A DNA stretch of 64,000 bases from the NCBI GenBank assembly GCA_021324655.1, contig JAJPIP010000029.1, forward strand, positions 1 to 64,000, written 5' to 3'. Positions 1 through 64,000 of the stretch are shown one piece after another. Within the stretch, counting starts at the first letter, position 1; each line of letters opens with the position of its first letter. The translations under genes and the position numbers were made by a program. The notes beneath the pieces were generated by a model. It saw nothing but the letters and a program-made list of their open reading frames with translations, was not told the DNA's origin and did not search any database. The DNA is from Pseudomonadota bacterium (GTDB lineage: Bacteria > Chloroflexota > UBA5177).

Positions 1-764
1 CGCGCTGGACGGTGCGTCAGATCGTGTCTCACCTCGCCGGGGCGACCGCAATCTTCGACGATCGAGACCGTGCGGTGGCGAGAAGTGAGTCCTGGCTGCA
101 AGGAAAGGCGGACGAGCCCGGCCAGACGATGGCGGCATATCTCGCCGACCTGGCCGGCGTGTCCGCCGAGCGCCGTCGGACCTACCGCGAAGCGGGCTTC
201 AACCCACTCGATACGCTTACTCAGTTCCAGGTCGACGAGCGTGCCCAGGCAGCGCCGGCGGAGCTCATCGCCGAGCTCCGGACGTCAGGATTAACCGCCA
301 TCGCCAACCGGCGACAGCTACCGGAAACACTACGTTCCCTCCAGCTGCCCATCGGGAGCGGCGTCAGAGTGCCCCTGCACTTCTTTGTCGACGTCATCCT
401 GCCCCGCGACATGTGGATGCACCGCATGGAAATCGCCCTCGCCACGGATCGTGAGATCGTTCGGACCCCCCAGCACGAAGGACGGCTGACGGCCCTGGTG
501 ATGCGGGATCTGGCGCGGCGCCTCGCTCCCGTCCTGGGCGACGAGTCCGTCACCTACCACCTCACTGGCCCCGATGGCGGCGCGTTCCAGTTCGGTCCGT
601 ACGGCGAGCCCGGTACCACGCTGACGATGGATACGGTCGATTTCCACCTGCTCGCGTCCGGCCGTCTAACGCCCGATGACGCACTGGCGCGTTCCGTCGT
701 GACGGTCAATGGCGATGAGGCGCTGGCCAGCCGCATCCTCGCCCAGACCAGCGTCTCGTACTGA
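1..764 (+). CDS. Maleylpyruvate isomerase family (DinB-like) protein, 5' partial
   Basis: The frame is open from the first base (..RWTVRQIVSHLAG), so the gene starts upstream of the window; the GTG at 12 is internal. The W-T-V-R-x-I-x-x-H-L-A-G stretch is the first helix motif of the mycothiol-dependent maleylpyruvate isomerase N-terminal domain (TIGR03083/DinB superfamily), where the His is one of the metal ligands. The remaining ~240 residues are helical, with an SCP2-like C-terminal half (TYHLTGPDGGAFQFG, then VVTVNGDEALASRIL). Family members are thiol-dependent transferases or isomerases; the substrate here cannot be inferred. The gene ends 23 bp before the first SARP-type promoter box. 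Family assignment is fairly sure, enzymatic role unknown. Confidence 0.75.
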   Translation, partial: RWTVRQIVSHLAGATAIFDDRDRAVARSESWLQGKADEPGQTMAAYLADLAGVSAERRRTYREAGFNPLDTLTQFQVDERAQAAPAELIAELRTSGLTAIANRRQLPETLRSLQLPIGSGVRVPLHFFVDVILPRDMWMHRMEIALATDREIVRTPQHEGRLTALVMRDLARRLAPVLGDESVTYHLTGPDGGAFQFGPYGEPGTTLTMDTVDFHLLASGRLTPDDALARSVVTVNGDEALASRILAQTSVSY

Positions 765-786
765 GAGATCCGACGTCCATCCTCTT

Positions 787-819
787 GCTAAGGATGCGCT
801 AAGAGCGGACACGTACGAT
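787..819 (+). promoter_or_regulatory. SARP-type activator box and promoter 1
   Basis: Two GCTAAG hexamers (787-792 and 798-803) are direct repeats exactly 11 bp apart, followed after 10 bp by TACGAT (814-819), a plausible -10. No -35 hexamer is present. Direct repeats on an 11-bp period replacing the -35 region are the known promoter architecture of SARP (OmpR-type winged helix plus BTAD) activators. The same arrangement recurs at 5422-5454, and a SARP-type regulator lies between the two. It would drive the oxidoreductase at 896. Regulator-site pairing is inference. Confidence 0.65.
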
Positions 820-895
820 CGTCACATCGCCGGGCATCGAGCCCAGCGCGGTCATCGTGACCACCTCGAAACCCACGGTCGAACAGGAGAGTTTT

Positions 896-2308
896 GTGAC
901 GATCGACAGCACCTTCCGTGGCCCCGACCTCGGCACCAGCCTCGATATGCTCGCCGCCGCCCTCGACGGCGAGGTCATCCTGCCCGCCCACGGCGCGTAC
1001 CACGCGGCCCGCCGTGTGCTCGACGCCCAGTACGACTGCCATCCCGCCGCCATAGTCCGGCCGGCCAACGCCAGGGATGTGATCAGCGCCGTCAACTTCA
1101 CCCGCGAGCTCGGCCTGGAACTGGCCGTCCGCAGCGGCGGGCATAGCCCGGCCGGCTTTAGCACGTGTGACGGGGGGTTGATCCTCGATCTCTCGTCGCT
1201 CAAGGCGATCGACCTCGACCTTGAGGCCGGCACCGTCCGCGTCGAACCGGGTGCAACGTGGGGGGAGGTGGCAGCGGCGCTGCATCCCCACGGCCTGGCC
1301 ATCACCTCGGGTGACTTCGGCTCGGTTGGTGTTGGCGGCCTCACCACCGGCGGCGGGATCGGCTGGATGGTCCGCAAATACGGCCTGACCATCGATCGTC
1401 TGTTGGCCGCCGATGTCGTGCTGGCCGATGGCAGTCTGGTCCGGACGGACGCTGATCACGATCCTGATCTCTTCTGGGCCATCCGTGGCGGCGGTGGCAA
1501 CTTCGGCGTGGTGGTGTCCTTCCTGTTCCGCCCTCACCCGGCCGGCATGGTCACCGGGGGCATGATCGTCTACGACGGTGCCGACCTGCCTCGCGTCGTG
1601 CGTGGGTTCGCCGACTACGGCGTCACGGCACCGGATGAGCTGACCGCCATGGTGGACATCATGCATGCCCCGCCGCTGCCCTTCCTGCCGCCGGAGCGCC
1701 ATGGTTCCCTCATCGTCGGCGTGGCCGTCTGCTACGCCGGCGATCCCGAGGCGGCCGCGCAGGCCATTGCTCCCCTGCGGTCCCTCGCCACACCGCTGGC
1801 CGAGGCGGTTGGTCCCATGCCGTACCCTGCCCTGTTCGCCTTTACCGATCACGCCCTGCCGCCCGCTCCTCACATCGACATCCGCTCCTGTTTCCTGGGC
1901 GACATCGACGACGCGCTGATCGCGACGCTCGTGGAGCGCACCGCCGCTCTCTCTTCCCCCCTGTCCATGGTCCAGCTCCGCGCCCTGGGCGGGGAGTTGA
2001 GCCGGACGCCGGCTGATTCCACCGCTTTCTCGCATCGCGCGGCGCCCTACCTGGTCGAGGCGATCAGCATCTGGACAGACCCGGCTGAGTCCGCGATGCA
2101 CCACGCCAACGCGGACGGATTCTGGGACGATCTCGCCTCGCACGCGGAGGGTACCTATGTCGGGTTCCTCGGAAACGAGGGCGAGGAACGCAAGCGCTCC
2201 GCCTATGCTCCGGGGACCTACCGGCGCCTCGCCGCGATCAAGGCCGTCTACGATCCCCATAACCTGTTCCGCCGCAACCACAACATCGCACCTCTGCCGG
2301 CCGTCTAA
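896..2308 (+). CDS. FAD-binding (BBE-type) flavin-histidyl oxidoreductase
   Basis: A 470-residue vanillyl-alcohol-oxidase/berberine-bridge fold enzyme that oxidises an unknown alcohol, amine or sugar with O2 through a covalently bound FAD. The N-terminal FAD_binding_4 domain carries R-S-G-G-H-S with His83 as the expected 8-alpha-histidyl-FAD residue, plus TTGGGIGWMVRKYGL and RGGGGNFGVV. The second attachment Cys of bicovalent members is absent (SGDFGSVGVGG), so monocovalent FAD is expected. The C-terminus has the BBE motif (YDPHNLFRRNHNI). Start chosen at GTG 896 because AGGAGA (885-890) lies 5 nt upstream; an in-frame GTG at 857 has no ribosome site. It lies downstream of the SARP-type box at 787-819. 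Confidence 0.9.
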   Translation: MTIDSTFRGPDLGTSLDMLAAALDGEVILPAHGAYHAARRVLDAQYDCHPAAIVRPANARDVISAVNFTRELGLELAVRSGGHSPAGFSTCDGGLILDLSSLKAIDLDLEAGTVRVEPGATWGEVAAALHPHGLAITSGDFGSVGVGGLTTGGGIGWMVRKYGLTIDRLLAADVVLADGSLVRTDADHDPDLFWAIRGGGGNFGVVVSFLFRPHPAGMVTGGMIVYDGADLPRVVRGFADYGVTAPDELTAMVDIMHAPPLPFLPPERHGSLIVGVAVCYAGDPEAAAQAIAPLRSLATPLAEAVGPMPYPALFAFTDHALPPAPHIDIRSCFLGDIDDALIATLVERTAALSSPLSMVQLRALGGELSRTPADSTAFSHRAAPYLVEAISIWTDPAESAMHHANADGFWDDLASHAEGTYVGFLGNEGEERKRSAYAPGTYRRLAAIKAVYDPHNLFRRNHNIAPLPAV

Positions 2309-2340
2309 CCGGCGCGTCGGGGAGAACTGAGCCAACGGAG

Positions 2341-2383
2341 CGCCCCGCGCGGCCGGCATATGTCTCGCCGGCCGCGCGGGGCG
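2341..2383 (+). terminator. Strong GC hairpin after the oxidoreductase gene
   Basis: A perfect 17-bp stem (2341-2357 with 2367-2383) and 9-nt loop starts 33 bp after the oxidoreductase stop. There is no clear T tract after it (acgctcgttatg), so it may terminate inefficiently or simply protect the 3' end. It separates the oxidoreductase transcript from the regulator promoter. Confidence 0.6.
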
Positions 2384-2460
2384 ACGCTCGTTATGTGTCC
2401 GCACGGCACTGTCACCACCGGGGGATGGCAACTTCCTTAGGCAATTCCAGCCGGCAAGCG

Positions 2461-2466
2461 TACGAT
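2461..2466 (+). promoter_or_regulatory. Candidate -10 (TACGAT) of the SARP regulator gene
   Basis: TACGAT lies 33 bp upstream of the ATG at 2500 and is identical to the -10 in the SARP box at 814-819. No GCTAAG repeats lie at the equivalent upstream positions, so the regulator does not obviously activate itself. Confidence 0.35.
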
Positions 2467-2499
2467 AAACAATAGACCCATCGCGAAGGCAGTTGTCGC

Positions 2500-5358
2500 A
2501 TGGAGGCACGCCCGGCCCCACTCCACATCGATCTGCTCGGTGGCTTCCGCGTCCGCGTCGGACATCATGTCGTCCCCGATTCCGCCTGGCGGCTCAGCAA
2601 GGCGCGCACGCTCCTGAAAGTACTCGCTCTGGCCCACGGGCACCGTTTGTCTCGGGATCAGGCGCTCGATCTGCTCTGGCCGGACCTCGCGCCCGAGGCG
2701 GCCGCCAATAACCTCTATGGGGTGCTGCATGGAGTGCGGCGCGTCCTGCGCACCGGTGACGGGGAGGCCGAACTCCGCTTCCAGCACGGCCTCCTATCGC
2801 TCCAGCCGGAGGGGCCGCTACACATCGACGTGGACGCCTTCGAGACAGCGGCAGCCCGCGCGCAGGGGTCGAACGACCCGGCCCTCTACTACGCGGCGCT
2901 CAGCCGCTACAGCGGCGACCTTCTCCCCGATGATCTGTACGAGGACTGGGCCGCGGAGCGTCGCGAGGCGCTCCGTGAGATCCACCTCGGCCTGTTGGTG
3001 GCGGTGGCGCGCCGGCACGAAGCCCGGGGCGAGCTCAAGGCGGCGATGGAGGCGCTGCGGCGTGTGATCCAGAGCGAACGCACCCATGAGGAGGCGCATC
3101 AGGAGCTGATGCGCCTCTACGCCTCCACCGGGCAGCGGGATCGTGCCCTGCGCCAATTCGCCCAGCTGCAGGACATCCTGCGTGATGAGCTGGAGGCGGA
3201 GCCGGACGCCGGCGCCGAAGATCTCTACCGAGCGATCCGTGCCGGGCATTTCGCCGGCGCGGAACCGGCCGAGCCCAGCACGCCGCAGCACAATCTGTCC
3301 CTCCCCCTCACGAGCTTTGTGGGACGGGAACAGGAGCTCGCCGAGATCAAGAGCGTGCTGGCCACGACCCGCCTCCTGACTTTGACCGGCCTGGGCGGCG
3401 TGGGAAAGACCCGGCTCGCCCTGCGCGCTGCCTGGGATCTGCTGGGCTCGTACCGTGACGGCATCTGGTTCGTCCCTCTCGCCTCCGTGGCCGACGGCGC
3501 GCGGCTGCCGGAGGTGGTGGCACAGACCTTACCGTTCGTGGAGCACTCGGGGATGGTGGTGACCGAGGCGCTGATGGATGTACTGCGGGAACGGCAGATC
3601 CTCCTCATCCTCGACAATTGCGAGCACCTTGGCATGGCGCCGGCCCAGCTCGCCGGTGCGCTGCTCGGGGCATGCGCTGACCTGCAGATCATTGCCACGA
3701 GCCGAGCGCGGCTGGGAGTGCCGGGGGAAATGCTCTTCCCGGTGGGTCCGCTCGCTACGTCCCCGCTCCCCACGCCCGAGGCGGTGGCGTCCTCCGATGC
3801 CGTCCGCCTTTTCGCGGAGCGGGCGCGCTTCCGACGTCCCGGCTTCACCCTCACCGCCGCGACCGTAGGGGACGTGGCGGAGATCTGCCACCGGGTGGAG
3901 GGCATTCCCCTCGCGATCGAACTGGCGGCGGCACGCGCCGGGGCCTTCTCGCTCGAGGAGATCGCTGCCCGTCTTGCCGACGCGCCGGGCTTCCTCTCGT
4001 CCGGCGACAGTCTCGAGGAGCGCCACAGCACGCTGGATGCGGTGCTCAACTGGAGCTACCACCTCCTCGACCCCCCTGAAGCGCGCCTCTTCCGCCGTCT
4101 CTCCGTCTTCCGCGGCGGCTGGACACTGGAGGCCGCGGAAGCGATCGGCGAGGAGGGGACGGAGCCTGCCGTCGTACTGGAGCAGTTGTCCCGCCTCATC
4201 GACAAATCGCTGGTGACGGTGCGGATGGAGGGACCGGATGCCGCGCGCTACCGGCTGCCGGAGCCGGTCCGCCAATACGCGGCCCGCCGACTCGCCGAGG
4301 ACGGGGAAGAGGAGGCAATCCACCGCCGGCACGCCGTCCTCTTTGCCGCCCTTGCGCAGCAGGCGGAGCCCGAGCTCGTCGGACCGGATCAGGTGCGCTG
4401 GATTCGGCGGCTCGATGCCGATCATGACAACCTGCGCGCCGCACTGCGCTGGGCGATCGACCGAGGTGAGGCTGATCTGGCCTTCAGCCTCGGCGCTCAC
4501 CTGTGGTGGTTCTGGTATCTGCAGAGCCATCTGGCCGAGGGGCGAGAGTGGTTGGACTCCCTGCTCCAACTGGAGGGGGGAAACGACGACGATCGAGCGG
4601 CGGTGCTGCGCGGTGCGGGCTCCCTCGCCTATGCCCAGCGGCAGTACGACACGGCGCTGCACGACATCGAGCGATCACTCGCCCTCTATCGGCAGGCCAG
4701 CAACCGGCCCCGGGAAGCCTCCTGTCTGAACACCATCGCCGTCATTCTGGCGGAAAAGAGGGACTACAGCGGGGCGCGCCGGTACCACGAGGAGTCGCTG
4801 GCAATCCGACGTGAGCTCGGGGACAAGGACGGGGTCGCCGTCTCACTCAGCAACCTCGGCGTGCTCGCCTACTGGGAAGGTGACTACGCCCGCGCCGACG
4901 CCCTGTGGGAGGAATGCATCGCGCTGAATCGGGAGCTGGGGGATACGACGAGTCTGGCGATCGCCCTGAGTAACGTGGGCTCCCTCGCCCTGGGACTGGG
5001 GCAGTACGAGCGGGCCGTACCTCCCCTCGCCGAAGCACTGGAACTCTCTCGGGCAATTGACGAGCGGGAGATCCTTACCGCATGCCTGGACGGACTGGCA
5101 GAGGTCGTGCTGTGGCGCGGTGACGCGCGCCGCGCGGCCATAATCCACGGCGCCGCGGACGCACTACGCGCCGCCGTGGGCCACCCGCTTCGGCCGTCTG
5201 ACCAGGCAGACCACGACGCGGCCATCGGTCGGACCCGCGCCGCGCTGGGGAGTGAGGCCTTCGCCGCCGCCTGGGCAGAGGGTCAGACCGCCGGTCTCGA
5301 TGAGATCATCGGCTACGCGCTACGGGGAGAGGGCTCCTCACCCCGGATCACCGTATAA
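2500..5358 (+). CDS. AfsR/SARP-type transcriptional regulator (wHTH-BTAD-NB-ARC-TPR)
   Basis: A 952-residue STAND-class regulator. Residues ~5-100 form the OmpR-like winged helix (LLGGFRVRVG.., LSRDQALDLLWPDLAPEAAANNL). Residues ~105-245 are the bacterial transcriptional activator domain (THEEAHQELMRLYASTGQRD). An NB-ARC ATPase follows with Walker A GLGGVGKTR near residue 297 and Walker B LLILDNCEHL near 370. The C-terminal third is tetratricopeptide repeats (YSGARRYHEESLAI, YARADALWEECIAL). Such proteins hold the DNA-binding part inactive until ATP and a signal release it. GAAGG 10 nt before ATG 2500 serves as ribosome site. The GCTAAG boxes on both sides (787, 5422) are the expected kind of target, suggesting a local regulon. 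The signal is unknown. Confidence 0.92.
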   Translation: MEARPAPLHIDLLGGFRVRVGHHVVPDSAWRLSKARTLLKVLALAHGHRLSRDQALDLLWPDLAPEAAANNLYGVLHGVRRVLRTGDGEAELRFQHGLLSLQPEGPLHIDVDAFETAAARAQGSNDPALYYAALSRYSGDLLPDDLYEDWAAERREALREIHLGLLVAVARRHEARGELKAAMEALRRVIQSERTHEEAHQELMRLYASTGQRDRALRQFAQLQDILRDELEAEPDAGAEDLYRAIRAGHFAGAEPAEPSTPQHNLSLPLTSFVGREQELAEIKSVLATTRLLTLTGLGGVGKTRLALRAAWDLLGSYRDGIWFVPLASVADGARLPEVVAQTLPFVEHSGMVVTEALMDVLRERQILLILDNCEHLGMAPAQLAGALLGACADLQIIATSRARLGVPGEMLFPVGPLATSPLPTPEAVASSDAVRLFAERARFRRPGFTLTAATVGDVAEICHRVEGIPLAIELAAARAGAFSLEEIAARLADAPGFLSSGDSLEERHSTLDAVLNWSYHLLDPPEARLFRRLSVFRGGWTLEAAEAIGEEGTEPAVVLEQLSRLIDKSLVTVRMEGPDAARYRLPEPVRQYAARRLAEDGEEEAIHRRHAVLFAALAQQAEPELVGPDQVRWIRRLDADHDNLRAALRWAIDRGEADLAFSLGAHLWWFWYLQSHLAEGREWLDSLLQLEGGNDDDRAAVLRGAGSLAYAQRQYDTALHDIERSLALYRQASNRPREASCLNTIAVILAEKRDYSGARRYHEESLAIRRELGDKDGVAVSLSNLGVLAYWEGDYARADALWEECIALNRELGDTTSLAIALSNVGSLALGLGQYERAVPPLAEALELSRAIDEREILTACLDGLAEVVLWRGDARRAAIIHGAADALRAAVGHPLRPSDQADHDAAIGRTRAALGSEAFAAAWAEGQTAGLDEIIGYALRGEGSSPRITV

Positions 5359-5421
5359 AGACGGTTACCGCGGTGAGTGCGCTCGCCGGCCTGGATCACA
5401 CCACGGACATGCCGACGTCAC

Positions 5422-5454
5422 GCTAAGAGTCCGCTAAGACCGACTCGGTACGCT
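5422..5454 (+). promoter_or_regulatory. SARP-type activator box and promoter 2
   Basis: GCTAAG at 5422-5427 and 5433-5438 (11-bp period) is followed after 10 bp by TACGCT (5449-5454). Repeat, spacer and -10 geometry are identical to the box at 787-819, but the flanking sequence differs, which argues for function rather than recent duplication. The predicted transcript starts at about 5461, essentially on the ATG at 5462. Confidence 0.65.
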
Positions 5455-5461
5455 GCTCCCG

Positions 5462-5668
5462 ATGACCGCGGCTGAGACCGCTGAAAGGGAGCCGATGCTC
5501 ACCCATCGGGGCACATACGTGATCCGGTTCTGGACCTCCGGCAAGGAGATCTGCCGCATCGAAGTCGTCCACGTCCAGACGGGTGAGCGCGCCGTCCTGC
5601 GCTCAACTGCCGATGCGCTGGCCTGGATCGATCGGCGCAGCCAACAGGGTCATACGAACGGTCCGTGA
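5462..5668 (+). CDS. Small conserved-looking protein under SARP-type box 2
   Basis: A 68-residue protein with a compact beta-rich core (GTYVIRFWTSGKEICRIEVV followed by HVQTGERAVLRSTADALAWID). I do not recognise a family. Two starts are possible: ATG 5462, which would be leaderless because the predicted transcript start coincides with it, or ATG 5495, preceded by GAAAGGGA (5483-5490). The conserved core begins right after the second ATG. It is first in a unit with the cupredoxin gene 73 bp downstream. No signal peptide or metal ligands stand out beyond one Cys. Confidence 0.6.
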   Translation: MTAAETAEREPMLTHRGTYVIRFWTSGKEICRIEVVHVQTGERAVLRSTADALAWIDRRSQQGHTNGP

Positions 5669-5741
5669 AAGGAGGCATGGAGGAGCCTGCGCGTTTCGTC
5701 CCCTACCAAGACATCAACCCATCATCACGGAAAGGACCACT

Positions 5742-6647
5742 ATGAAACACATCCTGGTCGCCTCGCTCGCGGCCGTCGCCGTCTGCACCGTCCTTCTCGC
5801 GCCGTCACTGGGGCACGCCTCCAGCCCGCACCGCGCCCCGTCCTCCTCGCCCGTCCACCACTACGTGATCACCGCGGGCTGGGGCGACGATGACTACGCC
5901 GCAAACGTCTACACTCCCTCCACCCTGCACATTTACGCCGGTGACTCCGTCACATGGCGGGTGCGCGAGCGCCTCGAGCCGCACACCGTATCGTTTGGCC
6001 CGATGGCGCTGCTGGGGCAGCTCGCCAAGAACAGCGTCAATGTCGTCCCGCAGCCGAACGGTCCCCCGCAATTCGAGCTGAATCCCCAGGCTGCCTTCCC
6101 GACGCGGTCGAATCAAGTCAGCGGCGCCGGCTTCGTGAATTCCGGACTGCTGCGGAAGGGGCAGAGCTGGACCGCCGTGTTCCCGCGGCCCGGTGTCTAC
6201 CATTATTACTGCCTGCTGCACTTCCCCGGCATGACCGGTACGGTCGTCGTCCTTCCGCGAACGAACACTCCCACCGTGGAAACCGGCTACGGGACGGATC
6301 GGAGCGCGGTAGACGCCTACTTCCCGGAGAACCTGACGATCAAGGTCGGGACGACTGTAACCTGGTCACCGGGCTTCCACACCGTCACCTTTGCTCCGAT
6401 GGCGGAGGTGCACTCGCTGCGCCGGCACTTCATCGTGCCGGTCCGCCAATCGAACGGCACGACGGCGCTGGCCCTGAACCCCCGGGTTGCTCTCCCCAGT
6501 GGCGGCAAGACCTATACGGGGGGCTTCTGGAACTCTGGACTTCTCGTGCAGGGTCCGGTCAGCCTAACCTTCCCCAAGCCAGGGGTGTACCACTACCACT
6601 GCCTCGTCCATCCCGGGATGGACGGCACCATCACTGTCAAACCCTAA
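5742..6647 (+). CDS. Secreted tandem cupredoxin (two plastocyanin-like domains)
   Basis: A 301-residue exported protein. The signal peptide (MKHILVASLAAVAVCTVLLA) has a probable cleavage after GHA. Two plastocyanin/amicyanin-type domains follow. Domain 1 has its first His in EPHTVSFGP and the C-x2-H-x3-M cluster in YYCLLHFPGM. Domain 2 has FHTVTFAP and YHCLVHPGM. Both therefore keep complete type-1 copper ligand sets, so two electron-transfer or copper-binding sites are predicted outside the membrane. Start at ATG 5742 is chosen for GGAAAGGA (5729-5736) and the signal peptide; the frame is open upstream to 5583 but overlaps the small gene. It sits in the putative SARP-controlled unit with a YtkA-like gene downstream. 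Confidence 0.9.
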   Translation: MKHILVASLAAVAVCTVLLAPSLGHASSPHRAPSSSPVHHYVITAGWGDDDYAANVYTPSTLHIYAGDSVTWRVRERLEPHTVSFGPMALLGQLAKNSVNVVPQPNGPPQFELNPQAAFPTRSNQVSGAGFVNSGLLRKGQSWTAVFPRPGVYHYYCLLHFPGMTGTVVVLPRTNTPTVETGYGTDRSAVDAYFPENLTIKVGTTVTWSPGFHTVTFAPMAEVHSLRRHFIVPVRQSNGTTALALNPRVALPSGGKTYTGGFWNSGLLVQGPVSLTFPKPGVYHYHCLVHPGMDGTITVKP

Positions 6648-6652
6648 CCCAA

Positions 6653-6680
6653 AGGGGCGGGCGGCGCGCCGCCCGCCCCT
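6653..6680. repeat. Perfect 28-bp palindrome between cupredoxin and YtkA-like genes
   Basis: A fully self-complementary G/C sequence (14-bp arms, no loop) begins 5 bp after the cupredoxin stop. No T tract follows on either strand, and the GGAG ribosome site of the next gene begins just beyond it. As RNA it would form a very stable hairpin that could attenuate or stabilise the upstream message and change the ratio of the two proteins. Confidence 0.6.
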
Positions 6681-6693
6681 CCCGGAGATCATC

Positions 6694-7134
6694 ATGCGCC
6701 ACATCATCGTTCTCGGTTGCTTCCTGCTGGGTATCCCCGCTGCGCTGTCCGTGGGCCGGGCACTTGCCTCGCACCACCCGGCACACCACGCCGTCGGCAT
6801 CGACTCTCGTCTGCTGCTGGTGCCGCGTACATTGACGGTCACCGCTTCGCTGTCCGGAGCCTCCGCGGCCCACCTCCGGATCTCCCCTGCCATCCCGGGC
6901 GTGCAGCGCATCTCCCTGCGTCTGCCCGCGCGCATCCATCCCGCCGGGATCCTCCTGCGCGCTCGGATGTCCGGGATGCAGATGACGCCTACGGTGGGCC
7001 GGCTCGGGCGCCGGAACGGCGTTTACGTGGGACAGCTCAGACTCCCCATGTTCGGCACGTACCGCGTGGCGATCGAGCTGCCGCAGCGCCCGCCGGTCAC
7101 CGTTCGGGTCACCCTGCCACTCCCGGGACAGTAA
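6694..7134 (+). CDS. Secreted YtkA/FixH-like protein
   Basis: A 146-residue protein with an N-terminal export signal (MRHIIVLGCFLLGIPAALSV) and a single immunoglobulin-like beta domain. The M-S-G-M-Q-M cluster followed by NGVYVGQLRLPMFGTYRVAIEL matches the layout of YtkA-like/FixH-like domains, where Met-rich strands and a final G-x-Y/W strand are typical; such domains are linked to copper handling and oxidase assembly. Start ATG 6694 has GGAG 5-8 nt upstream. Its place right after a tandem cupredoxin supports a periplasmic or extracellular copper role. No transmembrane partner oxidase is present. Family call moderate, function inferred. Confidence 0.6.
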   Translation: MRHIIVLGCFLLGIPAALSVGRALASHHPAHHAVGIDSRLLLVPRTLTVTASLSGASAAHLRISPAIPGVQRISLRLPARIHPAGILLRARMSGMQMTPTVGRLGRRNGVYVGQLRLPMFGTYRVAIELPQRPPVTVRVTLPLPGQ

Positions 7135-7330
7135 TGGCGAGTCGCAGCGCTCCTGCCATCCTCTCCGCACCCGTCATAGATGTGGGTCGCTCGCGCCGGC
7201 TCCGGCGGATTCTGAGGGTACTGTGGCTCGCCGAGCGTTGCGGGCAGCCCACAATGTTCACGCGCTACGTGACGGAGGGAGTCATGGGCCCCCCGCTTGC
7301 TCCATAGTGGCAGAGAGAGGAGGAACCAAC

Positions 7331-7720
7331 ATGGAGAAAACACAGATCAATCCCTGGACCTGGCAGGACCAGCGCGGCTTTTCCCAGGCCTGGAAGGTCG
7401 AGGACGGGCGGACCGTCCTCTTCGTCTCCGGTCAGGTGAGCGTCTCGCCGGACGGGCAGCTGATGCATGAGGGAGACTTTCCGGCGCAGGTACGACAGGT
7501 CTTCGAGAACCTGCGCACCGTTCTGGAGGCAGCGGGCGCCTCGCTGCAGGATGTCGTGAAGGTGGGGGTATTCCTGACCGACATGGGCCGCCTTCCCGAG
7601 TACAGCCGAATCAAGGCGGAGTTCATTTCGGGGAAGCAGCCGGCCTCGACGGCGGTTGGCGTGACGGCACTGGCTGTACCCGGCCTGATGATCGAAGTCG
7701 AAGCGATCGCGGTGCTTTAG
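7331..7720 (+). CDS. RidA/YjgF/YER057c/UK114 family protein, atypical
   Basis: A 129-residue Rid-family protein. The core (VLFVSGQVSVSPDGQL, ENLRTVLEAAGASLQDVVKVGVFLTDM, IEVEAIAVL) is clear. Archetypal RidA deaminates reactive enamine/imine intermediates using an Arg in a P-A-R-S-type motif. Here the equivalent segment reads QPASTAVGV, with Ser where Arg is expected, so imine deaminase activity is doubtful and a Rid1-7-type subfamily is more likely. Start ATG 7331 follows a strong AGAGGAGGA ribosome site. It is separate from the cupredoxin unit (196-bp gap). Confidence 0.9.
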   Translation: MEKTQINPWTWQDQRGFSQAWKVEDGRTVLFVSGQVSVSPDGQLMHEGDFPAQVRQVFENLRTVLEAAGASLQDVVKVGVFLTDMGRLPEYSRIKAEFISGKQPASTAVGVTALAVPGLMIEVEAIAVL

Positions 7721-7805
7721 TGACCAGCCGCGACGGTGCGAGGGCTCACGCCGAGCTCCTCCGCGGCGTCGAACCGATAGGAGATCAGACCACAAGGAGG
7801 GAGCC

Positions 7806-8333
7806 ATGACGATGAGAATGGCCCGGACGGCACAGGCGGACACCTGGATCGCGGCACCCCCGGAGCGAGTCTGGGAGGTGGTTGGCGACATCGGGCGCGC
7901 CGGCGAATGGAGCGGCGAATCATTGGGATCGGAATGGCTCGACAGCGTGGCAGGGCCCGTGCCCGGTGCACGATTCAAGGGGCGCAACAAGCGGCACCTG
8001 ATGCGCTGGACCAGAGTCAGCCGGGTACTCACCGCCGATCCGCCGCTCGAGTTCGCGTGGGAGACGGAGCCGACGGCCCTCTACCCGGATTCCACGGAGT
8101 GGCACATCCGGCTCGCGCCGGAGTCCGGCGGCACCCGGGTGACGGAAGAGATGCGAATCATAAAGATACCGCGCCCCATGGAGATTGGCATCTACTGGCT
8201 CATCCGGGAGCATCGCGACCGCCATGAGGATCTGGTGCGTGATCTCGAGCGCCTGAAATCCCTGGTCGAGGCGGAGGATCGAGGTGAGACCGGGACCGGC
8301 AACGGCCCCGGTCCCGGAGCGCTCAACGTGTGA
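7806..8333 (+). CDS. SRPBCC (polyketide cyclase/START-like) family protein
   Basis: A 175-residue helix-grip protein. The opening TWIAAPPERVWEVVGDIGRAGEWS is the classic SRPBCC first strand and helix; WHIRLAPESGGTRVTEEMRI forms the central strands; a long C-terminal helix closes the ligand pocket. These proteins bind hydrophobic ligands or act as cyclases; no specific ligand is evident. AAGGAGGG ends 5 nt before ATG 7806. The 3' end overlaps the convergent gene at 8323 by 11 bp, and the tail is low-complexity (GETGTGNGPGPGALNV), created by a GC hairpin at 8290-8317. Confidence 0.85.
   Translation: MTMRMARTAQADTWIAAPPERVWEVVGDIGRAGEWSGESLGSEWLDSVAGPVPGARFKGRNKRHLMRWTRVSRVLTADPPLEFAWETEPTALYPDSTEWHIRLAPESGGTRVTEEMRIIKIPRPMEIGIYWLIREHRDRHEDLVRDLERLKSLVEAEDRGETGTGNGPGPGALNV
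8290..8317. terminator. Hairpin at the convergent gene junction
   Basis: A 10-bp perfect stem (8290-8299 with 8308-8317) and 8-nt loop inside the 3' end of the SRPBCC gene, just before the overlapping stop of the convergent monooxygenase-like gene. It could serve as a bidirectional terminator, but no T run is present on either side. Confidence 0.4.
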
Positions 8334-8628
8334 TGTCGAAGACCACGTTGAGGTCGGTGTACTCGGGAGGGCCCTCCCAGATCTGCATCATGCGCTGCTG
8401 GATCGCCTGCTGCTGCGGTCCGTTCTCGAACTGCCGCGCCTGCTCTTCGCTCTCAAAGAAGATCAGCGTGTAGTACTCGTCGGGGTTGTGCTGGTCTTGC
8501 ATGACCACGACACGTTGCGGTCCACCCCCGCCCATGTTGCGAAAGCGCTCTTCCATCTCCTGAGGGAGCTGCTGGGCCGTATCCTCCTGACCCGGCTTCA
8601 TCCGCGTCTTTAGCATCTGTGCCCACAT
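8323..8628 (-). CDS. ABM/dimeric alpha-beta barrel-like protein
   Basis: A 101-residue protein with the fold signature of antibiotic-biosynthesis-monooxygenase or stress-responsive dimeric ferredoxin-like domains: TRMKPGQED at the start, central strand YYTLIFFESEEQARQFENG (the usual strand followed by helix), and C-terminal helix and strand. These are small homodimers that act on aromatic or haem ligands, or are scavengers of unknown role. Ribosome site GGAGAGGAG precedes the ATG. It is convergent with the SRPBCC gene and precedes no co-directional gene closely. Confidence 0.65.
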   Translation of the reverse strand: MWAQMLKTRMKPGQEDTAQQLPQEMEERFRNMGGGGPQRVVVMQDQHNPDEYYTLIFFESEEQARQFENGPQQQAIQQRMMQIWEGPPEYTDLNVVFDITR

Positions 8629-8738
8629 GTCGTCTCTCCTCTCCTTCGCTCAACGCGCCTCGCGGCGCTCCCTATGATACGCTGCCGTCTCAACTGGTCA
8701 ATTCGGTATCGGCCACGCGGCGAGAGGTGCAAACCGCT

Positions 8739-9344
8739 CTACAGCCAGCCCTTTTCTTCGGCCAGACGGGCAGCTTCCACGCGGTTGCGGACCTCGAGTT
8801 TCTGGATGGCTTCCGAGAGGTAGTTGCGGACGGTCCCCTCCGAGAGAAAGAGGGTCTGGGCGATCTCGGCGACACTGGCGCCACGCGCCGCCACCGCCAG
8901 CACCTCGCGCTCCCGGGCGGTGAGGGGGTTATTTCCTTCACCGAGAGCGGCCAGCGCCAGGTTAGGATCGATCACCTTTTCCCCGGCCTTCACGCGGCGG
9001 ATCGCGACTGCTAATTCTGTTGCCGGTGCATCTTTGATGACGAAGCCTGCCACACCGCTCTCGACGGCCCGTCTCAGGTAGCCCGGACGGCCGAAGGTAG
9101 TGAGGATGAGGACGCGGCACCCCGGGACCTCGCGGCGCAAGGCGGCCGCCGCATCGAGGCCGTCCATGCCCGGCATTTCGATGTCGAGGAGGGCGACGTC
9201 GGGTTGCGTCGCTCCGGCGGCGGACACCACCTCGTCGCCCCGACCGACTTCGGCGACGATCTCGATGTCACCCTCCAGCGTCAGCAGGGCGGCCAGCGCC
9301 CCGCGAACCATCGTCTGGTCTTCGGCCAGCAGAACCCGAATCAT
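8739..9344 (-). CDS. NarL/FixJ-family response regulator (DesR-like)
   Basis: A 201-residue two-domain regulator. The receiver domain holds the acidic pair E8-D9, phospho-acceptor D54 in LLDIEMPGMDG, the Thr in ILTTFGRPGYL and Lys in FVIKDAP. The GerE/LuxR helix-turn-helix follows (LTAREREVLAVAARGASVAEIAQTLFLSEGTVRNYLSEAIQKL). Start ATG 9344 overlaps the stop of the upstream histidine kinase (ATGA), so the pair is translationally coupled; an in-frame start further upstream would lie inside the kinase. It probably controls the adjacent MMPL transporter or its own operon, as for DesR- and LiaR-like systems. Confidence 0.95.
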   Translation of the reverse strand: MIRVLLAEDQTMVRGALAALLTLEGDIEIVAEVGRGDEVVSAAGATQPDVALLDIEMPGMDGLDAAAALRREVPGCRVLILTTFGRPGYLRRAVESGVAGFVIKDAPATELAVAIRRVKAGEKVIDPNLALAALGEGNNPLTAREREVLAVAARGASVAEIAQTLFLSEGTVRNYLSEAIQKLEVRNRVEAARLAEEKGWL

Positions 9345-10582
9345 GCCGTTCCCACCGGGAGGATGACAGCCAGACGAAAACCTCCCTCCGGCAAGACGCC
9401 ATCCTCGCACCGCCCGCCCAGCGCCGCGGCGCGTTCGGCGAGACCGCGCACACCGGACCCTGCCGGCACCTCGGCGCCGGCACCGATTCCGTCATCCGTC
9501 ACCTCGACGGTGGTATCGTTCCCGTCACGCCGGATGCGAATCGTGCAGCGCGTGGCGCGGCTATGTCTGATGACATTGGTCACGCCCTCGCGGACCGCCC
9601 AGGCCAGCACCGCCTCCTGGGCCGGCGGTAGACCCCCGGCCTCGCCCTCGCACTCCAGCCGGATGCCCGCCGCCGTCAGAATCTCACGGGCGTTCTCCAA
9701 CTCCGAAGCGAGAGAGGGCTGCCGGTAGCCGGCAACCGCCTCTCGCACCTCGCCCAACGCCCGCCGCGCCACCGCCTCGACGTCGTGATTCTCGGCGAGC
9801 GCCCGTTCTGGCGCGATCGGAATGAGCTTGCCGACCAATTCGCTCTTGAGGGCAATGAGCGACAGGCTGTGCCCCAACAGGTCGTGCAGATCACGGGCAA
9901 AACGCAGTCGCTCTTCGTTCACCGCCAGGCGGGCAATCTCTTCCTGGGCCTCGCGTAATTCTCGATCGAGCACGATGACGCGCCCCACGATGATGACGGC
10001 GATGCCGGAGACGGCGGACTGAAACACCATCTGTCCGATCTGGACCGGGCCGGCGCTGATCAGGACGCCGAGAACGGGCGCGGCCACAATAAAGAGGCCG
10101 ATGCCGATGAGGGCGTGCCGCGGTGGGAGAGATGGCCCCAGGCTCACCACCACGAAGATGAAGATCTCCACCCACGCGTGCCGGTCGCCAAGGGTGAGGC
10201 CGAGAGCAATCGCCAGCATCACCGCGATGGCCGGCCAGGGCGTGTAGTCTCCTGTTCCGAGGCGTAGACGGCGCAGCGCGTGAATGATGTTCCAGGTGTA
10301 GACGCCGGCAAAAATAGCGGTCAACGTGAGGACGACGGCGACGCGGACGGGCGACGGGTGCGCTTGAAAGAGGGCCTGCAGCGGGTAGGCGAGGAAGGCG
10401 AGCCAGATCACCCACAGCAGCCAGATGTAGCGGCCGAGCGTCTGACCCAGCCCGGCCTCGTTCAAACTCCCAATTGCGTCCACCCGATCTCTCGTGACGT
10501 TCGCTCCCCCATTGCGTGGCGCTATTGTAGGTTGCTCGGATACCTCCCGGCGCGTCATCTCGTGCGACATATCATCGTCCAT
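9341..10582 (-). CDS. Sensor histidine kinase, DesK/NarX type (HisKA_3)
   Basis: A 413-residue membrane kinase. About five to six hydrophobic segments lie at residues ~40-190 (WLLWVIWLAFLAYPLQALF, VAVVLTLTAIFAGVYTW and others). HisKA_3 follows with phospho-His233 in FARDLHDLLGHSLSL. The ATPase domain has N box REGVTNVIRHS and G boxes VTDDGIGAGAEV and GSGVRGLAERAAALGG. No large extracellular loop is visible, so sensing is probably within the membrane. The start is uncertain: ATG 10582 or 10570; the only ribosome-site-like sequence is GAAGG just upstream of both. It overlaps its response regulator by 4 bp. Confidence 0.93.
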   Translation of the reverse strand: MDDDMSHEMTRREVSEQPTIAPRNGGANVTRDRVDAIGSLNEAGLGQTLGRYIWLLWVIWLAFLAYPLQALFQAHPSPVRVAVVLTLTAIFAGVYTWNIIHALRRLRLGTGDYTPWPAIAVMLAIALGLTLGDRHAWVEIFIFVVVSLGPSLPPRHALIGIGLFIVAAPVLGVLISAGPVQIGQMVFQSAVSGIAVIIVGRVIVLDRELREAQEEIARLAVNEERLRFARDLHDLLGHSLSLIALKSELVGKLIPIAPERALAENHDVEAVARRALGEVREAVAGYRQPSLASELENAREILTAAGIRLECEGEAGGLPPAQEAVLAWAVREGVTNVIRHSRATRCTIRIRRDGNDTTVEVTDDGIGAGAEVPAGSGVRGLAERAAALGGRCEDGVLPEGGFRLAVILPVGTA

Positions 10583-10669
10583 CCTTCGTCGTGATAAGAC
10601 GTCTGTTCCACGGACACAACCGGGACGGCACGCCGGCCGGGGTAAGGAGAAGCCACACGCTGGAGTTGA

Positions 10670-10694
10670 GGGGGCGGGTCTCGGACCCGCCCCC
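10670..10694 (-). terminator. Hairpin after the MMPL transporter gene
   Basis: An 11-bp perfect stem (10670-10680 with 10684-10694) and 3-nt loop lie 16 bp beyond the transporter stop on the minus strand. The sequence after the hairpin on that strand is not T-rich, so read-through into the kinase gene is possible. Confidence 0.5.
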
Positions 10695-10710
10695 AATTAT
10701 CACCGCGCCG

Positions 10711-12855
10711 CTAGCCCACGAGCTCCTCGGCCGGCTCCGCCGGTCGCGGGGAGACCTGCGGCGCGAGGCGGAACAGGCGGGAGAGGCCGGAGGGCAGCCA
10801 CCAGTTCCACCTGCCGAAGAGGACCACCAGGGACGGCACGAGGAGCATGCGGACAACGGTGGCATCGAGCAGGATGCCGGCGGCGAGACCGGTGCCCATG
10901 ACCTTGATCATCGTCTGCGGCGCGCTTGTCATGGAGACGAAGGCGAGGAAGAGGATGAGGGCGGCCCCGGTGATCAGCCGGCCGATGCGGCCGATGCCCA
11001 CGACCACGGCGTCCTGCGTCGAGCCCGTATCGTCGTATGCCTCACGCACACGGCTCAGCAGGAACACCTCGTAATCCATGGAGAGACCGTAGAGGAAGCA
11101 GAAGACGATCAGGGGGATCCAGGAATCGATCTCGCCGGTGCCGGGGATGCCCCACAGCGCCCGGGAACCGAAGCCGTCCTGCCAGACCAGGACCATGATG
11201 CCCCAGGCCGATGCCACGGAGAGCACGTTCAGCAGGACCGCCTTCAGGGCCAGCACCACCGAGCGGAAGGCGCGGGACAGGAAGAGGAAGGTGAGCAGAA
11301 CGATCAGCCCCAACATCAGCGGAAAGTTGCCGTAGATGGCGTTGGTGAAGTCGGCATTACCGGCGATGCCGCCGCCCACGCGCACCCGACCCGGCAGGCT
11401 ATGCGCGGTGGTTCGGACGCGGGCCAGAATGTCGCCGGCCTGCGAGGAGCTGCCGTCGGCAGTCGGGAAGGCATCGACCACGGCCAATCCGCTCCGCTGC
11501 CAGGAGATCGGGGCGATGGTGCCGCGGACACCGGGGACGGCGGCGATGTGGGCAGCCACCGAGGAGGGGGAGGTGCCCTGCACCAGCAGCTCGAAGGGCA
11601 TCAGGACACCGGAGCCGATACCGGACCGCTCCAGAGCGACCAGGCCGGCGTGAGCCGGGCCCGTCTTGGACAGCGAATCGACGCGGGAGGTCCCGAGGGA
11701 GATCGTGCTGCCGGCAGAGAGCAGGACACCGAGGATGACCAGGCCGGCGGCGGCGCCGACCCAGGGGAAGCGGACCACGCCGCGGGCCCAGGCGGTCCAG
11801 ACGCGGCTGGGGCGCGGATTCTTGTGGCGCGGCCAGTCGAGGAAGGGACCGACGGTGGCGAGGACGACCGGCAGGAGGGTGAGGACGACGGTGACCGTCA
11901 CCAGCGGAATCAGGACACCGCCGTAGCCCATGCTGCGCAGGAAGGGCAGGGGGAGCACGATCAGGGCAAAGAGGCCGATGGCCACGGTGCAGCCGCTGTA
12001 GATCACCGATCGGCCGGCGGTTTCCATGGCCCGGATGACGGCAACCTGATTCGGGAGCCCGTTGTTCCGCTCCTCGCGCCAGCGCATCACAACCAGCAGC
12101 GAGTAGTCGATCGACACGCCGAGGCCGATGAGCGCGACCAGGAACTCGACGATGAAGGAGACGTAGGTGGCCGAGGCCAGGCCCCACATGGCGAGGAAAG
12201 TGGTGGGGATGGCGACCAGCGCCATCAGCAGCGGGAGGATGGCGAGCCCGGAGCCGAAGACGAAGAGCAGCACGATGAGGGCGGTCAGCCCGGCGATCAT
12301 CGTCATGCCCATCACACTGTTGCCACCGGAGTTATTCCCCGTTCCGGCCGAGAGGGCATCGAGCCCGGTGACATTGAAGCGCGCGCCGTCGATGGACACG
12401 CCGCGTAGAGCAGCCTGAACGCGAGCCACCGAGACAGTGGGGTCGGCCATGCTGAGAGAGGCCGGCGCGTACACCAGACCGAAGGTGGTCCGGCCGTCAC
12501 GGGAGACGAAGCCGCGGTCTCCAGTCGAGCCGTACGAGGCGACGCGGCTGCCCGGCATGGCAGCGGCGACGCGATCAAAGGCCGCGGCGATCTGCGCCTT
12601 GATGCCCGGTGAAGCGACGGTGACCCCGCGCGGCAGGGTGATGACCGGCACGATGGCCGCTTGCGTCCCACCGCTGCCGAAGTGCCGCACGATAGCGGCG
12701 CTGGTGGTGATGCCTTCTCCGCCGGGAACGGTGAACTGCTTGGACAGGGCGGCGGTTGCCGACTTCGCCGAGGCCAACCCGACCACCGTCAGTATGAGCC
12801 AGAACGCGACGACGACGAGTTTGTGCGAGAGGATCCAGCGAGTGAGTGTAGCCAT
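10711..12855 (-). CDS. MMPL-family RND transporter
   Basis: A 714-residue polytopic transporter with the duplicated RND layout: TM1, a large extracytoplasmic loop (~40-190), five TMs, a second loop (~400-510), then five TMs. The first repeat carries SIDYSLLVVMRWREE and the second LSMDYEVFLLSRVRE, the paired Asp-Tyr motifs in TM4 and TM10 that relay protons in MmpL proteins. Known members export lipids or lipophilic compounds. GGAGGGA precedes ATG 12855. It is upstream of, and in the same direction as, the histidine kinase/response regulator pair, a common arrangement for stress-induced export systems. Substrate unknown. Confidence 0.93.
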   Translation of the reverse strand: MATLTRWILSHKLVVVAFWLILTVVGLASAKSATAALSKQFTVPGGEGITTSAAIVRHFGSGGTQAAIVPVITLPRGVTVASPGIKAQIAAAFDRVAAAMPGSRVASYGSTGDRGFVSRDGRTTFGLVYAPASLSMADPTVSVARVQAALRGVSIDGARFNVTGLDALSAGTGNNSGGNSVMGMTMIAGLTALIVLLFVFGSGLAILPLLMALVAIPTTFLAMWGLASATYVSFIVEFLVALIGLGVSIDYSLLVVMRWREERNNGLPNQVAVIRAMETAGRSVIYSGCTVAIGLFALIVLPLPFLRSMGYGGVLIPLVTVTVVLTLLPVVLATVGPFLDWPRHKNPRPSRVWTAWARGVVRFPWVGAAAGLVILGVLLSAGSTISLGTSRVDSLSKTGPAHAGLVALERSGIGSGVLMPFELLVQGTSPSSVAAHIAAVPGVRGTIAPISWQRSGLAVVDAFPTADGSSSQAGDILARVRTTAHSLPGRVRVGGGIAGNADFTNAIYGNFPLMLGLIVLLTFLFLSRAFRSVVLALKAVLLNVLSVASAWGIMVLVWQDGFGSRALWGIPGTGEIDSWIPLIVFCFLYGLSMDYEVFLLSRVREAYDDTGSTQDAVVVGIGRIGRLITGAALILFLAFVSMTSAPQTMIKVMGTGLAAGILLDATVVRMLLVPSLVVLFGRWNWWLPSGLSRLFRLAPQVSPRPAEPAEELVG

Positions 12856-13073
12856 GATTCCCTCCAGATGGATTTCTATGTCTTCACCCTACGGCGCGAT
12901 GGCCGCGGGCAGTAGTCAGAGTCATCACCGTTCTCAGATGACATTTGTCATGGCGGGCTCCTCTCCATCGACAGGGCGGCTATGAGAGCGGGCGCATCTC
13001 ACGGACTCACGGTTCTTTTGTCATCAGTCTGTTGCCCTCCGCCGCCGGGCTCCAGAGCATGTCCGCAATGTCA

Positions 13074-13097
13074 CCCGCAAACTCGCGAGATTGCGGG
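13074..13097. promoter_or_regulatory. 24-bp dyad in the divergent promoter region (operator candidate)
   Basis: CCCGCAA (13074-13080) and TTGCGGG (13091-13097) flank a CTCGCGAG core, giving a 24-bp palindrome with a single mismatched pair. It is the most striking element in the 334-bp gap between the MMPL gene and the XRE-type regulator gene and is a reasonable operator for the latter. The rest of the gap shows only TTTGTCAT repeated near 12946 and 13014; no clear -35/-10 pair was found. Confidence 0.4.
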
Positions 13098-13189
13098 TTC
13101 ACGAGAGAGCGTGTCATCATTGTCGTGAAGCAGCGCGCCACGCGGCCCAGTCGCACTTGTCGTCGGCCTGCCATGGAATGGGGGTTCTA

Positions 13190-15817
13190 GTGGCGGAACG
13201 CCGGCAGCAACCCATGCGCATTACGAATGAGACTCCGCTCGGTACGTTGCTGCGCCGGTACCGTGAGGAGCGAGGACTCACTCAGGAAGATCTGGCCGAG
13301 CGGGCCGGCCAAGGGATCAGCGTCAGCACGGTCAGCAACATCGAGCGGGGCCGAACACGCCCCTATCGCCACACCCTCGAGGCGCTCTGCGCGGCCCTTG
13401 AGCTGGACACGAACGAGCGAGAGGTGGTCCTTGCCAGGCGCACGCCGTCCAGTCCCTCTCCGCCCCGTCCGGCCACGGCAGTCACTCCTGTTTTCTCACC
13501 GGAAGCATTGTCTTCCCCTCTGACTCCTCTAATTGGCCGAGCCACCGAGGAAGCGGAGTTGGTGCGCCTCCTGCAGCAGGACGATGTGCGATTGGTGACG
13601 ATGACGGGCGTCGGCGGTGTTGGGAAAACCCGCCTGGCGCAAGCTGTGGTGGCGCACTTTTCCGGCGCGGTGACGGTTTCCCTGGCGGCCCTGCGGGACA
13701 CAGACCTCCTGATTCCAGCGCTGGCGCAGGCACTCGGGGTCCGTGAGGTCGGCGGCGAAGGGCTGTACGAACGGCTGATCACTCGCCTCCAGAGCGGGCC
13801 TCGATTGCTGTTTCTCGACAACTTCGAGCAGATCCTCGCCGCCGGTACGATCCTGGCCGATCTCCTGCGCGCCTGCCCGGGCGTGACCGTGCTCGTGACC
13901 AGCCGCGCGGCGCTGCGCGTCCGTGGTGAGCAGGAGTTTCCCGTCCGCCCCCTGGCGCTGCCGAGGAGCGGCACGGAGGATGATCCTGCGGCTCTCGCCA
14001 GGGTCCCGGCCGTCGCTCTCTTCCTGCAGCGCGTCCGCGCCGTGCGGCCCGATTTCGAACTCAGCGCGGAAATCGCGCCTGACATCGCGGCAATCTGTAT
14101 TCAACTGGACGGACTCCCGCTGGGTATCGAGTTAGCGGCCGCACGGAGCAGGCTGTTCCCGCCGCATGCCCTGTTGGAGCGTCTCGACCGGCGCCTACAC
14201 CTCCTGACGGTTGGCGCGAAAGACTCCCCTGACCGCCAGCAGACGTTGCGGGCAGCGATCGATTGGAGCTACAGCCTTCTGTCCCCCGAGGAGAAAACCG
14301 TCTTCGCCCGGCTATCGGTCTTCGCCGGCGGCTGTTCGCTGGAAGCGGCGGAGGCAGTCTGCAATCGGGGTGGGCAGCTGGATCTGCTGGCCGCGGTAAC
14401 CGGACTGGCCGAACACAGTCTGTTGCGCCTGGAGGACGACGGCGGCCCGCGTATCGGAATGCTGGCCACCATCAAGGAGTACGCCGCCGACCAGCTCGAG
14501 GCGGCCGGTGCGACGGTCGCGCTCCGTTCTGACCACGCGGAGTGGGCGGTCCGGCTCGTCGAGGACACGGAGCCGCATCTGACCGGACGAGACCAGGCCG
14601 AATGGCTGCTGCGGCTCGATCGCGAGCACGACAACATTCGAGCGGCGCTGAGGTGGACCCTGGAGTCCGGTGAGGTGGAACTGGCCCTTCGTCTGGTTTC
14701 GGCGATGTGGTGGTACTGGCGCAAGCGCGGATACCTGACGGAAGGGCAACGGTGGGCAGAGGGTGCGCTGGCGCAAAGTGCCGGAACACCGGAACAATTA
14801 CGAGCCAAGGCATTGACAGTCGCCGGGTACCTGGCATACCTGCGCTACGACACAGAGCAAGCCGTGGCATGGGAGGAAGAGAGTCTCGCCATCTTCCGCC
14901 GGCTGGGAGACAGCCGGGGTATCGCGCTCGCCCTCTTCGGTCTGGGCAACGTCGCCATTATGCGGGGCGACGATGCGGCAGCAGAGGCGAGATATCGGGA
15001 AATCCTGTCTCTCGAGCGCGATCCGGGACAACTGTGGGAAGTGGCCGGGGCGCTCAACAACCTGGGGTATGTCCTGGAGCGGCGGAACGAGTTAGAGGAA
15101 GGCGAGCAACGGGCAGCGGAGGGACTGGCACTCTTCCGGCAACTGGGCGATCTGCAGGGGGTGGCGTGGACGCTGATGACGCTTGCCCAGGTTTCGCGGC
15201 AAGCGGGGAAGCTGGCCAGGGCACGCGGCCGACTAGAGGAAGCGCTGGTACTGGCCCGTGAGATCGGAGATCGCGTGGGAACGACACAGATAATGACCGA
15301 TCTGGCGATCGTGGTCTGCGACGAGGGAGATGTCGAGCGTGCTCGGCAGCTGCTGGACGAGAGCTTGATCCTGGCGCGGCGGACGGAGCACGGCGGTAGC
15401 ATCGCGATCGCACTCCTCGGCCAGGGCAAGGTGGCTGAGGCACAAGGGGAGATCGACCGGGCGGCTGCGCTCTACGGAGAGTGCCTCGAGCTGTGCCGGC
15501 GAGGCGGCGACAACGTACGCCTGGCCGAATGTCTTCTACGGCTGGCACGGGTAGCGCTGGCGCAAGGATCGCCGCTGAGGGCGGCCGAATTGGTGGGAGC
15601 GGCTCAGACCACGTACCCTCCCGGCTTACCGCACGACGTCACCGCTGATGAGGATATCGACCGCCTTCAGGCAGACATTCGCTCGGCAGTCGGTGCGGAG
15701 GCCTTTCTGGCTGCGAGAGAGGCCGGGCAAGCAGCCGGCAGGGGTGCCGCGTGGACGCCACTGAGCGGCGATGAAGCCGATAGAAGCACCGGCCCCGAAT
15801 CGACCAGGAGCGGCTGA
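13190..15817 (+). CDS. XRE-HTH / NB-ARC / TPR regulator
   Basis: An 875-residue STAND regulator distinct from the SARP protein at 2500. An N-terminal Cro/CI helix-turn-helix (TLLRRYREERGLTQEDLAER then GISVSTVSNIERGRTRPY) is followed by an NB-ARC ATPase (Walker A GVGGVGKTR near residue 140; Walker B LLFLDNFEQIL near 206; ELAAARSRLFPP). The C-terminal ~350 residues are TPRs (AVAWEEESLAIFRRLGDSRG and similar). No BTAD is present. The start is uncertain: GTG 13190 is preceded by GGGGG at 13180-13184; ATG 13178 and ATG 13214 are in frame. It likely acts as an ATP-switched repressor or activator. Its target is not obvious, but the 24-bp dyad at 13074 is close. Confidence 0.9.
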   Translation: MAERRQQPMRITNETPLGTLLRRYREERGLTQEDLAERAGQGISVSTVSNIERGRTRPYRHTLEALCAALELDTNEREVVLARRTPSSPSPPRPATAVTPVFSPEALSSPLTPLIGRATEEAELVRLLQQDDVRLVTMTGVGGVGKTRLAQAVVAHFSGAVTVSLAALRDTDLLIPALAQALGVREVGGEGLYERLITRLQSGPRLLFLDNFEQILAAGTILADLLRACPGVTVLVTSRAALRVRGEQEFPVRPLALPRSGTEDDPAALARVPAVALFLQRVRAVRPDFELSAEIAPDIAAICIQLDGLPLGIELAAARSRLFPPHALLERLDRRLHLLTVGAKDSPDRQQTLRAAIDWSYSLLSPEEKTVFARLSVFAGGCSLEAAEAVCNRGGQLDLLAAVTGLAEHSLLRLEDDGGPRIGMLATIKEYAADQLEAAGATVALRSDHAEWAVRLVEDTEPHLTGRDQAEWLLRLDREHDNIRAALRWTLESGEVELALRLVSAMWWYWRKRGYLTEGQRWAEGALAQSAGTPEQLRAKALTVAGYLAYLRYDTEQAVAWEEESLAIFRRLGDSRGIALALFGLGNVAIMRGDDAAAEARYREILSLERDPGQLWEVAGALNNLGYVLERRNELEEGEQRAAEGLALFRQLGDLQGVAWTLMTLAQVSRQAGKLARARGRLEEALVLAREIGDRVGTTQIMTDLAIVVCDEGDVERARQLLDESLILARRTEHGGSIAIALLGQGKVAEAQGEIDRAAALYGECLELCRRGGDNVRLAECLLRLARVALAQGSPLRAAELVGAAQTTYPPGLPHDVTADEDIDRLQADIRSAVGAEAFLAAREAGQAAGRGAAWTPLSGDEADRSTGPESTRSG

Positions 15818-15882
15818 GTGCGCTTTCGGGTAGGAGCCCGGATGAGGTCAGCGCCTGTGCTACCAATTGATGGACCACACAC

Positions 15883-16257
15883 ATGACATCGACTATCCGC
15901 AGCATCACCATTGATTGCGCCGCGCCGACTCGTCTGGCGGGATTCTGGGCGGCGGCAACCGGCTATGTGCCGGGAGAAGCGGACGATCGGGACGAAGTGG
16001 CCGTGCTGACCGATCCCGCCGGCGGACCGCGTCTGCTGTTCCTCAAGGTGCCGGAAGGGAAGACGGTCAAGAACCGCGTGCACCTCGACCTGCGGCCGGC
16101 GGAGACGATGGAGGCCGAGGTGGAGCGGCTTATCGGCCTGGGTGCGACGCGAGTGCGCGTGGTGCAGGAGAGCTCGGATGACCTCTTCACTGTGATGCAG
16201 GATCCAGAGGGCAATGAGTTCTGCGTCGAGCGGGGAGCGCTGGATCGGCGGAGTTGA
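15883..16257 (+). CDS. VOC-family (glyoxalase-like) protein
   Basis: A 124-residue vicinal-oxygen-chelate protein with the two beta-alpha-beta-beta-beta modules: ITIDCAAPTRLAGFWAAATGY in the first, and VHLDLRP followed by DPEGNEFCVERG in the second. The His in VHLDL and Glu in EFCVE occupy metal-ligand positions of the Glyoxalase_6 type. Reaction unknown; resistance and dioxygenase-like roles occur in the family. It stands alone, 65 bp after the XRE regulator, and is followed by the repeat cluster at 16271. Confidence 0.85.
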   Translation: MTSTIRSITIDCAAPTRLAGFWAAATGYVPGEADDRDEVAVLTDPAGGPRLLFLKVPEGKTVKNRVHLDLRPAETMEAEVERLIGLGATRVRVVQESSDDLFTVMQDPEGNEFCVERGALDRRS

Positions 16258-16270
16258 CCCGTCGTCTCTG

Positions 16271-16368
16271 GGGTAGGCGCAGGGCTTGTCCCTGCGTGTC
16301 TCGGGCCACCTGTAGGCGCAGGGCTTGTCCCTGCGTGTCTCGGGCAGGGACAAGCCCTGCGCCTACCC
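16271..16368. repeat. REP-like cluster: two direct copies and one inverted copy
   Basis: A 34-bp unit occurs twice in direct orientation (16273-16306 and 16312-16345). Its first 23 bases recur inverted at 16344-16366. Each unit begins GTAG followed by a small hairpin (CGCAGGG, loop CTTGT, CCCTGCG). GTAG plus hairpin is the architecture of REP elements acted on by RAYT transposases. The inverted copy can pair with either direct copy over 23-25 bp. The cluster fills the gap between the VOC gene and the convergent MFS gene and could also act as a terminator for both. Confidence 0.75.
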
Positions 16369-16386
16369 GTTACCCGTCTGGCCGGA

Positions 16387-17613
16387 TCACGTCGTCGCGG
16401 CATCACCGGCCGTCCGGCGCAGGAAGATGAGGGCCATGGTGCCGGCGAGCACGTAGAAGACGCCGGAGACATACATCCAGGGGAGGATGCCGGTGCGCGC
16501 GATCCCCGCTCCCGCCACCAACATGCCGAGCAGGACCATGAGCTGGGCGATCGCCCCGTAGGCGCCGAAGACACGTCCGCGCACCTCGTCTTCAACGCCG
16601 GCCTGCAGCAGCGAGGGAATGCTGACGTAGAAGCCCACCACCGGCGTGCCGATGAACAGCATGAAGACCAACAGGGACGGCACCGAGGCCAGTAGACCCA
16701 TCACCCCGACGGCCACGCCGTCCAGGACGGCACTCCAGCCAACCAGCACCCGCGCCGAGAGCCGCCGGCCGATCAGCGGCACGATCAGGGTACCGGCCAG
16801 GCCGCCAATGCCACGCGCCGCCGTGGCCCAGCCGAAGATCAGTGCTGAGCCGTGGAGCGTGTGCCGCACGAACGGCGCGAAGAGGACGGTAAACATGCCG
16901 TCGCCAAAGACCGCGATCCCGACCACGACGAAGATGACGGCGATCCAGCGGCGCCGTACCACCAGAGCCATCCCCTCCCGCCACTCCCGCCAGGTCTGCC
17001 GCCAGATGCTGCCTATCTCGTCGGGACGGTCTTCACGCCCCTCTTGCAAAGGCACGCTGACGGCCGCCACGCAGCCGGCTCCTAACCAGAAGGTGAGGGT
17101 ATCCGCCAGCACCACGGCATGGATGCCCATACCGGCCATCAAAGCCCCACCCAGTAGCGGCCCAGCGATCCGGGCCAGGTTGTTGGCGGCGCTGAAGGCG
17201 GAGTTCGCCGGCACGAGCTGCTCCGTGCCGACAACGTGCGGGAGGGCAGCACTGGAGGCGGGGCCGGTCACCTGGCCGAGAATGGCGACGGTCAGAACAC
17301 CGGCATAGAGGACGGGAAGAGTTGCCCCAGCCGGCACCCCCAGAACGGGAAGTAGGGCGAGACCCATCAGGATCTCGCCGGTCACGATAGTCCCCTTGCG
17401 CTCCCACCGATCGGCCAGGACTCCTCCGATCGTCCCCAGCAGGACCGACGGGACGATCTCGAGCACGAAGGTGAGCCCGGCGGCGAGCGCCGAGCCGGTG
17501 CGCGCATACACGTAGTACGGAACGGCGGCGTAGAGCACCCAATCACCGGCGGAGGAGATCAGCGATTCGGCGAAAAGCAGCGCGAAATTACGGCGGCGCA
17601 GCACGGCGAGCAT
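16387..17613 (-). CDS. MFS transporter (drug/siderophore exporter-like, MFS_3 type)
   Basis: A 408-residue major facilitator with 12 predicted membrane segments. FALLFAESLISSAGDWVLYAAVPYYV forms TM1 and the loop-2/3 motif GGVLADRWERKG is present. MFS_3-type efflux pumps (EntS-like) share this start. ATG 17613 is taken because the upstream extension is a proline/serine-rich non-membrane stretch overlapping the sigma factor gene. It lies 16 bp after the ECF sigma gene, so the two form an operon. Substrate unknown. Confidence 0.9.
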   Translation of the reverse strand: MLAVLRRRNFALLFAESLISSAGDWVLYAAVPYYVYARTGSALAAGLTFVLEIVPSVLLGTIGGVLADRWERKGTIVTGEILMGLALLPVLGVPAGATLPVLYAGVLTVAILGQVTGPASSAALPHVVGTEQLVPANSAFSAANNLARIAGPLLGGALMAGMGIHAVVLADTLTFWLGAGCVAAVSVPLQEGREDRPDEIGSIWRQTWREWREGMALVVRRRWIAVIFVVVGIAVFGDGMFTVLFAPFVRHTLHGSALIFGWATAARGIGGLAGTLIVPLIGRRLSARVLVGWSAVLDGVAVGVMGLLASVPSLLVFMLFIGTPVVGFYVSIPSLLQAGVEDEVRGRVFGAYGAIAQLMVLLGMLVAGAGIARTGILPWMYVSGVFYVLAGTMALIFLRRTAGDAATT

Positions 17614-17629
17614 GGGAAGATCCGGACTG

Positions 17630-18802
17630 CTACGGCAGGGGGATCGGCTCGAGGGTAGTGGCGCGGGCGGCGACGGTGACGGCCTCTGAGCCGGAGAGAC
17701 TCTCAAACGTCGTCAGCCAGACGTCGGTCCCGGCATGCTCGACCATCTGATAGGGGAGCAGGCGCGTCCGCGGATGGGCGCGCCAGAAGGCCCGCACCTC
17801 GGGCAGCTGCAGGGCCAGATGCTTGAGCGCCTCGTGGGCGATCGCCCCGCAGTTGGCGCACCGCGCGTGCACCTGCGGCTCGTCGCGGAGTGTGGCCGGG
17901 TGGTCGAGCCCCTCCGGCGGTTCGAAGCGCACTGGATTCGGCGTCCCGCACCGCCTGCACAGGAGCGTGCCGGCCGCCAGTGCAGCGCGATAGTGATCGA
18001 GGGTGACACCCAGGATGCGATTCAGCGCCGGCCGGAACGTCTTGATGCCGCCCAGTAGTCTCTGCAGATCGTCACGTGAGGTATTGCTGCCGGACACACA
18101 GGCCACGTTGAAACCGGGCGGGTGAACCCGGCAGCAGTGCGGGCAGCGCAGGTGCAGGTGATCGCCGGGCACGAACGAGCCGTGCAATCGCGCCATGCCG
18201 CAGAAGGGGCACCAGATGCGCGTCTCCTGCCAGGCGCCGGTGTCGCCGGCCAGACCGTAGGCGGCCGCCTCCGCGCGCAGCTCACTCTCCAGCAGCCGGC
18301 GCATGGCGAGTCGTCCCCGCTGCAGGCGCATCGCGACGGCACCCAGGCTGGAGCCGAGCCGCGCGGCGATCTCCTCCAGCGGCAAATCCTCTATATAGCG
18401 GGCGATCAGTCCGGCGCGGGTATCGGCCGGCAGCAGGGCCAGCGCCCGATCCAACAACGCTGCCAGCTCCGCCCGTTCCAGCTCGACCTCGAGGTCCCAC
18501 GCATCCGCCGGCTCGGCATGAGCATCATCCACCGCCGCGAGGCGGCCACCCTCACGGCCCTGCGAGCGCATCCAGCGCCGGCACACGTTCCGCGCGATCG
18601 CCGACAGCCAGCGATCCATGCCGGCCGGGTCGGTCAACCGGTCGCGTAGCCGCCAGGCTTCGGTCAGGGTTTCCTGGGCCAGATCCTCGGCGCTCTCCCG
18701 ATGACCGGTGATGCGGGAACAGAGACCGACGAGGCGGGGCCATTCCGCCGCACACCGTTCCTCGAAGGAAAGGGCGTCATCGATGTGTAACGCGATGCTC
18801 AA
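17630..18802 (-). CDS. ECF sigma factor with a C-terminal zinc-ribbon extension
   Basis: A 390-residue protein. Sigma region 2 (CSRITGHRESAEDLAQETLTEAW) and region 4 (LIARYIEDLPLEEIAARLGSSLGAVAMRLQRGR) cover the first ~185 residues. The remaining ~200 residues form an unusual tail with four Cys pairs: C-P-F-C, C-P-H-C, C-R-R-C and C-A-N-C, consistent with two zinc ribbons, then a helical end with WLTTFES. Most ECF factors end after region 4; tails usually act as built-in anti-sigma or sensor parts. The start is TTG 18802: GAGGTGA lies just upstream and no alternative Met exists. It is operonic with the MFS transporter, and a 17-bp dyad sits 22 bp upstream of the start. Confidence 0.88.
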   Translation of the reverse strand: MSIALHIDDALSFEERCAAEWPRLVGLCSRITGHRESAEDLAQETLTEAWRLRDRLTDPAGMDRWLSAIARNVCRRWMRSQGREGGRLAAVDDAHAEPADAWDLEVELERAELAALLDRALALLPADTRAGLIARYIEDLPLEEIAARLGSSLGAVAMRLQRGRLAMRRLLESELRAEAAAYGLAGDTGAWQETRIWCPFCGMARLHGSFVPGDHLHLRCPHCCRVHPPGFNVACVSGSNTSRDDLQRLLGGIKTFRPALNRILGVTLDHYRAALAAGTLLCRRCGTPNPVRFEPPEGLDHPATLRDEPQVHARCANCGAIAHEALKHLALQLPEVRAFWRAHPRTRLLPYQMVEHAGTDVWLTTFESLSGSEAVTVAARATTLEPIPLP

Positions 18803-18824
18803 GGCTCACCTCGCGATGGTCTAT

Positions 18825-18841
18825 TGTGACGCACCGTCACA
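18825..18841. promoter_or_regulatory. TGTGACG-N3-CGTCACA dyad, operator candidate
   Basis: A perfect 7-3-7 inverted repeat lies 22 bp upstream of the sigma-factor start and 128 bp from the divergent SnoaL-like gene. It resembles CRP/FNR-type sites (TGTGA..TCACA) but has 7 rather than 6 central bases. Its position favours control of the sigma factor/MFS operon. Confidence 0.45.
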
Positions 18842-18969
18842 GAGACGTATCGCCGCGGTGTCGTGCAATCTCACGCGTTTTTTCGCACGTTTAACGCGTC
18901 GATAGCGATAACAGGGATTATGGTGAGTCGAGTGAGATTTTCGTCCGCGTACGACCGGAGGTGTCGCCC

Positions 18970-19347
18970 ATGCCCACACCGGAGCAAGTGATGAGGGCCT
19001 ACGTGGCTCTGTGGAACGCGACGGATGAGCAGGCACGCCGCCGGCTCGCGGAGACAGTCCTGACCGAGGATGCTGCGGTCATCTATCCCACGATTGCAGC
19101 CTCTGGACGGGATGGTGTCGTGGCGGCTCTGGGCCGCTTCCATGAGCAGGTGCCAGGAGCGTCCTTCGAGGAGACCAGCGGTGTGGAGCAGCATCACGGC
19201 TGGCTTCGTGCCTCCTGGCGTCTGGTTCAGACGGGCGGGAAGGTGCGCCTGGAAGGGGAAGACGTGGCCGAACTCGCCGAGGACGGTCGCCTGCGCCGGG
19301 TGCTGGGCTTCCACAATCCGCTGCCCTCGTGCCCTTCGTCCGACTGA
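18970..19347 (+). CDS. SnoaL/NTF2-like protein
   Basis: A 125-residue cone-shaped NTF2-like fold protein: MRAYVALWNATDEQARRRLAETVL, then the DGVVAALGRFHEQVPG helix, then beta strands WLRASWRLVQ and DVAELAEDGRLRRVLGFHN. Family members act as small isomerases, hydrolases or accessory domains (some ECF sigma factors carry one as their tail). Start ATG 18970 is chosen because GGAGGTG (18957-18963) is correctly spaced; an in-frame GTG at 18961 overlaps that ribosome site. It is divergent from the ECF sigma gene. Confidence 0.82.
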   Translation: MPTPEQVMRAYVALWNATDEQARRRLAETVLTEDAAVIYPTIAASGRDGVVAALGRFHEQVPGASFEETSGVEQHHGWLRASWRLVQTGGKVRLEGEDVAELAEDGRLRRVLGFHNPLPSCPSSD

Positions 19348-19554
19348 TCATCGCCGCTGCGGCCGTGTCGCAGTGATTCTTCTGGAGGTCCTGGAGGAGA
19401 TCACTGTGCCACGACATCAGCCGTGCGGCGGGGCGCCGCCCACGGAGGCTCTCTCCGATGCCGGCCCGCTCCCGGACGGTGCTGACCACCCATCAGCGGA
19501 TCGTCGTTCAGTAGACAGCGTGGAGGGGAAGCCAATGCTCGTCTGCGGCCGAGC

Positions 19555-19577
19555 GGTGCAATGAATTGCACCACTAC
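19555..19577 (-). repeat. REP-like element (GTAG plus hairpin)
   Basis: On the minus strand, GTAG (19577-19574) and one base are followed by a perfect hairpin of 8-bp arms (GGTGCAAT/ATTGCACC, 2-nt loop). It has the same layout as the element at 51718-51740 but a different stem sequence. It lies in the 341-bp gap between the SnoaL-like and DeoR genes; nothing else recognisable was found in that gap apart from TACAAT at 19666-19671, a possible -10 for the DeoR gene. Confidence 0.6.
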
Positions 19578-19688
19578 ATATGTCCCGTGAGCGTCGGCGC
19601 TACCACGGCTCCGGCAGCAGGATGGCAGTGTGGGCGGGCCGACCCGGTCTCTCCAGCCCCTTCGGTACAATGCCGCCGTGAAGGGTGC

Positions 19689-20456
19689 ATGGGGATGATC
19701 GCGCAGGAGCGGCGGCGCCTGGTCTTCGAGGCCACCGAGGCGAGCGGGGTGGTGTCGGTGCGTGACCTGGCGGCGCGTTTCGACGTCGCCGACATCACCA
19801 TCGTGCGCGACCTGCAGCAGCTGGAGCAGGAGGGGCTGGTCCGCCGCGTGCGCGGCGGCGCGATCAGCGTGCGGGGCGCGAGCTACGAGCCGCCCATCAA
19901 GGCACGCGAGGCTCAACTCCTCGAGGAGAAGCGGCGCATCGCGGCACGCGCCGCCGAATTGGTTCGGGACGGAGACAGCCTCCTCCTCGATGTCGGGACC
20001 ACCACCCTCGAAGTGGCCCGTGCCCTGCGGGGCCGCCGCAACCTCACCGTCGTCGTCTCGAACCTGTGGGCGGCGCTTGAGCTGGCGAATCAGCCGGCGA
20101 TCCAGGTGATCATCGTGGGCGGGCGCCTTCGCACCAGCGAGCTGTCCATGGTCGGCCACCTGGCCGAGAGCACGCTGCGCGAGTTCCACGTGGATAAGGC
20201 CTTCATCGGCGTCGGTGGCATCTCCTTCGAGCATGGTCTGACCGAGTTCAACTATGAGGAGGCCGGCGCCAAGCAGGCCATGCTGGGCCGCGCCGACCGG
20301 CGCATCGTGGTCGCCGATCACAGCAAGTTCGACAAGGTGATGCTCAATGCGGTGGCGCCGCTCACGGCCATTGAGACGCTGATCACGGGGAGCGACGTGG
20401 ACGAGGAAACCGTGACCCAGCTGCGCCGGCTCGGCGTCGAGGTCATCCTGGCTTAG
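19689..20456 (+). CDS. DeoR/GlpR-family transcriptional regulator
   Basis: A 255-residue regulator. The N-terminal DeoR winged helix reads RRRLVFEATEASGVVSVRDL and DITIVRDLQQLEQEGLVRRVRGGA. The ribose-5-phosphate-isomerase-like sensor domain has DVGTTTLEVARAL, VGGRLRTSELSMVG and VVADHSKFDKVML, where sugar or polyol phosphates bind in this family. Start ATG 19689 has GAAGGG 5 nt upstream; ATG 19695 is also possible. It is convergent with the glycerol catabolism operon and is the natural candidate repressor of it, with glycerol 3-phosphate or a related phosphate as inducer. Confidence 0.92.
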   Translation: MGMIAQERRRLVFEATEASGVVSVRDLAARFDVADITIVRDLQQLEQEGLVRRVRGGAISVRGASYEPPIKAREAQLLEEKRRIAARAAELVRDGDSLLLDVGTTTLEVARALRGRRNLTVVVSNLWAALELANQPAIQVIIVGGRLRTSELSMVGHLAESTLREFHVDKAFIGVGGISFEHGLTEFNYEEAGAKQAMLGRADRRIVVADHSKFDKVMLNAVAPLTAIETLITGSDVDEETVTQLRRLGVEVILA

Positions 20457-20721
20457 CCCCGACTGGCACAAGGGAAGCCGGGTAGGGACTGCAGCTCCGT
20501 CTCTGTCCTCCCGGGCGCAATCCTCGGAACAAAATGGCCATTGGGCGTCAGGATCTCCTGGAATCAGACCGGGACGGACCTGGTCCGAGGATGATGGCGC
20601 CCAGTGACAGTGCAGCGGGGAAGATGGCCTCCGGACGGACAGAGACCGAGCCACAGTCCGGACGATGCGCGGCGAGACATCGGCACAGACGAGACTGCAG
20701 CGATACCGGACCGATAACTCA

Positions 20722-22200
20722 TCAATCCGGGACGGCCCAGCCCCGGGATCGCTCCACCGCGCGCGTCCATTGCCGGTACCGTCCTTCGAGATCCGGCATG
20801 GCCCGCGGCCGGTAGCATCTGCCGGCGCGTCACAGGGTGCTCAACTGCGTCTCATCGCGCCACACGCCGGCACCGAGACCCGCCATGAACGCGGCGCCGA
20901 GGGCGGTGGCCTCGGGCTCGGCAGCGACCAGCACCTCGGTGTGCAGAATATCGGCCAGGAACTGCATCAGAAAGGCGTTGGCGGAGGCGCCTCCGTCCAC
21001 TTTGAGGCGGGGGATCGGCCGGCCGGTGTCGGTAACCATCGCGTCCACGACGTCCCGCGTTCGGAAGGCGACGCCCTCCAGCGCAGCCCGAACGATCTGC
21101 GCCCGCGACGTGCCGCGGGTGAGGCCGACGATGGTGCCGCGTGCGTAGCTGTCCCAGTACGGCGCGGCAAGTCCGGCCAGCGCGGGCACGAAGACGACGT
21201 CCCCGGTATCCGGCACCGAGGCCGCGACATCACTTGATTCCTCGACGCTCCCGATGATGCCCAGCTCATCGCGCAGCCATTGCACGACGGCGCCCGCCAC
21301 GTAGATCCCGCCATCCAGGGCATAGGTGACGCGATCGGACGTCGACCAGGCGACGGTGGGCAGGAGGCCGTGCTCGGAGCGCGGGAAGACGTCGCCAGCG
21401 TTCTGCAGGATAAAGGCCCCGGTGCCGTAGGTCACCTTGAGGTCGCCGGGGGCGTAGCAGGCCTGGCCGAAGAGCGCGGCCTGCTGGTCCACCAGCGACG
21501 CCGTGACCGGCAGCTCGCGCCCCAGGATGTCGCCGCGGATGGTGCCGAAGTCGGACCGGGAGGGCTGGATCGCCGGCAGGATGCCGCGCGGGATGGCGAG
21601 CAGGCGGAGGACGTCGGCATCCCAATCGCGCATCCGCGGGTTGTAGAGCATGGTGCGCGAGGCGGTGCTGTCGTCGGTCACGTGCCGGCCGGTGAGGTGC
21701 CAGAGCATCCAGGCATCGGTGGTCCCGGCCAGCAGATCGCCGCCCTCCGCCATTTCACGTGCGCCCGCCACGGTGTCCAGGATCCAACGCAGCTTGGTGG
21801 CGGAGAAGTAGGGATCGACCGGGAGCCCGGTCCGCTCCCGGATGATCTCCTCCGCCCCGCTCGCCTTGAGCCGCTCGCACTCGGCGTCGGTACGGCGGTC
21901 CTGCCAGGCGATCGCGTTGTACACGGGCCGGCCGTCCCGCCGGTCCCACGCCACCACCGTCTCGCCCTGGTTATCCAGCCCCAGGGCAACGACCTCCGCC
22001 TCCGTGCTCCGCAGTGCCCGGCGTGCCGTCTCGACGACACTCTGCAGCAGCAGTTGAGGATCGAGCTCCACCCAGCCGGGGCGCGGATAGATCAGGGGCA
22101 GATCGGCGGCGGCCTCGGCCAGGGAACGCGCCGCGGCATCGAAGACGATGGCCTTGGTGCGCGTCGTCCCCTGGTCAATCGCGAGAACAGCCTGAGTCAT
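20722..22200 (-). pseudogene. glpK: Glycerol kinase with an in-frame TGA near the C-terminus
   Basis: An FGGY kinase that phosphorylates glycerol to glycerol 3-phosphate. The first 456 codons give AIDQGTTRTKAIVFD, AIAWQDRRTD, and the C-terminal domain DGGASANAFLMQF and EATALGAAFMAGLGAGVW. Translation stops at TGA 20832-20830. In the same frame, 35 further codons follow (..YRQWTRAVERSRGWAVPD, stop 20724-20722) and match the normal GlpK C-terminus; full length with the TGA read through would be 492 residues, the usual GlpK size. The TGA replaces the codon where many GlpK proteins have Trp (10 residues after the W of GxW), so a single TGG to TGA change is the simplest reading. The truncated product lacks the last helix and may be unstable. 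Last gene of the operon. Confidence 0.8.
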
Positions 22201-22228
22201 GCCACGCGGTGGCCGGGGCGACGGGGCC

Positions 22229-22406
22229 GGCCCTCACCCCCTAACCCAACGACGTGTTCGCCCAGGGCTGTCTCTGTCACGCCTGCGGCAGGCCCTGGTC
22301 TCACCCGTTGCTCTCCCACTGCGGTGGGCGAGGGGGAATATGACGACGATGCATACTCCCCCTTCTCCCATCGCAATGGGAGAAGGGGGTCGGGGGGATG
22401 AGGGCC
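22229..22406. repeat. Long palindromic repeat with GGCCCTCA ends, copy A
   Basis: A 178-bp intergenic element between glpK and the permease. The ends are inverted (GGCCCTCACCCCC... and an imperfect ...GATGAGGGCC), with internal hairpins CTCCCACTGCGGTGGGCGAG and CTCCCATCGCAATGGGAG. The same ends and both internal hairpins occur in copy B at 33835-33976 inside hsdR. Non-autonomous; no transposase in the window. Confidence 0.75.
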
Positions 22407-22421
22407 AGCGGGCTCATCGCA

Positions 22422-23912
22422 TCAACTGGCTGGGCGCGGCTCTGCCTGCGCCTCACTCGGCTCGTGCCGCAGCACATCGGGCCGCGCTAGGAGCATCCAG
22501 ACGAAGTAAACCAGCCCCAGCGCGAACATCACGATGGCGTACACCCAGGGAGCGTCGAACGACTTGTCGCGGAAGATCGAGAGCTCGAAGAGGAGCCAGA
22601 TCAGCGCCAGAATCACCACCGGCCACTCGAACGCTCCCAGGGCGAACCCGTGGGTGACGGGAAGCTTCTTGCGGGCGTAGATGTACAGCACCACGGTGAA
22701 CAGGTAGATGATGCACGGCAGGAGCGTGGCGGCGCTGAAGAGGTTGACCAGCACGTCGCTGCGATTGGCAAAGATGGCCAGCACGACCTCGATCAGAATG
22801 CCCAGCATGACCGTGGCGTTAAGCGGCGTGTTGGTGGTGGCGTTGACGCGCCGGAAGATCTGATCGCCGGGAAAGCGGTTGTCGCGCGACATGGACCAGA
22901 CCAGACGCGTGGCGGTGATGAAGATCACCAGCCCGCAGGCAAAGATGGAGAACGTCACGAAGATGAGGAACAGCTTGCCGATCACGCTGCCCAGGATGGT
23001 GGTCACGATATCGGCGACCGGCGTCGCCGACGAGCTGGCCGCGGCGATATTGCCGAGGCCGAGGTCGAGGGCGATGAGAAAGGCCATGCCCACGATCCCG
23101 CTGATGACCACCGAGGACCACATGGCGACCGGCACGACCCGGCTCGGATCCTCCGTCTCCTCGGCCAGATTGGCGGCCGCCTCGAAGCCGACGATGGTAA
23201 ACGCGCCCAGCAGGAAGGAGAGGACGAACGGACCGGCGTGGCGCAGCCCGCCCAGGGCGTAGTATCCGGCGGCGGGTATCGTGCCCGTGCTGGTCAGATG
23301 CTCGGGGTGGAGCAGGCCACGCGCCGCGCCGACGATGATGATCAGCAGCGTGAGGCCGACGATTCCGACCACCTCCGTCCCCACGGCTGTGTTGTTGACC
23401 AGGGTCGAGAGGCGCGTGGAGAAGATGATGAGCAGCGCCTGGAGGATGACGACGATACCCGTCGCCAGCCAGGCGTTGCCGGCGTTCTCGGTGTAGCCGA
23501 AGAGGCTCGGCAGGACGGCCGAGGCCACCGCGTAGTCCACCGCCACCACGTCCACCACCAGGAAGATGAAAGAGACCCAGCCGATCAGCCAACCGGTCTT
23601 TGGATTGGCGAGGCGTGACGCCCACTGGTAGGAGTAGCCCGCGAGTGGGATGCGCGAGGCCAGGGCGGCAAAGACGAGGGAAACAAAGATCTGACCGACG
23701 ATGACGATCGGCCAGGTCCAGATACCGCGTGGCCCGCCCCAATTGAGCACGGCACCGTAGGTCGTAAAGATTCCGGTGGTGATGGAGATGAACGAAAAGC
23801 CGATCGCGAAGGACGCGAACCGTTTCAGCTCTCGCTTGAACTCCTGCTGATAGCCAAAGGCCGCCAGTGATTGATCGGTCCCCACGGGACTCGCCGCCGC
23901 ATCACCTTGCAT
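22422..23912 (-). CDS. APC-family amino acid/polyamine permease
   Basis: A 496-residue permease of the amino acid-polyamine-organocation superfamily with 12 predicted membrane segments. TM1 has FASFAIGFSFISITTGIFTTYG, resembling the GABA/choline-type (BAT/AAT) subgroup that begins LKRxxS.F.iGfs.is. Later segments include GFEAAANLAEETEDPSRVVP, the typical TM6-7 loop. It sits between the CoxG-like gene and glpK in the glycerol operon, replacing the usual GlpF facilitator position. Substrate unproven; an amino-alcohol or amino acid is more likely than glycerol. Confidence 0.9.
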   Translation of the reverse strand: MQGDAAASPVGTDQSLAAFGYQQEFKRELKRFASFAIGFSFISITTGIFTTYGAVLNWGGPRGIWTWPIVIVGQIFVSLVFAALASRIPLAGYSYQWASRLANPKTGWLIGWVSFIFLVVDVVAVDYAVASAVLPSLFGYTENAGNAWLATGIVVILQALLIIFSTRLSTLVNNTAVGTEVVGIVGLTLLIIIVGAARGLLHPEHLTSTGTIPAAGYYALGGLRHAGPFVLSFLLGAFTIVGFEAAANLAEETEDPSRVVPVAMWSSVVISGIVGMAFLIALDLGLGNIAAASSSATPVADIVTTILGSVIGKLFLIFVTFSIFACGLVIFITATRLVWSMSRDNRFPGDQIFRRVNATTNTPLNATVMLGILIEVVLAIFANRSDVLVNLFSAATLLPCIIYLFTVVLYIYARKKLPVTHGFALGAFEWPVVILALIWLLFELSIFRDKSFDAPWVYAIVMFALGLVYFVWMLLARPDVLRHEPSEAQAEPRPAS

Positions 23913-23933
23913 CGCTCTATCCTCCTTCGCTCC

Positions 23934-24404
23934 TCAGGTGCCGGATGATGAAACCGGGTTGCTTTCCTCCAGATACCGCGTGACGTTGCTCGCAAACTGA
24001 TCCGCCAGCCGTTTGGCGGTCGCTCCGACGATGGGCCGACCGAGGCTGCCCAGCCGGCCCAGCATGGTGAGATCGATGTCGTAGTGGACGGCCGTCCCCT
24101 CGCCCTCGGGCTGCAGGTCGACGGTCATCCGCATGCGAAAGGCGCCGGCCATGGCAATCGTCTCGCCGGTCATCTCCACCACCACGTGGCTCGGCTCCTC
24201 CGCCTCGACGATCTCCGCCACCGTGTGGGCGCGGATCGTCATGAATTGCACCTTGGTGGCCAGGGTCGCCTCGTAGTGGGTGGCATCGATCTGGTGCGCC
24301 TCCTCGCAGCCGGGCATGACCCGGCAGAGCTGCTGCGCATCGAGGAACAGCTGCCAGACGCGCGCGACCGAGGCGTTCACCACGAAATCGCCCGCGACAT
24401 TCAC
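23934..24404 (-). CDS. CoxG-like SRPBCC protein
   Basis: A 156-residue protein of the carbon-monoxide-dehydrogenase-subunit-G family: FVVNASVARVWQLFLDAQQLCRVMPGCEEA is the diagnostic opening and VGATAKRLADQFASNVTRYL the closing helix. CoxG-type proteins recruit or mature membrane-associated oxidoreductases and bind hydrophobic ligands. Start GTG 24404 is favoured over GTG 24419: it overlaps the stop of the upstream oxidoreductase (GTGA) and has GGGAGG at a good distance. No CO dehydrogenase genes are near, so a service role for the two FAD enzymes upstream is inferred. Confidence 0.85.
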   Translation of the reverse strand: MNVAGDFVVNASVARVWQLFLDAQQLCRVMPGCEEAHQIDATHYEATLATKVQFMTIRAHTVAEIVEAEEPSHVVVEMTGETIAMAGAFRMRMTVDLQPEGEGTAVHYDIDLTMLGRLGSLGRPIVGATAKRLADQFASNVTRYLEESNPVSSSGT

Positions 24405-25261
24405 GGGCCGGCCTCCCACAAGCGCGCCAGGTCTTCTCCCATGGCGATCGACCGAGAGTGGTCGAGGTCGGGCGCCACCACGGTGCCGATGGCGTGCACC
24501 CGCGGGATATTCGTCTGGTAGCGCTCATCCATCACCACCGCTCCCCGATCGTCTAGCTCGACGCCGCTGCCTTTGAGCCAGAGGGTATTGGCGACCATGC
24601 CGCGCGCGTAGACCAGGAGATCGGCCGGGAGCATGCTCTCGGCGCCGTCCCGGCGCAGCACCACCTCCTGCACCCGGGGAAAGCCGCGCACTTCCACAAC
24701 GTCCGCCCCGCCGGACGAGCCGTCCTCCTCGGAGGGCACCAGCGTCGCCTCCGTCCCGGCCGTGGCCAGGCGCTCTTTGGTGGCCGCGGCATAACGCGAG
24801 CTGCCGTAGACGACGGCTCGGCTCCCGGGCAGCCAACCTCGATCGAGCAATTGGTGGACGAAGATCGGCGTGACGACACCGGCCGGACGGGGTCCGGGAA
24901 TCTGATCGTGCTCGCGCGTGATCTCGAGTCCGCCGGACGCGATGAGCACCCGGGCGGCGCGGACGTGCCGGGTACCGGCGCGATCGCGAACCAGCACGGT
25001 ATGGGGCGGCGTGCCGGCGGAGGGGAGCAGCCCAACCGCCGTGGACGCGAAGAGCGTCTCGACCCCCGCCGGAAGCTGGAAGGAGGCGACAAGCTCAGAG
25101 GCGTCCGGCAGTGCCGGATCGGGGAGGGCGGGACGGAGGAAGCCACCGGCCCGGTCCTGATAGTCGATGACGGCGGTGAGGCCGACGGGTCCGCGCGCCC
25201 GCAGGAAGCTCAGGGCAGAGAGGCCGGCGCCGACGATGGCCAGGTCGTAGATGTCGGTCAT
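24401..25261 (-). CDS. FAD/NAD(P)-binding oxidoreductase, glycerol operon subunit
   Basis: A 286-residue pyridine-nucleotide-disulfide-type flavoprotein, shorter than usual. An N-terminal Rossmann motif (DLAIVGAGLSALSFL), a second nucleotide site (SRAVVYGSSRYAA, degenerate) and the C-terminal FAD motif (TNIPRVHAIGTVV) are seen; no redox CxxC is present. Such proteins accompany GlpA-like dehydrogenases carrying a BFD domain in operons with glpK, where they probably pass electrons from glycerol 3-phosphate oxidation. It overlaps the upstream gene by 4 bp (ATGA) and the CoxG-like gene by 4 bp. Confidence 0.85.
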   Translation of the reverse strand: MTDIYDLAIVGAGLSALSFLRARGPVGLTAVIDYQDRAGGFLRPALPDPALPDASELVASFQLPAGVETLFASTAVGLLPSAGTPPHTVLVRDRAGTRHVRAARVLIASGGLEITREHDQIPGPRPAGVVTPIFVHQLLDRGWLPGSRAVVYGSSRYAAATKERLATAGTEATLVPSEEDGSSGGADVVEVRGFPRVQEVVLRRDGAESMLPADLLVYARGMVANTLWLKGSGVELDDRGAVVMDERYQTNIPRVHAIGTVVAPDLDHSRSIAMGEDLARLWEAGP

Positions 25262-26688
25262 CGCTCCCTCCCGGACGATGCCGGAGCGCGGACGGGCGAG
25301 ACGACCGGAGAGGAGCCGCGCACATTCTTGGGGAGGGTGAGCGGATCACGCCCCAGCTCGCGCCGTAAGAGCTCGATCAGCCGCGGCATGCAGATATTCC
25401 CCTGGCAGTCACCGAGCATGGCGCCGGTGCGGCGCTTCAGACCGTCGAGCGTGGCCGGCGGGAGCGGGGAGCGCAGCGCCTCGAGAATCTCCCCTCGCGT
25501 GATAGCGCGGCACAAACAGATCACATCGCCCTCATCCTCCCGGGCCTCGGCCAGCAGCTCGGGGAGAGTGGGATCGAAGTCGCCGCGCGCGGCGAGGTTT
25601 AGCTCGTCCCGCACCAGCTCCGCCACGTGCCGGCCGAGCGCAGGTGAGACGGACAGACCGGTGGAGCGGATGCCGGCGACGGTGATGAGCCGCCGCCCGG
25701 TGGGCGACGGACCGACGATGTAGTCGCCGGTGCTGCTGACGGCCCGTAGCCCGGCGAACTGCCGGATCGTCGAGGCGCCGGCGGCGTCGGGCACCAGCTT
25801 CGCCACGCCCTGGCGGATGCGCCGCAGTCCCTCCGCCGTGGTGCTCAGGTCGGTCTTGTCGGTCACCTCCTCGGCGGTCGGTCCGAGCATCGTGCCGCCG
25901 AAGACGATGGGAGTGACCAGAATCCCCTTGGAGATCTTGCTGGGGACGGGCAGCACGATCTGCCCAATGCCGAGATCATCCTCGGTGATGATGAACTGCC
26001 CCTTGCGCGGCGTGATCCGGAAGGAGTTATCCCCCGCCAGGCGGGCTACCTCATCCGACCAGAGGCCGGCGGCGTTGACCACGATGCGCGCCTGGAAGGT
26101 CGTGCCTGGCGCGGTTTCGACCGTGACGCCGTCGGCATGGACCGAGATTCCGGTGACGCCATGTTCGAGGTAGACCTGAGCGCCGTTGCGTACCGCGTTC
26201 TCGGCATAGGCGCGCGTGGTCCAGAAGGGATCGATGACGCCCTCGCCCTCCACCAGCACACCCCCGACCACCTCCGGCGTGACGGCGGGCAGATTTTCCA
26301 TGATCTCGTCGGCGGTCAACTCCGACAGAGTGACGCCGTTGCGCTCCGCCTTCGGCACGATCTCCTGCCGGATGGCCTCCATCTCCTGCCGGCCGGCCGC
26401 GACCATGACGGCGCCGGTCTGCAGATAGGGGATCCGCAGCTCCTCGATGACCCCCGGCCAGAGATCACGCGCGCGGGCCAGCAGTCCGGCCTCGACCGAA
26501 CCGGGTGGCGCGTCGAAGCCGGTATGGACGATGGCGCTATTGGCCTTGCTGGTGACGTCGCAGATATCCGGCTGCCGCTCGAGGAGCGCGACCGTGGCCT
26601 GGAACCGCGACAACTCACGGAGGACGGCGCACCCCACCACGCCGCCGCCGATGACCAGCGCGTCCACCTGCACAGTTCTCGCCCGCAT
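25258..26688 (-). CDS. GlpA-like glycerol-3-phosphate dehydrogenase with BFD domain
   Basis: A 476-residue DAO-fold flavoprotein. The N-terminal FAD motif is ALVIGGGVVGCAVLREL, and the GlpA/GlpD-type region includes TSKANSAIVHTGFDA. The C-terminus has a bacterioferritin-associated-ferredoxin-like [2Fe-2S] domain: C-x-C in VICLCRAITRGE and C-x4-C in DCQGNICMPRLIELLRREL. It would oxidise glycerol 3-phosphate to DHAP and pass electrons via the Fe-S cluster to its partner flavoprotein. GGAGGAGAG precedes ATG 26688. First gene of the operon. Confidence 0.88.
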   Translation of the reverse strand: MRARTVQVDALVIGGGVVGCAVLRELSRFQATVALLERQPDICDVTSKANSAIVHTGFDAPPGSVEAGLLARARDLWPGVIEELRIPYLQTGAVMVAAGRQEMEAIRQEIVPKAERNGVTLSELTADEIMENLPAVTPEVVGGVLVEGEGVIDPFWTTRAYAENAVRNGAQVYLEHGVTGISVHADGVTVETAPGTTFQARIVVNAAGLWSDEVARLAGDNSFRITPRKGQFIITEDDLGIGQIVLPVPSKISKGILVTPIVFGGTMLGPTAEEVTDKTDLSTTAEGLRRIRQGVAKLVPDAAGASTIRQFAGLRAVSSTGDYIVGPSPTGRRLITVAGIRSTGLSVSPALGRHVAELVRDELNLAARGDFDPTLPELLAEAREDEGDVICLCRAITRGEILEALRSPLPPATLDGLKRRTGAMLGDCQGNICMPRLIELLRRELGRDPLTLPKNVRGSSPVVSPVRAPASSGRER

Positions 26689-26751
26689 CCCGCTCTCCTC
26701 CCTGCTGAGGGGGCTCAGCTACACTGCCGGATGATGGAGGATTTTGATCAT

Positions 26752-26780
26752 ATTCTACGGCCACTGAGTCTGAAAGACAA
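26752..26780 (-). promoter_or_regulatory. Sigma70-type promoter of the glycerol operon
   Basis: On the minus strand TTGTCT (26780-26775) and TAGAAT (26757-26752) are separated by exactly 17 bp, about 64 bp upstream of the GlpA-like start. Three of six and five of six bases match the -35 and -10 consensus. The expected start is near 26745. A DeoR operator was not identified with confidence. Confidence 0.55.
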
Positions 26781-27089
26781 CATATTCCAGCAGCCGCTCC
26801 CGCTGGCGAGGTCAGTAAGGAGCGGCCACGAGCAACTGACGGAAAGGTACTGGGCAGTTCACACGGGCGGCCCCGCTGACCGGGCGCGAGGGGCGGATTC
26901 ATCGAGTGCCTCGTCACTGGCAGGACATCCGCCTGCGTTTGACGACGCGGCGGGTTGAACCTATGCTGGATGTGATCATTACAGAGTCGAAACAAGGTAT
27001 TTGTCCTCGCAAGCCGACCGGGCCAGTATAGGAGTCCTGATGGCGAGGGCTCCGGCAGGCAGAGTTTTAGCACTAGTTGGACAAGGATT
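26781..27089. other. Intergenic stretch without recognised content
   Basis: Upstream of the glycerol promoter and before the small ORF at 27090. Short ORFs are present on both strands but none has a ribosome site or recognisable motif; this looks like decayed sequence at the edge of the accessory island. Confidence 0.5.
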
Positions 27090-27299
27090 ATGAGTACGGC
27101 AGCAGGGCATGCCAGGAGCCGGCGCGATCGCGCAGCGATGAAGCAGGGCAACATCATCACGCCTGAGCGAGCAGCCGCAATGGATCGCGCCCGAGAGCGC
27201 CTCACGCGTGGCCGCACCTTTGCCGGCAGCTCCGCCGAACTGATTCGCGAGGCTCGAGACGAGCGTTGGCAGGACGCGGAACTGCCGACCCAGCCGTAG
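27090..27299 (+). CDS. Small antitoxin-like protein
   Basis: A 69-residue basic protein. The C-terminal half (ERLTRGRTFAGSSAELIREARDERW) resembles the toxin-binding tails of VapB/PHD-type antitoxins, but no DNA-binding domain is clear and no toxin gene follows directly. AAGGA lies only 2 nt before ATG 27090. The stop codon TAG is supplied by the GTAG head of a REP-like hairpin, so the original C-terminus may have been longer. It marks the left end of the accessory island. Confidence 0.45.
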   Translation: MSTAAGHARSRRDRAAMKQGNIITPERAAAMDRARERLTRGRTFAGSSAELIREARDERWQDAELPTQP

Positions 27300-27320
27300 T
27301 GGCAGAGCACTGCTCTGCCG
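27296..27320 (+). repeat. REP-like element (GTAG plus hairpin)
   Basis: GTAG (27296-27299) and one base are followed by GGCAGAG/CTCTGCC (27301-27307 with 27313-27319), extendable to 9-bp arms. The TAG of the head is the stop codon of the small antitoxin-like gene. Same layout as the elements at 16273, 19555 and 51718 with another stem sequence. Confidence 0.6.
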
Positions 27321-27438
27321 GCCTCGCTCTCCTTCGCCCCCCAACAGTCCCGCGTCAAGCCCGGCAACATCTCGCGACGAACCAAGAGAGAGGGTTCACC
27401 TCACTTTTCTCAGTCTGACTACTATGGGCATGCACGAC

Positions 27439-27468
27439 GTGGACGGAGCGATCTAGGCCGCCGTCCAC
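27439..27468. promoter_or_regulatory. GTGGACGG-N14-CCGTCCAC dyad before the unknown gene
   Basis: Perfect 8-bp arms separated by 14 bp end 8 bp before the start at 27476. It could be an operator for autoregulation by the operon's DUF433 product or a 5' UTR hairpin; the sequence alone cannot decide. Confidence 0.35.
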
Positions 27469-27475
27469 ACGAGGA

Positions 27476-28261
27476 ATGGGACCGCACAACTCGAAGCGCG
27501 AGCGGCTTAAGGAGAATGAGCTGAGCACTCCTAGAGAACCTGTTGTGTTGTCGGTGTTTTTTCAAGCCAACACTGTCAAGGGCTACCGTTTTTGGGATGA
27601 GGCCGGACTTCTGGCTAACAAGTATGTCGAGCGTTTTCGGAGAATCGACTATGGCAGCATCCCCCACACGCTGACGTGCGCGGTGCCGGCAGATCCAGCG
27701 GACTGGCTCACGGAGCTGCGCGTGAGCCCTCATAGCATTTGGCTCTCGTACAGAGCTCATGTACCGTGGGTGACTGTGCGGCAGGAGACATCGGGGCAGG
27801 TTGACTGGATTGCTCGCGCCATAGGGGTGACGCAGTTCTCCCGACTGGGGCTTCGAATCAATCTGCTGTGGGAGCAGGAAGGACAAGAGCAAGCAGTGGA
27901 GGCTGTCCTGTCTCGCATTCTGCACATTCAGGAACGTGGGTGGTCCCAACTAGGTACAGCAACGGGCGGAAGCATCGTGGAGACGTTCACCGCCGACCAC
28001 CTGGAGGGGCGGATAGAGATCAGCTCAGTGATGAACGTACAGCGTGAGGAGAGGCTTTTGGTGGGAGGTGAGCCAGCGCAGGCAACTCCCGAACTCGATG
28101 ATCTGCCGTCGTTTGGAGTGAACGTCGATGTCGATCTGGCGCGACACGGATCGATCGAATCACTGGATGTCAAGCCACACCTCAATCGTTCCGTGAAGTA
28201 CATCGAAAATGTCTTGACCCCATTTATGACGCGTCTCCTGGGGGACTCTAGTGACGGATGA
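27476..28261 (+). CDS. Uncharacterised protein (TIGR04255-like)
   Basis: A 261-residue protein with an alternating strand/helix layout and a SRLGLRINLLWE segment reminiscent of TIGR04255-family proteins, which occur sporadically in mobile or defence regions; the match is weak. GAGGA abuts ATG 27476; AAGGAG further in suggests a possible internal start. The 3' end overlaps the DUF433 gene by 11 bp, so it is co-translated with that toxin-antitoxin pair. Function unknown. Confidence 0.6.
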   Translation: MGPHNSKRERLKENELSTPREPVVLSVFFQANTVKGYRFWDEAGLLANKYVERFRRIDYGSIPHTLTCAVPADPADWLTELRVSPHSIWLSYRAHVPWVTVRQETSGQVDWIARAIGVTQFSRLGLRINLLWEQEGQEQAVEAVLSRILHIQERGWSQLGTATGGSIVETFTADHLEGRIEISSVMNVQREERLLVGGEPAQATPELDDLPSFGVNVDVDLARHGSIESLDVKPHLNRSVKYIENVLTPFMTRLLGDSSDG

Positions 28262-28700
28262 ACTTACGAGGCCAGGCACCCCGAGCAGAAGTGATCTCAC
28301 AGATGTGACGACTCGGTCCGGGAGCGCCGAGGGCGAAGCACCTCCCGAAGGTCCCACGTCGGGAACACCGACCCTGCAGCCCGCCGTGGCGTGGGAGGGT
28401 ACCAGCACAGGCAAAAGCGGAGAAAGCGGCGGTAACCAAGCGTCCCTTGCGCCGCCTGGCGATCGTCGGCACCTTCTCTGGAGGGAAGCAGCGCGAGGCT
28501 TGCCTCGCATCGTGATGGATCCGTCGACGCTAGGGGGCATTCCCGTATTGAGAGGTACCCGGATCAGCGTGGCTCAAGTTCTCGATGCGCTGGCGGATGT
28601 TGGCTCTGCAGCTGGAGTGGTAGGCGAATACCCTGGCAGAGTGAGCGCGGAGGACGTGAATGACGCGCTGATCTTCGCTGGGCGGCTATCCCGGCTCTAG
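28251..28700 (+). CDS. DUF433-family antitoxin with long N-terminal extension
   Basis: A 149-residue protein. Residues ~83-149 form a DUF433 domain (RIVMDPSTLGGIPVLRGTRI, EYPGRVSAEDVNDALIFAGR), a winged-helix DNA-binding antitoxin family. The first ~80 residues are Gly/Ser/Pro-rich and look disordered; typical members have ~75 residues, so the extension is unusual. GTG 28251 has TGGGGGA upstream and overlaps the preceding gene. The DUF5615 toxin gene starts 3 bp after its stop. Confidence 0.85.
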   Translation: MTDELTRPGTPSRSDLTDVTTRSGSAEGEAPPEGPTSGTPTLQPAVAWEGTSTGKSGESGGNQASLAPPGDRRHLLWREAARGLPRIVMDPSTLGGIPVLRGTRISVAQVLDALADVGSAAGVVGEYPGRVSAEDVNDALIFAGRLSRL

Positions 28701-28703
28701 TCC

Positions 28704-29180
28704 GTGCCGGGCCGCACTAGACGTAAACGGGCAGGTAAACGGCCTACGTCCCGCCGGCCGCAAAAGCCAAAGATCGCCTTCCTCTGTGACGAGAATCTGC
28801 CCGTGCAGCTCGGAGCGGCGATCGGCAAGCTCCCGAATTACCACACTTGGCAGGTTCAGGACCTGGGCATGGCTTCGATTAAGGATCCGGGCGTGCGAGA
28901 AGAGGCCGTACGCCGCGGCGTCTTGATTCTCACCTTCGACAAGGATTTTACCGATCCAGTCGACTTCAGGATCTGCACCCATCCCGGAGTCGTGCTGATT
29001 CAAATGAGTTCCCAGGCTACTTCTCACATCCTACCGCGACTGACGCGCTGGCTTCGCTCGTCGCACTCCCGCAAGATCAAGCATGCCGTCACACTACTGC
29101 GCGACGAGGTGGCGCTGATTACGACGAAGAAAGGCCTGGAGCCTGAGATCCGGTATTACACACAGGATTCGGACAGGTAG
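28704..29180 (+). CDS. DUF5615 PIN-like toxin
   Basis: A 158-residue PIN-like nuclease. KIAFLCDENLPVQLGAAI gives the first acidic residues, VREEAVRRGVLILTFDKDFTD the central acidic cluster, and RLTRWLRSS the terminal helix. DUF433-DUF5615 is an established Mut7-C/PIN-like toxin-antitoxin pairing; the toxin probably cleaves RNA. A basic N-terminal extension (RTRRKRAGKRPTSRRPQKPK) may aid RNA binding. Start GTG 28704 lies 3 bp after the antitoxin stop. Confidence 0.85.
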   Translation: MPGRTRRKRAGKRPTSRRPQKPKIAFLCDENLPVQLGAAIGKLPNYHTWQVQDLGMASIKDPGVREEAVRRGVLILTFDKDFTDPVDFRICTHPGVVLIQMSSQATSHILPRLTRWLRSSHSRKIKHAVTLLRDEVALITTKKGLEPEIRYYTQDSDR

Positions 29181-29381
29181 GGCAAGCCTCTCTGATCGAC
29201 ACGACACCCTGTCAGGCGACTCATCGGCCGAGCTGGCGCACTCAGCGGCCGGATAGCAGACAAGGCAGGACCTGGTACCGGAAACTTCCACCGCCTCGCG
29301 GGCCATCCCGTCTAGCGCCCCCCTTATCTGGCATGGCACTATGTGCAATACATAACGCTGCAATCGGGGGACGGACACGGC

Positions 29382-31361
29382 ATGGCGGACACGACCATCA
29401 ACTGGATCGTCAACTTCATCTGGGGCATTGCCGATGATGTGCTGCGTGACCTGTACGTGCGCGGCAAGTACCGGGACGTCATCCTCCCCATGACCGTCCT
29501 ACGCCGCTTCGATGCCGTGCTAGAGCCGACCAAGCCGGCCGTGCTCCAGATGAAGAAGAGCCTCGACGACGCTGGAATCATCAACCAGGACGGTCCGCTG
29601 CGCAATGCCGCCGGGCAGGCGTTCTACAACACCTCGCCGTTTACCCTGCGCGACCTCACCTCGCGCACCGCGCGGCAAACGCTCAAAGCCGACTTCGAGG
29701 CCTATCTGGACGGCTTCTCGCCCAACGTCCAGGAGATCCTGAACAACTTCGAGTTCCGCAATCAGATCCCCCGCCTCTCCAGAGCCGACGCGCTCGGCAC
29801 GCTCATCGAAAGATTCCTCTCGCGCGACATCAACCTCTCCCCGCAGCCGATCTATCACGCCGACGGCACGGTGCGGCAGCCCGGGCTCGACAACCACGCC
29901 ATGGGCACCATCTTCGAGGAGCTGGTGCGCCGCTTCAATGAGGAGAACAACGAGGAGGCGGGTGAGCACTGGACGCCCCGCGACGCCGTCCGCCTCATGG
30001 CGCGCCTCATCTTCCTGCCCATCGCCGACCGGATCGAGTCCGGCAGCTACCTCCTCTACGACGGCGCCTGCGGCACCGGCGGCATGCTGACGGTGGCCGA
30101 GGAGACGCTGCGGCAGCTGGCCGCCGAGCGCGGCAAGGCGGTGGTGACCCACCTCTACGGCCAGGAGATCAACGCCGAGACCTACGCCATCGCCAAGGCC
30201 GATCTCCTCTTGAAGGGAGAAGGGGAAGCGGCCGACAACATCGTCGGCGGCCCCGAATACTCCACCCTCGCCAACGACGCCTTCCGCGGGCGAGAGTTCG
30301 ACTTCCTCCTCTCCAATCCGCCCTACGGCAAGAGCTGGAAGAGCGACCTGGAGCGCATGGGCGGCAAGGAGGGGGTGCGCGACGGCCGCTTTGTCATCGA
30401 CTTTGACGGCAATCCCGAGTATTCCCTCCTCACCCGCACCAGCGACGGCCAGCTGCTCTTCCTGGCCAACATGCTCTCCAAGATGAAGCAGGGAACGGCG
30501 CTGGGGAGCCGGGTGGCGGAGGTCCACAACGGCTCCTCCCTCTTCACCGGCGACGCCGGGCAGGGGGAGAGCAACATCCGCCGCTGGATCATCGAGAACG
30601 ACTGGCTGGAAGCGATCGTGGCGCTGCCGCTGAACATGTTCTACAACACCGGCATCGCCACCTATATCTGGGTGCTCTCCAACCGCAAGCCGGAGCACCG
30701 CCGGGGCCGGGTGCAGCTGGTCGACGCCACCAAATGGTTCCGGCCGCTGCGCAAGAATCTGGGCAAGAAGAACTGCGAGCTGTCGGCCGAGGATATCGAC
30801 CGCATCTGCGACACCTTCCTCGCCTTCGAGGAGACGCCGGAATCGAAGATCTTCCCCAACGCGGCGTTCGGCTACTGGAAGGTGACGGTGGACCGCCCCT
30901 TGCGCATCAAGGGGAGCGACCCGGAGAAGGTCTACAGCGCCAAAGAGATCAGGGCGCTGCGGGAGACCGGCGAGCGGGACGAGACGGCGCCGCCGCTGAT
31001 CAAACGCATCCTGAAAGGGGTCGAGCCCGATCCGCTGCAGGGCCGCTTCCCCGCCGTCATCGCCGGCCGGCCGGCCGTCGTCGAGTACGAGCCGGACCCC
31101 GAGCTGCGCGACACCGAGCAGATCCCGCTGCTGGAGGAAGGCGCCATCGAAGGCTTCCTGCGCCGCGAGGTCCTGCCCTACGCGCCGGACGCCTGGTACG
31201 ACCCGACCAGCGTCAAGATCGGCTACGAAATCTCTTTCACGCGCTACTTCTATAAGCCGCAGGCGATGCGGAGCCTGGAGGAGATCGCCGCCGATATTCT
31301 GGCGCTGGAGCGGGAGACGGAGGGGTTGGTGGCCGAGATCGTAGGGAGCGCGGCCCGGTGA
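29382..31361 (+). CDS. hsdM: Type I restriction-modification methyltransferase subunit
   Basis: A 659-residue adenine-N6 methyltransferase. The HsdM N-terminal helical domain (DDVLRDLYVRGKYRDVILPM) precedes the catalytic domain with SAM motif I DGACGTGGML and catalytic motif IV NPPYGKSW. GEHWTPRDAVRLMARL marks the boundary. A C-terminal ~150-residue extension is longer than in E. coli HsdM. Start ATG 29382 is taken because the domain begins there; ATG 29343 is in frame upstream. It overlaps hsdS by 4 bp (GTGA). Protects host DNA and is part of the restriction complex. Confidence 0.95.
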   Translation: MADTTINWIVNFIWGIADDVLRDLYVRGKYRDVILPMTVLRRFDAVLEPTKPAVLQMKKSLDDAGIINQDGPLRNAAGQAFYNTSPFTLRDLTSRTARQTLKADFEAYLDGFSPNVQEILNNFEFRNQIPRLSRADALGTLIERFLSRDINLSPQPIYHADGTVRQPGLDNHAMGTIFEELVRRFNEENNEEAGEHWTPRDAVRLMARLIFLPIADRIESGSYLLYDGACGTGGMLTVAEETLRQLAAERGKAVVTHLYGQEINAETYAIAKADLLLKGEGEAADNIVGGPEYSTLANDAFRGREFDFLLSNPPYGKSWKSDLERMGGKEGVRDGRFVIDFDGNPEYSLLTRTSDGQLLFLANMLSKMKQGTALGSRVAEVHNGSSLFTGDAGQGESNIRRWIIENDWLEAIVALPLNMFYNTGIATYIWVLSNRKPEHRRGRVQLVDATKWFRPLRKNLGKKNCELSAEDIDRICDTFLAFEETPESKIFPNAAFGYWKVTVDRPLRIKGSDPEKVYSAKEIRALRETGERDETAPPLIKRILKGVEPDPLQGRFPAVIAGRPAVVEYEPDPELRDTEQIPLLEEGAIEGFLRREVLPYAPDAWYDPTSVKIGYEISFTRYFYKPQAMRSLEEIAADILALERETEGLVAEIVGSAAR

Positions 31362-32794
31362 CGCTCGGGACGCAGGACAAGAGCCTCCTGGACGGTGTTA
31401 CCCTGTACCCTTCGCGCCCCGGTCCCAGTGTCGAATGGCTCGGGTCGTTGCCCGACCATTGGGGAACGCCGCGGCTGAAGACCTGCGCGAGCAACATGGT
31501 CGAGACCGTCTCGGAGCGCGAGCCAGGGGAAATGTATCTGGCTCTTGAGCACGTGGAAGGTTGGACGGGTCGCATCAGGCCTGCGTCGGAAGAGACGACT
31601 TTCGACAGCGCGGTCAAGCGTTTCCGCGCCAACGACGTCCTATTCGGAAAGCTGCGGCCATACCTGGCCAAGGTCGCGCGAGCACCGCGGTCCGGAGTCT
31701 GCGTCGGCGAATTCTTGGTCTTGCGCCCCAGGGATGGCGCAGTACTGCCGGATTTTCTCGCGGTCCTTCTCCGATCGAAGCCCGTAATCGACGTGATCAA
31801 CAGCTCTACGTTCGGCGCGAAGATGCCGCGCGCTGAATGGCAGTTCATTGGCGACCTGCGGCTGCCCCTCCCGCCCCTCTCTGAACAAGCCGCCATCGTC
31901 CGCTACCTCGATCACGCCGACCGGCGCATCCAGCGTGCGATCCGTGCCAAGAAGCGGCTGATCGCCCTACTGAACGAGCAGAAGGCGGCCATCATCCACC
32001 GCGCCGTCACCCGCGGCCTCGACCCGTCCGTGCCGCTGAAGCCGTCGAGGGTGGAGTGGCTGGGGGACGTACCGGCGCATTGGGACGTGATGCCGTTGAA
32101 GCATGTGGTGCCCCAGGTAACAGTCGGCATTGTTATCCAGCCCGCGTCCCTTTATGTCGACTCTGGCGTTCCCTGCCTCCGATCATTGAACGTGTCGGGC
32201 GGGACGGCCCGGAGTGAGAATCTTGTCTACATCTCCCCGGAGAGTAACCAGCTGCACCGCAAGTCCCAGATTTTCGACGGTGACATCGTCGTGGTGCGTA
32301 CCGGAAGGGCGGGTGTGGCGGCTATAGTCCCGCGCGAATACGATGGAGCCAACTGCATCGACCTGCTGATCGTTCGCCGGTCCGAGCGCATCCTGAGTGA
32401 GTACCTACTGACGTACCTCAACTCGTGGGCCGCGCGAACGGATGTCCAGTACCGTTCCGTGGGGGCCATTCAGTCGCACTACAACACCGAAACTCTCGCG
32501 AACCTGGTCACTCCGTTACCATCGCTCGCCGAGCAGCGGCGGATCTTGGACCGCTTGGCACTCGAGACTCGGCCCGTTGACCAGTTGCTCAGTGCGACCC
32601 AGTCCGAAATCGCTCTCCTCCAGGAGTTCCGCACGCGCCTCATCTCTGACGTCGTCACCGGCAAGCTCGACGTGCGGCAGGCGGCCGCCAACCTCCCTGA
32701 TATAGGGGACGAGGAGCCGGCCATCGAGGATGACCCGGCCGGCGAGGAGACCGCCGAGGAGAGCGACGACCTCGCCGAGGAGCTGGCAGGATGA
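31358..32794 (+). CDS. hsdS: Type I restriction-modification specificity subunit
   Basis: A 478-residue HsdS with two target recognition domains. TRD1 (~1-150, starting VEWLGSLPDHWGTPRLKTC) is followed by a conserved coiled-coil spacer (PPLSEQAAIVRYLDHADRRI and RLIALLNEQKAAIIHRAVTRGL). TRD2 (VEWLGDVPAHWDVMPLKHV) is followed by the second spacer (PSLAEQRRILDRLALE). The acidic tail (DEEPAIEDDPAGEETAEESD) is unusual. The bipartite target cannot be read from sequence. Translationally coupled to hsdM and hsdR. Confidence 0.95.
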   Translation: MTLGTQDKSLLDGVTLYPSRPGPSVEWLGSLPDHWGTPRLKTCASNMVETVSEREPGEMYLALEHVEGWTGRIRPASEETTFDSAVKRFRANDVLFGKLRPYLAKVARAPRSGVCVGEFLVLRPRDGAVLPDFLAVLLRSKPVIDVINSSTFGAKMPRAEWQFIGDLRLPLPPLSEQAAIVRYLDHADRRIQRAIRAKKRLIALLNEQKAAIIHRAVTRGLDPSVPLKPSRVEWLGDVPAHWDVMPLKHVVPQVTVGIVIQPASLYVDSGVPCLRSLNVSGGTARSENLVYISPESNQLHRKSQIFDGDIVVVRTGRAGVAAIVPREYDGANCIDLLIVRRSERILSEYLLTYLNSWAARTDVQYRSVGAIQSHYNTETLANLVTPLPSLAEQRRILDRLALETRPVDQLLSATQSEIALLQEFRTRLISDVVTGKLDVRQAAANLPDIGDEEPAIEDDPAGEETAEESDDLAEELAG

Positions 32795-35700
32795 CCGCCG
32801 ACACCACCGAGCGCGGCCTGGAGGACACCATCTTCAAGGCCATGACCGGCTACACGGCGGCGGCCGAGGCGGCGGCGCGGATGACGCGCGAGTCACCGAT
32901 CCCCTATCTCGGCACCGGCCGGCTGCCCGGCCGCTCGGCCGACTATGACCGCGCCTACTGCCTCGATCTGGTCCAGCTCACCGCCTTCCTCGAGCAGACG
33001 CAGCCGGATGCCGCCGAGGCGCTTTCCCTCCACGCGGATACGCCCACCCGCCGCGCCTTTCTGGCCCGTCTGCAGGGTGAAATCGCCAAGCGCGGCACCA
33101 TTAACGTGCTGCGCAACGGCATCAAGCACGGCCCCCACCAGATCGAGCTGTTCTACGGCACGCCCTCGGCGGGCAACGCCCTGGCCGCCGCCCTCTACAG
33201 CGCCAACCGCTTCTCCGTCACCCGGCAGCTGCAGTACAGCCAGGACCAGACGCGCCGTGCCCTCGATCTCGGCCTCTTCGTCAACGGTCTGCCCGTCGCC
33301 ACCGCCGAGCTGAAGAACTCCCTCACCAAGCAGACGGTCACCGACGCCATCGAGCAGTACCAGACCGACCGCGACCCGCGGGAGCCGCTCTTCGCCTTCG
33401 GCCGCTGCGTCGTTCACCTGGCGGTCGATGACAGCGAGGTCTGGATGTGCACCGAGCTGCGCGGCAAGGCCTCCTGGTTCCTGCCCCTGAACAAGGGCTG
33501 GAACGACGGCTCCGGCAATCCGCCCAACCCCGACGGCCTGAAGACCGCCTATCTCTGGGAGGAGCTGCTCACCCCGCGGTCCCTCACCGACATCCTCGAG
33601 CACTACGCCCAGATCGTCGAGGAGAAGGACGAGCGCACCGGCAGGAAGCGGCGCGTGCAGATCTTCCCCCGCTACCACCAGCTGGATGTCGTGCGGAAGC
33701 TCCTAGCAGATGCCGGGGAGAACGGCGCTGGGCGCCATTACCTGATCCAGCATTCCGCCGGCAGCGGGAAGTCGAATTCCATCGCCTGGCTGGCGAGCGG
33801 GTTGGTGGGATTGCGGGACGCGTCGGCGACGGGTGGCCCTCACCCCCTGACCCCCTCTCCCGCTGCGGCGGGCGAGGGGGAAGAAGACGAAGACGGGAGG
33901 AGAGAAGACGAAGACAGCCTGTCGTCCCTATCTCCCCTCTCCCATCGCAATGGGAGAGGGGCCGGGGGTGAGGGCCACACCCTCTTCGACTCCGTCATCG
34001 TCGTCACCGATCGGCGGCTTCTGGATAAGCAGATCCGGGACACCATCCGGGGGTTCGTCCAGGTCTCCTCTACCGTCGGGCACGCCGAGCACTCGGGGCA
34101 GCTCCGGCAGTTCCTGCAGGACGGCAAGAGGATCGTCATCTCCACCGTTCAGAAGTTCCCCATGATCCTGGACGACATCGGCAATGAGCACCGGGGGAGA
34201 AACTTCGCCATCATCATCGACGAAGCCCACTCCAGTCAGGGCGGCAAGACCTCGGCCGCCCTCAACCGGTCGCTGGCCGACCAGGGCGAGGAGGACGAGG
34301 AGACGGTCGAGGATGCCATCAACCGCATCATGGAATCCCGTCGACTCCTCCCCAATGCCTCCTACTTCGCCTTCACGGCCACGCCCAAGAACAAGACGCT
34401 GGAGATGTTCGGGGAGAAGGTGGACGTAGGTAGCCAGGTCCACTATGTCCCCTTCCACAGCTACACCATGCGCCAGGCCATCGAGGAGGGATTCATCCTC
34501 GACGTGCTGGCCAACTACACTCCGGTCAACAGCTACTACCATCTGACCAAGCAGATCGCCGAGGACCCCGAGTTCGACACGCGCCGCGCCCAGAAACGGC
34601 TGCGCCTGTTTGTCGAGGGCAACCCCAGGGCGATCCGGCAGAAAGCGGCCATCATGGTCGATCACTTCCTGGATCAGGTGATTGGACAGCGCAAGATCGG
34701 CGGGGAAGCCCGGGCCATGGTGGTGACGGGCAGCATCCGCCGCGCCCTGGAGTATTACGGCGCCATCGCTACGGAGCTCACGGAGCGCAAGAGCCCCTAT
34801 AAAGCGATCGTCGCCTTCTCCGGCGAGGTCGACTTCGGCGGCAAGCTGGTCACCGAGGCCGGCGTCAACGGCTTTCCCAGCAACCTCATCGCCGAGCGCA
34901 TCCGCGAGGATCCCTACCGCATCCTCGTCTGCGCCGATAAGTTCCAGACCGGCTACGACGAGCCGCTCCTCCACACCATGTACGTCGATAAGATTCTCTC
35001 CGGCATCAAGGCGGTGCAGACCCTCTCCCGCCTCAATCGCGCCCACCCCCGGAAGCGCGATACCTTCGTCCTCGACTTCGCCAACGATCCCGCCATCATC
35101 GAGAAGGCGTTCGCCCCCTACTACCGCACCACCATCCTCTCCGGCGAGACCGATCCCAACAAGCTGCACGATCTCCAGGCCGATCTCGACGCCCACGGGG
35201 TCTATACGAGCGATCAGGTCGACGGACTGGTGCAGCTCTATCTCTCCGCGGCGCCGCGCGATCAACTGGACGTCATCCTGGATGCCTGTGTCGAGGTCTA
35301 CAAGACGGAGCTGGCTGAAGACGAGCAGGTGGACTTCAAGGGGAAAGCCAAGGCCTTCCTGCGCACCTACGGCTTTCTCAGCACCATCCTCCCCTACACG
35401 TATGCCGACTGGGAGAAACGCTCCATCTTCCTCACCTTCCTGATCCCCAAGCTCCCGGCACCAAAAGAGGAGGACACGACCGCCAGCATCCTGGAGGCGA
35501 TCGACATGGACAGCTACCGGGCCGAGAGACAGGCGACGCTCAAGATCCGCCTACCGGATGAAGACGGCGAGATCGCGCCCATCCCGGTCGGCCAGCAGCT
35601 GGGCAAGGTCGAGCCCGAATACGATCGCCTCTCCAACATCATCCGCAGCTTCAACGATCTGTTCGGGAACATCGCCTGGACCGACAGGGATCGCGTCGAG

Positions 35701-35946
35701 AATCTCATTACCGAGACCATCCCCCAGAAAGTCGCCGCCGATCCCTCCTACACGAATGCTCGCGCCAACTCCGATGCCGTCAATGCCCGCGTCGAGCACG
35801 ACCAGGCCCTGAACCGCGTCATGATGAGCATCCTCCAGGACGACACCCAGCTCTTCAAGTACTTCAGCGACGATCCCGACTTCAAAAGGTGGCTGGCGGA
35901 CCGGGTGTTCGAGATGACGTATCGAGATGGTGGAACAGCGGCGTAA
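32791..35946 (+). CDS. hsdR: Type I restriction endonuclease subunit, with inserted repeat
   Basis: A 1051-residue HsdR. The N-terminal nuclease domain has a PD-(D/E)xK-type ELK in PVATAELKN. The SF2 translocase has Walker A SAGSGKSNS (~residue 325), DEAH in IIIDEAHSSQGGKTS, FTATPKNKTLEMFG, and motif VI-like QTLSRLNRAHP. Residues ~349-396 (GPHPLTPSPAAAGEG to AGGEGH) are encoded by a 142-bp palindromic repeat and form a low-complexity acidic loop right after Walker A. The frame stays open, so activity may be retained. The start overlaps hsdS (ATGA); the end overlaps the TOPRIM-like gene by 20 bp. Confidence 0.94.
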   Translation: MTADTTERGLEDTIFKAMTGYTAAAEAAARMTRESPIPYLGTGRLPGRSADYDRAYCLDLVQLTAFLEQTQPDAAEALSLHADTPTRRAFLARLQGEIAKRGTINVLRNGIKHGPHQIELFYGTPSAGNALAAALYSANRFSVTRQLQYSQDQTRRALDLGLFVNGLPVATAELKNSLTKQTVTDAIEQYQTDRDPREPLFAFGRCVVHLAVDDSEVWMCTELRGKASWFLPLNKGWNDGSGNPPNPDGLKTAYLWEELLTPRSLTDILEHYAQIVEEKDERTGRKRRVQIFPRYHQLDVVRKLLADAGENGAGRHYLIQHSAGSGKSNSIAWLASGLVGLRDASATGGPHPLTPSPAAAGEGEEDEDGRREDEDSLSSLSPLSHRNGRGAGGEGHTLFDSVIVVTDRRLLDKQIRDTIRGFVQVSSTVGHAEHSGQLRQFLQDGKRIVISTVQKFPMILDDIGNEHRGRNFAIIIDEAHSSQGGKTSAALNRSLADQGEEDEETVEDAINRIMESRRLLPNASYFAFTATPKNKTLEMFGEKVDVGSQVHYVPFHSYTMRQAIEEGFILDVLANYTPVNSYYHLTKQIAEDPEFDTRRAQKRLRLFVEGNPRAIRQKAAIMVDHFLDQVIGQRKIGGEARAMVVTGSIRRALEYYGAIATELTERKSPYKAIVAFSGEVDFGGKLVTEAGVNGFPSNLIAERIREDPYRILVCADKFQTGYDEPLLHTMYVDKILSGIKAVQTLSRLNRAHPRKRDTFVLDFANDPAIIEKAFAPYYRTTILSGETDPNKLHDLQADLDAHGVYTSDQVDGLVQLYLSAAPRDQLDVILDACVEVYKTELAEDEQVDFKGKAKAFLRTYGFLSTILPYTYADWEKRSIFLTFLIPKLPAPKEEDTTASILEAIDMDSYRAERQATLKIRLPDEDGEIAPIPVGQQLGKVEPEYDRLSNIIRSFNDLFGNIAWTDRDRVENLITETIPQKVAADPSYTNARANSDAVNARVEHDQALNRVMMSILQDDTQLFKYFSDDPDFKRWLADRVFEMTYRDGGTAA
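33835..33976. repeat. Palindromic repeat copy B, inserted in frame in hsdR
   Basis: A 142-bp element bounded by perfect 13-bp inverted ends (GGCCCTCACCCCC at 33835-33847 and GGGGGTGAGGGCC at 33964-33976). It shares both internal hairpin motifs with copy A (22229-22406): CTGCGGCGGGCGAGGGGGAA and CTCCCATCGCAATGGGAG. It is open in the hsdR frame and adds about 47 residues. No clear target duplication was seen. Confidence 0.8.
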
Positions 35947-37834
35947 GCGGAACCGGGAACACGTGCGAGACGACGAGGACAGTTTAAGCAGTATGCAGGA
36001 CCACACCGGCAAGCTCCTTGAGTTCCCGCCATCATCGGACCTGCTCCGGTATTTGGTGGATCATCGCTTGGTCGTAAGCTGTCCCCTGGTCAAAGCAAGC
36101 GACTTCACGGACTATTGCGAGCAGCGCGGCCTCGACGCCTCCAGACACCGACTCGAGCGATTGGAGCAAATTGGGATCCTCTTTCCCCTTGCGCGCGGCC
36201 GTCACTTCGTTTGGACGGAGAAGCTATCGCGCAGCCCGGATGGCCGCGGCTACGTGAAGGAGGGAGATCTAAAGCCAGGTGAACGCTGGGACGGGCCGGT
36301 AAGCCGGCGGGAATGGCACCTCACGTTCGGGGCTCATCACCGCGAACACCTACGCGCGTACCTCGACGAGGGACGGTTGTGGGCGCCCTCGGCCACAGAG
36401 TTTCAGCCGTGGGAAACGTTCGCAGGCGGCGACGAGCGGGAGGGCGTGGAGAGCTTCTACTCGATTTTTCAGGCTTACACCCTGCACTTCTTGGAGCGTG
36501 TGAGGATTGATCGGCGCATAGTGCGAGTGGAGGATCTCGCGACGCGGACGGCAGAGGAGAACGTGCGCGCGGGCGCGTCGCTCGGTGAGTGGGCCAAAGA
36601 GGCGGTGGACGCATGCCGGGGGGTTGCAGCAAGAACGGAGAGGGTTGCGTGGCTGTGTCAGGTTCTGTCTAATCGGTATTTCCCCCAAACACAGTCCGAC
36701 CGGCGCACCATTCGCGTATCTGGCTGGTCCGACTTTCCCTTTGAGAGGCAGGAAGACTGGAACCGATACGTGCGGAGGTGGTACGAGGATGGACTCATGT
36801 CGCAGACGTTGGCAGACCTGAACCTCGCTGTGGAGGACATTGGCACGATGCTGGAGAATATCCGTTTCGAGGCAAGCCATTCAGATCCTCTGGACGACTG
36901 GTACAGCTTTGTCAGCTTTATCTCTTTGGCGGAACGAGAGCGTCTGAGGGGTGCGGCCCAGCTTGGCCAACATCTGTGGACGATGGAGGGCCTGCTTCGT
37001 CTATTCCGCTCGGACCTCACGGGAGAGCACGTCCCCCGACCCCACGAGGAGGGACCGTGGTTGAAGGATTTATACGGCTCGTCTGTACCGGATGACACGT
37101 TCGCCTTCCTTAAGGGCCTCGCGAGTCATTTTCACGTCAATTCCAACCCGCGACTAGCTCTCGTCGTGGAGGGGGACGGCGAAGCAGAGTGTCTTCCATG
37201 GCTCATTGAGGAGATCAATAACGTCAGTGTTTCCGGGCTGCAGATCGAAGTTTTGAACTTCCGGGGAATCGACAACATCGCTGGACCACGGCGCGAGGCA
37301 GGAGTGGGCCTAAAGTTACTCATCGACTACTTACACCGGCAGAACACTATCGTTTACTGCGTCCTCGATCGTGAGGGGGCTGCCGAGCAGGCGGTGAAGA
37401 TGCTTCTACGCGCATCATCTGTCCTCGATGAAGGTCGGAAGGTTACGAAGCAGGACTATGTTCGCCTGTGGGATCCGAATATCGAGTTTGACAACTTCGA
37501 GGACGTGGAGATCGCGCGAGCGCTCTCGGATGTCGCGGAAGGGCGTGTCGGCTTTGATGTCACCGAGGTGCGCAAGTGTCGGTTTGCGACGGAGTCGGGG
37601 GCCGCGCTGAAGGCTCTCTTCCTCGCCAAAACGAGCTACGAGCTGCCCAAGAGGACCCTGTTGCGGACTCTAGTGGGGCACGTAATCGCGCACCGCGAGC
37701 AAGAGATCGACCGCGAGCCGAGGCGCGAGATCGTCCAGCTGGCCATCGACATCGCGAAATACAGCGCGGGCAACTATCCCCCGGTGGGACCGGACATACG
37801 CAGGAAAAACCTGGAGTCAGGGTTATTCGGTTAG
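35927..37834 (+). CDS. Uncharacterised TOPRIM-like protein attached to the type I RM locus
   Basis: A 635-residue protein I cannot assign to a named family. The C-terminal third looks like an OLD-type TOPRIM nuclease fold: a strand and acidic motif LALVVEGDGEAECLP (from residue ~410), a glycine-containing FRGIDNIAG, and a second acidic motif YCVLDREGAAEQ (~477), giving the E and D-x-E positions expected for metal binding. The N-terminal ~400 residues are mainly helical, with no ATPase motifs. It starts within hsdR (20-bp overlap; ATG 35993 is an alternative), so it is produced with the restriction complex. A defence-associated nuclease or regulator is inferred. Confidence 0.7.
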   Translation: MVEQRRKRNREHVRDDEDSLSSMQDHTGKLLEFPPSSDLLRYLVDHRLVVSCPLVKASDFTDYCEQRGLDASRHRLERLEQIGILFPLARGRHFVWTEKLSRSPDGRGYVKEGDLKPGERWDGPVSRREWHLTFGAHHREHLRAYLDEGRLWAPSATEFQPWETFAGGDEREGVESFYSIFQAYTLHFLERVRIDRRIVRVEDLATRTAEENVRAGASLGEWAKEAVDACRGVAARTERVAWLCQVLSNRYFPQTQSDRRTIRVSGWSDFPFERQEDWNRYVRRWYEDGLMSQTLADLNLAVEDIGTMLENIRFEASHSDPLDDWYSFVSFISLAERERLRGAAQLGQHLWTMEGLLRLFRSDLTGEHVPRPHEEGPWLKDLYGSSVPDDTFAFLKGLASHFHVNSNPRLALVVEGDGEAECLPWLIEEINNVSVSGLQIEVLNFRGIDNIAGPRREAGVGLKLLIDYLHRQNTIVYCVLDREGAAEQAVKMLLRASSVLDEGRKVTKQDYVRLWDPNIEFDNFEDVEIARALSDVAEGRVGFDVTEVRKCRFATESGAALKALFLAKTSYELPKRTLLRTLVGHVIAHREQEIDREPRREIVQLAIDIAKYSAGNYPPVGPDIRRKNLESGLFG

Positions 37835-38079
37835 GGGCCATTGCGGCCCCCTTGAACTCGACATGGGCCACATCCTAGCACCGGGCTGTCCACCGCACCC
37901 CAATATGCGTCGCTTGCCTCTCGAGCCCGTTGAAGTCTCGCGCGTCAAGTCGCAAGGTCACGGCTCGCTCCGTCGTCTTGACCCACTTTGCGCAACTGGT
38001 CGGGAGGCCTGCCGACGCGCATGCCGAGGGGTTCAGGCGGTAATGCGAGACGATAGGTGCCGTACTATCGGAGGAAAGT

Positions 38080-38163
38080 ATGACTTTCGGACGATGCGAT
38101 GGCCAACGGGGATACAAAACTGGTTCGGATTCAAGAGAAGGGGCAGGTGACGCTGCCCGCTGA
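38080..38163 (+). CDS. 27-codon leader ORF overlapping the AbrB gene
   Basis: ATG 38080 follows a strong GGAGGAAAG (38070-38078) and opens a 27-codon frame (MTFGRCDGQRGY..., stop 38161-38163) that overlaps the AbrB start (38099) in another frame. The AbrB ATG itself lacks a well-spaced ribosome site, so its translation may depend on this leader. It may equally be a chance ORF or sign of a frameshift in AbrB's N-terminus. Confidence 0.3.
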   Translation: MTFGRCDGQRGYKTGSDSREGAGDAAR

Positions 38164-38398
38164 CATCCGGCGCCGTCTCGGCCTCAAGAAGGGTGACCTG
38201 GTCGCCGTGACGGAAACTGGCGGGGGCGTGCTGGTCACGCCGCAGCGCGTTGTGGCCATAAAGGCGCTCGAGAGCATCGGGAAGGCGCTACGCGAGCAAG
38301 GCGTCGACCTCGACGAGATGATCGACGCAGGACGTGAGATCCGGGGCGAGCTGCTCAAGGAGGAGTATGGAATCGACCCGGACGCCTCCCCCGGTTAG
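38099..38398 (+). CDS. AbrB/MazE/SpoVT-type antitoxin
   Basis: A 99-residue protein. The N-terminal swapped-hairpin AbrB domain (KLVRIQEKGQVTLPADIRRR, LGLKKGDLVAVTE, GGVLVTPQRV) binds DNA as a dimer. The C-terminal tail (ALREQGVDLDEMIDAGREIR) is the usual toxin-binding part of VapB-like antitoxins. Its 3' end overlaps a short ORF that looks like a broken PIN toxin, so this was probably a VapBC-type module. The start lacks its own ribosome site (see leader ORF at 38080). Confidence 0.85.
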   Translation: MANGDTKLVRIQEKGQVTLPADIRRRLGLKKGDLVAVTETGGGVLVTPQRVVAIKALESIGKALREQGVDLDEMIDAGREIRGELLKEEYGIDPDASPG

Positions 38399-38537
38399 GG
38401 ACTTCCTCGGCAGCAGCGTGCTAATCGCCGCCGCCCTTTCGCCGCACGGCTCCGCGGCGACAGTAGACCATGCCAAGGTTGAGCAGCTCCTGGAGCAATC
38501 CACTCATTGGATCCGGCTGACCAAGGACGCCTCCTGA
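38367..38537 (+). pseudogene. Decayed PIN-domain toxin remnant
   Basis: A strong AAGGAGGAG just upstream of ATG 38367, inside the AbrB gene, starts a 56-residue ORF. Its first part (RDFLGSSVLIAAALSPHGSA) matches the opening strand and helix of PIN toxins, normally FLDSSVLI, but the catalytic Asp is Gly and the ~80 central residues are missing. It overlaps the antitoxin by 32 bp, as intact VapC genes often do. The product is probably inactive. Confidence 0.5.
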
Positions 38538-38661
38538 ACGCTCTGATCCAGCTCCCGCAGGAGGAGTGCGGCGGACGCGTGGCTATCTCGATGACGGCTC
38601 TCTACGGGCTTCGGCGGGCCGTCTGGAACGGGGTCGATGCCCCGCCAGGGAGAGAAGGTCT

Positions 38662-39543
38662 TCAGACGTCTCGCTGATCCTTCCGCCCGTAGATCTCCGC
38701 GAGCGCCACCACGTTAGCCAGCAGCATGGCCGTGGTCACAGGCCCCACGCCGCCGGGGACCGGGGTAATGGCCGAGACACGGTCACGGACGGCGGGCAGA
38801 TCGACGTCACCGCAAATGGTGCCGTCGGGGAGCTGGTTGACGGCGGCATCGATCACGACCGCGCCGGGTGCCACGTGCGGGGGACCGATCAGGCCGGGGC
38901 AACCGGCCGCGACGACCAACACCTCGGCGCGGCGGGTCTCGTCGGCCAGATCACGCGTGTGGCGCGTGCAGATGGTGACCGTGGCGCCCTCGTCGATCAG
39001 CAGCATGGCGAGGGGCCGTCCAATCAGGGGACTGCCGTTCACGACAACGACCCGGACGCCGGTGAGATCGGGTAGGCGGCTCTTGATGACGGCCAGAATC
39101 GCGGCCGGCGTGCAGGGCAAGACCTCCGGGATGCCCAGGAAGAGCCGGCCGAGGTGCTGCGGCGTGACGCCTTCCGGATCCTTCTCGACCCGCAGGCGCA
39201 CCTGCACCATCCGGCGCAGGTCCGGCGGCAGCGGCGCCTGGACCAGCACGCCGTGCACGGCCGGGTCGCCGTTCAGGGCGTCCAGGGAGCTGCCGAGCTC
39301 CTCGGCCGTCGGCTCCGCCGGAAGACCGGCGATGCGGACGGCAATCCCCAGGCGGGAGGCGCTGCTGGCGATCTGTCTCCGATAGGAGGCGGCATCCACC
39401 GCGTCGCCCACATGCACGACGGCCAGCGTCGGGACCACGCCCTCCGCGCGCAGCGCTTCTACATGCTCCGCCGTGCGCCGGCCGATGGCACGGGCCAGTG
39501 CCGTGCCGTCGATCAGGGCCCCGGTTGCAATCTCATCCAGCAC
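38662..39543 (-). CDS. folD: FolD-family methylene-THF dehydrogenase/cyclohydrolase, divergent active site
   Basis: A 293-residue FolD-type protein supplying 10-formyl-THF for purine synthesis. NADP-fold and family motifs are clear: HGVLVQAPLPPDLRR, VVVNGSPLIGRPLAMLL, TRHTRDLAD and PVPGGVGPVTTAMLLAN. The Y-x3-K motif holding the catalytic Lys reads YRRQI, with Ile in its place, and the usual KDVDG reads KDPEG. Cyclohydrolase activity is therefore questionable. It is the last gene of the purine operon, 17 bp after guaB3. It may be a dehydrogenase-only or specialised variant. Confidence 0.88.
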   Translation of the reverse strand: MLDEIATGALIDGTALARAIGRRTAEHVEALRAEGVVPTLAVVHVGDAVDAASYRRQIASSASRLGIAVRIAGLPAEPTAEELGSSLDALNGDPAVHGVLVQAPLPPDLRRMVQVRLRVEKDPEGVTPQHLGRLFLGIPEVLPCTPAAILAVIKSRLPDLTGVRVVVVNGSPLIGRPLAMLLIDEGATVTICTRHTRDLADETRRAEVLVVAAGCPGLIGPPHVAPGAVVIDAAVNQLPDGTICGDVDLPAVRDRVSAITPVPGGVGPVTTAMLLANVVALAEIYGRKDQRDV

Positions 39544-39560
39544 CTGCGTTCACCCTACCT

Positions 39561-40721
39561 CTACTGGCGGCCCGCCAGCTGGTACATCTTGCCCTCGGTC
39601 TTGATAGCGGGAGCATACACCAGACGCGCCTCATGAAGCTCGTCAATCGTCCGCGCTCCGAGCACGGACATGGCAGTGCGAATGGCGCCGGCCAGGTTCT
39701 GCGTGCCGGTGTTGACGGTGCTGGGACCATAGAGGATCTGGATCAGCGAGGCCGTGGTACCGACGTTGATGCGGGTGCCGCGCGGCAACAGACTGTGGAA
39801 GCTGGCCATCCCCCAGTTGTAACCCCGGCCGGGCGCTTCCTCCGCTTGCGCCAGCGGCGCGCCCAGCATGACGGCGTCGGCACCGGCGGCCAGGGCCTTG
39901 ACCATATCGCCGCTGGTCCGCATCCCGCCGTCGGTGATGATCGCGACATAGCGGCCGGTGGCGCGGTGGTACTCATCGCGCGCCGCCGCCACCTCCAGCG
40001 TCGCCGTGATCTGCGGCAGGCCAATGCCGAGGACTTCCCGGCTGGTGCACTCGGCGCCCGGTCCGACGCCGACGAGAAGGGCCGACGCACCCGCCTCCAT
40101 CAGGGCCAGGGCCGGCTCATAGGCGACGGTATTGCCGATGATGACGGGGACAGGGCAGTGCCGGCAGAAGGACTCCAGATCGAGCGAGACGCCGGAGGCG
40201 CTGTGATGGCGCGCCGAAGTGACGGTGGACTGGATGACCGCGATATCCGCCCCCTCCTCGATGGCGGCGCCGAGCAGCCAGACCGCGTTGAGGGGCGTGG
40301 CGGAGACGGCGAGGCGGGCACCACGCTCTTTGACGCGGCGCACGGCGCGGCGGACCAGATCCTCACGGAGCGGCTGCGTGTAGACCTCCTGCAGCAAGGT
40401 CGGCGCCTGCTCCCTGGAAGCGGCGGCGATGCGCCGGTACACCTCGTCGGGATCCTCGTAGCGGCCGTGCAGCCCTTCCAGGTTGAGGACGGCCAGGCCG
40501 CCCTGGCGATGGAACTCGACAGCGAAGCGCGGATCGACCACACCGTCCATGGCAGCGGCGAGGATCGGCAGATCGAAGCTCTCGCCCCCGATCTGCCACG
40601 ACAGATCGCACAGCTCGGGATCGAGCGTTTCCATCCCGGGAACGAGCGCGACATCGTCAAAGCCGTAGGTCTGGGCGAGCGGCGCGACGGAGGCGCCGAT
40701 ATCAATGGACGTGCTCTGCAT
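39561..40721 (-). CDS. guaB3: GuaB3-family IMP dehydrogenase-related protein
   Basis: A 386-residue TIM-barrel protein of the IMPDH/GMP reductase superfamily without CBS domains, the usual GuaB3 size. YGFDDVALVPG opens the barrel, the catalytic loop Cys lies in GVGPGAECTSREVLGIGLPQ, and phosphate-binding segments include IITDGGMRTSGDMVKALAAG. It likely oxidises IMP to XMP for guanine nucleotides. Start ATG 40721 has GGGAG upstream and lies inside the 3' end of purD/N (20-bp overlap). Its place in the purine operon gives direct coupling of IMP synthesis to GMP synthesis. Confidence 0.92.
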   Translation of the reverse strand: MQSTSIDIGASVAPLAQTYGFDDVALVPGMETLDPELCDLSWQIGGESFDLPILAAAMDGVVDPRFAVEFHRQGGLAVLNLEGLHGRYEDPDEVYRRIAAASREQAPTLLQEVYTQPLREDLVRRAVRRVKERGARLAVSATPLNAVWLLGAAIEEGADIAVIQSTVTSARHHSASGVSLDLESFCRHCPVPVIIGNTVAYEPALALMEAGASALLVGVGPGAECTSREVLGIGLPQITATLEVAAARDEYHRATGRYVAIITDGGMRTSGDMVKALAAGADAVMLGAPLAQAEEAPGRGYNWGMASFHSLLPRGTRINVGTTASLIQILYGPSTVNTGTQNLAGAIRTAMSVLGARTIDELHEARLVYAPAIKTEGKMYQLAGRQ

Positions 40722-42684
40722 GCAGTACTCCCTTCTTCGTTGATGAAAGAACCAATGGTAGTGCCTCCAGCAGGAGGCGGTGCTCGACGGACTTGATACG
40801 AGCATAGAGGGACGTCTCGTGGTCGCCCGGCTCGATCGGTACCGGAAAGCGCAGCACGATCGGACCGTTGTCCACCTGCGCCGTGACGTGATGGACGGTG
40901 ACGCCGGTGAGCGGGAGACCCAGTTCCAGGGCACGACGCACGGCGTGCATCCCACGCAAGACGGGGATGACCTGCCCTTCCACGTCGACGACCTCATCCG
41001 GGCCGAGCAGGGCGGGATGGACATTGATGACGGGACAGGGGCAGGCGGCGAGGAAGGCGGGCGAGAGAACGTGCATCCAGCCCGCCAGGACGAGGAGATC
41101 GAGATCGTAGGGACGCAGGTGGTCGAGCAGGCGGCGATCGTAGTCCGCGCGGGGCCGGCCGCGGCGGGGGAGGGCGATCGCCGGGACATCGTGCCGGCGG
41201 GCCCGTTGGAGGGCACCGGCCCCGTCGCGTGCCGAGATGACCACCGCAATAGCGGCCGGCAGGTCGCCGGATCGAGCGGCATCGAGCAGCGCCTGCAGAT
41301 TGCTTCCGTCGCCGGAGGCGAGCACGCCAATCTGGGGGGCGGCACCATCGTCCCCGTAGTAGAGGCCTTCAGGCCGCTCATTGGCTGCGGACGGCGGGCT
41401 AAAGCCCTCTGCTACGGGGCGAAGGCCCTCGCGCCGGGCTATGTCGGTGCGGAGCTGCATGTCGGGGAAGGAGATGGGACTGCTATAGGCCCGCTGCCGG
41501 GCGGCGGCCAGGGTGTCTCCGGTGCTGACGACGGTGAGGACACGGCCGCCGGCGGTCACGGTGCGGTCACCGTCCCGCCGCGTGCCGGCGTGAAAGACGA
41601 GCAGATCGTCCGGGGATTCGGACAGGGCTTCGATCGGCTCGCCCAGGCGGGGCGCATCGGGATAGCCGGGGGCGGCGAGCACGACGCCGACAGCGTACTC
41701 CCCCGTCAAAGGAATAGTGGGAGGCATCTCGCGCAGTGTTCCCTGCGCCGTGGCCCGCAGCCAGGGGAGAAGATCGTCCGCCAGCAGCGGCAGGATGACC
41801 TGGGCCTCGGGATCGCCGAAGCGGCAGTTGAACTCGAGGACGCGAGGGCCGTTCGGCGTCAGCATGAGCCCGGCATAGAGGATTCCCTGATACGGCGTGC
41901 CGGTACGGACGAGAGCGGACGCGACGGGGCGCATGACGAGATCGATCAGGCGGCCGCGTTCCGCCTCGCCGAGAAATGGCAGGGGAGCATAGGCGCCCAT
42001 GCCGCCGGTGTTGGGGCCGAGATTGCCGTTGCGGAGGCGCTTGTGATCCTGCGCCGGGGGCAGGGGTACGATGGTCTCGCCGTCGACCAGCGCCAGGAGC
42101 GAGACTTCCGGTCCCTCCAGCGCCTCCTCGATTACCACACGTTCCCCCGCCGGGCCGTGGATGCGCTCGGCCATCATGGCCGTCAGCGCCCCTCGCGCCT
42201 CTCTCTCGTCGTGGCAGATCACCACCCCTTTGCCGGCCGCCAGCCCGTCCGCCTTGACGACGAGCGGATACCGTGCTCCGCCGAGGGACGCGAGCGCATC
42301 CTCATAGCGATCGAAGACGGCAAAGGCTGCGGTCGGCACGCCCACCTCCCGCATCACCTCTTTGGCGACTGACTTGCTGGTCTCCAGACGCGCCGCGGCC
42401 CGACTCGGCCCGAAGACGGACTTTCCTCTGGCCCGCAGCATGTCGGCGAGGCCCAGACTCAAGGGCAACTCCGGCCCGATCACCGTGAGATCCATCTCTT
42501 TCTCTTCCACCAGATCAGCCAGCGCCGCCACGTCGTTCACCCGGACGGGGACATTCTCGGCCAGAGCGGCCGTTCCGGCGTTGCCGGGAGCGACCAGCAC
42601 GCTGGTCACGTCGGATGACTGACGGAGCTTCCAGACCAGGGCATGCTCGCGGCCGCCCGAACCGACGATCAGGACACGGGTCAC
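40702..42684 (-). CDS. purDN: Bifunctional PurD-PurN fusion (GAR synthetase / GAR transformylase)
   Basis: A 660-residue protein. Residues 1-~420 are GAR synthetase with ATP-grasp fold (MTRVLIVGSGGREHALVWKL, GLAAGKGVVI, VLEFNCRFGDPEAQV). Residues ~448-660 are 10-formyl-THF-dependent GAR transformylase (IGVLASGDGSNLQALLDA, catalytic Asn/His in INVHPALL, Asp in HHVTAQVDNGPIV). They catalyse steps 2 and 3 of IMP synthesis on the same intermediate. The animal trifunctional enzyme has an AIR synthetase domain between them; here purM is separate. The linker (~422-445) is encoded by an inverted pair of REP-like repeats. 4-bp overlap with purF. Confidence 0.93.
   Translation of the reverse strand: MTRVLIVGSGGREHALVWKLRQSSDVTSVLVAPGNAGTAALAENVPVRVNDVAALADLVEEKEMDLTVIGPELPLSLGLADMLRARGKSVFGPSRAAARLETSKSVAKEVMREVGVPTAAFAVFDRYEDALASLGGARYPLVVKADGLAAGKGVVICHDEREARGALTAMMAERIHGPAGERVVIEEALEGPEVSLLALVDGETIVPLPPAQDHKRLRNGNLGPNTGGMGAYAPLPFLGEAERGRLIDLVMRPVASALVRTGTPYQGILYAGLMLTPNGPRVLEFNCRFGDPEAQVILPLLADDLLPWLRATAQGTLREMPPTIPLTGEYAVGVVLAAPGYPDAPRLGEPIEALSESPDDLLVFHAGTRRDGDRTVTAGGRVLTVVSTGDTLAAARQRAYSSPISFPDMQLRTDIARREGLRPVAEGFSPPSAANERPEGLYYGDDGAAPQIGVLASGDGSNLQALLDAARSGDLPAAIAVVISARDGAGALQRARRHDVPAIALPRRGRPRADYDRRLLDHLRPYDLDLLVLAGWMHVLSPAFLAACPCPVINVHPALLGPDEVVDVEGQVIPVLRGMHAVRRALELGLPLTGVTVHHVTAQVDNGPIVLRFPVPIEPGDHETSLYARIKSVEHRLLLEALPLVLSSTKKGVLHAEHVH
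41352..41419. repeat. Tail-to-tail REP pair (BIME-like) forming the PurD-PurN linker
   Basis: A 68-bp inverted repeat with CCCCGTAG at one end and CTACGGGG at the other. From the plus strand: GTAG (41356) T AGA then GGCCT-TC-AGGCC. From the minus strand: GTAG (41415) C AGA then GGGCT-TT-AGCCC. Both read GTAG-Y-AGAGG.CTT.AG..CCGC with compensated stem changes, so they are two REP-like units tail to tail. The element is open in frame and codes for PVAEGFSPPSAANERPEGLYYG, split here as PVAEGFSPPSAAN then ERPEGLYYG. Confidence 0.8.
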
Positions 42685-44069
42685 GGAGCCAGCTCCTGCA
42701 GCGCGGGCTCCGGGGTGCCGACAGCGCTGTCGAGCAACGGGATCGGGTAGCGGCCGGTGAAGCAGGCCAGGCAGTGGTCGTCGGTCGAGCCATGGACGGC
42801 GCGCAGCAGGCCGGAAACGCTGAGGTAGCCGAGAGAATCGGCACCGACGTATGCCGCCATCGCCTCCGGCGGCACCCGGTTGGCGATGAATTCTCCCGGC
42901 GAGGCCATATCGACGCCGAGATAGCAGGGATGGGTGAGCGGCGGGCAGGCCACTCGCACATGGACCTCGCGGGCTTCAGCGCCGCGCAGCAGGGCGACGA
43001 TCGGCCCCAGGGTGTTGCCACGGACCACGCTGTCGTCGACCAGCACCACCCGCTTGCCCCTGAGGGGAAGCGGAGCAAACTTCATGCGGATCAGCCGCTC
43101 ACGCTCCGTCTGGTCGGGTTGAATGAAAGTGCGCGCGATGTAGCGATTCTTGATGAGCCCTTCCCCAAAGGGGATCCCGGACTGCGCGGCGTAGCCGAGA
43201 GCGGCGCTCGTGCCGGAATCAGGTACGCCGACGACCAGGTCGGCCTCCACCGGATATTCCAGCGCCAGCTGCTCGCCCATGGCACGCCGCGTGGCGTGGA
43301 CGGTCCGGCCACCGTAGACGGTGTCGGGACGGGAGAGATAGATGGACTCGAAGGCGCAGAAGGCGCGCGGCATGGCGGGCAGCTGTCCGGCGGGGGCCGG
43401 GCCGTTCGGCGTGAGGCTGAGGATCTCTCCCGGCTCCAGCTCACGGACGTGCCGCCCGCCCAGGACGGCGAAGGCGCAGGACTCGGAGGCCAGGACCCAC
43501 CCGCCGGCGGTGCGTCCCAGGGCAAGGGGACGGATCCCCATCGGGTCACGCACGCCGAAAAGGCCGCTCTCGGTGAGCAGGACCAGGGCATAGGCGCCGA
43601 GGGCCCGCTCGGCCATCCAGCGGATGCGCACCGGCCAGCTCTCTCCGGGCGCCACCGCCAGCAGCAGGGCCAGCAGCTCGCTGTCGGAATCGGAGACCGG
43701 CGTCAGGCCATGGTCGTCTGCCAGACGCTGCCGGATCGCGCCGGCGTTGACGATGTTGCCGTTGTGGGCGAGAGCCAGCGGGCCGAGATCCGTCTCGACC
43801 AGAAAAGGACCGGCACTTGCCGCCACAGACGTGCCGCTGGTCGAGTAGCGGTTGTGGCCGATGGCCCATTCGCCGGGCAGGTCGGGCAGCGGCGCGAAGA
43901 CGTGCTCGACAAGGCCCATACCTTTATGCAGGTGCGGGATTCCGTCGAAGGTCGCGACGCCGGCGCTTTCCTGACCGCGATGCTGCAGGGCGTGGAGTCC
44001 CAGGATGGCGGCGCGCGCCGCCTCCTCCCCGTGGACGCCGATCACCCCGCACTCATCGCGGATGGTCAC
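42681..44069 (-). CDS. purF: Amidophosphoribosyltransferase
   Basis: A 462-residue enzyme for the committed step, PRPP + Gln to phosphoribosylamine. The N-terminal nucleophile is Cys7 after a 6-residue propeptide (MTIRDECGVIGVHG), with HRGQESAG and GHNRYSTSG in the glutaminase domain. The PRTase motif is VVLVDDSVVRGNT. Cysteines in FCAFES, THPCYLG and DHCLACFTGRYP match the B. subtilis type with a structural [4Fe-4S] cluster. ATGA overlaps on both sides (purE, purD/N). Confidence 0.96.
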   Translation of the reverse strand: MTIRDECGVIGVHGEEAARAAILGLHALQHRGQESAGVATFDGIPHLHKGMGLVEHVFAPLPDLPGEWAIGHNRYSTSGTSVAASAGPFLVETDLGPLALAHNGNIVNAGAIRQRLADDHGLTPVSDSDSELLALLLAVAPGESWPVRIRWMAERALGAYALVLLTESGLFGVRDPMGIRPLALGRTAGGWVLASESCAFAVLGGRHVRELEPGEILSLTPNGPAPAGQLPAMPRAFCAFESIYLSRPDTVYGGRTVHATRRAMGEQLALEYPVEADLVVGVPDSGTSAALGYAAQSGIPFGEGLIKNRYIARTFIQPDQTERERLIRMKFAPLPLRGKRVVLVDDSVVRGNTLGPIVALLRGAEAREVHVRVACPPLTHPCYLGVDMASPGEFIANRVPPEAMAAYVGADSLGYLSVSGLLRAVHGSTDDHCLACFTGRYPIPLLDSAVGTPEPALQELAP

Positions 44070-44569
44070 GAACTCATCTCCTGCATCTCTTTCTCCCGAT
44101 TCAGCTCCCGGTCGGCGCCGATGACCCGCCCGCGATCCTCCTGCTGGACGCCCCGAATACGGTCGCGCAGGGCCGGATCGCTCAGCGCCAGCATCTTGGC
44201 GGCTGCCAGCGCGGCGTTGCCGGGATCGAGCACGGCCAGCGGCGCGACGCCGGACGGCATGCGGAGTGAGGAGAGAATGTCCATGCCGCCGAAGGCCTCG
44301 CTGGCCGGTGGACAGGCGATGACCGGTGCGGCGACCGCAGCGTCGACGAACCCGGAGAGAGCGTTGGAGCGGCCGGCAACGGTGATAAAGACGCGCTCGC
44401 CGGGCCGCCCCTCCGCCTCCCGCAGGAGGTCGAGCAAATAGGCCGGCGTCTTGTGCGCCGAGGCAACGCGGATTTCAGCGGGGATATCGAAGCGTCGTAG
44501 CCCCTCGACGATGCGTTGCGCCCAGCTCTGGTCGCTGGGGGATCCCAGAATGATGACGACCTCAGCCAA
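44066..44569 (-). CDS. purE: Class II PurE (AIR carboxylase)
   Basis: A 167-residue flavodoxin-like enzyme. Its motifs are those of class II PurE, as in the C-terminal half of animal PAICS: GSPSDQSW, SAHKTP, VFITVAGRSNALSGF, PVIACPP, MDILSSLRMPSG. The class I hallmark with AGGAAHLPGM is absent. Class II enzymes carboxylate AIR directly with CO2, so no PurK is needed, and none is in the operon. It overlaps purC by 8 bp, in the same order as the domains of PAICS. Confidence 0.9.
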   Translation of the reverse strand: MAEVVIILGSPSDQSWAQRIVEGLRRFDIPAEIRVASAHKTPAYLLDLLREAEGRPGERVFITVAGRSNALSGFVDAAVAAPVIACPPASEAFGGMDILSSLRMPSGVAPLAVLDPGNAALAAAKMLALSDPALRDRIRGVQQEDRGRVIGADRELNREKEMQEMSS

Positions 44570-45317
44570 CGAAGGCCTCCGTGCGCTGCGCGACCTCGGC
44601 GTAGCGGCGCTTCAGATCGGCCATGGCCGCCGCATCCGGCACCTCGAGCTCGCGATAGACCTGCTTGTCCAGCATGTGTTCGCGCCTCCCGCCCGGCCAG
44701 AGACGCCAGGAGTCGTTGTCGATGACGTCGGCGACGAGCAGGCCGTCGGCAGTCCGGCCGAACTCAATCTTGAGATCGACCAGCTGGATCCCCTGAGCGG
44801 CCCAGGCCTCTTCCAGTGCCAGGAAGACCGCTTCGGTCGTCTGCAGCGCCTGCTGGACTTCTTCCGGCGTGCAGAGTCCGTCCCGTATAGCATCCTCGGG
44901 CGTGATCTGCGGGTCGTGCCGGGCATCGTCTTTCAGGAACATCTCCAGGACGACCGGCTCGAAGCGCGTGCCCTCGGCGGTGCCGGTGCGGCGCACGTAC
45001 GAGCCGGTGGCGATGCGGCGCGCTACCCACTCGATGGGCACCATCTCGGCCCGCTTGACGATCATGGTGCGCGGGCCGACCGTGGCGATGTAATGCGTGT
45101 CGATGCCGGCGCTTTCCAGGTAGCGGAAGCAGGCGCTGGTCGTGCGGCAGCTCAGCTCCCCTTTGTCCTCCAGCACATCGCGCTTGGCGCCGTCCCCCGC
45201 CGTGATGTCGTCCTTGTGCAGCATGTAAGCGAGGGATGGATCATCGGGATAGGCATGGATGATCTTCGTCTTCCCCTCCGCCAGCTTGGGCCCGAGCTCG
45301 CTCTGAGTCATGGTCAT
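44562..45317 (-). CDS. purC: SAICAR synthetase, PAICS-like
   Basis: A 251-residue SAICAR synthetase joining CAIR and aspartate with ATP. Segments KLAEGKTKIIH, KDDITAGDGAKRD, MVPIEWVARRIATGS, LKDDARHDPQ, VDLKIEFG and ADVIDNDSWRLWPGG follow the animal PAICS N-terminal domain more closely than E. coli PurC (VECVVRNRAAGS, SPDGSRLWD). Start ATG 45317 (or 45311) lies 77 bp inside the 3' end of purM. It precedes and overlaps purE. Confidence 0.93.
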   Translation of the reverse strand: MTMTQSELGPKLAEGKTKIIHAYPDDPSLAYMLHKDDITAGDGAKRDVLEDKGELSCRTTSACFRYLESAGIDTHYIATVGPRTMIVKRAEMVPIEWVARRIATGSYVRRTGTAEGTRFEPVVLEMFLKDDARHDPQITPEDAIRDGLCTPEEVQQALQTTEAVFLALEEAWAAQGIQLVDLKIEFGRTADGLLVADVIDNDSWRLWPGGRREHMLDKQVYRELEVPDAAAMADLKRRYAEVAQRTEAFVG

Positions 45318-46275
45318 GGATGATCACGCTCCTTTCCCCAGGTTGGATATGTCCGATATGCCGGCCCTCGGCCGGGACGTGGGTCACGATGATGGGATCG
45401 CAGACTGCGATCAGACCGATCCCCATGTTGAAAACGCGGTGCATCTCAGCCCGCGGAACCCCTCGCGCCTCGAGCAGCGTGAACAACGGAGGCGCGGGCG
45501 GAAGATCAATGACGGCTGACAGGCCGTCCGGGATGATGCGCGCGAGATTGCCGGGAATCCCCCCACCGGTGATATGGGCCAGGCCGTGGACGGTCCCGGT
45601 GGAGAGGAGGACCTCAATCGTCTCCCGATAACAGCGGTGAGGCTGCAGGAACGCCTCGCCGAGCGTCGTCCCCAGAGCGGGTTCGAACTGGCCGTACTCC
45701 TCGTCCGTGAAGAGGCGCTGCGCCAGAGAGTATCCATTGGTGTGCAGGCCGGAGGACGGGAAGCCGAGCACCACATCGCCGGGGCGAATTGCCGTCCCGT
45801 CGATCACCGCATCGCGTTCCACGACACCGACCACAGCGCCCGCGATATCAAAGCCGCCCGGCTCGTACACGAGCGGCATCTCCGCCGTTTCGCCGCCCGC
45901 GAGAGCAATGCCCAGACGCCCGCAGGCGTCGGCGATGCTCCCCACGATGTCCTCCACACGCTGCTGATCGAGGCGGTGGAAGGCGAGATAGTCGAGGAAG
46001 AACAGCGGTTCGGCGCCGTGCACGGCGATATCGTTGACGCAATGGTGGACGATATCGGCGCCCAGCCCGCCGAGCCTGCCGAGGCGAGCAGCCAGATGGA
46101 CCTTGGTCCCGATGCCGTCGATGGAGGAGACGAGCACCGGCGCGCGGTACGCCGTGAGCGCCGGCACCGGCACGAAGCCGCCGAAGAGCGCACTGCCCAA
46201 CCGGCGGCGAATGCCGTCCGTCACCGCCGCGGCGGCGTCGAGATCGACCCCGGCGTCCCGGTAGAGCATGCTCAC
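45241..46275 (-). CDS. purM: Phosphoribosylformylglycinamidine cyclo-ligase (AIR synthetase)
   Basis: A 344-residue PurM. The ATP-site motif VSSIDGIGTKVHLA, the NDIAVHGAEPLFFLDYLA signature, GGETAEMP and the C-terminal FNMGIGLIAV are all present. It converts FGAM to AIR. The normal fold ends near GHIQPGERSVII; the last ~25 residues (DHDSERARAQAGGGEDEDHP) come from reading through the purC start region in another frame and are probably disordered. Overlaps purQ by 4 bp. Confidence 0.95.
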   Translation of the reverse strand: MSMLYRDAGVDLDAAAAVTDGIRRRLGSALFGGFVPVPALTAYRAPVLVSSIDGIGTKVHLAARLGRLGGLGADIVHHCVNDIAVHGAEPLFFLDYLAFHRLDQQRVEDIVGSIADACGRLGIALAGGETAEMPLVYEPGGFDIAGAVVGVVERDAVIDGTAIRPGDVVLGFPSSGLHTNGYSLAQRLFTDEEYGQFEPALGTTLGEAFLQPHRCYRETIEVLLSTGTVHGLAHITGGGIPGNLARIIPDGLSAVIDLPPAPPLFTLLEARGVPRAEMHRVFNMGIGLIAVCDPIIVTHVPAEGRHIGHIQPGERSVIIHDHDSERARAQAGGGEDEDHPCLSR

Positions 46276-46973
46276 GGCTGTCCCTCCACGTAACGAACGG
46301 CGTTCCGGAAGAGAGTGAGCCCGGCTGGGTGGTGACCCTCACCACGCTGCCAGCGCGGATGCTGGTAGCGAGAGACGTAGCGCTCGGGATGCGGCATCAG
46401 TCCCAGCACCGTCCCCGAAGCATTGCAGACACCGGCAATGTCGGCATCGGACCCGTTGGGATTGCGACGGTAGCGCAGGGGGACATGGATGATTTCTTCC
46501 GGAGCGGCAATGACTCGTCCCTCGCCGTGCGCGATTGGCAGGTCCAGGTCGTCGAGGCCGCGCAGGAAGAGGCAGGGCGAGGCCTCAACCCGGAGCGGGA
46601 CCCAGCGGCAGATGAAGCGGTGATCGATGTTGGGAACGAGCGAGACGCGGCCCAGCAGACCGAGGCGGGCCAGGACCTGGAACCCGTTGCAGATGCCGAG
46701 CACCGGACGTCCCGATTCGATGAAACGCAGGAGATCGTCGAGAAGGCGGTAGCGCAGGGTGGCGGCCAGCACCGCGCCCGCGCCGAGGTGATCGCCGTAG
46801 GAGAAGCCGCCGGCCAGGACGAGCAGGCCGTAATCGTCCAGGCGCCGCTTGCCGTCGAGCAGGAGGTTGAGATGGACGATCTCCGGTGAGCCGCCGGCCA
46901 GCCGGATCGCCTCCGCCGTCTCGGGATCGCAATTGACACCGGGCGCGGACAGGACCAGAGTCCGAACCGTCAC
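46272..46973 (-). CDS. purQ: FGAM synthase glutaminase subunit
   Basis: A 233-residue class I glutamine amidotransferase. The nucleophile is Cys95 in VLGICNGFQVL, with the His/Glu dyad in LGLMPHPERYV. VLSAPGVNCDPETAEAI opens the domain. It supplies ammonia to PurL. Overlaps both purL and purM by 4 bp. Confidence 0.96.
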   Translation of the reverse strand: MTVRTLVLSAPGVNCDPETAEAIRLAGGSPEIVHLNLLLDGKRRLDDYGLLVLAGGFSYGDHLGAGAVLAATLRYRLLDDLLRFIESGRPVLGICNGFQVLARLGLLGRVSLVPNIDHRFICRWVPLRVEASPCLFLRGLDDLDLPIAHGEGRVIAAPEEIIHVPLRYRRNPNGSDADIAGVCNASGTVLGLMPHPERYVSRYQHPRWQRGEGHHPAGLTLFRNAVRYVEGQP

Positions 46974-49813
46974 AGGCGCCTCCAGGCAGCGGCTGCCGCG
47001 GCAATGGGGAGATCCAGTACCGGGGCGCCGGCCCTCTCGATCATCAGGCGAGGATCGGCCGTGACGGCGCCGACGGCGGCGTGGGGGACATCGCCCAGCA
47101 GCGATTCGAACCGGGCGGCATCCTCCGGAGCCACCTCGACCAGGAAGCGGCCCGATGATTCGGCGAAGAGGAGGGCCTCGGCAGCGAGAGGGTCTGCCGC
47201 CGGCATCCGATCAAGATCCAGGCGGAGCCCGAGACGACCGGCGATGGCCATCTCGGCGGCGGCCACCGCCAGGCCACCCTCGGAGAGATCGTGACAGCTG
47301 CGCACCAGTCCGTCACACATCGCTGCCGCCAGACGGCGCAGCAGCGGCACCGTCTCCGCCGGCCGCACCCGTGGCACCCGTCCGCCGCTGTTCCCCTGCG
47401 TCCAGAGATAGTGCGAGCCGCCCAGCTCGTCGGCACTCAGGCCGAGCAGATAGATGACATTGCCGGCCTGCTTGAGATCCATGCTCACCGCGCGCCGCAC
47501 GTCCGGGACGACGCTCACGGCGGAGATCAGCAGAGTGCCGGGGATGGAAACGACCGTCGCGCCGTGTGTGCTGCTGTTGTAGAGGCTGTCCTTACCGGAG
47601 ATAAAGGGAACGCCATAGGCGAGAGCGGCATCCCGGCAGCCCTGGGCAGCGCGCACCAGGCGTCCCAGCTCGGCTGAATCAGAGACGTCGCCCCAGCAAA
47701 AGTTGTCGAGGAGCGCCGTGTAGTCCGGATCGCCGCCGACGGCGACGATGTTGCGCAGCGCTTCGTCCACGGCGAGGAGTGCCATGGCATGAGGATCGAT
47801 CTCGCCGTAGAGCGGGTTGATGCCATGAGCGACGGCGACGCCACGCCGGGAGTACGGCAGCGGCTTGAGCACGGCGCCGTCGGAGGGGCCGGCATCCCCG
47901 GCCAGCGGCTTGACGATGGTCCCGCCTCCCACCTCGTGGTCATAGCGCCGAATCACTTCCTCCTTAGAGGCGATCGACGGGTGACGCAGGAGGGAAAGCA
48001 GGGCGGTAGTCGCATCGTCTGGTGTTCCGGCCTTATAGGGCACGGCCGCAGGCGGCTCCCAGGATGCGGCGAGCGTCCGCCGGGGCGGGGCGTGCAGGAA
48101 GGACATGGCGAGATCGCCCACGGTCTCGGCTCCGTCGCGCAGCAGGAGCCGGCCGCCGTCACGGAACGTGCCGATCACGGTTGCCTCAACATCGTAGAGA
48201 CGGCAGAGGGCCTGCAGACGTGGCAGTGCGACCCGAGGCACGGCGAGAACGATCCGTTCCTGCGCCTCGGAGAGCCAGACCTCCCAGGCCGAGAGCCCTG
48301 GATACTTAAGAGGAACGCGGTCGAGGAAGACCTCAACGCCGATCCTTTGCCCCATCTCTCCCACCGCCGAGCAGAGGCCTCCGGCGCCGCAATCGGTGAT
48401 GGCGTGATAGAGCCGCTCGTCGCGGAGATGGGGCAGCACATCGCGCAGCGTCTTCTCCACGATCGGATCGCCGATCTGCACGACCGTGCCTTCGACGGCC
48501 GCACGATCGAGCGTGCCGGACGACATCGTCGCCCCGTGCAACCCGTCCCGGCCGGTGCGTCCGCCCAGCACCACGACCGCGTCGCCCAGCTCCGGACTCG
48601 TGGGGTGGCTGTCGCGGGGGGCGATGCCGAGCGTGCCGCAGTAGACGAGTGGATTGGAGAGGTAACCGGGGTGAAAGAGGATGGCACCACCGACCGTGGG
48701 AATCCCCATGTTGTTGCCGTAGTCGGCGATCCCGTGCACCACCTCCCGACACATGACGGCCGGATGGTGGATCCCGTCCGGGACGGCAGCCTCCGGCGTC
48801 TCCGGCAACCCGAAGCACAGGACATCTGTGTTGGCAATCGGTTCGGCGGAGACGGCCAGCACGTCACGAATCACGCCGCCCACCCCGGTGTGGGCACCAC
48901 CGAACGGCTCCAGCGCGGAGGGATGATTGTGTGTCTCAACCTTGAAAGCGAGATCGTGTTCGTCGTCGAAAGCGATGACGCCGGCATTGTCGGTAAAGGC
49001 GGAGCGCACCCAGGGCTTCGCCAGAGCGGCGGTCGGCGCCATGATGTAGCCGCTCAGGAGCCCGTGGATGGTCTCCCGCCGGCCGCTCACCGCCATCTCG
49101 ATGTCCGCCTTGAAGGTCTTGTGCGAGCAGTGCTCCGACCACGTCTGGGCGATCGACTGCAACTCCACGTCGGTCGGCCGGCGGCCGAGGGCGGCAAAGT
49201 GGGTGGCGATGGCCTGCATCTCCGCCAGATCGAGCGCCAGGCCGTGCTCGCGGCTCATCCGCATCAGTTCGTCTTCCCTCTCGGGGAGCGGAATCGTCTG
49301 CGTGGGGATCCTCTGCCCCTGCTCGGCGGGCGGTTGAGCTGCCACCACATCGGACCAGATGAAGCGGTGAATCAGCGGGTTCCCGACCAAGCGCTCGACG
49401 GACGGGCGGACAGCGTCGGGAACGGCGCCGGCGAAGTGATAGCGCTTCCCCGCCCGGCAGCTGACGCCCTCGAGTTGGGGCGACGCCAGGGACAGGGCGC
49501 GTGCCGCCGTCTCACCTTCACGATCGGTGACGCCCGGATGGGGGAAGACGTCGAGAGATACGAGGGGTGATCCCGGGACGGAGTCACTGACGGTCCACTC
49601 CTCCACGAGAGGATCGGTCAGCACGGGAAGGGCGCGCAGCAGGTCTGCTCGATCCGCGTCCGGCGGGAGCATGATGTCAATGAGACGGCTGATGCCGGCA
49701 AGGTCGAGAGAGAGGCGGGTGAGATCGTCGGCAGCAAGGGACTGGGGCCAGTGGGGCCGGATTTCAACGCAGAGATCGGCCCCGATCTGCTGGTCTTCGG
49801 CTGTCTGCTGCAC
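46970..49813 (-). CDS. purL: FGAM synthase with fused PurS-like N-terminal region
   Basis: A 947-residue PurL. The core (~190-947) has WSEHCSHKTFKADI, AFKVETHNHPSALEPFGGA, GVGGVIRD and SCHDLSEGGLAVAAAEMA. Small PurL enzymes are ~740 residues and use a separate PurS. Here the first ~160 residues look like two PurS-type halves: one ending LPVLTDPLVEEWTV, the other FPHPGVTDREG...SCRAGKRYHF...RLVGNPLIHRF. This is the arrangement of large PurL minus its glutaminase, which is the separate purQ. Start GTG 49813 with GGAGG 4 nt upstream. First gene of the operon. Confidence 0.93.
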   Translation of the reverse strand: MQQTAEDQQIGADLCVEIRPHWPQSLAADDLTRLSLDLAGISRLIDIMLPPDADRADLLRALPVLTDPLVEEWTVSDSVPGSPLVSLDVFPHPGVTDREGETAARALSLASPQLEGVSCRAGKRYHFAGAVPDAVRPSVERLVGNPLIHRFIWSDVVAAQPPAEQGQRIPTQTIPLPEREDELMRMSREHGLALDLAEMQAIATHFAALGRRPTDVELQSIAQTWSEHCSHKTFKADIEMAVSGRRETIHGLLSGYIMAPTAALAKPWVRSAFTDNAGVIAFDDEHDLAFKVETHNHPSALEPFGGAHTGVGGVIRDVLAVSAEPIANTDVLCFGLPETPEAAVPDGIHHPAVMCREVVHGIADYGNNMGIPTVGGAILFHPGYLSNPLVYCGTLGIAPRDSHPTSPELGDAVVVLGGRTGRDGLHGATMSSGTLDRAAVEGTVVQIGDPIVEKTLRDVLPHLRDERLYHAITDCGAGGLCSAVGEMGQRIGVEVFLDRVPLKYPGLSAWEVWLSEAQERIVLAVPRVALPRLQALCRLYDVEATVIGTFRDGGRLLLRDGAETVGDLAMSFLHAPPRRTLAASWEPPAAVPYKAGTPDDATTALLSLLRHPSIASKEEVIRRYDHEVGGGTIVKPLAGDAGPSDGAVLKPLPYSRRGVAVAHGINPLYGEIDPHAMALLAVDEALRNIVAVGGDPDYTALLDNFCWGDVSDSAELGRLVRAAQGCRDAALAYGVPFISGKDSLYNSSTHGATVVSIPGTLLISAVSVVPDVRRAVSMDLKQAGNVIYLLGLSADELGGSHYLWTQGNSGGRVPRVRPAETVPLLRRLAAAMCDGLVRSCHDLSEGGLAVAAAEMAIAGRLGLRLDLDRMPAADPLAAEALLFAESSGRFLVEVAPEDAARFESLLGDVPHAAVGAVTADPRLMIERAGAPVLDLPIAAAAAAWRRL

Positions 49814-49828
49814 GTCACCTCCATGAGG

Positions 49829-49874
49829 AAAGCCCGGAGAGCAGGCCTGAGAAGAAACCTGCCATCCGGGCTTT
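49829..49874 (-). terminator. Terminator-like hairpin of the purine operon leader
   Basis: A 9-bp outer stem (49829-49837 with 49866-49874) and inner GCAGG/CCTGC (49841-49845 with 49858-49862) lie between the riboswitch aptamer and purL. On the transcribed strand the hairpin is followed by TTTCCTC and then the purL ribosome site, so it could end transcription or hide the start region. It is the likely expression platform. Confidence 0.6.
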
Positions 49875-49956
49875 TATCCCCATGGTGTGATGGTGTGGAA
49901 CACCACCCGCATCGCTCGGACCTGCCACTGTGTGGTGGAACCCTAGATGCGCTTTC

Positions 49957-50025
49957 CTCGTAGCCTCTGGCAGTTTGCGGCTGCCTGGTAGAAACGCCCA
50001 GGCCGTATCCCTGGACTTATACGAG
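49957..50025 (-). promoter_or_regulatory. Purine (guanine-class) riboswitch aptamer, variant
   Basis: On the minus strand the 69-nt segment has P1 arms CUCGUA/UACGAG, J1/2 UAUAAG, P2 UCCAGG/CCUGGG-type with loop GAUACGG, the invariant J2/3 GUUUCUACC, P3 GGCAG/CUGCC with loop CCGCAAA, and a 3' strand ending GGCUACGAG. Loops and J2/3 match the purine riboswitch consensus; the C before UA suggests guanine rather than adenine. The J3/1 strand is longer than normal (AGAGGCU against ACU). It lies 144 nt upstream of purL and ~19 nt after the predicted start site. Guanine or hypoxanthine would shut the operon off. Confidence 0.82.
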
Positions 50026-50050
50026 AGCCATATTCACTTGTGGACACCAC

Positions 50051-50056
50051 AGTATA
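50051..50056 (-). promoter_or_regulatory. -10 element of the purine operon promoter
   Basis: TATACT on the minus strand (50056-50051), 26 bp upstream of the riboswitch P1 stem. A good -35 at 17 bp is not seen (GGCACA is the best). A transcript starting near 50044 would include the complete aptamer. Confidence 0.5.
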
Positions 50057-50150
50057 GGGGTGGCAAGCGAGCATGTGCCACAAGATGTTGTTGCTGTCCG
50101 TTCGGCCGGCGGCGGTAGCATGGTGAGATGGAATCTGGTGGGAGCGCGGC

Positions 50151-51491
50151 ATGATTGAGAAATACACGCGGCCGGAGATGGGGAATATCTGGTCGACCGC
50201 CAACAAGTATCGTTGCTGGCTGCGAGTCGAAGTAGCGGTCGCGGAGGCCTGGGCGGCGCGGGGACGGGTACCGGCCGAGGCCTTGCCGGCGATCCGCGGC
50301 GCGACGGTCGATCCGGGGCGCATCGAGGAGATCGAGGAGGAGACGCAGCACGACGTCATCGCTTTTCTCCGCAATCTTGACGAGCGCATCGGCCCGGATG
50401 CGCGCTTCATTCACCTCGGACTGACCAGCTCGGACGTCGTGGATACGGCACTGGCCCTGCAGCTGGTCGAGTCGGTGGATCTTCTCCTGGCCGACGTGGA
50501 TGCCCTGCGCGCCGCGCTGGGGGCGGCGGCGCCGCGTTACCGTTCCACCGTCATGATGGGGCGCACCCACAACGTCCACGCCGAACCCATCACCTTCGGC
50601 TACAAGCTGGCCGTCTGGTACGCCGAGATGGGGCGCCACCGCACCCGGCTGGAGCAGGTGCGAAACGAGATCGCCGTCGCCAAAATCTCCGGTGCGGTCG
50701 GAACGCATGCCAACGTGCCGGCCTCCCTGGAGGAGGAGGTGGCCCGCGACCTGGGTCTGCGCCCGGAGGAGGTAAGCACGCAGGTCGTGCAGCGCGACCG
50801 TCACGCGACGTACGTCCTGGAGCTCGCCCTCCTGGCCTCCTCGCTCGATAAGATGGCCACCGAGCTGCGCAACCTGCAGCACACCGAAATCCTGGAAGTG
50901 GAGGAGCCGTTCCGGCGCGGTCAGCAAGGGTCGAGCGCCATGCCGCACAAGCGCAATCCGATCCTCAACGAGCGCATCAGCGGACTGGCCCGGGTCGTCC
51001 GCGGCTATGCCGTGCCGGCCCTCGAGAACGTCGTCCTCTGGCACGAGCGCGACATCAGCAACTCCTCGGTGGAGCGCGTGGTGCTGCCCGACGCCTCGAT
51101 CCTGGTGGATTACATGCTGGCCATCTTCACCAGGATCATCACGGGGATGCGTGTCCGGGAGGATCGCATGGCGGCAAACCTCGAGACGTCCCACGGCCTG
51201 TTCTTCTCAGAAAAGGTTCTGACCGCCCTCATCGACGCCGGCTTCACCCGCCCCGAGGCGTACGCGCTCGTGCAGCGCAATGCCTTGACGTCATGGGAGA
51301 CCGGCGAGCCCTTCCGTGTCGTGCTGGAGAGCGACCCGGAGGTCGTGGCACGGCTGAGCCCTGAGCAGATGGATCGTCTCTTCGATCTGAACGGCTTCCT
51401 CCATTCCATCGACGTGGCGTTCGAGCGCCTTGGGTTGGGTGGATCGATCCCGGCTCCAACCGGCGAGCGCGAAGCCGGCACCTCCCGATAA
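50151..51491 (+). CDS. purB: Adenylosuccinate lyase
   Basis: A 446-residue fumarase/aspartase superfamily lyase that acts at SAICAR to AICAR and at adenylosuccinate to AMP. MIEKYTRPEMGNIWS opens as in bacterial PurB; TSSDVVDTALALQL, GRTHNVHAEPITFG and the mobile signature loop GSSAMPHKRNPILNERISG are present. GGGAG precedes ATG 50151. It is divergent from the purL operon, so the two halves share the 337-bp control region, but the riboswitch acts only on the minus-strand unit. Confidence 0.96.
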   Translation: MIEKYTRPEMGNIWSTANKYRCWLRVEVAVAEAWAARGRVPAEALPAIRGATVDPGRIEEIEEETQHDVIAFLRNLDERIGPDARFIHLGLTSSDVVDTALALQLVESVDLLLADVDALRAALGAAAPRYRSTVMMGRTHNVHAEPITFGYKLAVWYAEMGRHRTRLEQVRNEIAVAKISGAVGTHANVPASLEEEVARDLGLRPEEVSTQVVQRDRHATYVLELALLASSLDKMATELRNLQHTEILEVEEPFRRGQQGSSAMPHKRNPILNERISGLARVVRGYAVPALENVVLWHERDISNSSVERVVLPDASILVDYMLAIFTRIITGMRVREDRMAANLETSHGLFFSEKVLTALIDAGFTRPEAYALVQRNALTSWETGEPFRVVLESDPEVVARLSPEQMDRLFDLNGFLHSIDVAFERLGLGGSIPAPTGEREAGTSR

Positions 51492-51492
51492 G

Positions 51493-51511
51493 GGCTCGAT
51501 GTCATCGAACC
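51493..51511. repeat. Degenerate palindromic repeat
   Basis: GGCTCGAT/ATCGAACC arms with a 3-nt centre and one mismatched pair, directly after the purB stop. It shares the TCGAT/ATCGA core with the repeat at 51565 and may act as part of the purB 3' end. Confidence 0.4.
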
Positions 51512-51564
51512 GCCGCCCGACGGTGGCGTTCGATTTCACCCATCCGCACCATGTCTCGTGTCGG

Positions 51565-51582
51565 GGTTCGATTTATCGAATC
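51565..51582. repeat. Degenerate REP-like hairpin
   Basis: GGTTCGAT-TT-ATCGAATC, preceded by GTCG where other copies have GTAG. Second of three such palindromes in the 307-bp gap between purB and the convergent methyltransferase gene. Confidence 0.45.
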
Positions 51583-51699
51583 GCTCGGCCGCAGCCGAGA
51601 ATTCCGTCTGTCCTCGAGTAACCCCGGCCACGGGCGCGCCGTCCCATCACCGGCCATCGTATCGCGGTGCGCCGGGATAACCGGGTTGACGATACCGAA

Positions 51700-51740
51700 G
51701 CTGCCCTGCGGGGCAGCGGTTTGATGAATCAAACCTCTAC
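51700..51740 (-). repeat. REP-like element beside a second hairpin
   Basis: On the minus strand GTAG (51740-51737) and one base lead a perfect hairpin GGTTTGAT/ATCAAACC (51718-51735, 2-nt loop). A 7-bp hairpin GCTGCCC/GGGCAGC (51700-51717) abuts it. The layout equals the element at 19555-19577 with a different but fully paired stem. Confidence 0.6.
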
Positions 51741-51798
51741 AGGAGCTGTTCGGACAATCAATCCGTTGCCGGTTCCGGGCAGTCGATGTAGATCGCCG

Positions 51799-52608
51799 CT
51801 ACTTCTCCGGTCGGCCTCGATGCTGCGTGAAGATCTCGTACAGCATCACCCCGGTCGCGACGCCGAGGTTGAGGGAGTTGCAAGCGCCGACCATGGGGAT
51901 GCTGACCGTCACGTCGCAGAGGGCCACTGTCTCCGGTGTGAGCCCCACCCGCTCGTCGCCCATGAGGAGCACGGTTGGGCGGCGGTAGCGGTGCGCCCGG
52001 TAGTCGCGCGGGGCGTCGCAGACCGCTCCCACGACCTCGATCCCGGTCGCGGCTTTCCACCGGGCCAACGCGTCCAATCGGGCACGCACCAGATGCCGGG
52101 AGAAGACGGCGCCCATCGACGCTCGGATCGACGCCGGATCGTAGGGGTCGGTGGCGGGGCCGAGCAGGATGACGCCGGCCGCGCCCACGGCATCACAGGT
52201 GCGGAGAACGGTCCCGAGATTGCCCGGCTGCTGTGGCGTCTCGAGGGCAACCCAGCACAGACCCTCCGCCGGGTCGAGAGCGGAGAGAGGGACGCAGCGC
52301 TGCCGGATCACCGCCCCGATGCCCTGGGGGCCGTACTGCAGGGAGGCAGACCGTGCCAGGCTCTCGTAGACGCGACGCGTCACTTCGAGGCAGGGAAGGC
52401 CGGGCGGCGGGGTCCAGCGTCGCATGGGTCCAGCCAGCATCTCCGGCGCGACAATCAGCGTCTCGATCGGCGCGCCGTGCCGCACGGCATCGCCAACGAT
52501 CTGCACGCCGTCCACGAAGTACCGGCGCGTGCGGTCACGCTCCGCCCGGCGCTGCAGCGCGCGGATCTCCTTGATGCGCTTGTTGTCGGTGCTGGCGATG
52601 GGAGGCAT
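51799..52608 (-). CDS. SpoU/TrmH-family RNA 2'-O-methyltransferase
   Basis: A 269-residue SPOUT methyltransferase. The N-terminal substrate-binding domain (KRIKEIRALQRRAERDRTRRYFVDG) is typical of rRNA methylases of the RlmB/TsnR-like group. SPOUT motifs 1-3 are seen: QPGNLGTVLRTCDAVGA (with Asn and Arg), LLMGDERVGLTPE, and IPMVGACNSLNLGVATGVML. The knot binds SAM; the target is probably a ribose in rRNA or tRNA, not determinable here. Convergent with purB. Confidence 0.92.
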   Translation of the reverse strand: MPPIASTDNKRIKEIRALQRRAERDRTRRYFVDGVQIVGDAVRHGAPIETLIVAPEMLAGPMRRWTPPPGLPCLEVTRRVYESLARSASLQYGPQGIGAVIRQRCVPLSALDPAEGLCWVALETPQQPGNLGTVLRTCDAVGAAGVILLGPATDPYDPASIRASMGAVFSRHLVRARLDALARWKAATGIEVVGAVCDAPRDYRAHRYRRPTVLLMGDERVGLTPETVALCDVTVSIPMVGACNSLNLGVATGVMLYEIFTQHRGRPEK

Positions 52609-53001
52609 GGCGTCCCCCGCGTCGCGGCCGGCGACAGCAAGGAACGCGCAGACACAGAAAGGGCCGCGGGCTCCCTGACTGTCCCACGGCCGAAGCGGCT
52701 GGTTCGTGTTGAGATGAGTCTACGTTATGTAAAGGCGTCGTGGGCACAGATCAATGGGGAAGGGGGGACGGCCTCCTCCCACCATCTGGCGCCGGCAGCG
52801 ATAGATCTGTGCGTTTCCCACGAGTTCTTCTCTTCCGTCATCGTACGCTAGTGCGCCGGACGGGCGCGACTGCTAGATGCAAATGACTACCGGCCCCGTC
52901 GCCGGTCGGACCTTTGCCCTCTGGCGCCCCGACGCCGTATACAGCGCGGAAACGCGGTGATACAGTGACGCCAACGACCGGTGAATCCGAGGGAGAGACC
53001 T
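52609..53001. other. Divergent intergenic region, no recognised element
   Basis: 393 bp between the methyltransferase and the small unknown gene pair. Short antisense ORFs are present but lack ribosome sites and recognisable motifs. It must hold promoters in both directions; none could be called with confidence. Confidence 0.5.
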
Positions 53002-53541
53002 ATGATCCGATTCCATCGTGGCGAACGTTCGACCACTGTGATCGAGCCGGAAGATCCGCGCACGGCGGAGCGGCTCGCCGAGTTGCAGCGTCTGATCGAC
53101 ATCATTCCGGGACAGCCACCTCCCGAGATCGTGAACGAGCGCGAAACCGTCCCGGTGGCTGAGCCTCAGGAGATCGAGGCGCTTGCCGTGGCGGAGCGAC
53201 ACCTCGCGGCGGAGAGCGAACCTCTTTTAGTCGCCGAGGACACCGTTGGCGAAACCGAGGTACTCGTCCCGCCGGAGCAGCCGGCGCCCGTCGCGTCCGT
53301 CACGGAGCCGGAGCCCGTGCTCGTCGAGCGCGATAACTCTACCCCAGACGCGTCGGTCGTCAGGACCGCCACGCCCAGCCTCACCGGAAAAGTGATCCGT
53401 GCCGCCAGCATCACGACTGTTCCTCACGCGCGGGCCGTCCCGCGCCGGCAAGCACCGGTTCCGCGACAGGCGGGGAACCGGCCCACCACCTCGATTGGTC
53501 GGCAGACCATCTCGTATACCGGAAGGATCGCGCCATGTTGA
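53002..53541 (+). CDS. Uncharacterised acidic, disordered protein
   Basis: A 179-residue protein. MIRFHRGERSTTVIEPEDPR starts a short ordered stretch with helix RLAELQRLIDIIPG; the rest is Glu/Pro/Val-rich, then basic (HARAVPRRQAPVPRQAG). No signal peptide, membrane segment or known domain. GAGGGAGAG precedes ATG 53002. The last 7 bp overlap the next gene, so the two are co-translated and probably interact. Function unknown. Confidence 0.6.
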   Translation: MIRFHRGERSTTVIEPEDPRTAERLAELQRLIDIIPGQPPPEIVNERETVPVAEPQEIEALAVAERHLAAESEPLLVAEDTVGETEVLVPPEQPAPVASVTEPEPVLVERDNSTPDASVVRTATPSLTGKVIRAASITTVPHARAVPRRQAPVPRQAGNRPTTSIGRQTISYTGRIAPC

Positions 53542-53912
53542 AAGTTGAAGCAGTTACCTTTACCCCGAACGCCGACGGCGGACATATCCAGGCCCAACTG
53601 CGTGCGGGCAACCAGGAGATCTCCACGGCCTGGCCGTCCTGGGAGGATTACCAGATCGCCGCTCTCATCGAGAATCTGACGATTACGGTGGAGCACATCA
53701 CCTTTGTGGAGACCGAAGCGGGGCGCGAGATTCAGGGCAGCCTCTCGCTCGGCGGCCGATCGCTCATGGTGAGCTGGGAAATCGACGAAGCCGACAAAGA
53801 GCTTCAGTCGACCTTCGATCGGCTCCTCAGCGAGGTCAGCACGACCTTCATGCAGCGGCTGCAGACGCTAATGCTGAAAGATCCCAAAGACTCGAAGGAG
53901 TCAGCCGCCTAG
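53535..53912 (+). CDS. Uncharacterised small protein
   Basis: A 125-residue protein with a beta-rich first half (MLKVEAVTFTPNADGGHIQA, TITVEHITFVETEAG, LSLGGRSLMVSWEID) and a helical C-terminus (FDRLLSEVSTTFMQRLQTLML). No family recognised. The start is inside the previous gene (7-bp overlap). The regular strand pattern suggests a small beta-sandwich or dimeric barrel. Confidence 0.7.
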   Translation: MLKVEAVTFTPNADGGHIQAQLRAGNQEISTAWPSWEDYQIAALIENLTITVEHITFVETEAGREIQGSLSLGGRSLMVSWEIDEADKELQSTFDRLLSEVSTTFMQRLQTLMLKDPKDSKESAA

Positions 53913-54039
53913 GCAGACCTTTCTTCCGCGAACTCCCGATCACAATTAGCGGCATCCCGGTGCATGACGCCGAGGTGCCGCTCTATTTAACCCACCCTCG
54001 TCCTCCATACTGTTGCGACGAGTGTGCGGCCGGTATCTC

Positions 54040-56211
54040 CTAGGCGCTCGCCCTGCCTCGCTCTCGGGCGATGAGATAGGCGCGGATCAGGCTGATCTCG
54101 CCGTAGCTGAAGTCCTCGCCCAAGCGCTCCCTGACAGGAGCCAGCATATCGTACCCCTCGTCATGCAGCACGGCCTCGATTCTGGCCCGGCGGGCCGGTA
54201 GAACCAACCGGCTAAGATCAATCTCCTCGCCAGCCTCGATAGCCTCGGCCAGATGACCGTAAACCGTCCGCGGAGTGAGGTTGCGCATCTGAGCAATCTT
54301 GGCGATATCGTGCCCGCGCGAGAAGAGAAGGGCACTGTCGCGCGCGGTCCGACTGAGGCCACGAGGCCGGGCCGAGCCGAGTGGCTCTGTTTCCGCCGGA
54401 GCGGTACCCGTTTCTAGTCGATACTGCCGAATCTCGGCGAGAAACATCTCACCGTAGGACTTTACTTTCGCCCCACCGATGCCGGGAATAGCCTGCAAAG
54501 CGTGTGAGTCGTACGGCAAGCGGGACGACATCTCCCGCAGGACCCGGTCGTGGAAGATGACGTACGGTGGAAGATTCCGCTCGTCGGCCAGGCGCTTCCG
54601 GAGCGCGCGCAGGCGCTCGAACAGCTCGGGGTTGGCAACGCTCTCGTCGGCCGGAGCCGTCTCCGCCCTCTTTACCGGCGGCACGCGCATCGTGACCCGG
54701 CGGCCACCGAAGAGGATCGCGCGCCCGCTCTCCGTGACGCTCAGGACGTTGTAGCGATCCGAATCCTGGCGCAGCGCCCCCATACCGAGGAGATGCCGGC
54801 CCAGGTGCCGCCAGAAGTCGTCGATGCGATCGCGCCCAATGCCGTGCGTGGAGAGCTTGTCGTGTCCGAACTTCAGAACCTTCTCACTCTGCGAGCCGCG
54901 CAAGACGGCAATCACATGAGCGAGTCCAAAACGCTCGCGCGTGCGGACCACGCAGGAGAGGAGCTTCTGCGCCTCGACCGTCACGTCCTCCTCGATTCCC
55001 GGCACATCACAGATATCGCAGCAGCGATCGGCCTGTCCCGCGAACGCCTCATCGAAGTAGGCGAGGAGAGCCTGCCGGCGACAGGTCGTGCTCTCCGCCC
55101 AGGCGGCCATTTGCTCTACCTGCCAGCGGGCAATTCTCCGCTCTTCCTCGGTGTCCTTCTCCTCGGCAAAGCGTCGCAGCTTGGCGGCATCGCCACCGCT
55201 GTAAAAGAGGATGCAGTCACTCGGATCGCCGTCCCGTCCGGCGCGTCCGCTCTCCTGGTAGTAGTTCTCCAGCGTCTTGGGTAGGTCGTAGTGGATGACG
55301 AAGCGGACATCCGGTTTGTTGATGCCCATGCCGAAGGCGATGGTCGCGGCCACCACCCGCACGTCATCCTTGATAAAGGCATCCTGATTGCGACGCCGGA
55401 CCTCAGAGTCGAGGCCGGCGTGATAGGGAAGCGCCTTGATGCCCTCCAGATTCAAATGCCTGGCCAGATCCTCGGTTCCAGCCCGCGAGGCACAGTAGAT
55501 GATCCCGGAGGCCTGGGGATGGGCACGCAGATAGGCTACGACGTGATCGTCGACGCGACGCCGCGGCTGAACCTCGTAGTGAAGGTTGGCCCGGTTGAAA
55601 CTCCCCTGGAACCGGACCGGGTCGCGCAGCGCCAGCTGCTGGGTAATATCCCCCTGGACGCGTGTCGTCGCGGTCGCGGTGAAGGCGGCAAAGGGCACGG
55701 ATGGGAAGAGCTCGCGGAGGCGGCGCAGCTCGCGGTATTCGGGCCGGAAGTCGTGCCCCCACTCCGAGATGCAGTGCGCCTCGTCGATGGCAAAGAAGGA
55801 GATGCGCGCCGCCGAGAGCAGGCGCAGGAACGCCGGCATCATCAAGCGCTCGGGAGCGACGTAGACCAGCTTGACCTGTCCCGCGAGCAGCGCGCGCTGC
55901 CGCTCCTGGATCTCGTTGCCCGTCAGGGAGCTGTTGATGTAGGTGGCCGGCACACCCAGTTCCCGCAAGCCATCCACCTGATCCTTCATGAGGGCGATGA
56001 GCGGCGAGACGACCACGGCGACGCCATCCACCAGGAGCGCGGGAAGCTGGTAGCAGAGCGACTTCCCGCCGCCGGTCGGCATGAGCGCAAAGACATCGCG
56101 GCCGTCGAGGAGGGCGCGCACGATACGCTCTTGACCGGGACGGAACGAGGAGAAGCCAAAGACGGACGCCAGCAGGGAATAGAGATCGCCGGCTGCGGGA
56201 GCTTCGGCCAT
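54040..56211 (-). CDS. recQ: ATP-dependent DNA helicase RecQ
   Basis: A 723-residue 3'-5' helicase. Helicase motifs: FRPGQERIVRAL (motif 0), LMPTGGGKSLCYQLP (I), AIDEAHCISEWGHDFRPEY (II), FTATAT (III), YYQESGRAGRDG (VI). The zinc site follows (C-x16-C-x2-C-x2-C around CRRQALLAYFDE and CCDIC), then the RQC winged helix, HRDC (ERLRALRKRLADERNLPPYV), and a C-terminal HTH_40 region (HDIAKIAQMRNLTPRTVYGHL). Start ATG 56211 has CAGGAGAT upstream; a longer frame to 56688 overlaps the divergent gene. Acts in recombination and replication repair. Confidence 0.95.
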   Translation of the reverse strand: MAEAPAAGDLYSLLASVFGFSSFRPGQERIVRALLDGRDVFALMPTGGGKSLCYQLPALLVDGVAVVVSPLIALMKDQVDGLRELGVPATYINSSLTGNEIQERQRALLAGQVKLVYVAPERLMMPAFLRLLSAARISFFAIDEAHCISEWGHDFRPEYRELRRLRELFPSVPFAAFTATATTRVQGDITQQLALRDPVRFQGSFNRANLHYEVQPRRRVDDHVVAYLRAHPQASGIIYCASRAGTEDLARHLNLEGIKALPYHAGLDSEVRRRNQDAFIKDDVRVVAATIAFGMGINKPDVRFVIHYDLPKTLENYYQESGRAGRDGDPSDCILFYSGGDAAKLRRFAEEKDTEEERRIARWQVEQMAAWAESTTCRRQALLAYFDEAFAGQADRCCDICDVPGIEEDVTVEAQKLLSCVVRTRERFGLAHVIAVLRGSQSEKVLKFGHDKLSTHGIGRDRIDDFWRHLGRHLLGMGALRQDSDRYNVLSVTESGRAILFGGRRVTMRVPPVKRAETAPADESVANPELFERLRALRKRLADERNLPPYVIFHDRVLREMSSRLPYDSHALQAIPGIGGAKVKSYGEMFLAEIRQYRLETGTAPAETEPLGSARPRGLSRTARDSALLFSRGHDIAKIAQMRNLTPRTVYGHLAEAIEAGEEIDLSRLVLPARRARIEAVLHDEGYDMLAPVRERLGEDFSYGEISLIRAYLIARERGRASA

Positions 56212-56370
56212 GTCGATCTCCTGAAAGAGGCAATATAGACACTGTACGCGACCGCCGGCCCTCATGAGGAGAAACGAAGGTCCCATGAGAGAGGGGGCTG
56301 CCGGCACTGGCACCGGCAGACCGGCCGTGCTTCTATACGGCGATATGGTTCTCAGAAGGGGGGAGCGTCC

Positions 56371-58572
56371 TTGACCGCGCGCCATGCCCTTGTAGGCAGG
56401 CGGATCTTGCCATCGGCGACCATGGCCGTGCTCGCCGTCGCCTTGCTGCTCGGGGTTTTCCTCCTCGTCAAGCCGGTGCCGCAGCAGACCGTCATGGCTG
56501 TTGACGATATCGCCGACATTCTCGCGATTATGGGCCCGCTCGTCCTGCTCATCTGGTGTTGGGGACGAGCGCATCGAAAAATCCGCCTGCGCGACCGTCA
56601 CGTGCGTGCCTCTCTGCTCCTCGCGGCCGGAACTGCCAGCTTCGTCGTGGGGGAGTGCATCTGGAGCTACTACGAACTCATCGCCCACCAGCCGCCCTTC
56701 CCCTCCTGGGCAGATGCCGGATATCTCTGCTCGTATCCCTTATTGCTGCTGGGCATCCTGCAATTACCGGGATCGTCCGGCTCGGTCCATAGACGCTGGC
56801 GCGCCGTCCTGGACAGCATGCTCATCCTGACCGGCATCGTCACCTTCAGCTGGTATTTCGTCCTGGGGCCGACCCTGTTCACCGCCGAAGGCAGCATCTT
56901 CGCGCGGGCGGTCGGTACGGCGTATCCCGCCTTCGATCTTGTCCTGGTGGTCTCTCTTCTCTTCCTCTGGTCACGCTCTCGCGATGTATCTATCTGGCCG
57001 GCCGCGCTGGTCACCGCGGCGCTCGCAATCATCGTCGTGACCGACTCGCTGTTCGATTACCAGTCTCTGCACGGACTCTACGCCTCGGGCAACCTCCTGG
57101 ACGATGGCTGGACCCTGGGGTACATGCTGATGGGGCTGGGTGCGGTCGCCACGTTCCTCACCCCGGACCGGCCTCACGCAGAGGCGCCGCTCGAGACGGC
57201 GGCGCGCTCGCGCCGCTGGCTTTCGCTGGCTCCCTACGTGTTGGTACCGGCGGTGGTCACCCTCGTGCTCTATACGATCCATCATCGCGGCGACGAGATC
57301 CTTGAGCCCGGCGTCTATGTCGGCGGAGCGATGCTGCTCATCCTCCTCATGGTTCGCCAGGCGCTCGTCATCCTGGAGAACGAGCGCCTCTACCAGGCGA
57401 CCGTGGCCCATGCTGCGGAGCTGGCCAAACTCGCTACCATGGACGCACTAACGGGGCTCCCCAATCACCGAGCGACGGTGGCGGCCTTAGACCAGGAGAT
57501 AGAACGATCTCGCCGCTACAACCGCCCCTGCTCGGTCATATTCCTCGATATTGACCATTTCAAGCAGATCAACGACCGGCACGGTCATCTCACGGGAGAC
57601 GCCGTGCTTCGTCACTTCGGTACGCTCGTGCGCGAGGCGCTCCGCGCCATCGACCTGCTCGGCCGTTGGGGCGGGGAAGAGTTCGTGGCCATCCTGCCGG
57701 AGACGACGCGCGATGAGGCCATGATGGTCGCCGAACGGCTCCGGTCTGCGGTCGCTGCCCACGGGTTAATCGATCCGATGCCGAGTCATCTCACCTGCTC
57801 GCTTGGTGTCGCCAGCTATCCGTTGGACGCGGAGGAGCGCGATGCGCTGCTCAGAGCGGCCGATGAAGCGTTGTACAGCGCAAAACGGCTGGGACGGAAT
57901 CAGGTCCGGTCGGCTGGGGACATGTCGCTGTGGGTCGAGTCTCCAGAGCAGGCCGGCCGCCACATCGGCATCGCGGGGACCGTTGAGGCGATGGCGGCGC
58001 TGGTCGCCGCGCGCGACCGGTACACCAGTCACCATTCGGATGTCGTGGGCATGCTGGCGGCCCGCCTGGCTCGCCGCCTGAATCTGGCGCCGGCACTGAT
58101 CGAACAAACGCGGATCGCCGCCTGCCTCCACGACATCGGAAAGGTCGCCGTACCGGATGCCGTTCTGCTCAAGCCCGGTCGTCTCACCGATGAGGAATGG
58201 GTCTTGATGCGGGCCCATCCCGACGTCGGCGCCGATGTGCTTCTCCGCGTTCCCGATCTGGCCCCCATCGCCCCGATAATCCGCGCGCATCACGAGCGGT
58301 GGGACGGCGGCGGCTATCCCGACGGCAGGAGCGGCCAGGAGATCCCAATCGCGGCGCGCATCATCACCGTCGTCGATGCCTACGCGGCCATGCGCAGCGA
58401 CCGGCCCTATCGGGCGGCGCGTCCGGTCGCCGAGAGCCTCGCCGAATTGCGGCGGTGCGCGGGCACCCAGTTCGATCCGCGCGTCGTCGATGCGTTCGTT
58501 GCCCTCCTGCAGGAAGAGTCGGCACCGAGTCCAGAGGGATCCGAGGTCTCCTCCCGCCAGGGAACCATCTGA
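56371..58572 (+). CDS. Membrane GGDEF / HD-GYP hybrid protein
   Basis: A 733-residue protein. Seven to eight membrane segments fill residues ~15-335. A GGDEF domain follows (DALTGLPNHRATVAALDQEI, active-site GGEEF at ~433-437 with an RxxD inhibitory site five residues upstream). An HD-GYP phosphodiesterase comes last (HHSDVVGMLAARLA, LHDIGKVAVPDAVLLKPG, HHERWDGGGYPDG). It could both make and break cyclic di-GMP. GGDEF with HD-GYP is rarer than GGDEF with EAL. Start TTG 56371 is preceded by AAGGGGGGAG. Divergent from recQ. Confidence 0.92.
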   Translation: MTARHALVGRRILPSATMAVLAVALLLGVFLLVKPVPQQTVMAVDDIADILAIMGPLVLLIWCWGRAHRKIRLRDRHVRASLLLAAGTASFVVGECIWSYYELIAHQPPFPSWADAGYLCSYPLLLLGILQLPGSSGSVHRRWRAVLDSMLILTGIVTFSWYFVLGPTLFTAEGSIFARAVGTAYPAFDLVLVVSLLFLWSRSRDVSIWPAALVTAALAIIVVTDSLFDYQSLHGLYASGNLLDDGWTLGYMLMGLGAVATFLTPDRPHAEAPLETAARSRRWLSLAPYVLVPAVVTLVLYTIHHRGDEILEPGVYVGGAMLLILLMVRQALVILENERLYQATVAHAAELAKLATMDALTGLPNHRATVAALDQEIERSRRYNRPCSVIFLDIDHFKQINDRHGHLTGDAVLRHFGTLVREALRAIDLLGRWGGEEFVAILPETTRDEAMMVAERLRSAVAAHGLIDPMPSHLTCSLGVASYPLDAEERDALLRAADEALYSAKRLGRNQVRSAGDMSLWVESPEQAGRHIGIAGTVEAMAALVAARDRYTSHHSDVVGMLAARLARRLNLAPALIEQTRIAACLHDIGKVAVPDAVLLKPGRLTDEEWVLMRAHPDVGADVLLRVPDLAPIAPIIRAHHERWDGGGYPDGRSGQEIPIAARIITVVDAYAAMRSDRPYRAARPVAESLAELRRCAGTQFDPRVVDAFVALLQEESAPSPEGSEVSSRQGTI

Positions 58573-58603
58573 TTCGAGCTATACTCCCTGCACGGGGGCT
58601 CCT

Positions 58604-59707
58604 GTGAATCCACCTGTACTCAACAGCCAGGTTCAGTTCCTGGGTGACGGCACGCAGCAACCGCAGCAGGTCGCCGATCTTATCGCTTCCTTCCTGGCGG
58701 GCGCTCAGCAGTCACTGGATATCGCGATCTATGACTGCGCCCTAACCGGGGAGCCGGCCGACACCATCAAGGGAGCGGTGCAGACGGCGGCTCGCCGCGG
58801 GGTGGCGGTTCGTGTGATCTATCACGGCGACACCGAACGGACCCGGGGAATAGCTCCCCCCTCCGGCCAGACCGAAACCTTCGTGACCTCGCTGGGCGTG
58901 CCCGACCGCGCTTCGGGCAATCGGCAGAATCTCATGCATAACAAGTACGTGGTCCGTGATGCAGGAACGGATGCCGGGGCGGTGCTGACCGGTTCGACGA
59001 ATTGGGGCGAGGATGCCTGGAGCCGCGAAGAAAACGTCATCCTTCAGCTGTTCGGCGTCGAGCTGGCAGCCCACTTTGAGCGTGACTTCGAAGAGATCTG
59101 GTCGGGCGACATCGCCACCAGCGGGTACGACGCGGGCGGGCCCGCAACGTTGTGGTACGGCGGCCGGCCGATGCCGGCGACCGTCTGGTTCGCGCCGGCC
59201 GAGGGGATCGAGATGGCGCACGCGACAGCGGACACCATCGCACAGGCCACGGAGCGAATCCTCATCGCGTCACCCGTCATCACCTCGGGCTCCATCCTGC
59301 GTGAATTGAGCACAATCGTGGCCCGCGGCGTCGTCCCGGTGCGTGGCGTCGTGGACCGCACCCAGATGGACGAGGTCCACCAGCAGTGGGCCGGCGATCC
59401 GGAGGCCGGCTGGAAAATCCAGGCGTTTGAGACGATCGCGCGTGGGGCCAGGCTGGCCGGTAAGGTCTCCACACCCTGGAGCCCGGGCGCGGTCCACAAT
59501 TACATGCACCTGAAGATGATCGTCGTCGACGACTCCGTGCTCACCCGCAGTTTCAACTTCTCTCACAGTGGAGAAAACAATGCCGAAAATCTTCTACGGC
59601 TCGATTCAGCGCCGTTCGCGGACGTCTGCGCCGACTTCATCCAGAGCCTGATTGCTCGCTACGCCGGGACACCGGCGAGCGACGCGGTTCAAGCTCCCGA
59701 CCAATAA
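58604..59707 (+). CDS. Phospholipase D-like protein (PLDc_2)
   Basis: A 367-residue protein with two HKD half-sites: H-x-K in LMHNKYVVRDAG (~110) and YMHLKMIVVDDS (~300), each followed by a GSxNW or SFNFS segment. The fold acts as a phosphodiesterase on phospholipids or nucleic acids. No signal peptide, so it is probably cytoplasmic. Start GTG 58604 (GGGGG upstream) is chosen because the frame before it overlaps the GGDEF/HD-GYP gene. The 3' end overlaps the convergent PAP2 gene by 71 bp. Confidence 0.88.
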   Translation: MNPPVLNSQVQFLGDGTQQPQQVADLIASFLAGAQQSLDIAIYDCALTGEPADTIKGAVQTAARRGVAVRVIYHGDTERTRGIAPPSGQTETFVTSLGVPDRASGNRQNLMHNKYVVRDAGTDAGAVLTGSTNWGEDAWSREENVILQLFGVELAAHFERDFEEIWSGDIATSGYDAGGPATLWYGGRPMPATVWFAPAEGIEMAHATADTIAQATERILIASPVITSGSILRELSTIVARGVVPVRGVVDRTQMDEVHQQWAGDPEAGWKIQAFETIARGARLAGKVSTPWSPGAVHNYMHLKMIVVDDSVLTRSFNFSHSGENNAENLLRLDSAPFADVCADFIQSLIARYAGTPASDAVQAPDQ

Positions 59708-60152
59708 AGAGGGCGGCGGCTGCCGTCACCAGGCAGCCCAGGGCGTATCCGGCGAGCACGTCGCCGACATGGTGCTGATGCAGGCGGACACGGGAATAGC
59801 CAACCAGCCCGGCCCACCCCGCGCCGAGCAGGGAGATGACACCGGTAACCACGCGATTACGCGTTGCCTGCCAGGCCAGCACACTGGTGCAGGCGCTAAG
59901 AGCAGCGGCCCCGCTGGAATGACCGGAGGGAAAGCTGGAGCTCTTGTGGAGAGTCCCGAAGAAGGTGCGGGGCCGCCGCCGGTCAACCAATTTCTTGAGG
60001 AGTGTATTGAGGCCGCCGGTGAGACCGACCGAGGCGAGCAGAAGCACGGCGCGGCGATAGCGGCCCTGCAACAGCAAGAGCAAGGCGCCCTCCCCTGTCG
60101 CGGCGGCACGCACCACCGGACCTCCCAGGAACGTCACCACGCGCAGATTCAT
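59637..60152 (-). CDS. PAP2-family membrane phosphatase
   Basis: A 171-residue PAP2/undecaprenyl-pyrophosphate-phosphatase-like protein with ~5 membrane segments and the three signature motifs: KKLVDRRRPR, FPSGHSSGA and SRVRLHQHHVGDVLAG. It would dephosphorylate a lipid phosphate outside the membrane. The ATG at 60152 has AGGGAG one base upstream, closer than ideal. The tail-to-tail 71-bp overlap with the PLD-type gene is unusual; both enzymes may act on phospholipids. Confidence 0.9.
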   Translation of the reverse strand: MNLRVVTFLGGPVVRAAATGEGALLLLLQGRYRRAVLLLASVGLTGGLNTLLKKLVDRRRPRTFFGTLHKSSSFPSGHSSGAAALSACTSVLAWQATRNRVVTGVISLLGAGWAGLVGYSRVRLHQHHVGDVLAGYALGCLVTAAAALFIGRELEPRRSPVSRRSEQSGSG

Positions 60153-60453
60153 GCTCCCTGGAGAGCATGATGGGGGCCACGCCGGCCGGAAGACTGTACG
60201 ACTGTGCCCTGGAGAAGAGGTCTCCGTCCGAACCGATTTAGGGCGTGTCCTAGGGCGGAAATAGGGTGCTGATCCTATTTACCCTTCTCCTTCGCAATCG
60301 AACAATAGATTGCAGATGGGAGCCCGTGGAACCCCATTTGATCGCGCGACTCCGTCCTCCCCGATCTCCGCGGGACGGGGGCCTGGGACGAGGGAGCGCG
60401 TCCACTCCCCACAGAAGGGCGTGCGCCCGAGTTCGAGAACGGAGTTGAGACTG
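60153..60453. other. Divergent leader region with two small hairpins
   Basis: 301 bp before the secreted protein gene. It holds AAATAGG/CCTATTT (60259-60265 with 60274-60280) and GCAATC/GATTGC (60294-60299 with 60308-60313), suggesting a structured 5' leader. No known riboswitch consensus was recognised and no clear promoter could be assigned. Confidence 0.4.
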
Positions 60454-63081
60454 ATGAGAGCCCCCTTACGCCTTGTTCCCCTTCTGGCCATTGCACTGCT
60501 CGCGATCGTGGCGTTACCGTATCACGCTGTACAGGCACAGAGCGGGCTTGTCGGCGCCGGAACCCTGTCGAATCCTTTTATCCTGACCAACCCGACGACC
60601 GGCGCGCAGGTCCAGATCATGCCGACCACGGCCTATCTGGCACAACACGCGCCGCCCCCGTCGACATCGAGCGGCAGCACAACTACCCCGCCGTACGGCA
60701 CGCTGCCGTCTCCCACCTGCACGCTGGGTGTCGACTCATCCAACGGTGATGCGCACGTCCTCGTCAACACGGCGGACACACAGTTCGATTCTCTCGACCT
60801 CAGCGCGTTTGGCCTCTCGAGCGACACCAGCAACGTCACCGGCGTCATCAGTGCGCAGAGCCTGAGTGACGGCACCCCAGTCAACGGTACCCCGGCTCCC
60901 GCCACGCCACAGGTCGCAGGCGGCGGCGACATCTGGTACGTCGTCTGGAACTACGGCAATACCCCCGGCATCAAGGGGTACTTCCTCGAGGCGCAGTATC
61001 CGGGTACGCCCGCCGACACCGGCTACACGGACAACGCCTCCACCTCCAACCTGCCGGTGGACTTCACCTACGGCACCATCGTCACCTCCGCGACCGGCGG
61101 GGATCAGTTCACCACCGGTGGTGCTGCCACCGGCAACTTCGACACCACGAATAACCGGATCTCCATCACCGCCCCGCTGAGTGCCGTCGGCTCGCCGGCT
61201 GCGGGCGCCACGCTGTCCTCGCCCTATGCCGACGGTGATGCGCTTGTTGGTACGCCGGCCAGCGGTGGTCTGCTGGAAACGGCCGATACGCTGACCTCCA
61301 GCTCAAACGACTACCAGGTCGGCAACGGCGGCACCGCCTGCCCCTCGCCGCGCACCGGACAGGTGACCCCCGGGCTCCCCAGCACCGGCAGCACCAACAA
61401 CCTCGCCTACTACGGCGGTCCGGTTGTCCACTCGATCCACAACTACCTGATCTGGTGGCTGCCCAAGGCCGGCACGACGACCTACTCCAACGGCAGCGCC
61501 TGCACCGAGCCGGCGACGGCATCGTACTCCTTCGAGCAGCCGGCCAGCGGCACCGCGACGGTCGGGGCCCTGCCGGGTGGTCCGGATGGAGACATCGATT
61601 ACCAGACGATCATCCAGCAGTACTTCAAAGACCTCAACGGCACGCAGTTCTACAACCTGTTGAGCCAGTATGCCGACGAGGAAACCGGCGCCACCCAGAA
61701 CAGTGAGAGCCTGGCGGGAACCTGGACCGATAACTGCGGTTACACGTCCACGCCCAGCACCACCACCGGTCCGGTGCCGGGTGGCACCGATGTCGCGCCG
61801 ATCTACCAGACCGACATCCAGGCTGAAGTGCAGCGGGCCATCGCCGTCAATCATTGGCCGGAAGGTCTCGGCAACGAGTACTTCGTCTACACCGGATACG
61901 GCGCGACCGACTGTTTCGCCCCTCCGGGACAGGCGAGCGCGGTTCCGACCTGTGACGTGGCATTCCCTCCGGCCGTTGCCGTTGGCGGCTACTGCGCCTA
62001 CCACGGTGACTTCATGCAGCCGGACGGTAATTACGTCCTCTACGCGGACATGGCGGATGGCGCTTTCGCCGCCAACCCCAGCTCGATCAACATGTGCTAC
62101 ACCTCGCCGATCGGCGTCAGCGATCCCACCCACACGGTGAACGGCAACCAGGTTACCGATCCCATTGCCGATGCCGAGGTCTCGATTACCTCCCACGAAG
62201 AGTTCGAGACCGTGAGTGACTCCGAGGTCGGCACCGCGCAACAGCTGGCGCCGCCGCTGGCATGGTACGACGCCGTCAACGGTGAGATCGGCGACAAGTG
62301 CGCGTACAACTACGGCAACTACGCCGCCGACGGCAGCAACATCGTCCTGCACGGCGATCACTACATCGTGCAGCAGGAGTACAGCAACTGGAACAACGGG
62401 TGCGCACTGACCTCGTATCAGGGCAACGGCGGGTACGGCGGTGACTCCGCTGCCGTGACGATCCAGAAGGGTACGACGCTGATCGGCGTCCCGGTCTCGG
62501 GCATCACCAACACCCAGCAGTTGGTCTCCGCCATGGAGTCCCCCGGCAACCTGCCGTCCGGTGCCATAACCCGCATCCAGCTCTACAAGAACGGCGCGTA
62601 CCAGACGTACTACCCCGGTCACGGCAAGGGTCTCCCGCTCTCCCGCACCGATGGGATCCTCGTCTTCAGCAACACCTCCGGCACCTGGCATCCGTCCGGT
62701 ACGCTCTACACCTCGGCGCCGACGATCCAGCTGCAGCAGGGCTGGAACCTGGTCTCGGCCACGTACCCGAATCCGGGCCTGATGACCGATGCCATTTACA
62801 ACCAGATTGCTGCCGAGAACAACGCCTGCTCGGCCGGCATCCTGACCAATACCCCCTGCAGCCAGACGATCACCGAGATCAAGGCGATCGGGCCCAACGG
62901 ACTGACGATTGACTGGAAACCGGCTCCGGCCGACTCCAGCGGCAATGCCACCTGGCCGCAAACCTACGGCAATCAGATTCCGTTCACGAGCGGCATGTGG
63001 ATCTACGCCGCCAAGCCGCTCACCTGGACCGTCCAGGGAGCGCAGTGCCAGACGGTAGACTCCTCCGGCAACTGCGGCTAA
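60454..63081 (+). CDS. Large secreted protein with SHExxE...NGEIGDKC region
   Basis: An 875-residue exported protein. The signal peptide (MRAPLRLVPLLAIALLAIVA) probably ends after VQA. A Ser/Thr/Pro-rich beta region follows. The middle (~330-660) holds HNYLIWWLPKAG, ADEETGATQNS and the segment ITSHEEFETVSDSEVG...AWYDAVNGEIGDKC, a SHExxE-type arrangement seen in uncharacterised secreted proteins; the His and Glu residues could bind metal, but no classic HExxH is present. The C-terminus has a repeat-like domain (LQQGWNLVSATYPNPG). Start ATG 60454 is chosen for the signal peptide. Surface or secreted enzyme or adhesin; function open. Confidence 0.75.
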   Translation: MRAPLRLVPLLAIALLAIVALPYHAVQAQSGLVGAGTLSNPFILTNPTTGAQVQIMPTTAYLAQHAPPPSTSSGSTTTPPYGTLPSPTCTLGVDSSNGDAHVLVNTADTQFDSLDLSAFGLSSDTSNVTGVISAQSLSDGTPVNGTPAPATPQVAGGGDIWYVVWNYGNTPGIKGYFLEAQYPGTPADTGYTDNASTSNLPVDFTYGTIVTSATGGDQFTTGGAATGNFDTTNNRISITAPLSAVGSPAAGATLSSPYADGDALVGTPASGGLLETADTLTSSSNDYQVGNGGTACPSPRTGQVTPGLPSTGSTNNLAYYGGPVVHSIHNYLIWWLPKAGTTTYSNGSACTEPATASYSFEQPASGTATVGALPGGPDGDIDYQTIIQQYFKDLNGTQFYNLLSQYADEETGATQNSESLAGTWTDNCGYTSTPSTTTGPVPGGTDVAPIYQTDIQAEVQRAIAVNHWPEGLGNEYFVYTGYGATDCFAPPGQASAVPTCDVAFPPAVAVGGYCAYHGDFMQPDGNYVLYADMADGAFAANPSSINMCYTSPIGVSDPTHTVNGNQVTDPIADAEVSITSHEEFETVSDSEVGTAQQLAPPLAWYDAVNGEIGDKCAYNYGNYAADGSNIVLHGDHYIVQQEYSNWNNGCALTSYQGNGGYGGDSAAVTIQKGTTLIGVPVSGITNTQQLVSAMESPGNLPSGAITRIQLYKNGAYQTYYPGHGKGLPLSRTDGILVFSNTSGTWHPSGTLYTSAPTIQLQQGWNLVSATYPNPGLMTDAIYNQIAAENNACSAGILTNTPCSQTITEIKAIGPNGLTIDWKPAPADSSGNATWPQTYGNQIPFTSGMWIYAAKPLTWTVQGAQCQTVDSSGNCG

Positions 63082-63105
63082 ACAGATCTCGTCTCATGGG
63101 GGATC

Positions 63106-63142
63106 GCGGAGTCCCGGCCCGACGGGCCGGGACTCCGCTTTT
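63106..63142 (+). terminator. Intrinsic terminator of the secreted protein gene
   Basis: A perfect 15-bp stem (63106-63120 with 63124-63138), 3-nt loop GAC and TTTT immediately after, 24 bp downstream of the stop codon. The clearest rho-independent terminator in the window. Confidence 0.85.
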
Positions 63143-63188
63143 GCCGGCACTGGTACCATACGGTCATCCCGCGGCGGAGGGACGCCTC

Positions 63189-64000
63189 GTGACCCAGCCG
63201 GAATCGCTCACCAAAGAACAGTATCTCCAGGCCATCGCCGAGAACTCGGCCCTGCTGGCCGCGGCAGCCCGGCGCAGCATGACGGTCAATGTGCCCACGT
63301 GTCCTGCCTGGTCGGTCGCCGAGCTGGTCGCGCACATCGGCGAGGTGCAGCGCTTCTGGGCGCTGCAGGTCCGCGAGCGCGCCCGGGAGTTCATCGCGCT
63401 CCCGCCATCAGCATTCGAGGCCTGTCCCGGTCTCCTGCCGTGGCTGGACGGGGCCGACGCCGGAAACCCTGATCTGGAGCACATCCCGGAAGGGCTGATT
63501 CCCTGGTTCGAGGGGGCGACGGTGGAGTTGATGGACGCCCTCGAGGGCACAGGTCCGGAGGAGGAGATTCGCCACTGGTCGGGCGACAACCGCGGCATCA
63601 CGCACATGCGCAATCAAGCGATGGAGGCGACGGTGCACCGCTGGGACGCCGAGCACGCCACGGGAGAGATCAGCCCGCTCGATCCGGCCATCGTGGCCGA
63701 CGGCATCGAGCAGCATTTCGACGTCCAGATCCCGGCGGCCCGCACCTGGGGCAAGCCGATCGCCGGCAGCGGCGAGACGTATCATTTCCATGCCACGGAT
63801 GCGCCGGGGGAATGGCTGATACGCTTCGACGGGAATGACGTTACCATCCGCCGCGAGCACGGCAAGGGTGACATCGCCATCCGCGGTCCCATGGAAGATC
63901 TCTTCCTCTGGCTCTGGGGACGCGGCGGCACCGAGAACATCGACGTGTACGGGGATGTAGCGCTGCTGGAACGTTACCGGCAGTTAGTCCCCGGAAGCTG
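63189..64000 (+). CDS. Maleylpyruvate isomerase family protein, 3' partial
   Basis: The frame from GTG 63189 (GGAGGG at 63175-63180) stays open to the window end, giving at least 270 residues. CPAWSVAELVAHIGEVQRFW is the MDMPI N-terminal motif with its His ligand; MRNQAMEATVHRWDAEHATG and the SCP2-like end (DIAIRGPMEDLFLWLWGRGG) complete the TIGR03083 layout. A mycothiol- or other thiol-dependent enzyme of unknown substrate. Unrelated in position to the family member at the window start. Confidence 0.85.
   Translation, partial: MTQPESLTKEQYLQAIAENSALLAAAARRSMTVNVPTCPAWSVAELVAHIGEVQRFWALQVRERAREFIALPPSAFEACPGLLPWLDGADAGNPDLEHIPEGLIPWFEGATVELMDALEGTGPEEEIRHWSGDNRGITHMRNQAMEATVHRWDAEHATGEISPLDPAIVADGIEQHFDVQIPAARTWGKPIAGSGETYHFHATDAPGEWLIRFDGNDVTIRREHGKGDIAIRGPMEDLFLWLWGRGGTENIDVYGDVALLERYRQLVPGS

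Follow-up and report, generated by a model that had tools for sequence, protein, structure and literature searches.

A SARP-family regulator between two matched promoter boxes in a Chloroflexota genome and the probable local circuit that it forms

Main finding

The window analyzed here, a 64,000-nucleotide stretch of a Chloroflexota genome, encodes at 2500–5358 a SARP-family regulator with a winged helix, a BTAD, a STAND NTPase and TPR repeats, and the two sides of its gene carry a pair of matched GCTAAG boxes. We consider it very probable that regulator and boxes make up a local two-promoter activator circuit, for which DNA binding, activation and ATP control are inferred from AfsR, the antibiotic-switch protein of Streptomyces, and transcript starts are predicted; a known mechanism with a new half-site, in Chloroflexota, is the best reading of the locus. 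The boxes, their rarity and geometry, the domains and fold of the protein, and the conservation of the half-site beside its closest relative were computed directly. In the proposed circuit, the SARP would read both boxes, which would stand in for the missing -35 elements and bring RNA polymerase with its principal sigma factor to TACGAT and TACGCT, turning on a flavin oxidoreductase gene upstream and a small-protein/cupredoxin operon downstream. As in AfsR, the STAND NTPase and TPR would presumably silence the activator as long as no signal or ATP is perceived.

Boxes and promoters

The initial annotation had placed GCTAAG-N5-GCTAAG-N10-TACGNT at 787–819 and 5422–5454, with identical geometry and unlike flanks, and all of this was reproduced, with 0 mismatches at both sites (Table 1). 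The difference between the flanks excludes a recent duplication, and the boxes were accordingly matched by selection or convergence. If the -10 hexamers are taken as -12 to -7 (predicted starts 826 and 5461), the repeats span -40 to -19, i.e., two direct repeats with an 11-bp period cover the -35 position near a -10, as in a SARP-type box. This predicted register is that of the afs box of AfsR from Streptomyces coelicolor, where a pair of 11-bp direct repeats (-40 to -19) takes over from the -35 (PMC10936776; structures PDB 8HVR, 8K60, and 8JKE). The first repeat lies 21 bp and the second 10 bp from the -10, neither of which fits a -35, and a consensus sigma-70 scan of 600–7400 found no ordinary promoter. 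No Rfam family was present in 1–8000, and no box stands ahead of the regulator gene itself.

With up to 3 mismatches allowed, the window holds these two sites only, against a mean of 0.03 in shuffled sequences, and two sites were reached in 0 of 100 shuffles. The genome-wide search that the initial annotation had called for (3,799,943 bases, 96% complete) returned the exact GCTAAG-N5-GCTAAG-N10-TACGNT twice and the control 0 times, the motif thus not being frequent in random or coding positions. The bare repeat GCTAAG-N5-GCTAAG had no further exact copy in this genome, and its single copy with 1 mismatch (C72:15004) is without a correctly placed -10.

Table 1. Features of the locus (window coordinates) and GTAACG sites of the source genome (contig coordinates)
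Feature	Position	Strand	Basis or remark
Box 1: two GCTAAG half-sites (787–792 and 798–803), 11-bp period	787..803	+	no more than two copies genome-wide
-10 element TACGAT of promoter 1, predicted start ~826, without -35	814..819	+	N10 spacing
FAD-linked oxidoreductase (FAD_binding_4 + BBE), predicted target 1; GTG start, AGGAGA ahead	896..2308	+	Pfam
Perfect 17-bp G+C-rich hairpin, no T-run, between target 1 and regulator	2341..2383	+	fold -61 kcal/mol, z -3.1
SARP-type regulator, 952 aa: winged helix (8–102), BTAD (110–247), STAND/NB-ARC NTPase, TPR	2500..5358	+	
Recognition helix a3, residues 65–83, PEAAANNLYGVLHGVRRVL	2692..2748	+	model helix; profile alignment to AfsR
Walker A motif GLGGVGKT, STAND NTPase	3388..3411	+	sequence; AAA_16/NB-ARC weak Pfam matches
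Box 2: two GCTAAG half-sites (5422–5427 and 5433–5438)	5422..5438	+	64 bp 3' of regulator stop
-10 element TACGCT of promoter 2, predicted start ~5461	5449..5454	+	
Small ORF, 68 aa, no family match	5462..5668	+	
Secreted protein with two cupredoxin domains, predicted target 2	5742..6647	+	Pfam PF00127, E 2.3e-12
Possible YtkA-like secreted protein, end of putative operon 2	6694..7134	+	by position only
GTAACG sites, source genome (G000)	C2:40460, C15:60504, C21:43864, C21:47471, C53:61567, C66:22401, C72:108865		

Putative target genes

Among the gene identities proposed by the initial annotation, the FAD oxidoreductase (PF01565, E 2.5e-34, plus PF08031; the nearest NCBIfam models, BagG/FevA2, being far under cut-off) and the cupredoxin protein were borne out by Pfam, and the YtkA-like call remained weak, PF13115 (E 0.0066) reaching 17.5 bits vs. 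a Pfam cut-off of 25.9. The hairpin behind the oxidoreductase gene is the probable end of transcript 1. On the other side, the end of box 2 is 23 bases ahead of ATG 5462 of the small ORF, which coincides with the predicted transcript start, and a second in-frame ATG (5495) follows a ribosome site (AAAGGGAG); a message begun at ATG 5462 would possibly be leaderless.

The regulator

Both the winged helix and the BTAD that had been ascribed to the protein at 2500 were recovered by Pfam, a structure model, and fold matches. The BTAD (PF03704, E 3.8e-14, residues 110–247) is above cut-off and adjoins the N-terminal winged helix, which is of OmpR type in the model, E-E-E-H-H-H(65–83)-E-E, and gave a weak Pfam Trans_reg_C match (18.1 bits). 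Behind this SARP part come a P-loop NTPase and then TPR repeats (TPR_12, E 4.7e-20), an AfsR-like architecture. The model of residues 1–250 has a mean pLDDT of 85, and its best solved fold matches are AfsR and EmbR, at a TM of about 0.5 only, a low value that probably stems from the uncertain mutual orientation of the two domains in the model. A profile built from the relatives of the regulator matches AfsR over its full length (E 3.8e-22). In the AfsR equivalog test (NCBIfam NF053617), the protein scored 90 bits vs. a cut-off of 1430, so it is no AfsR orthologue, and a search of it for the receiver domain (Response_reg) gave no match, which sets it apart from OmpR/PhoB response regulators.

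Regulator and AfsR share the winged helix, BTAD, STAND NTPase, and TPR, but belong to different phyla, and the predicted targets here are local redox genes, whereas that of AfsR is afsS. In the profile alignment, Y73, G74, H77, G78, R80, and R81 correspond to R87, T88, S91, R92, R94, and K95 of AfsR, in whose complex R94/K95 (and R87) contact the backbone and T88 and R92 contact bases (PMC10936776). The backbone-contacting R94/K95 are kept as R80/R81, while T88/R92 became G74/G78 and R87 became Y73, which would explain why the half-site differs from that of AfsR; scaffold contacts that are kept together with base-reading positions that are changed are what a new half-site requires. EmbR of Mycobacterium tuberculosis (PDB 2FEZ), the second-best kind of fold match, also combines winged helix and BTAD but has an FHA domain where the regulator has NTPase and TPR (PMC10936776). 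Further known systems are the SARP-LAL regulators PimR, SanG, and PolR, with 22-nt boxes of two heptamers and 4-nt spacers and a consensus, CGGCAAG, that has the same AAG end as CGCTAAG here; the main operator of PimR, in contrast, has three heptamers and no -35 overlap, and its targets are antibiotic-cluster regulators (PMC5930380).

The half-site beside relatives

Within the class, the regulator is closest to a protein from another genus (G004:C110, 46% identity), and the intergenic region upstream of that relative contains GGCTAAG-N4-GACTAAG-N10-TATGAT. This box (G004:C110:2135–2150, TATGAT at N10) is in divergent orientation and faces a secreted-protein gene, and no other genes common to the two loci were seen. 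Across seven genomes of the class, CTAAG-N6-CTAAG occurs 5 times vs. 41 for the reversed control: two in the window, one in G004, one in G006, and one in G001 (L334), the last left uncounted as support since its -10 is not in place. The G006 site, which was found by motif, is intergenic, has TAGCAT at N10 and lies ahead of a secreted protein, with no demonstrated orthologous regulator nearby; the secreted proteins behind the G006 and G004 boxes are weakly similar (29%, E 2e-4, a single comparison). CTAAG boxes ahead of secreted proteins of unknown family were noted in two genera (L124/L033, G006:C151:8478–8510; L112:1673–1990). A distant SARP (G308) has CTAAG boxes on each side of its gene. 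No box of this kind was found beside the close relatives L234, L235, L237, and L239, and an orthologue hunt in GTDB contigs gave distant relatives only.

A search of 400 genomes from the phylum found GCTAAG-N5-GCTAAG-N10-TANNNT 5 times vs. once for the reversed-pattern control, and 3 of the 5 matches come from the family of the source genome. The matches in G178 and G287 were set aside as possibly due to chance, with no close orthologue tying either to a regulator.

Boxes with an 11-bp period beside SARP genes

Comparison of gene flanks points to paired boxes beside the regulator gene as a habit of the SARP family. We scanned 41 regions for any exact 6-mer repeat with a period of 8–14 and a spacer of 6–14 before TANNNT; almost every region surrounded a BTAD gene from the class (whose genomes have up to nine such genes), and 3 had been picked by motif. 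The combination of period 11 and spacer 10 held 20 matches and most others about 1, nearly all combinations apart from the period-11 neighbours holding 0–5. The source genome was read in pieces (~1.1 Mb), and the 860 kb scanned gave 7 matches to the same combination, 4 of them near SARP genes. With exact 7-mers in SARP-gene flanks of three sets (the class, the top 40 of the phylum, and the next 60; ~110 SARP-type regulators in all), period 11 was the sole peak, with 9, 11, and 13 matches vs. means of 1.7, 3.2, and 4.2 for the other periods. BTAD response regulators lacked such 7-mers in their flanks, gene interiors showed no enrichment of them, and the intergenic background of the source genome away from SARP genes was 0.14 per kb vs. 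0.32–0.45. Repeats with periods of 9, 12, and 15, which stem from GC-rich codons in coding sequence, were discounted through the comparison of periods.

The box often lies just 3' of the regulator stop on the same strand (in the window and at L115, L127, L130, L238, L256, and L264) and elsewhere just ahead of the regulator start (L108, L112, L116, and L120). Matched pairs that enclose the gene recur at G308 (CTAAG) and on contig C21 of the source genome (GTAACG, 43864 and 47471), where they flank another SARP gene at about C21:44009–47371. Seven GTAACG-N5-GTAACG sites are present in the genome vs. 0 for the control, and most are followed at ~10 bases by a -10-like hexamer, so this sister SARP likely has a regulon of its own.

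Two longer arrays were also noted. Directly behind the SARP gene of L119 (6396–6460), five or six GAAG units follow each other in a row with an 11-bp period, and at G000:C53:28074–28125, three or more CGGTGACTT repeats with 11-bp spacing resemble a PhoB-type box.

Half-site letters and the recognition helix

To judge from alignments and flanks, the letters of the box tend to change with the recognition helix of the SARP. In AfsR numbering, position 87, which was chosen after the first cases had been seen, served to group 52 regulators. With Arg at this position, NNACG was the commonest period-11 repeat of the 64 trinucleotides (14 matches, 11 of 27 regulators, AAG 0); with His, Tyr, or Asn, it was NNAAG (9 matches, 8 of 25 regulators, ACG 3), and the same comparison gave nothing at other periods. 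In a wider set with one box type per regulator, the counts were 16/1 vs. 3/9 (p 2e-4). GAAC-N7-GAAC was found at 11 of 15 regulators with an 'LRK' helix vs. 0 of 94 others; the 15 contain a few entries from one and the same locus or from closely related ones, and they include two betaproteobacterial genomes (L067 and L068) as well as L115, which sits on a separate tree branch. These betaproteobacterial SARP relatives (Rhodoferax, Comamonadaceae) have CAGGAAC-N4-CAGGAAC just upstream.

For 60 held-out regulators, with the prediction written first, the Arg group gave ACG 4 and AAG 0, and the His/Tyr/Asn group AAG 1 and ACG 0 among 24 regulators, most of which form a single subfamily (NRLNG helix) that is redundant and distant and has other repeats; many of these have a C-terminal SARP domain, and the 5' flank was not always covered. 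The overall direction agreed, the AAG half of the rule being unconfirmed in these distant subfamilies. Independent phylogenetic contrasts numbered 2 on well-supported branches and 4–5 on all, with 0 contradicting the rule; the number is too small to reach significance. That SARPs follow a readable code, in which three to four residues of helix a3 (AfsR 87, 88, and 92) determine the half-site and the gene has its box next to it, is a tentative and somewhat doubtful generalization.

Binder of the boxes and direction of regulation

The initial annotation had named the SARP as reader of both boxes, and this gains support from the half-site at the G004:C110 relative (46%) and from boxes of the same geometry and other letters beside SARP genes phylum-wide, where the letters appear to track the recognition helix. 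OmpR/PhoB-type response regulators also bind direct repeats with an 11-bp period near a -10, and because the period is shared, geometry alone cannot name the binder. A response regulator of this type encoded elsewhere might bind the boxes, the SARP gene merely lying between two of its targets, and the Pho-box-like CGGTGACTT triple repeat at C53:28074 indicates that such sites exist in the genome. We think this unlikely, since the only two sites genome-wide are both in the neighbourhood of the regulator, the half-site recurs by the closest relative without another shared gene having been seen, and boxes cluster at SARP genes with letters that track the SARP helix.

Less probable still is that the protein binds the boxes yet represses, or that the boxes act at a step other than replacement of the -35: sequence cannot give the direction of regulation, but both promoters are without a -35, which leaves little to repress, and the repeats lie in the same register as in the AfsR activation complex. 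Coincidental repeats, or an odd -35 of an unrelated sigma-factor promoter, are scarcely credible, for although TACGNT is weak as a -10 and only two sites exist, no shuffle of the 100 produced two, the box is kept beside a relative in another genus, and the repeat spacings do not suit a -35.

Significance

SARPs have been studied almost solely in actinomycetes, and none of the papers in the collection that we searched was about SARPs in Chloroflexota; under the favoured reading, a local circuit activated by the SARP, the window provides one complete pair of regulator and boxes. With flanking boxes as a family habit, the targets of unstudied regulators may be found in the sequence that adjoins their genes. 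The part worth following is the match of helix to half-site, from which boxes could be predicted for many regulators not yet studied, and if the code proved true, the half-sites and local targets of hundreds of uncharacterised SARPs in Chloroflexota and other phyla would be predictable from sequence.
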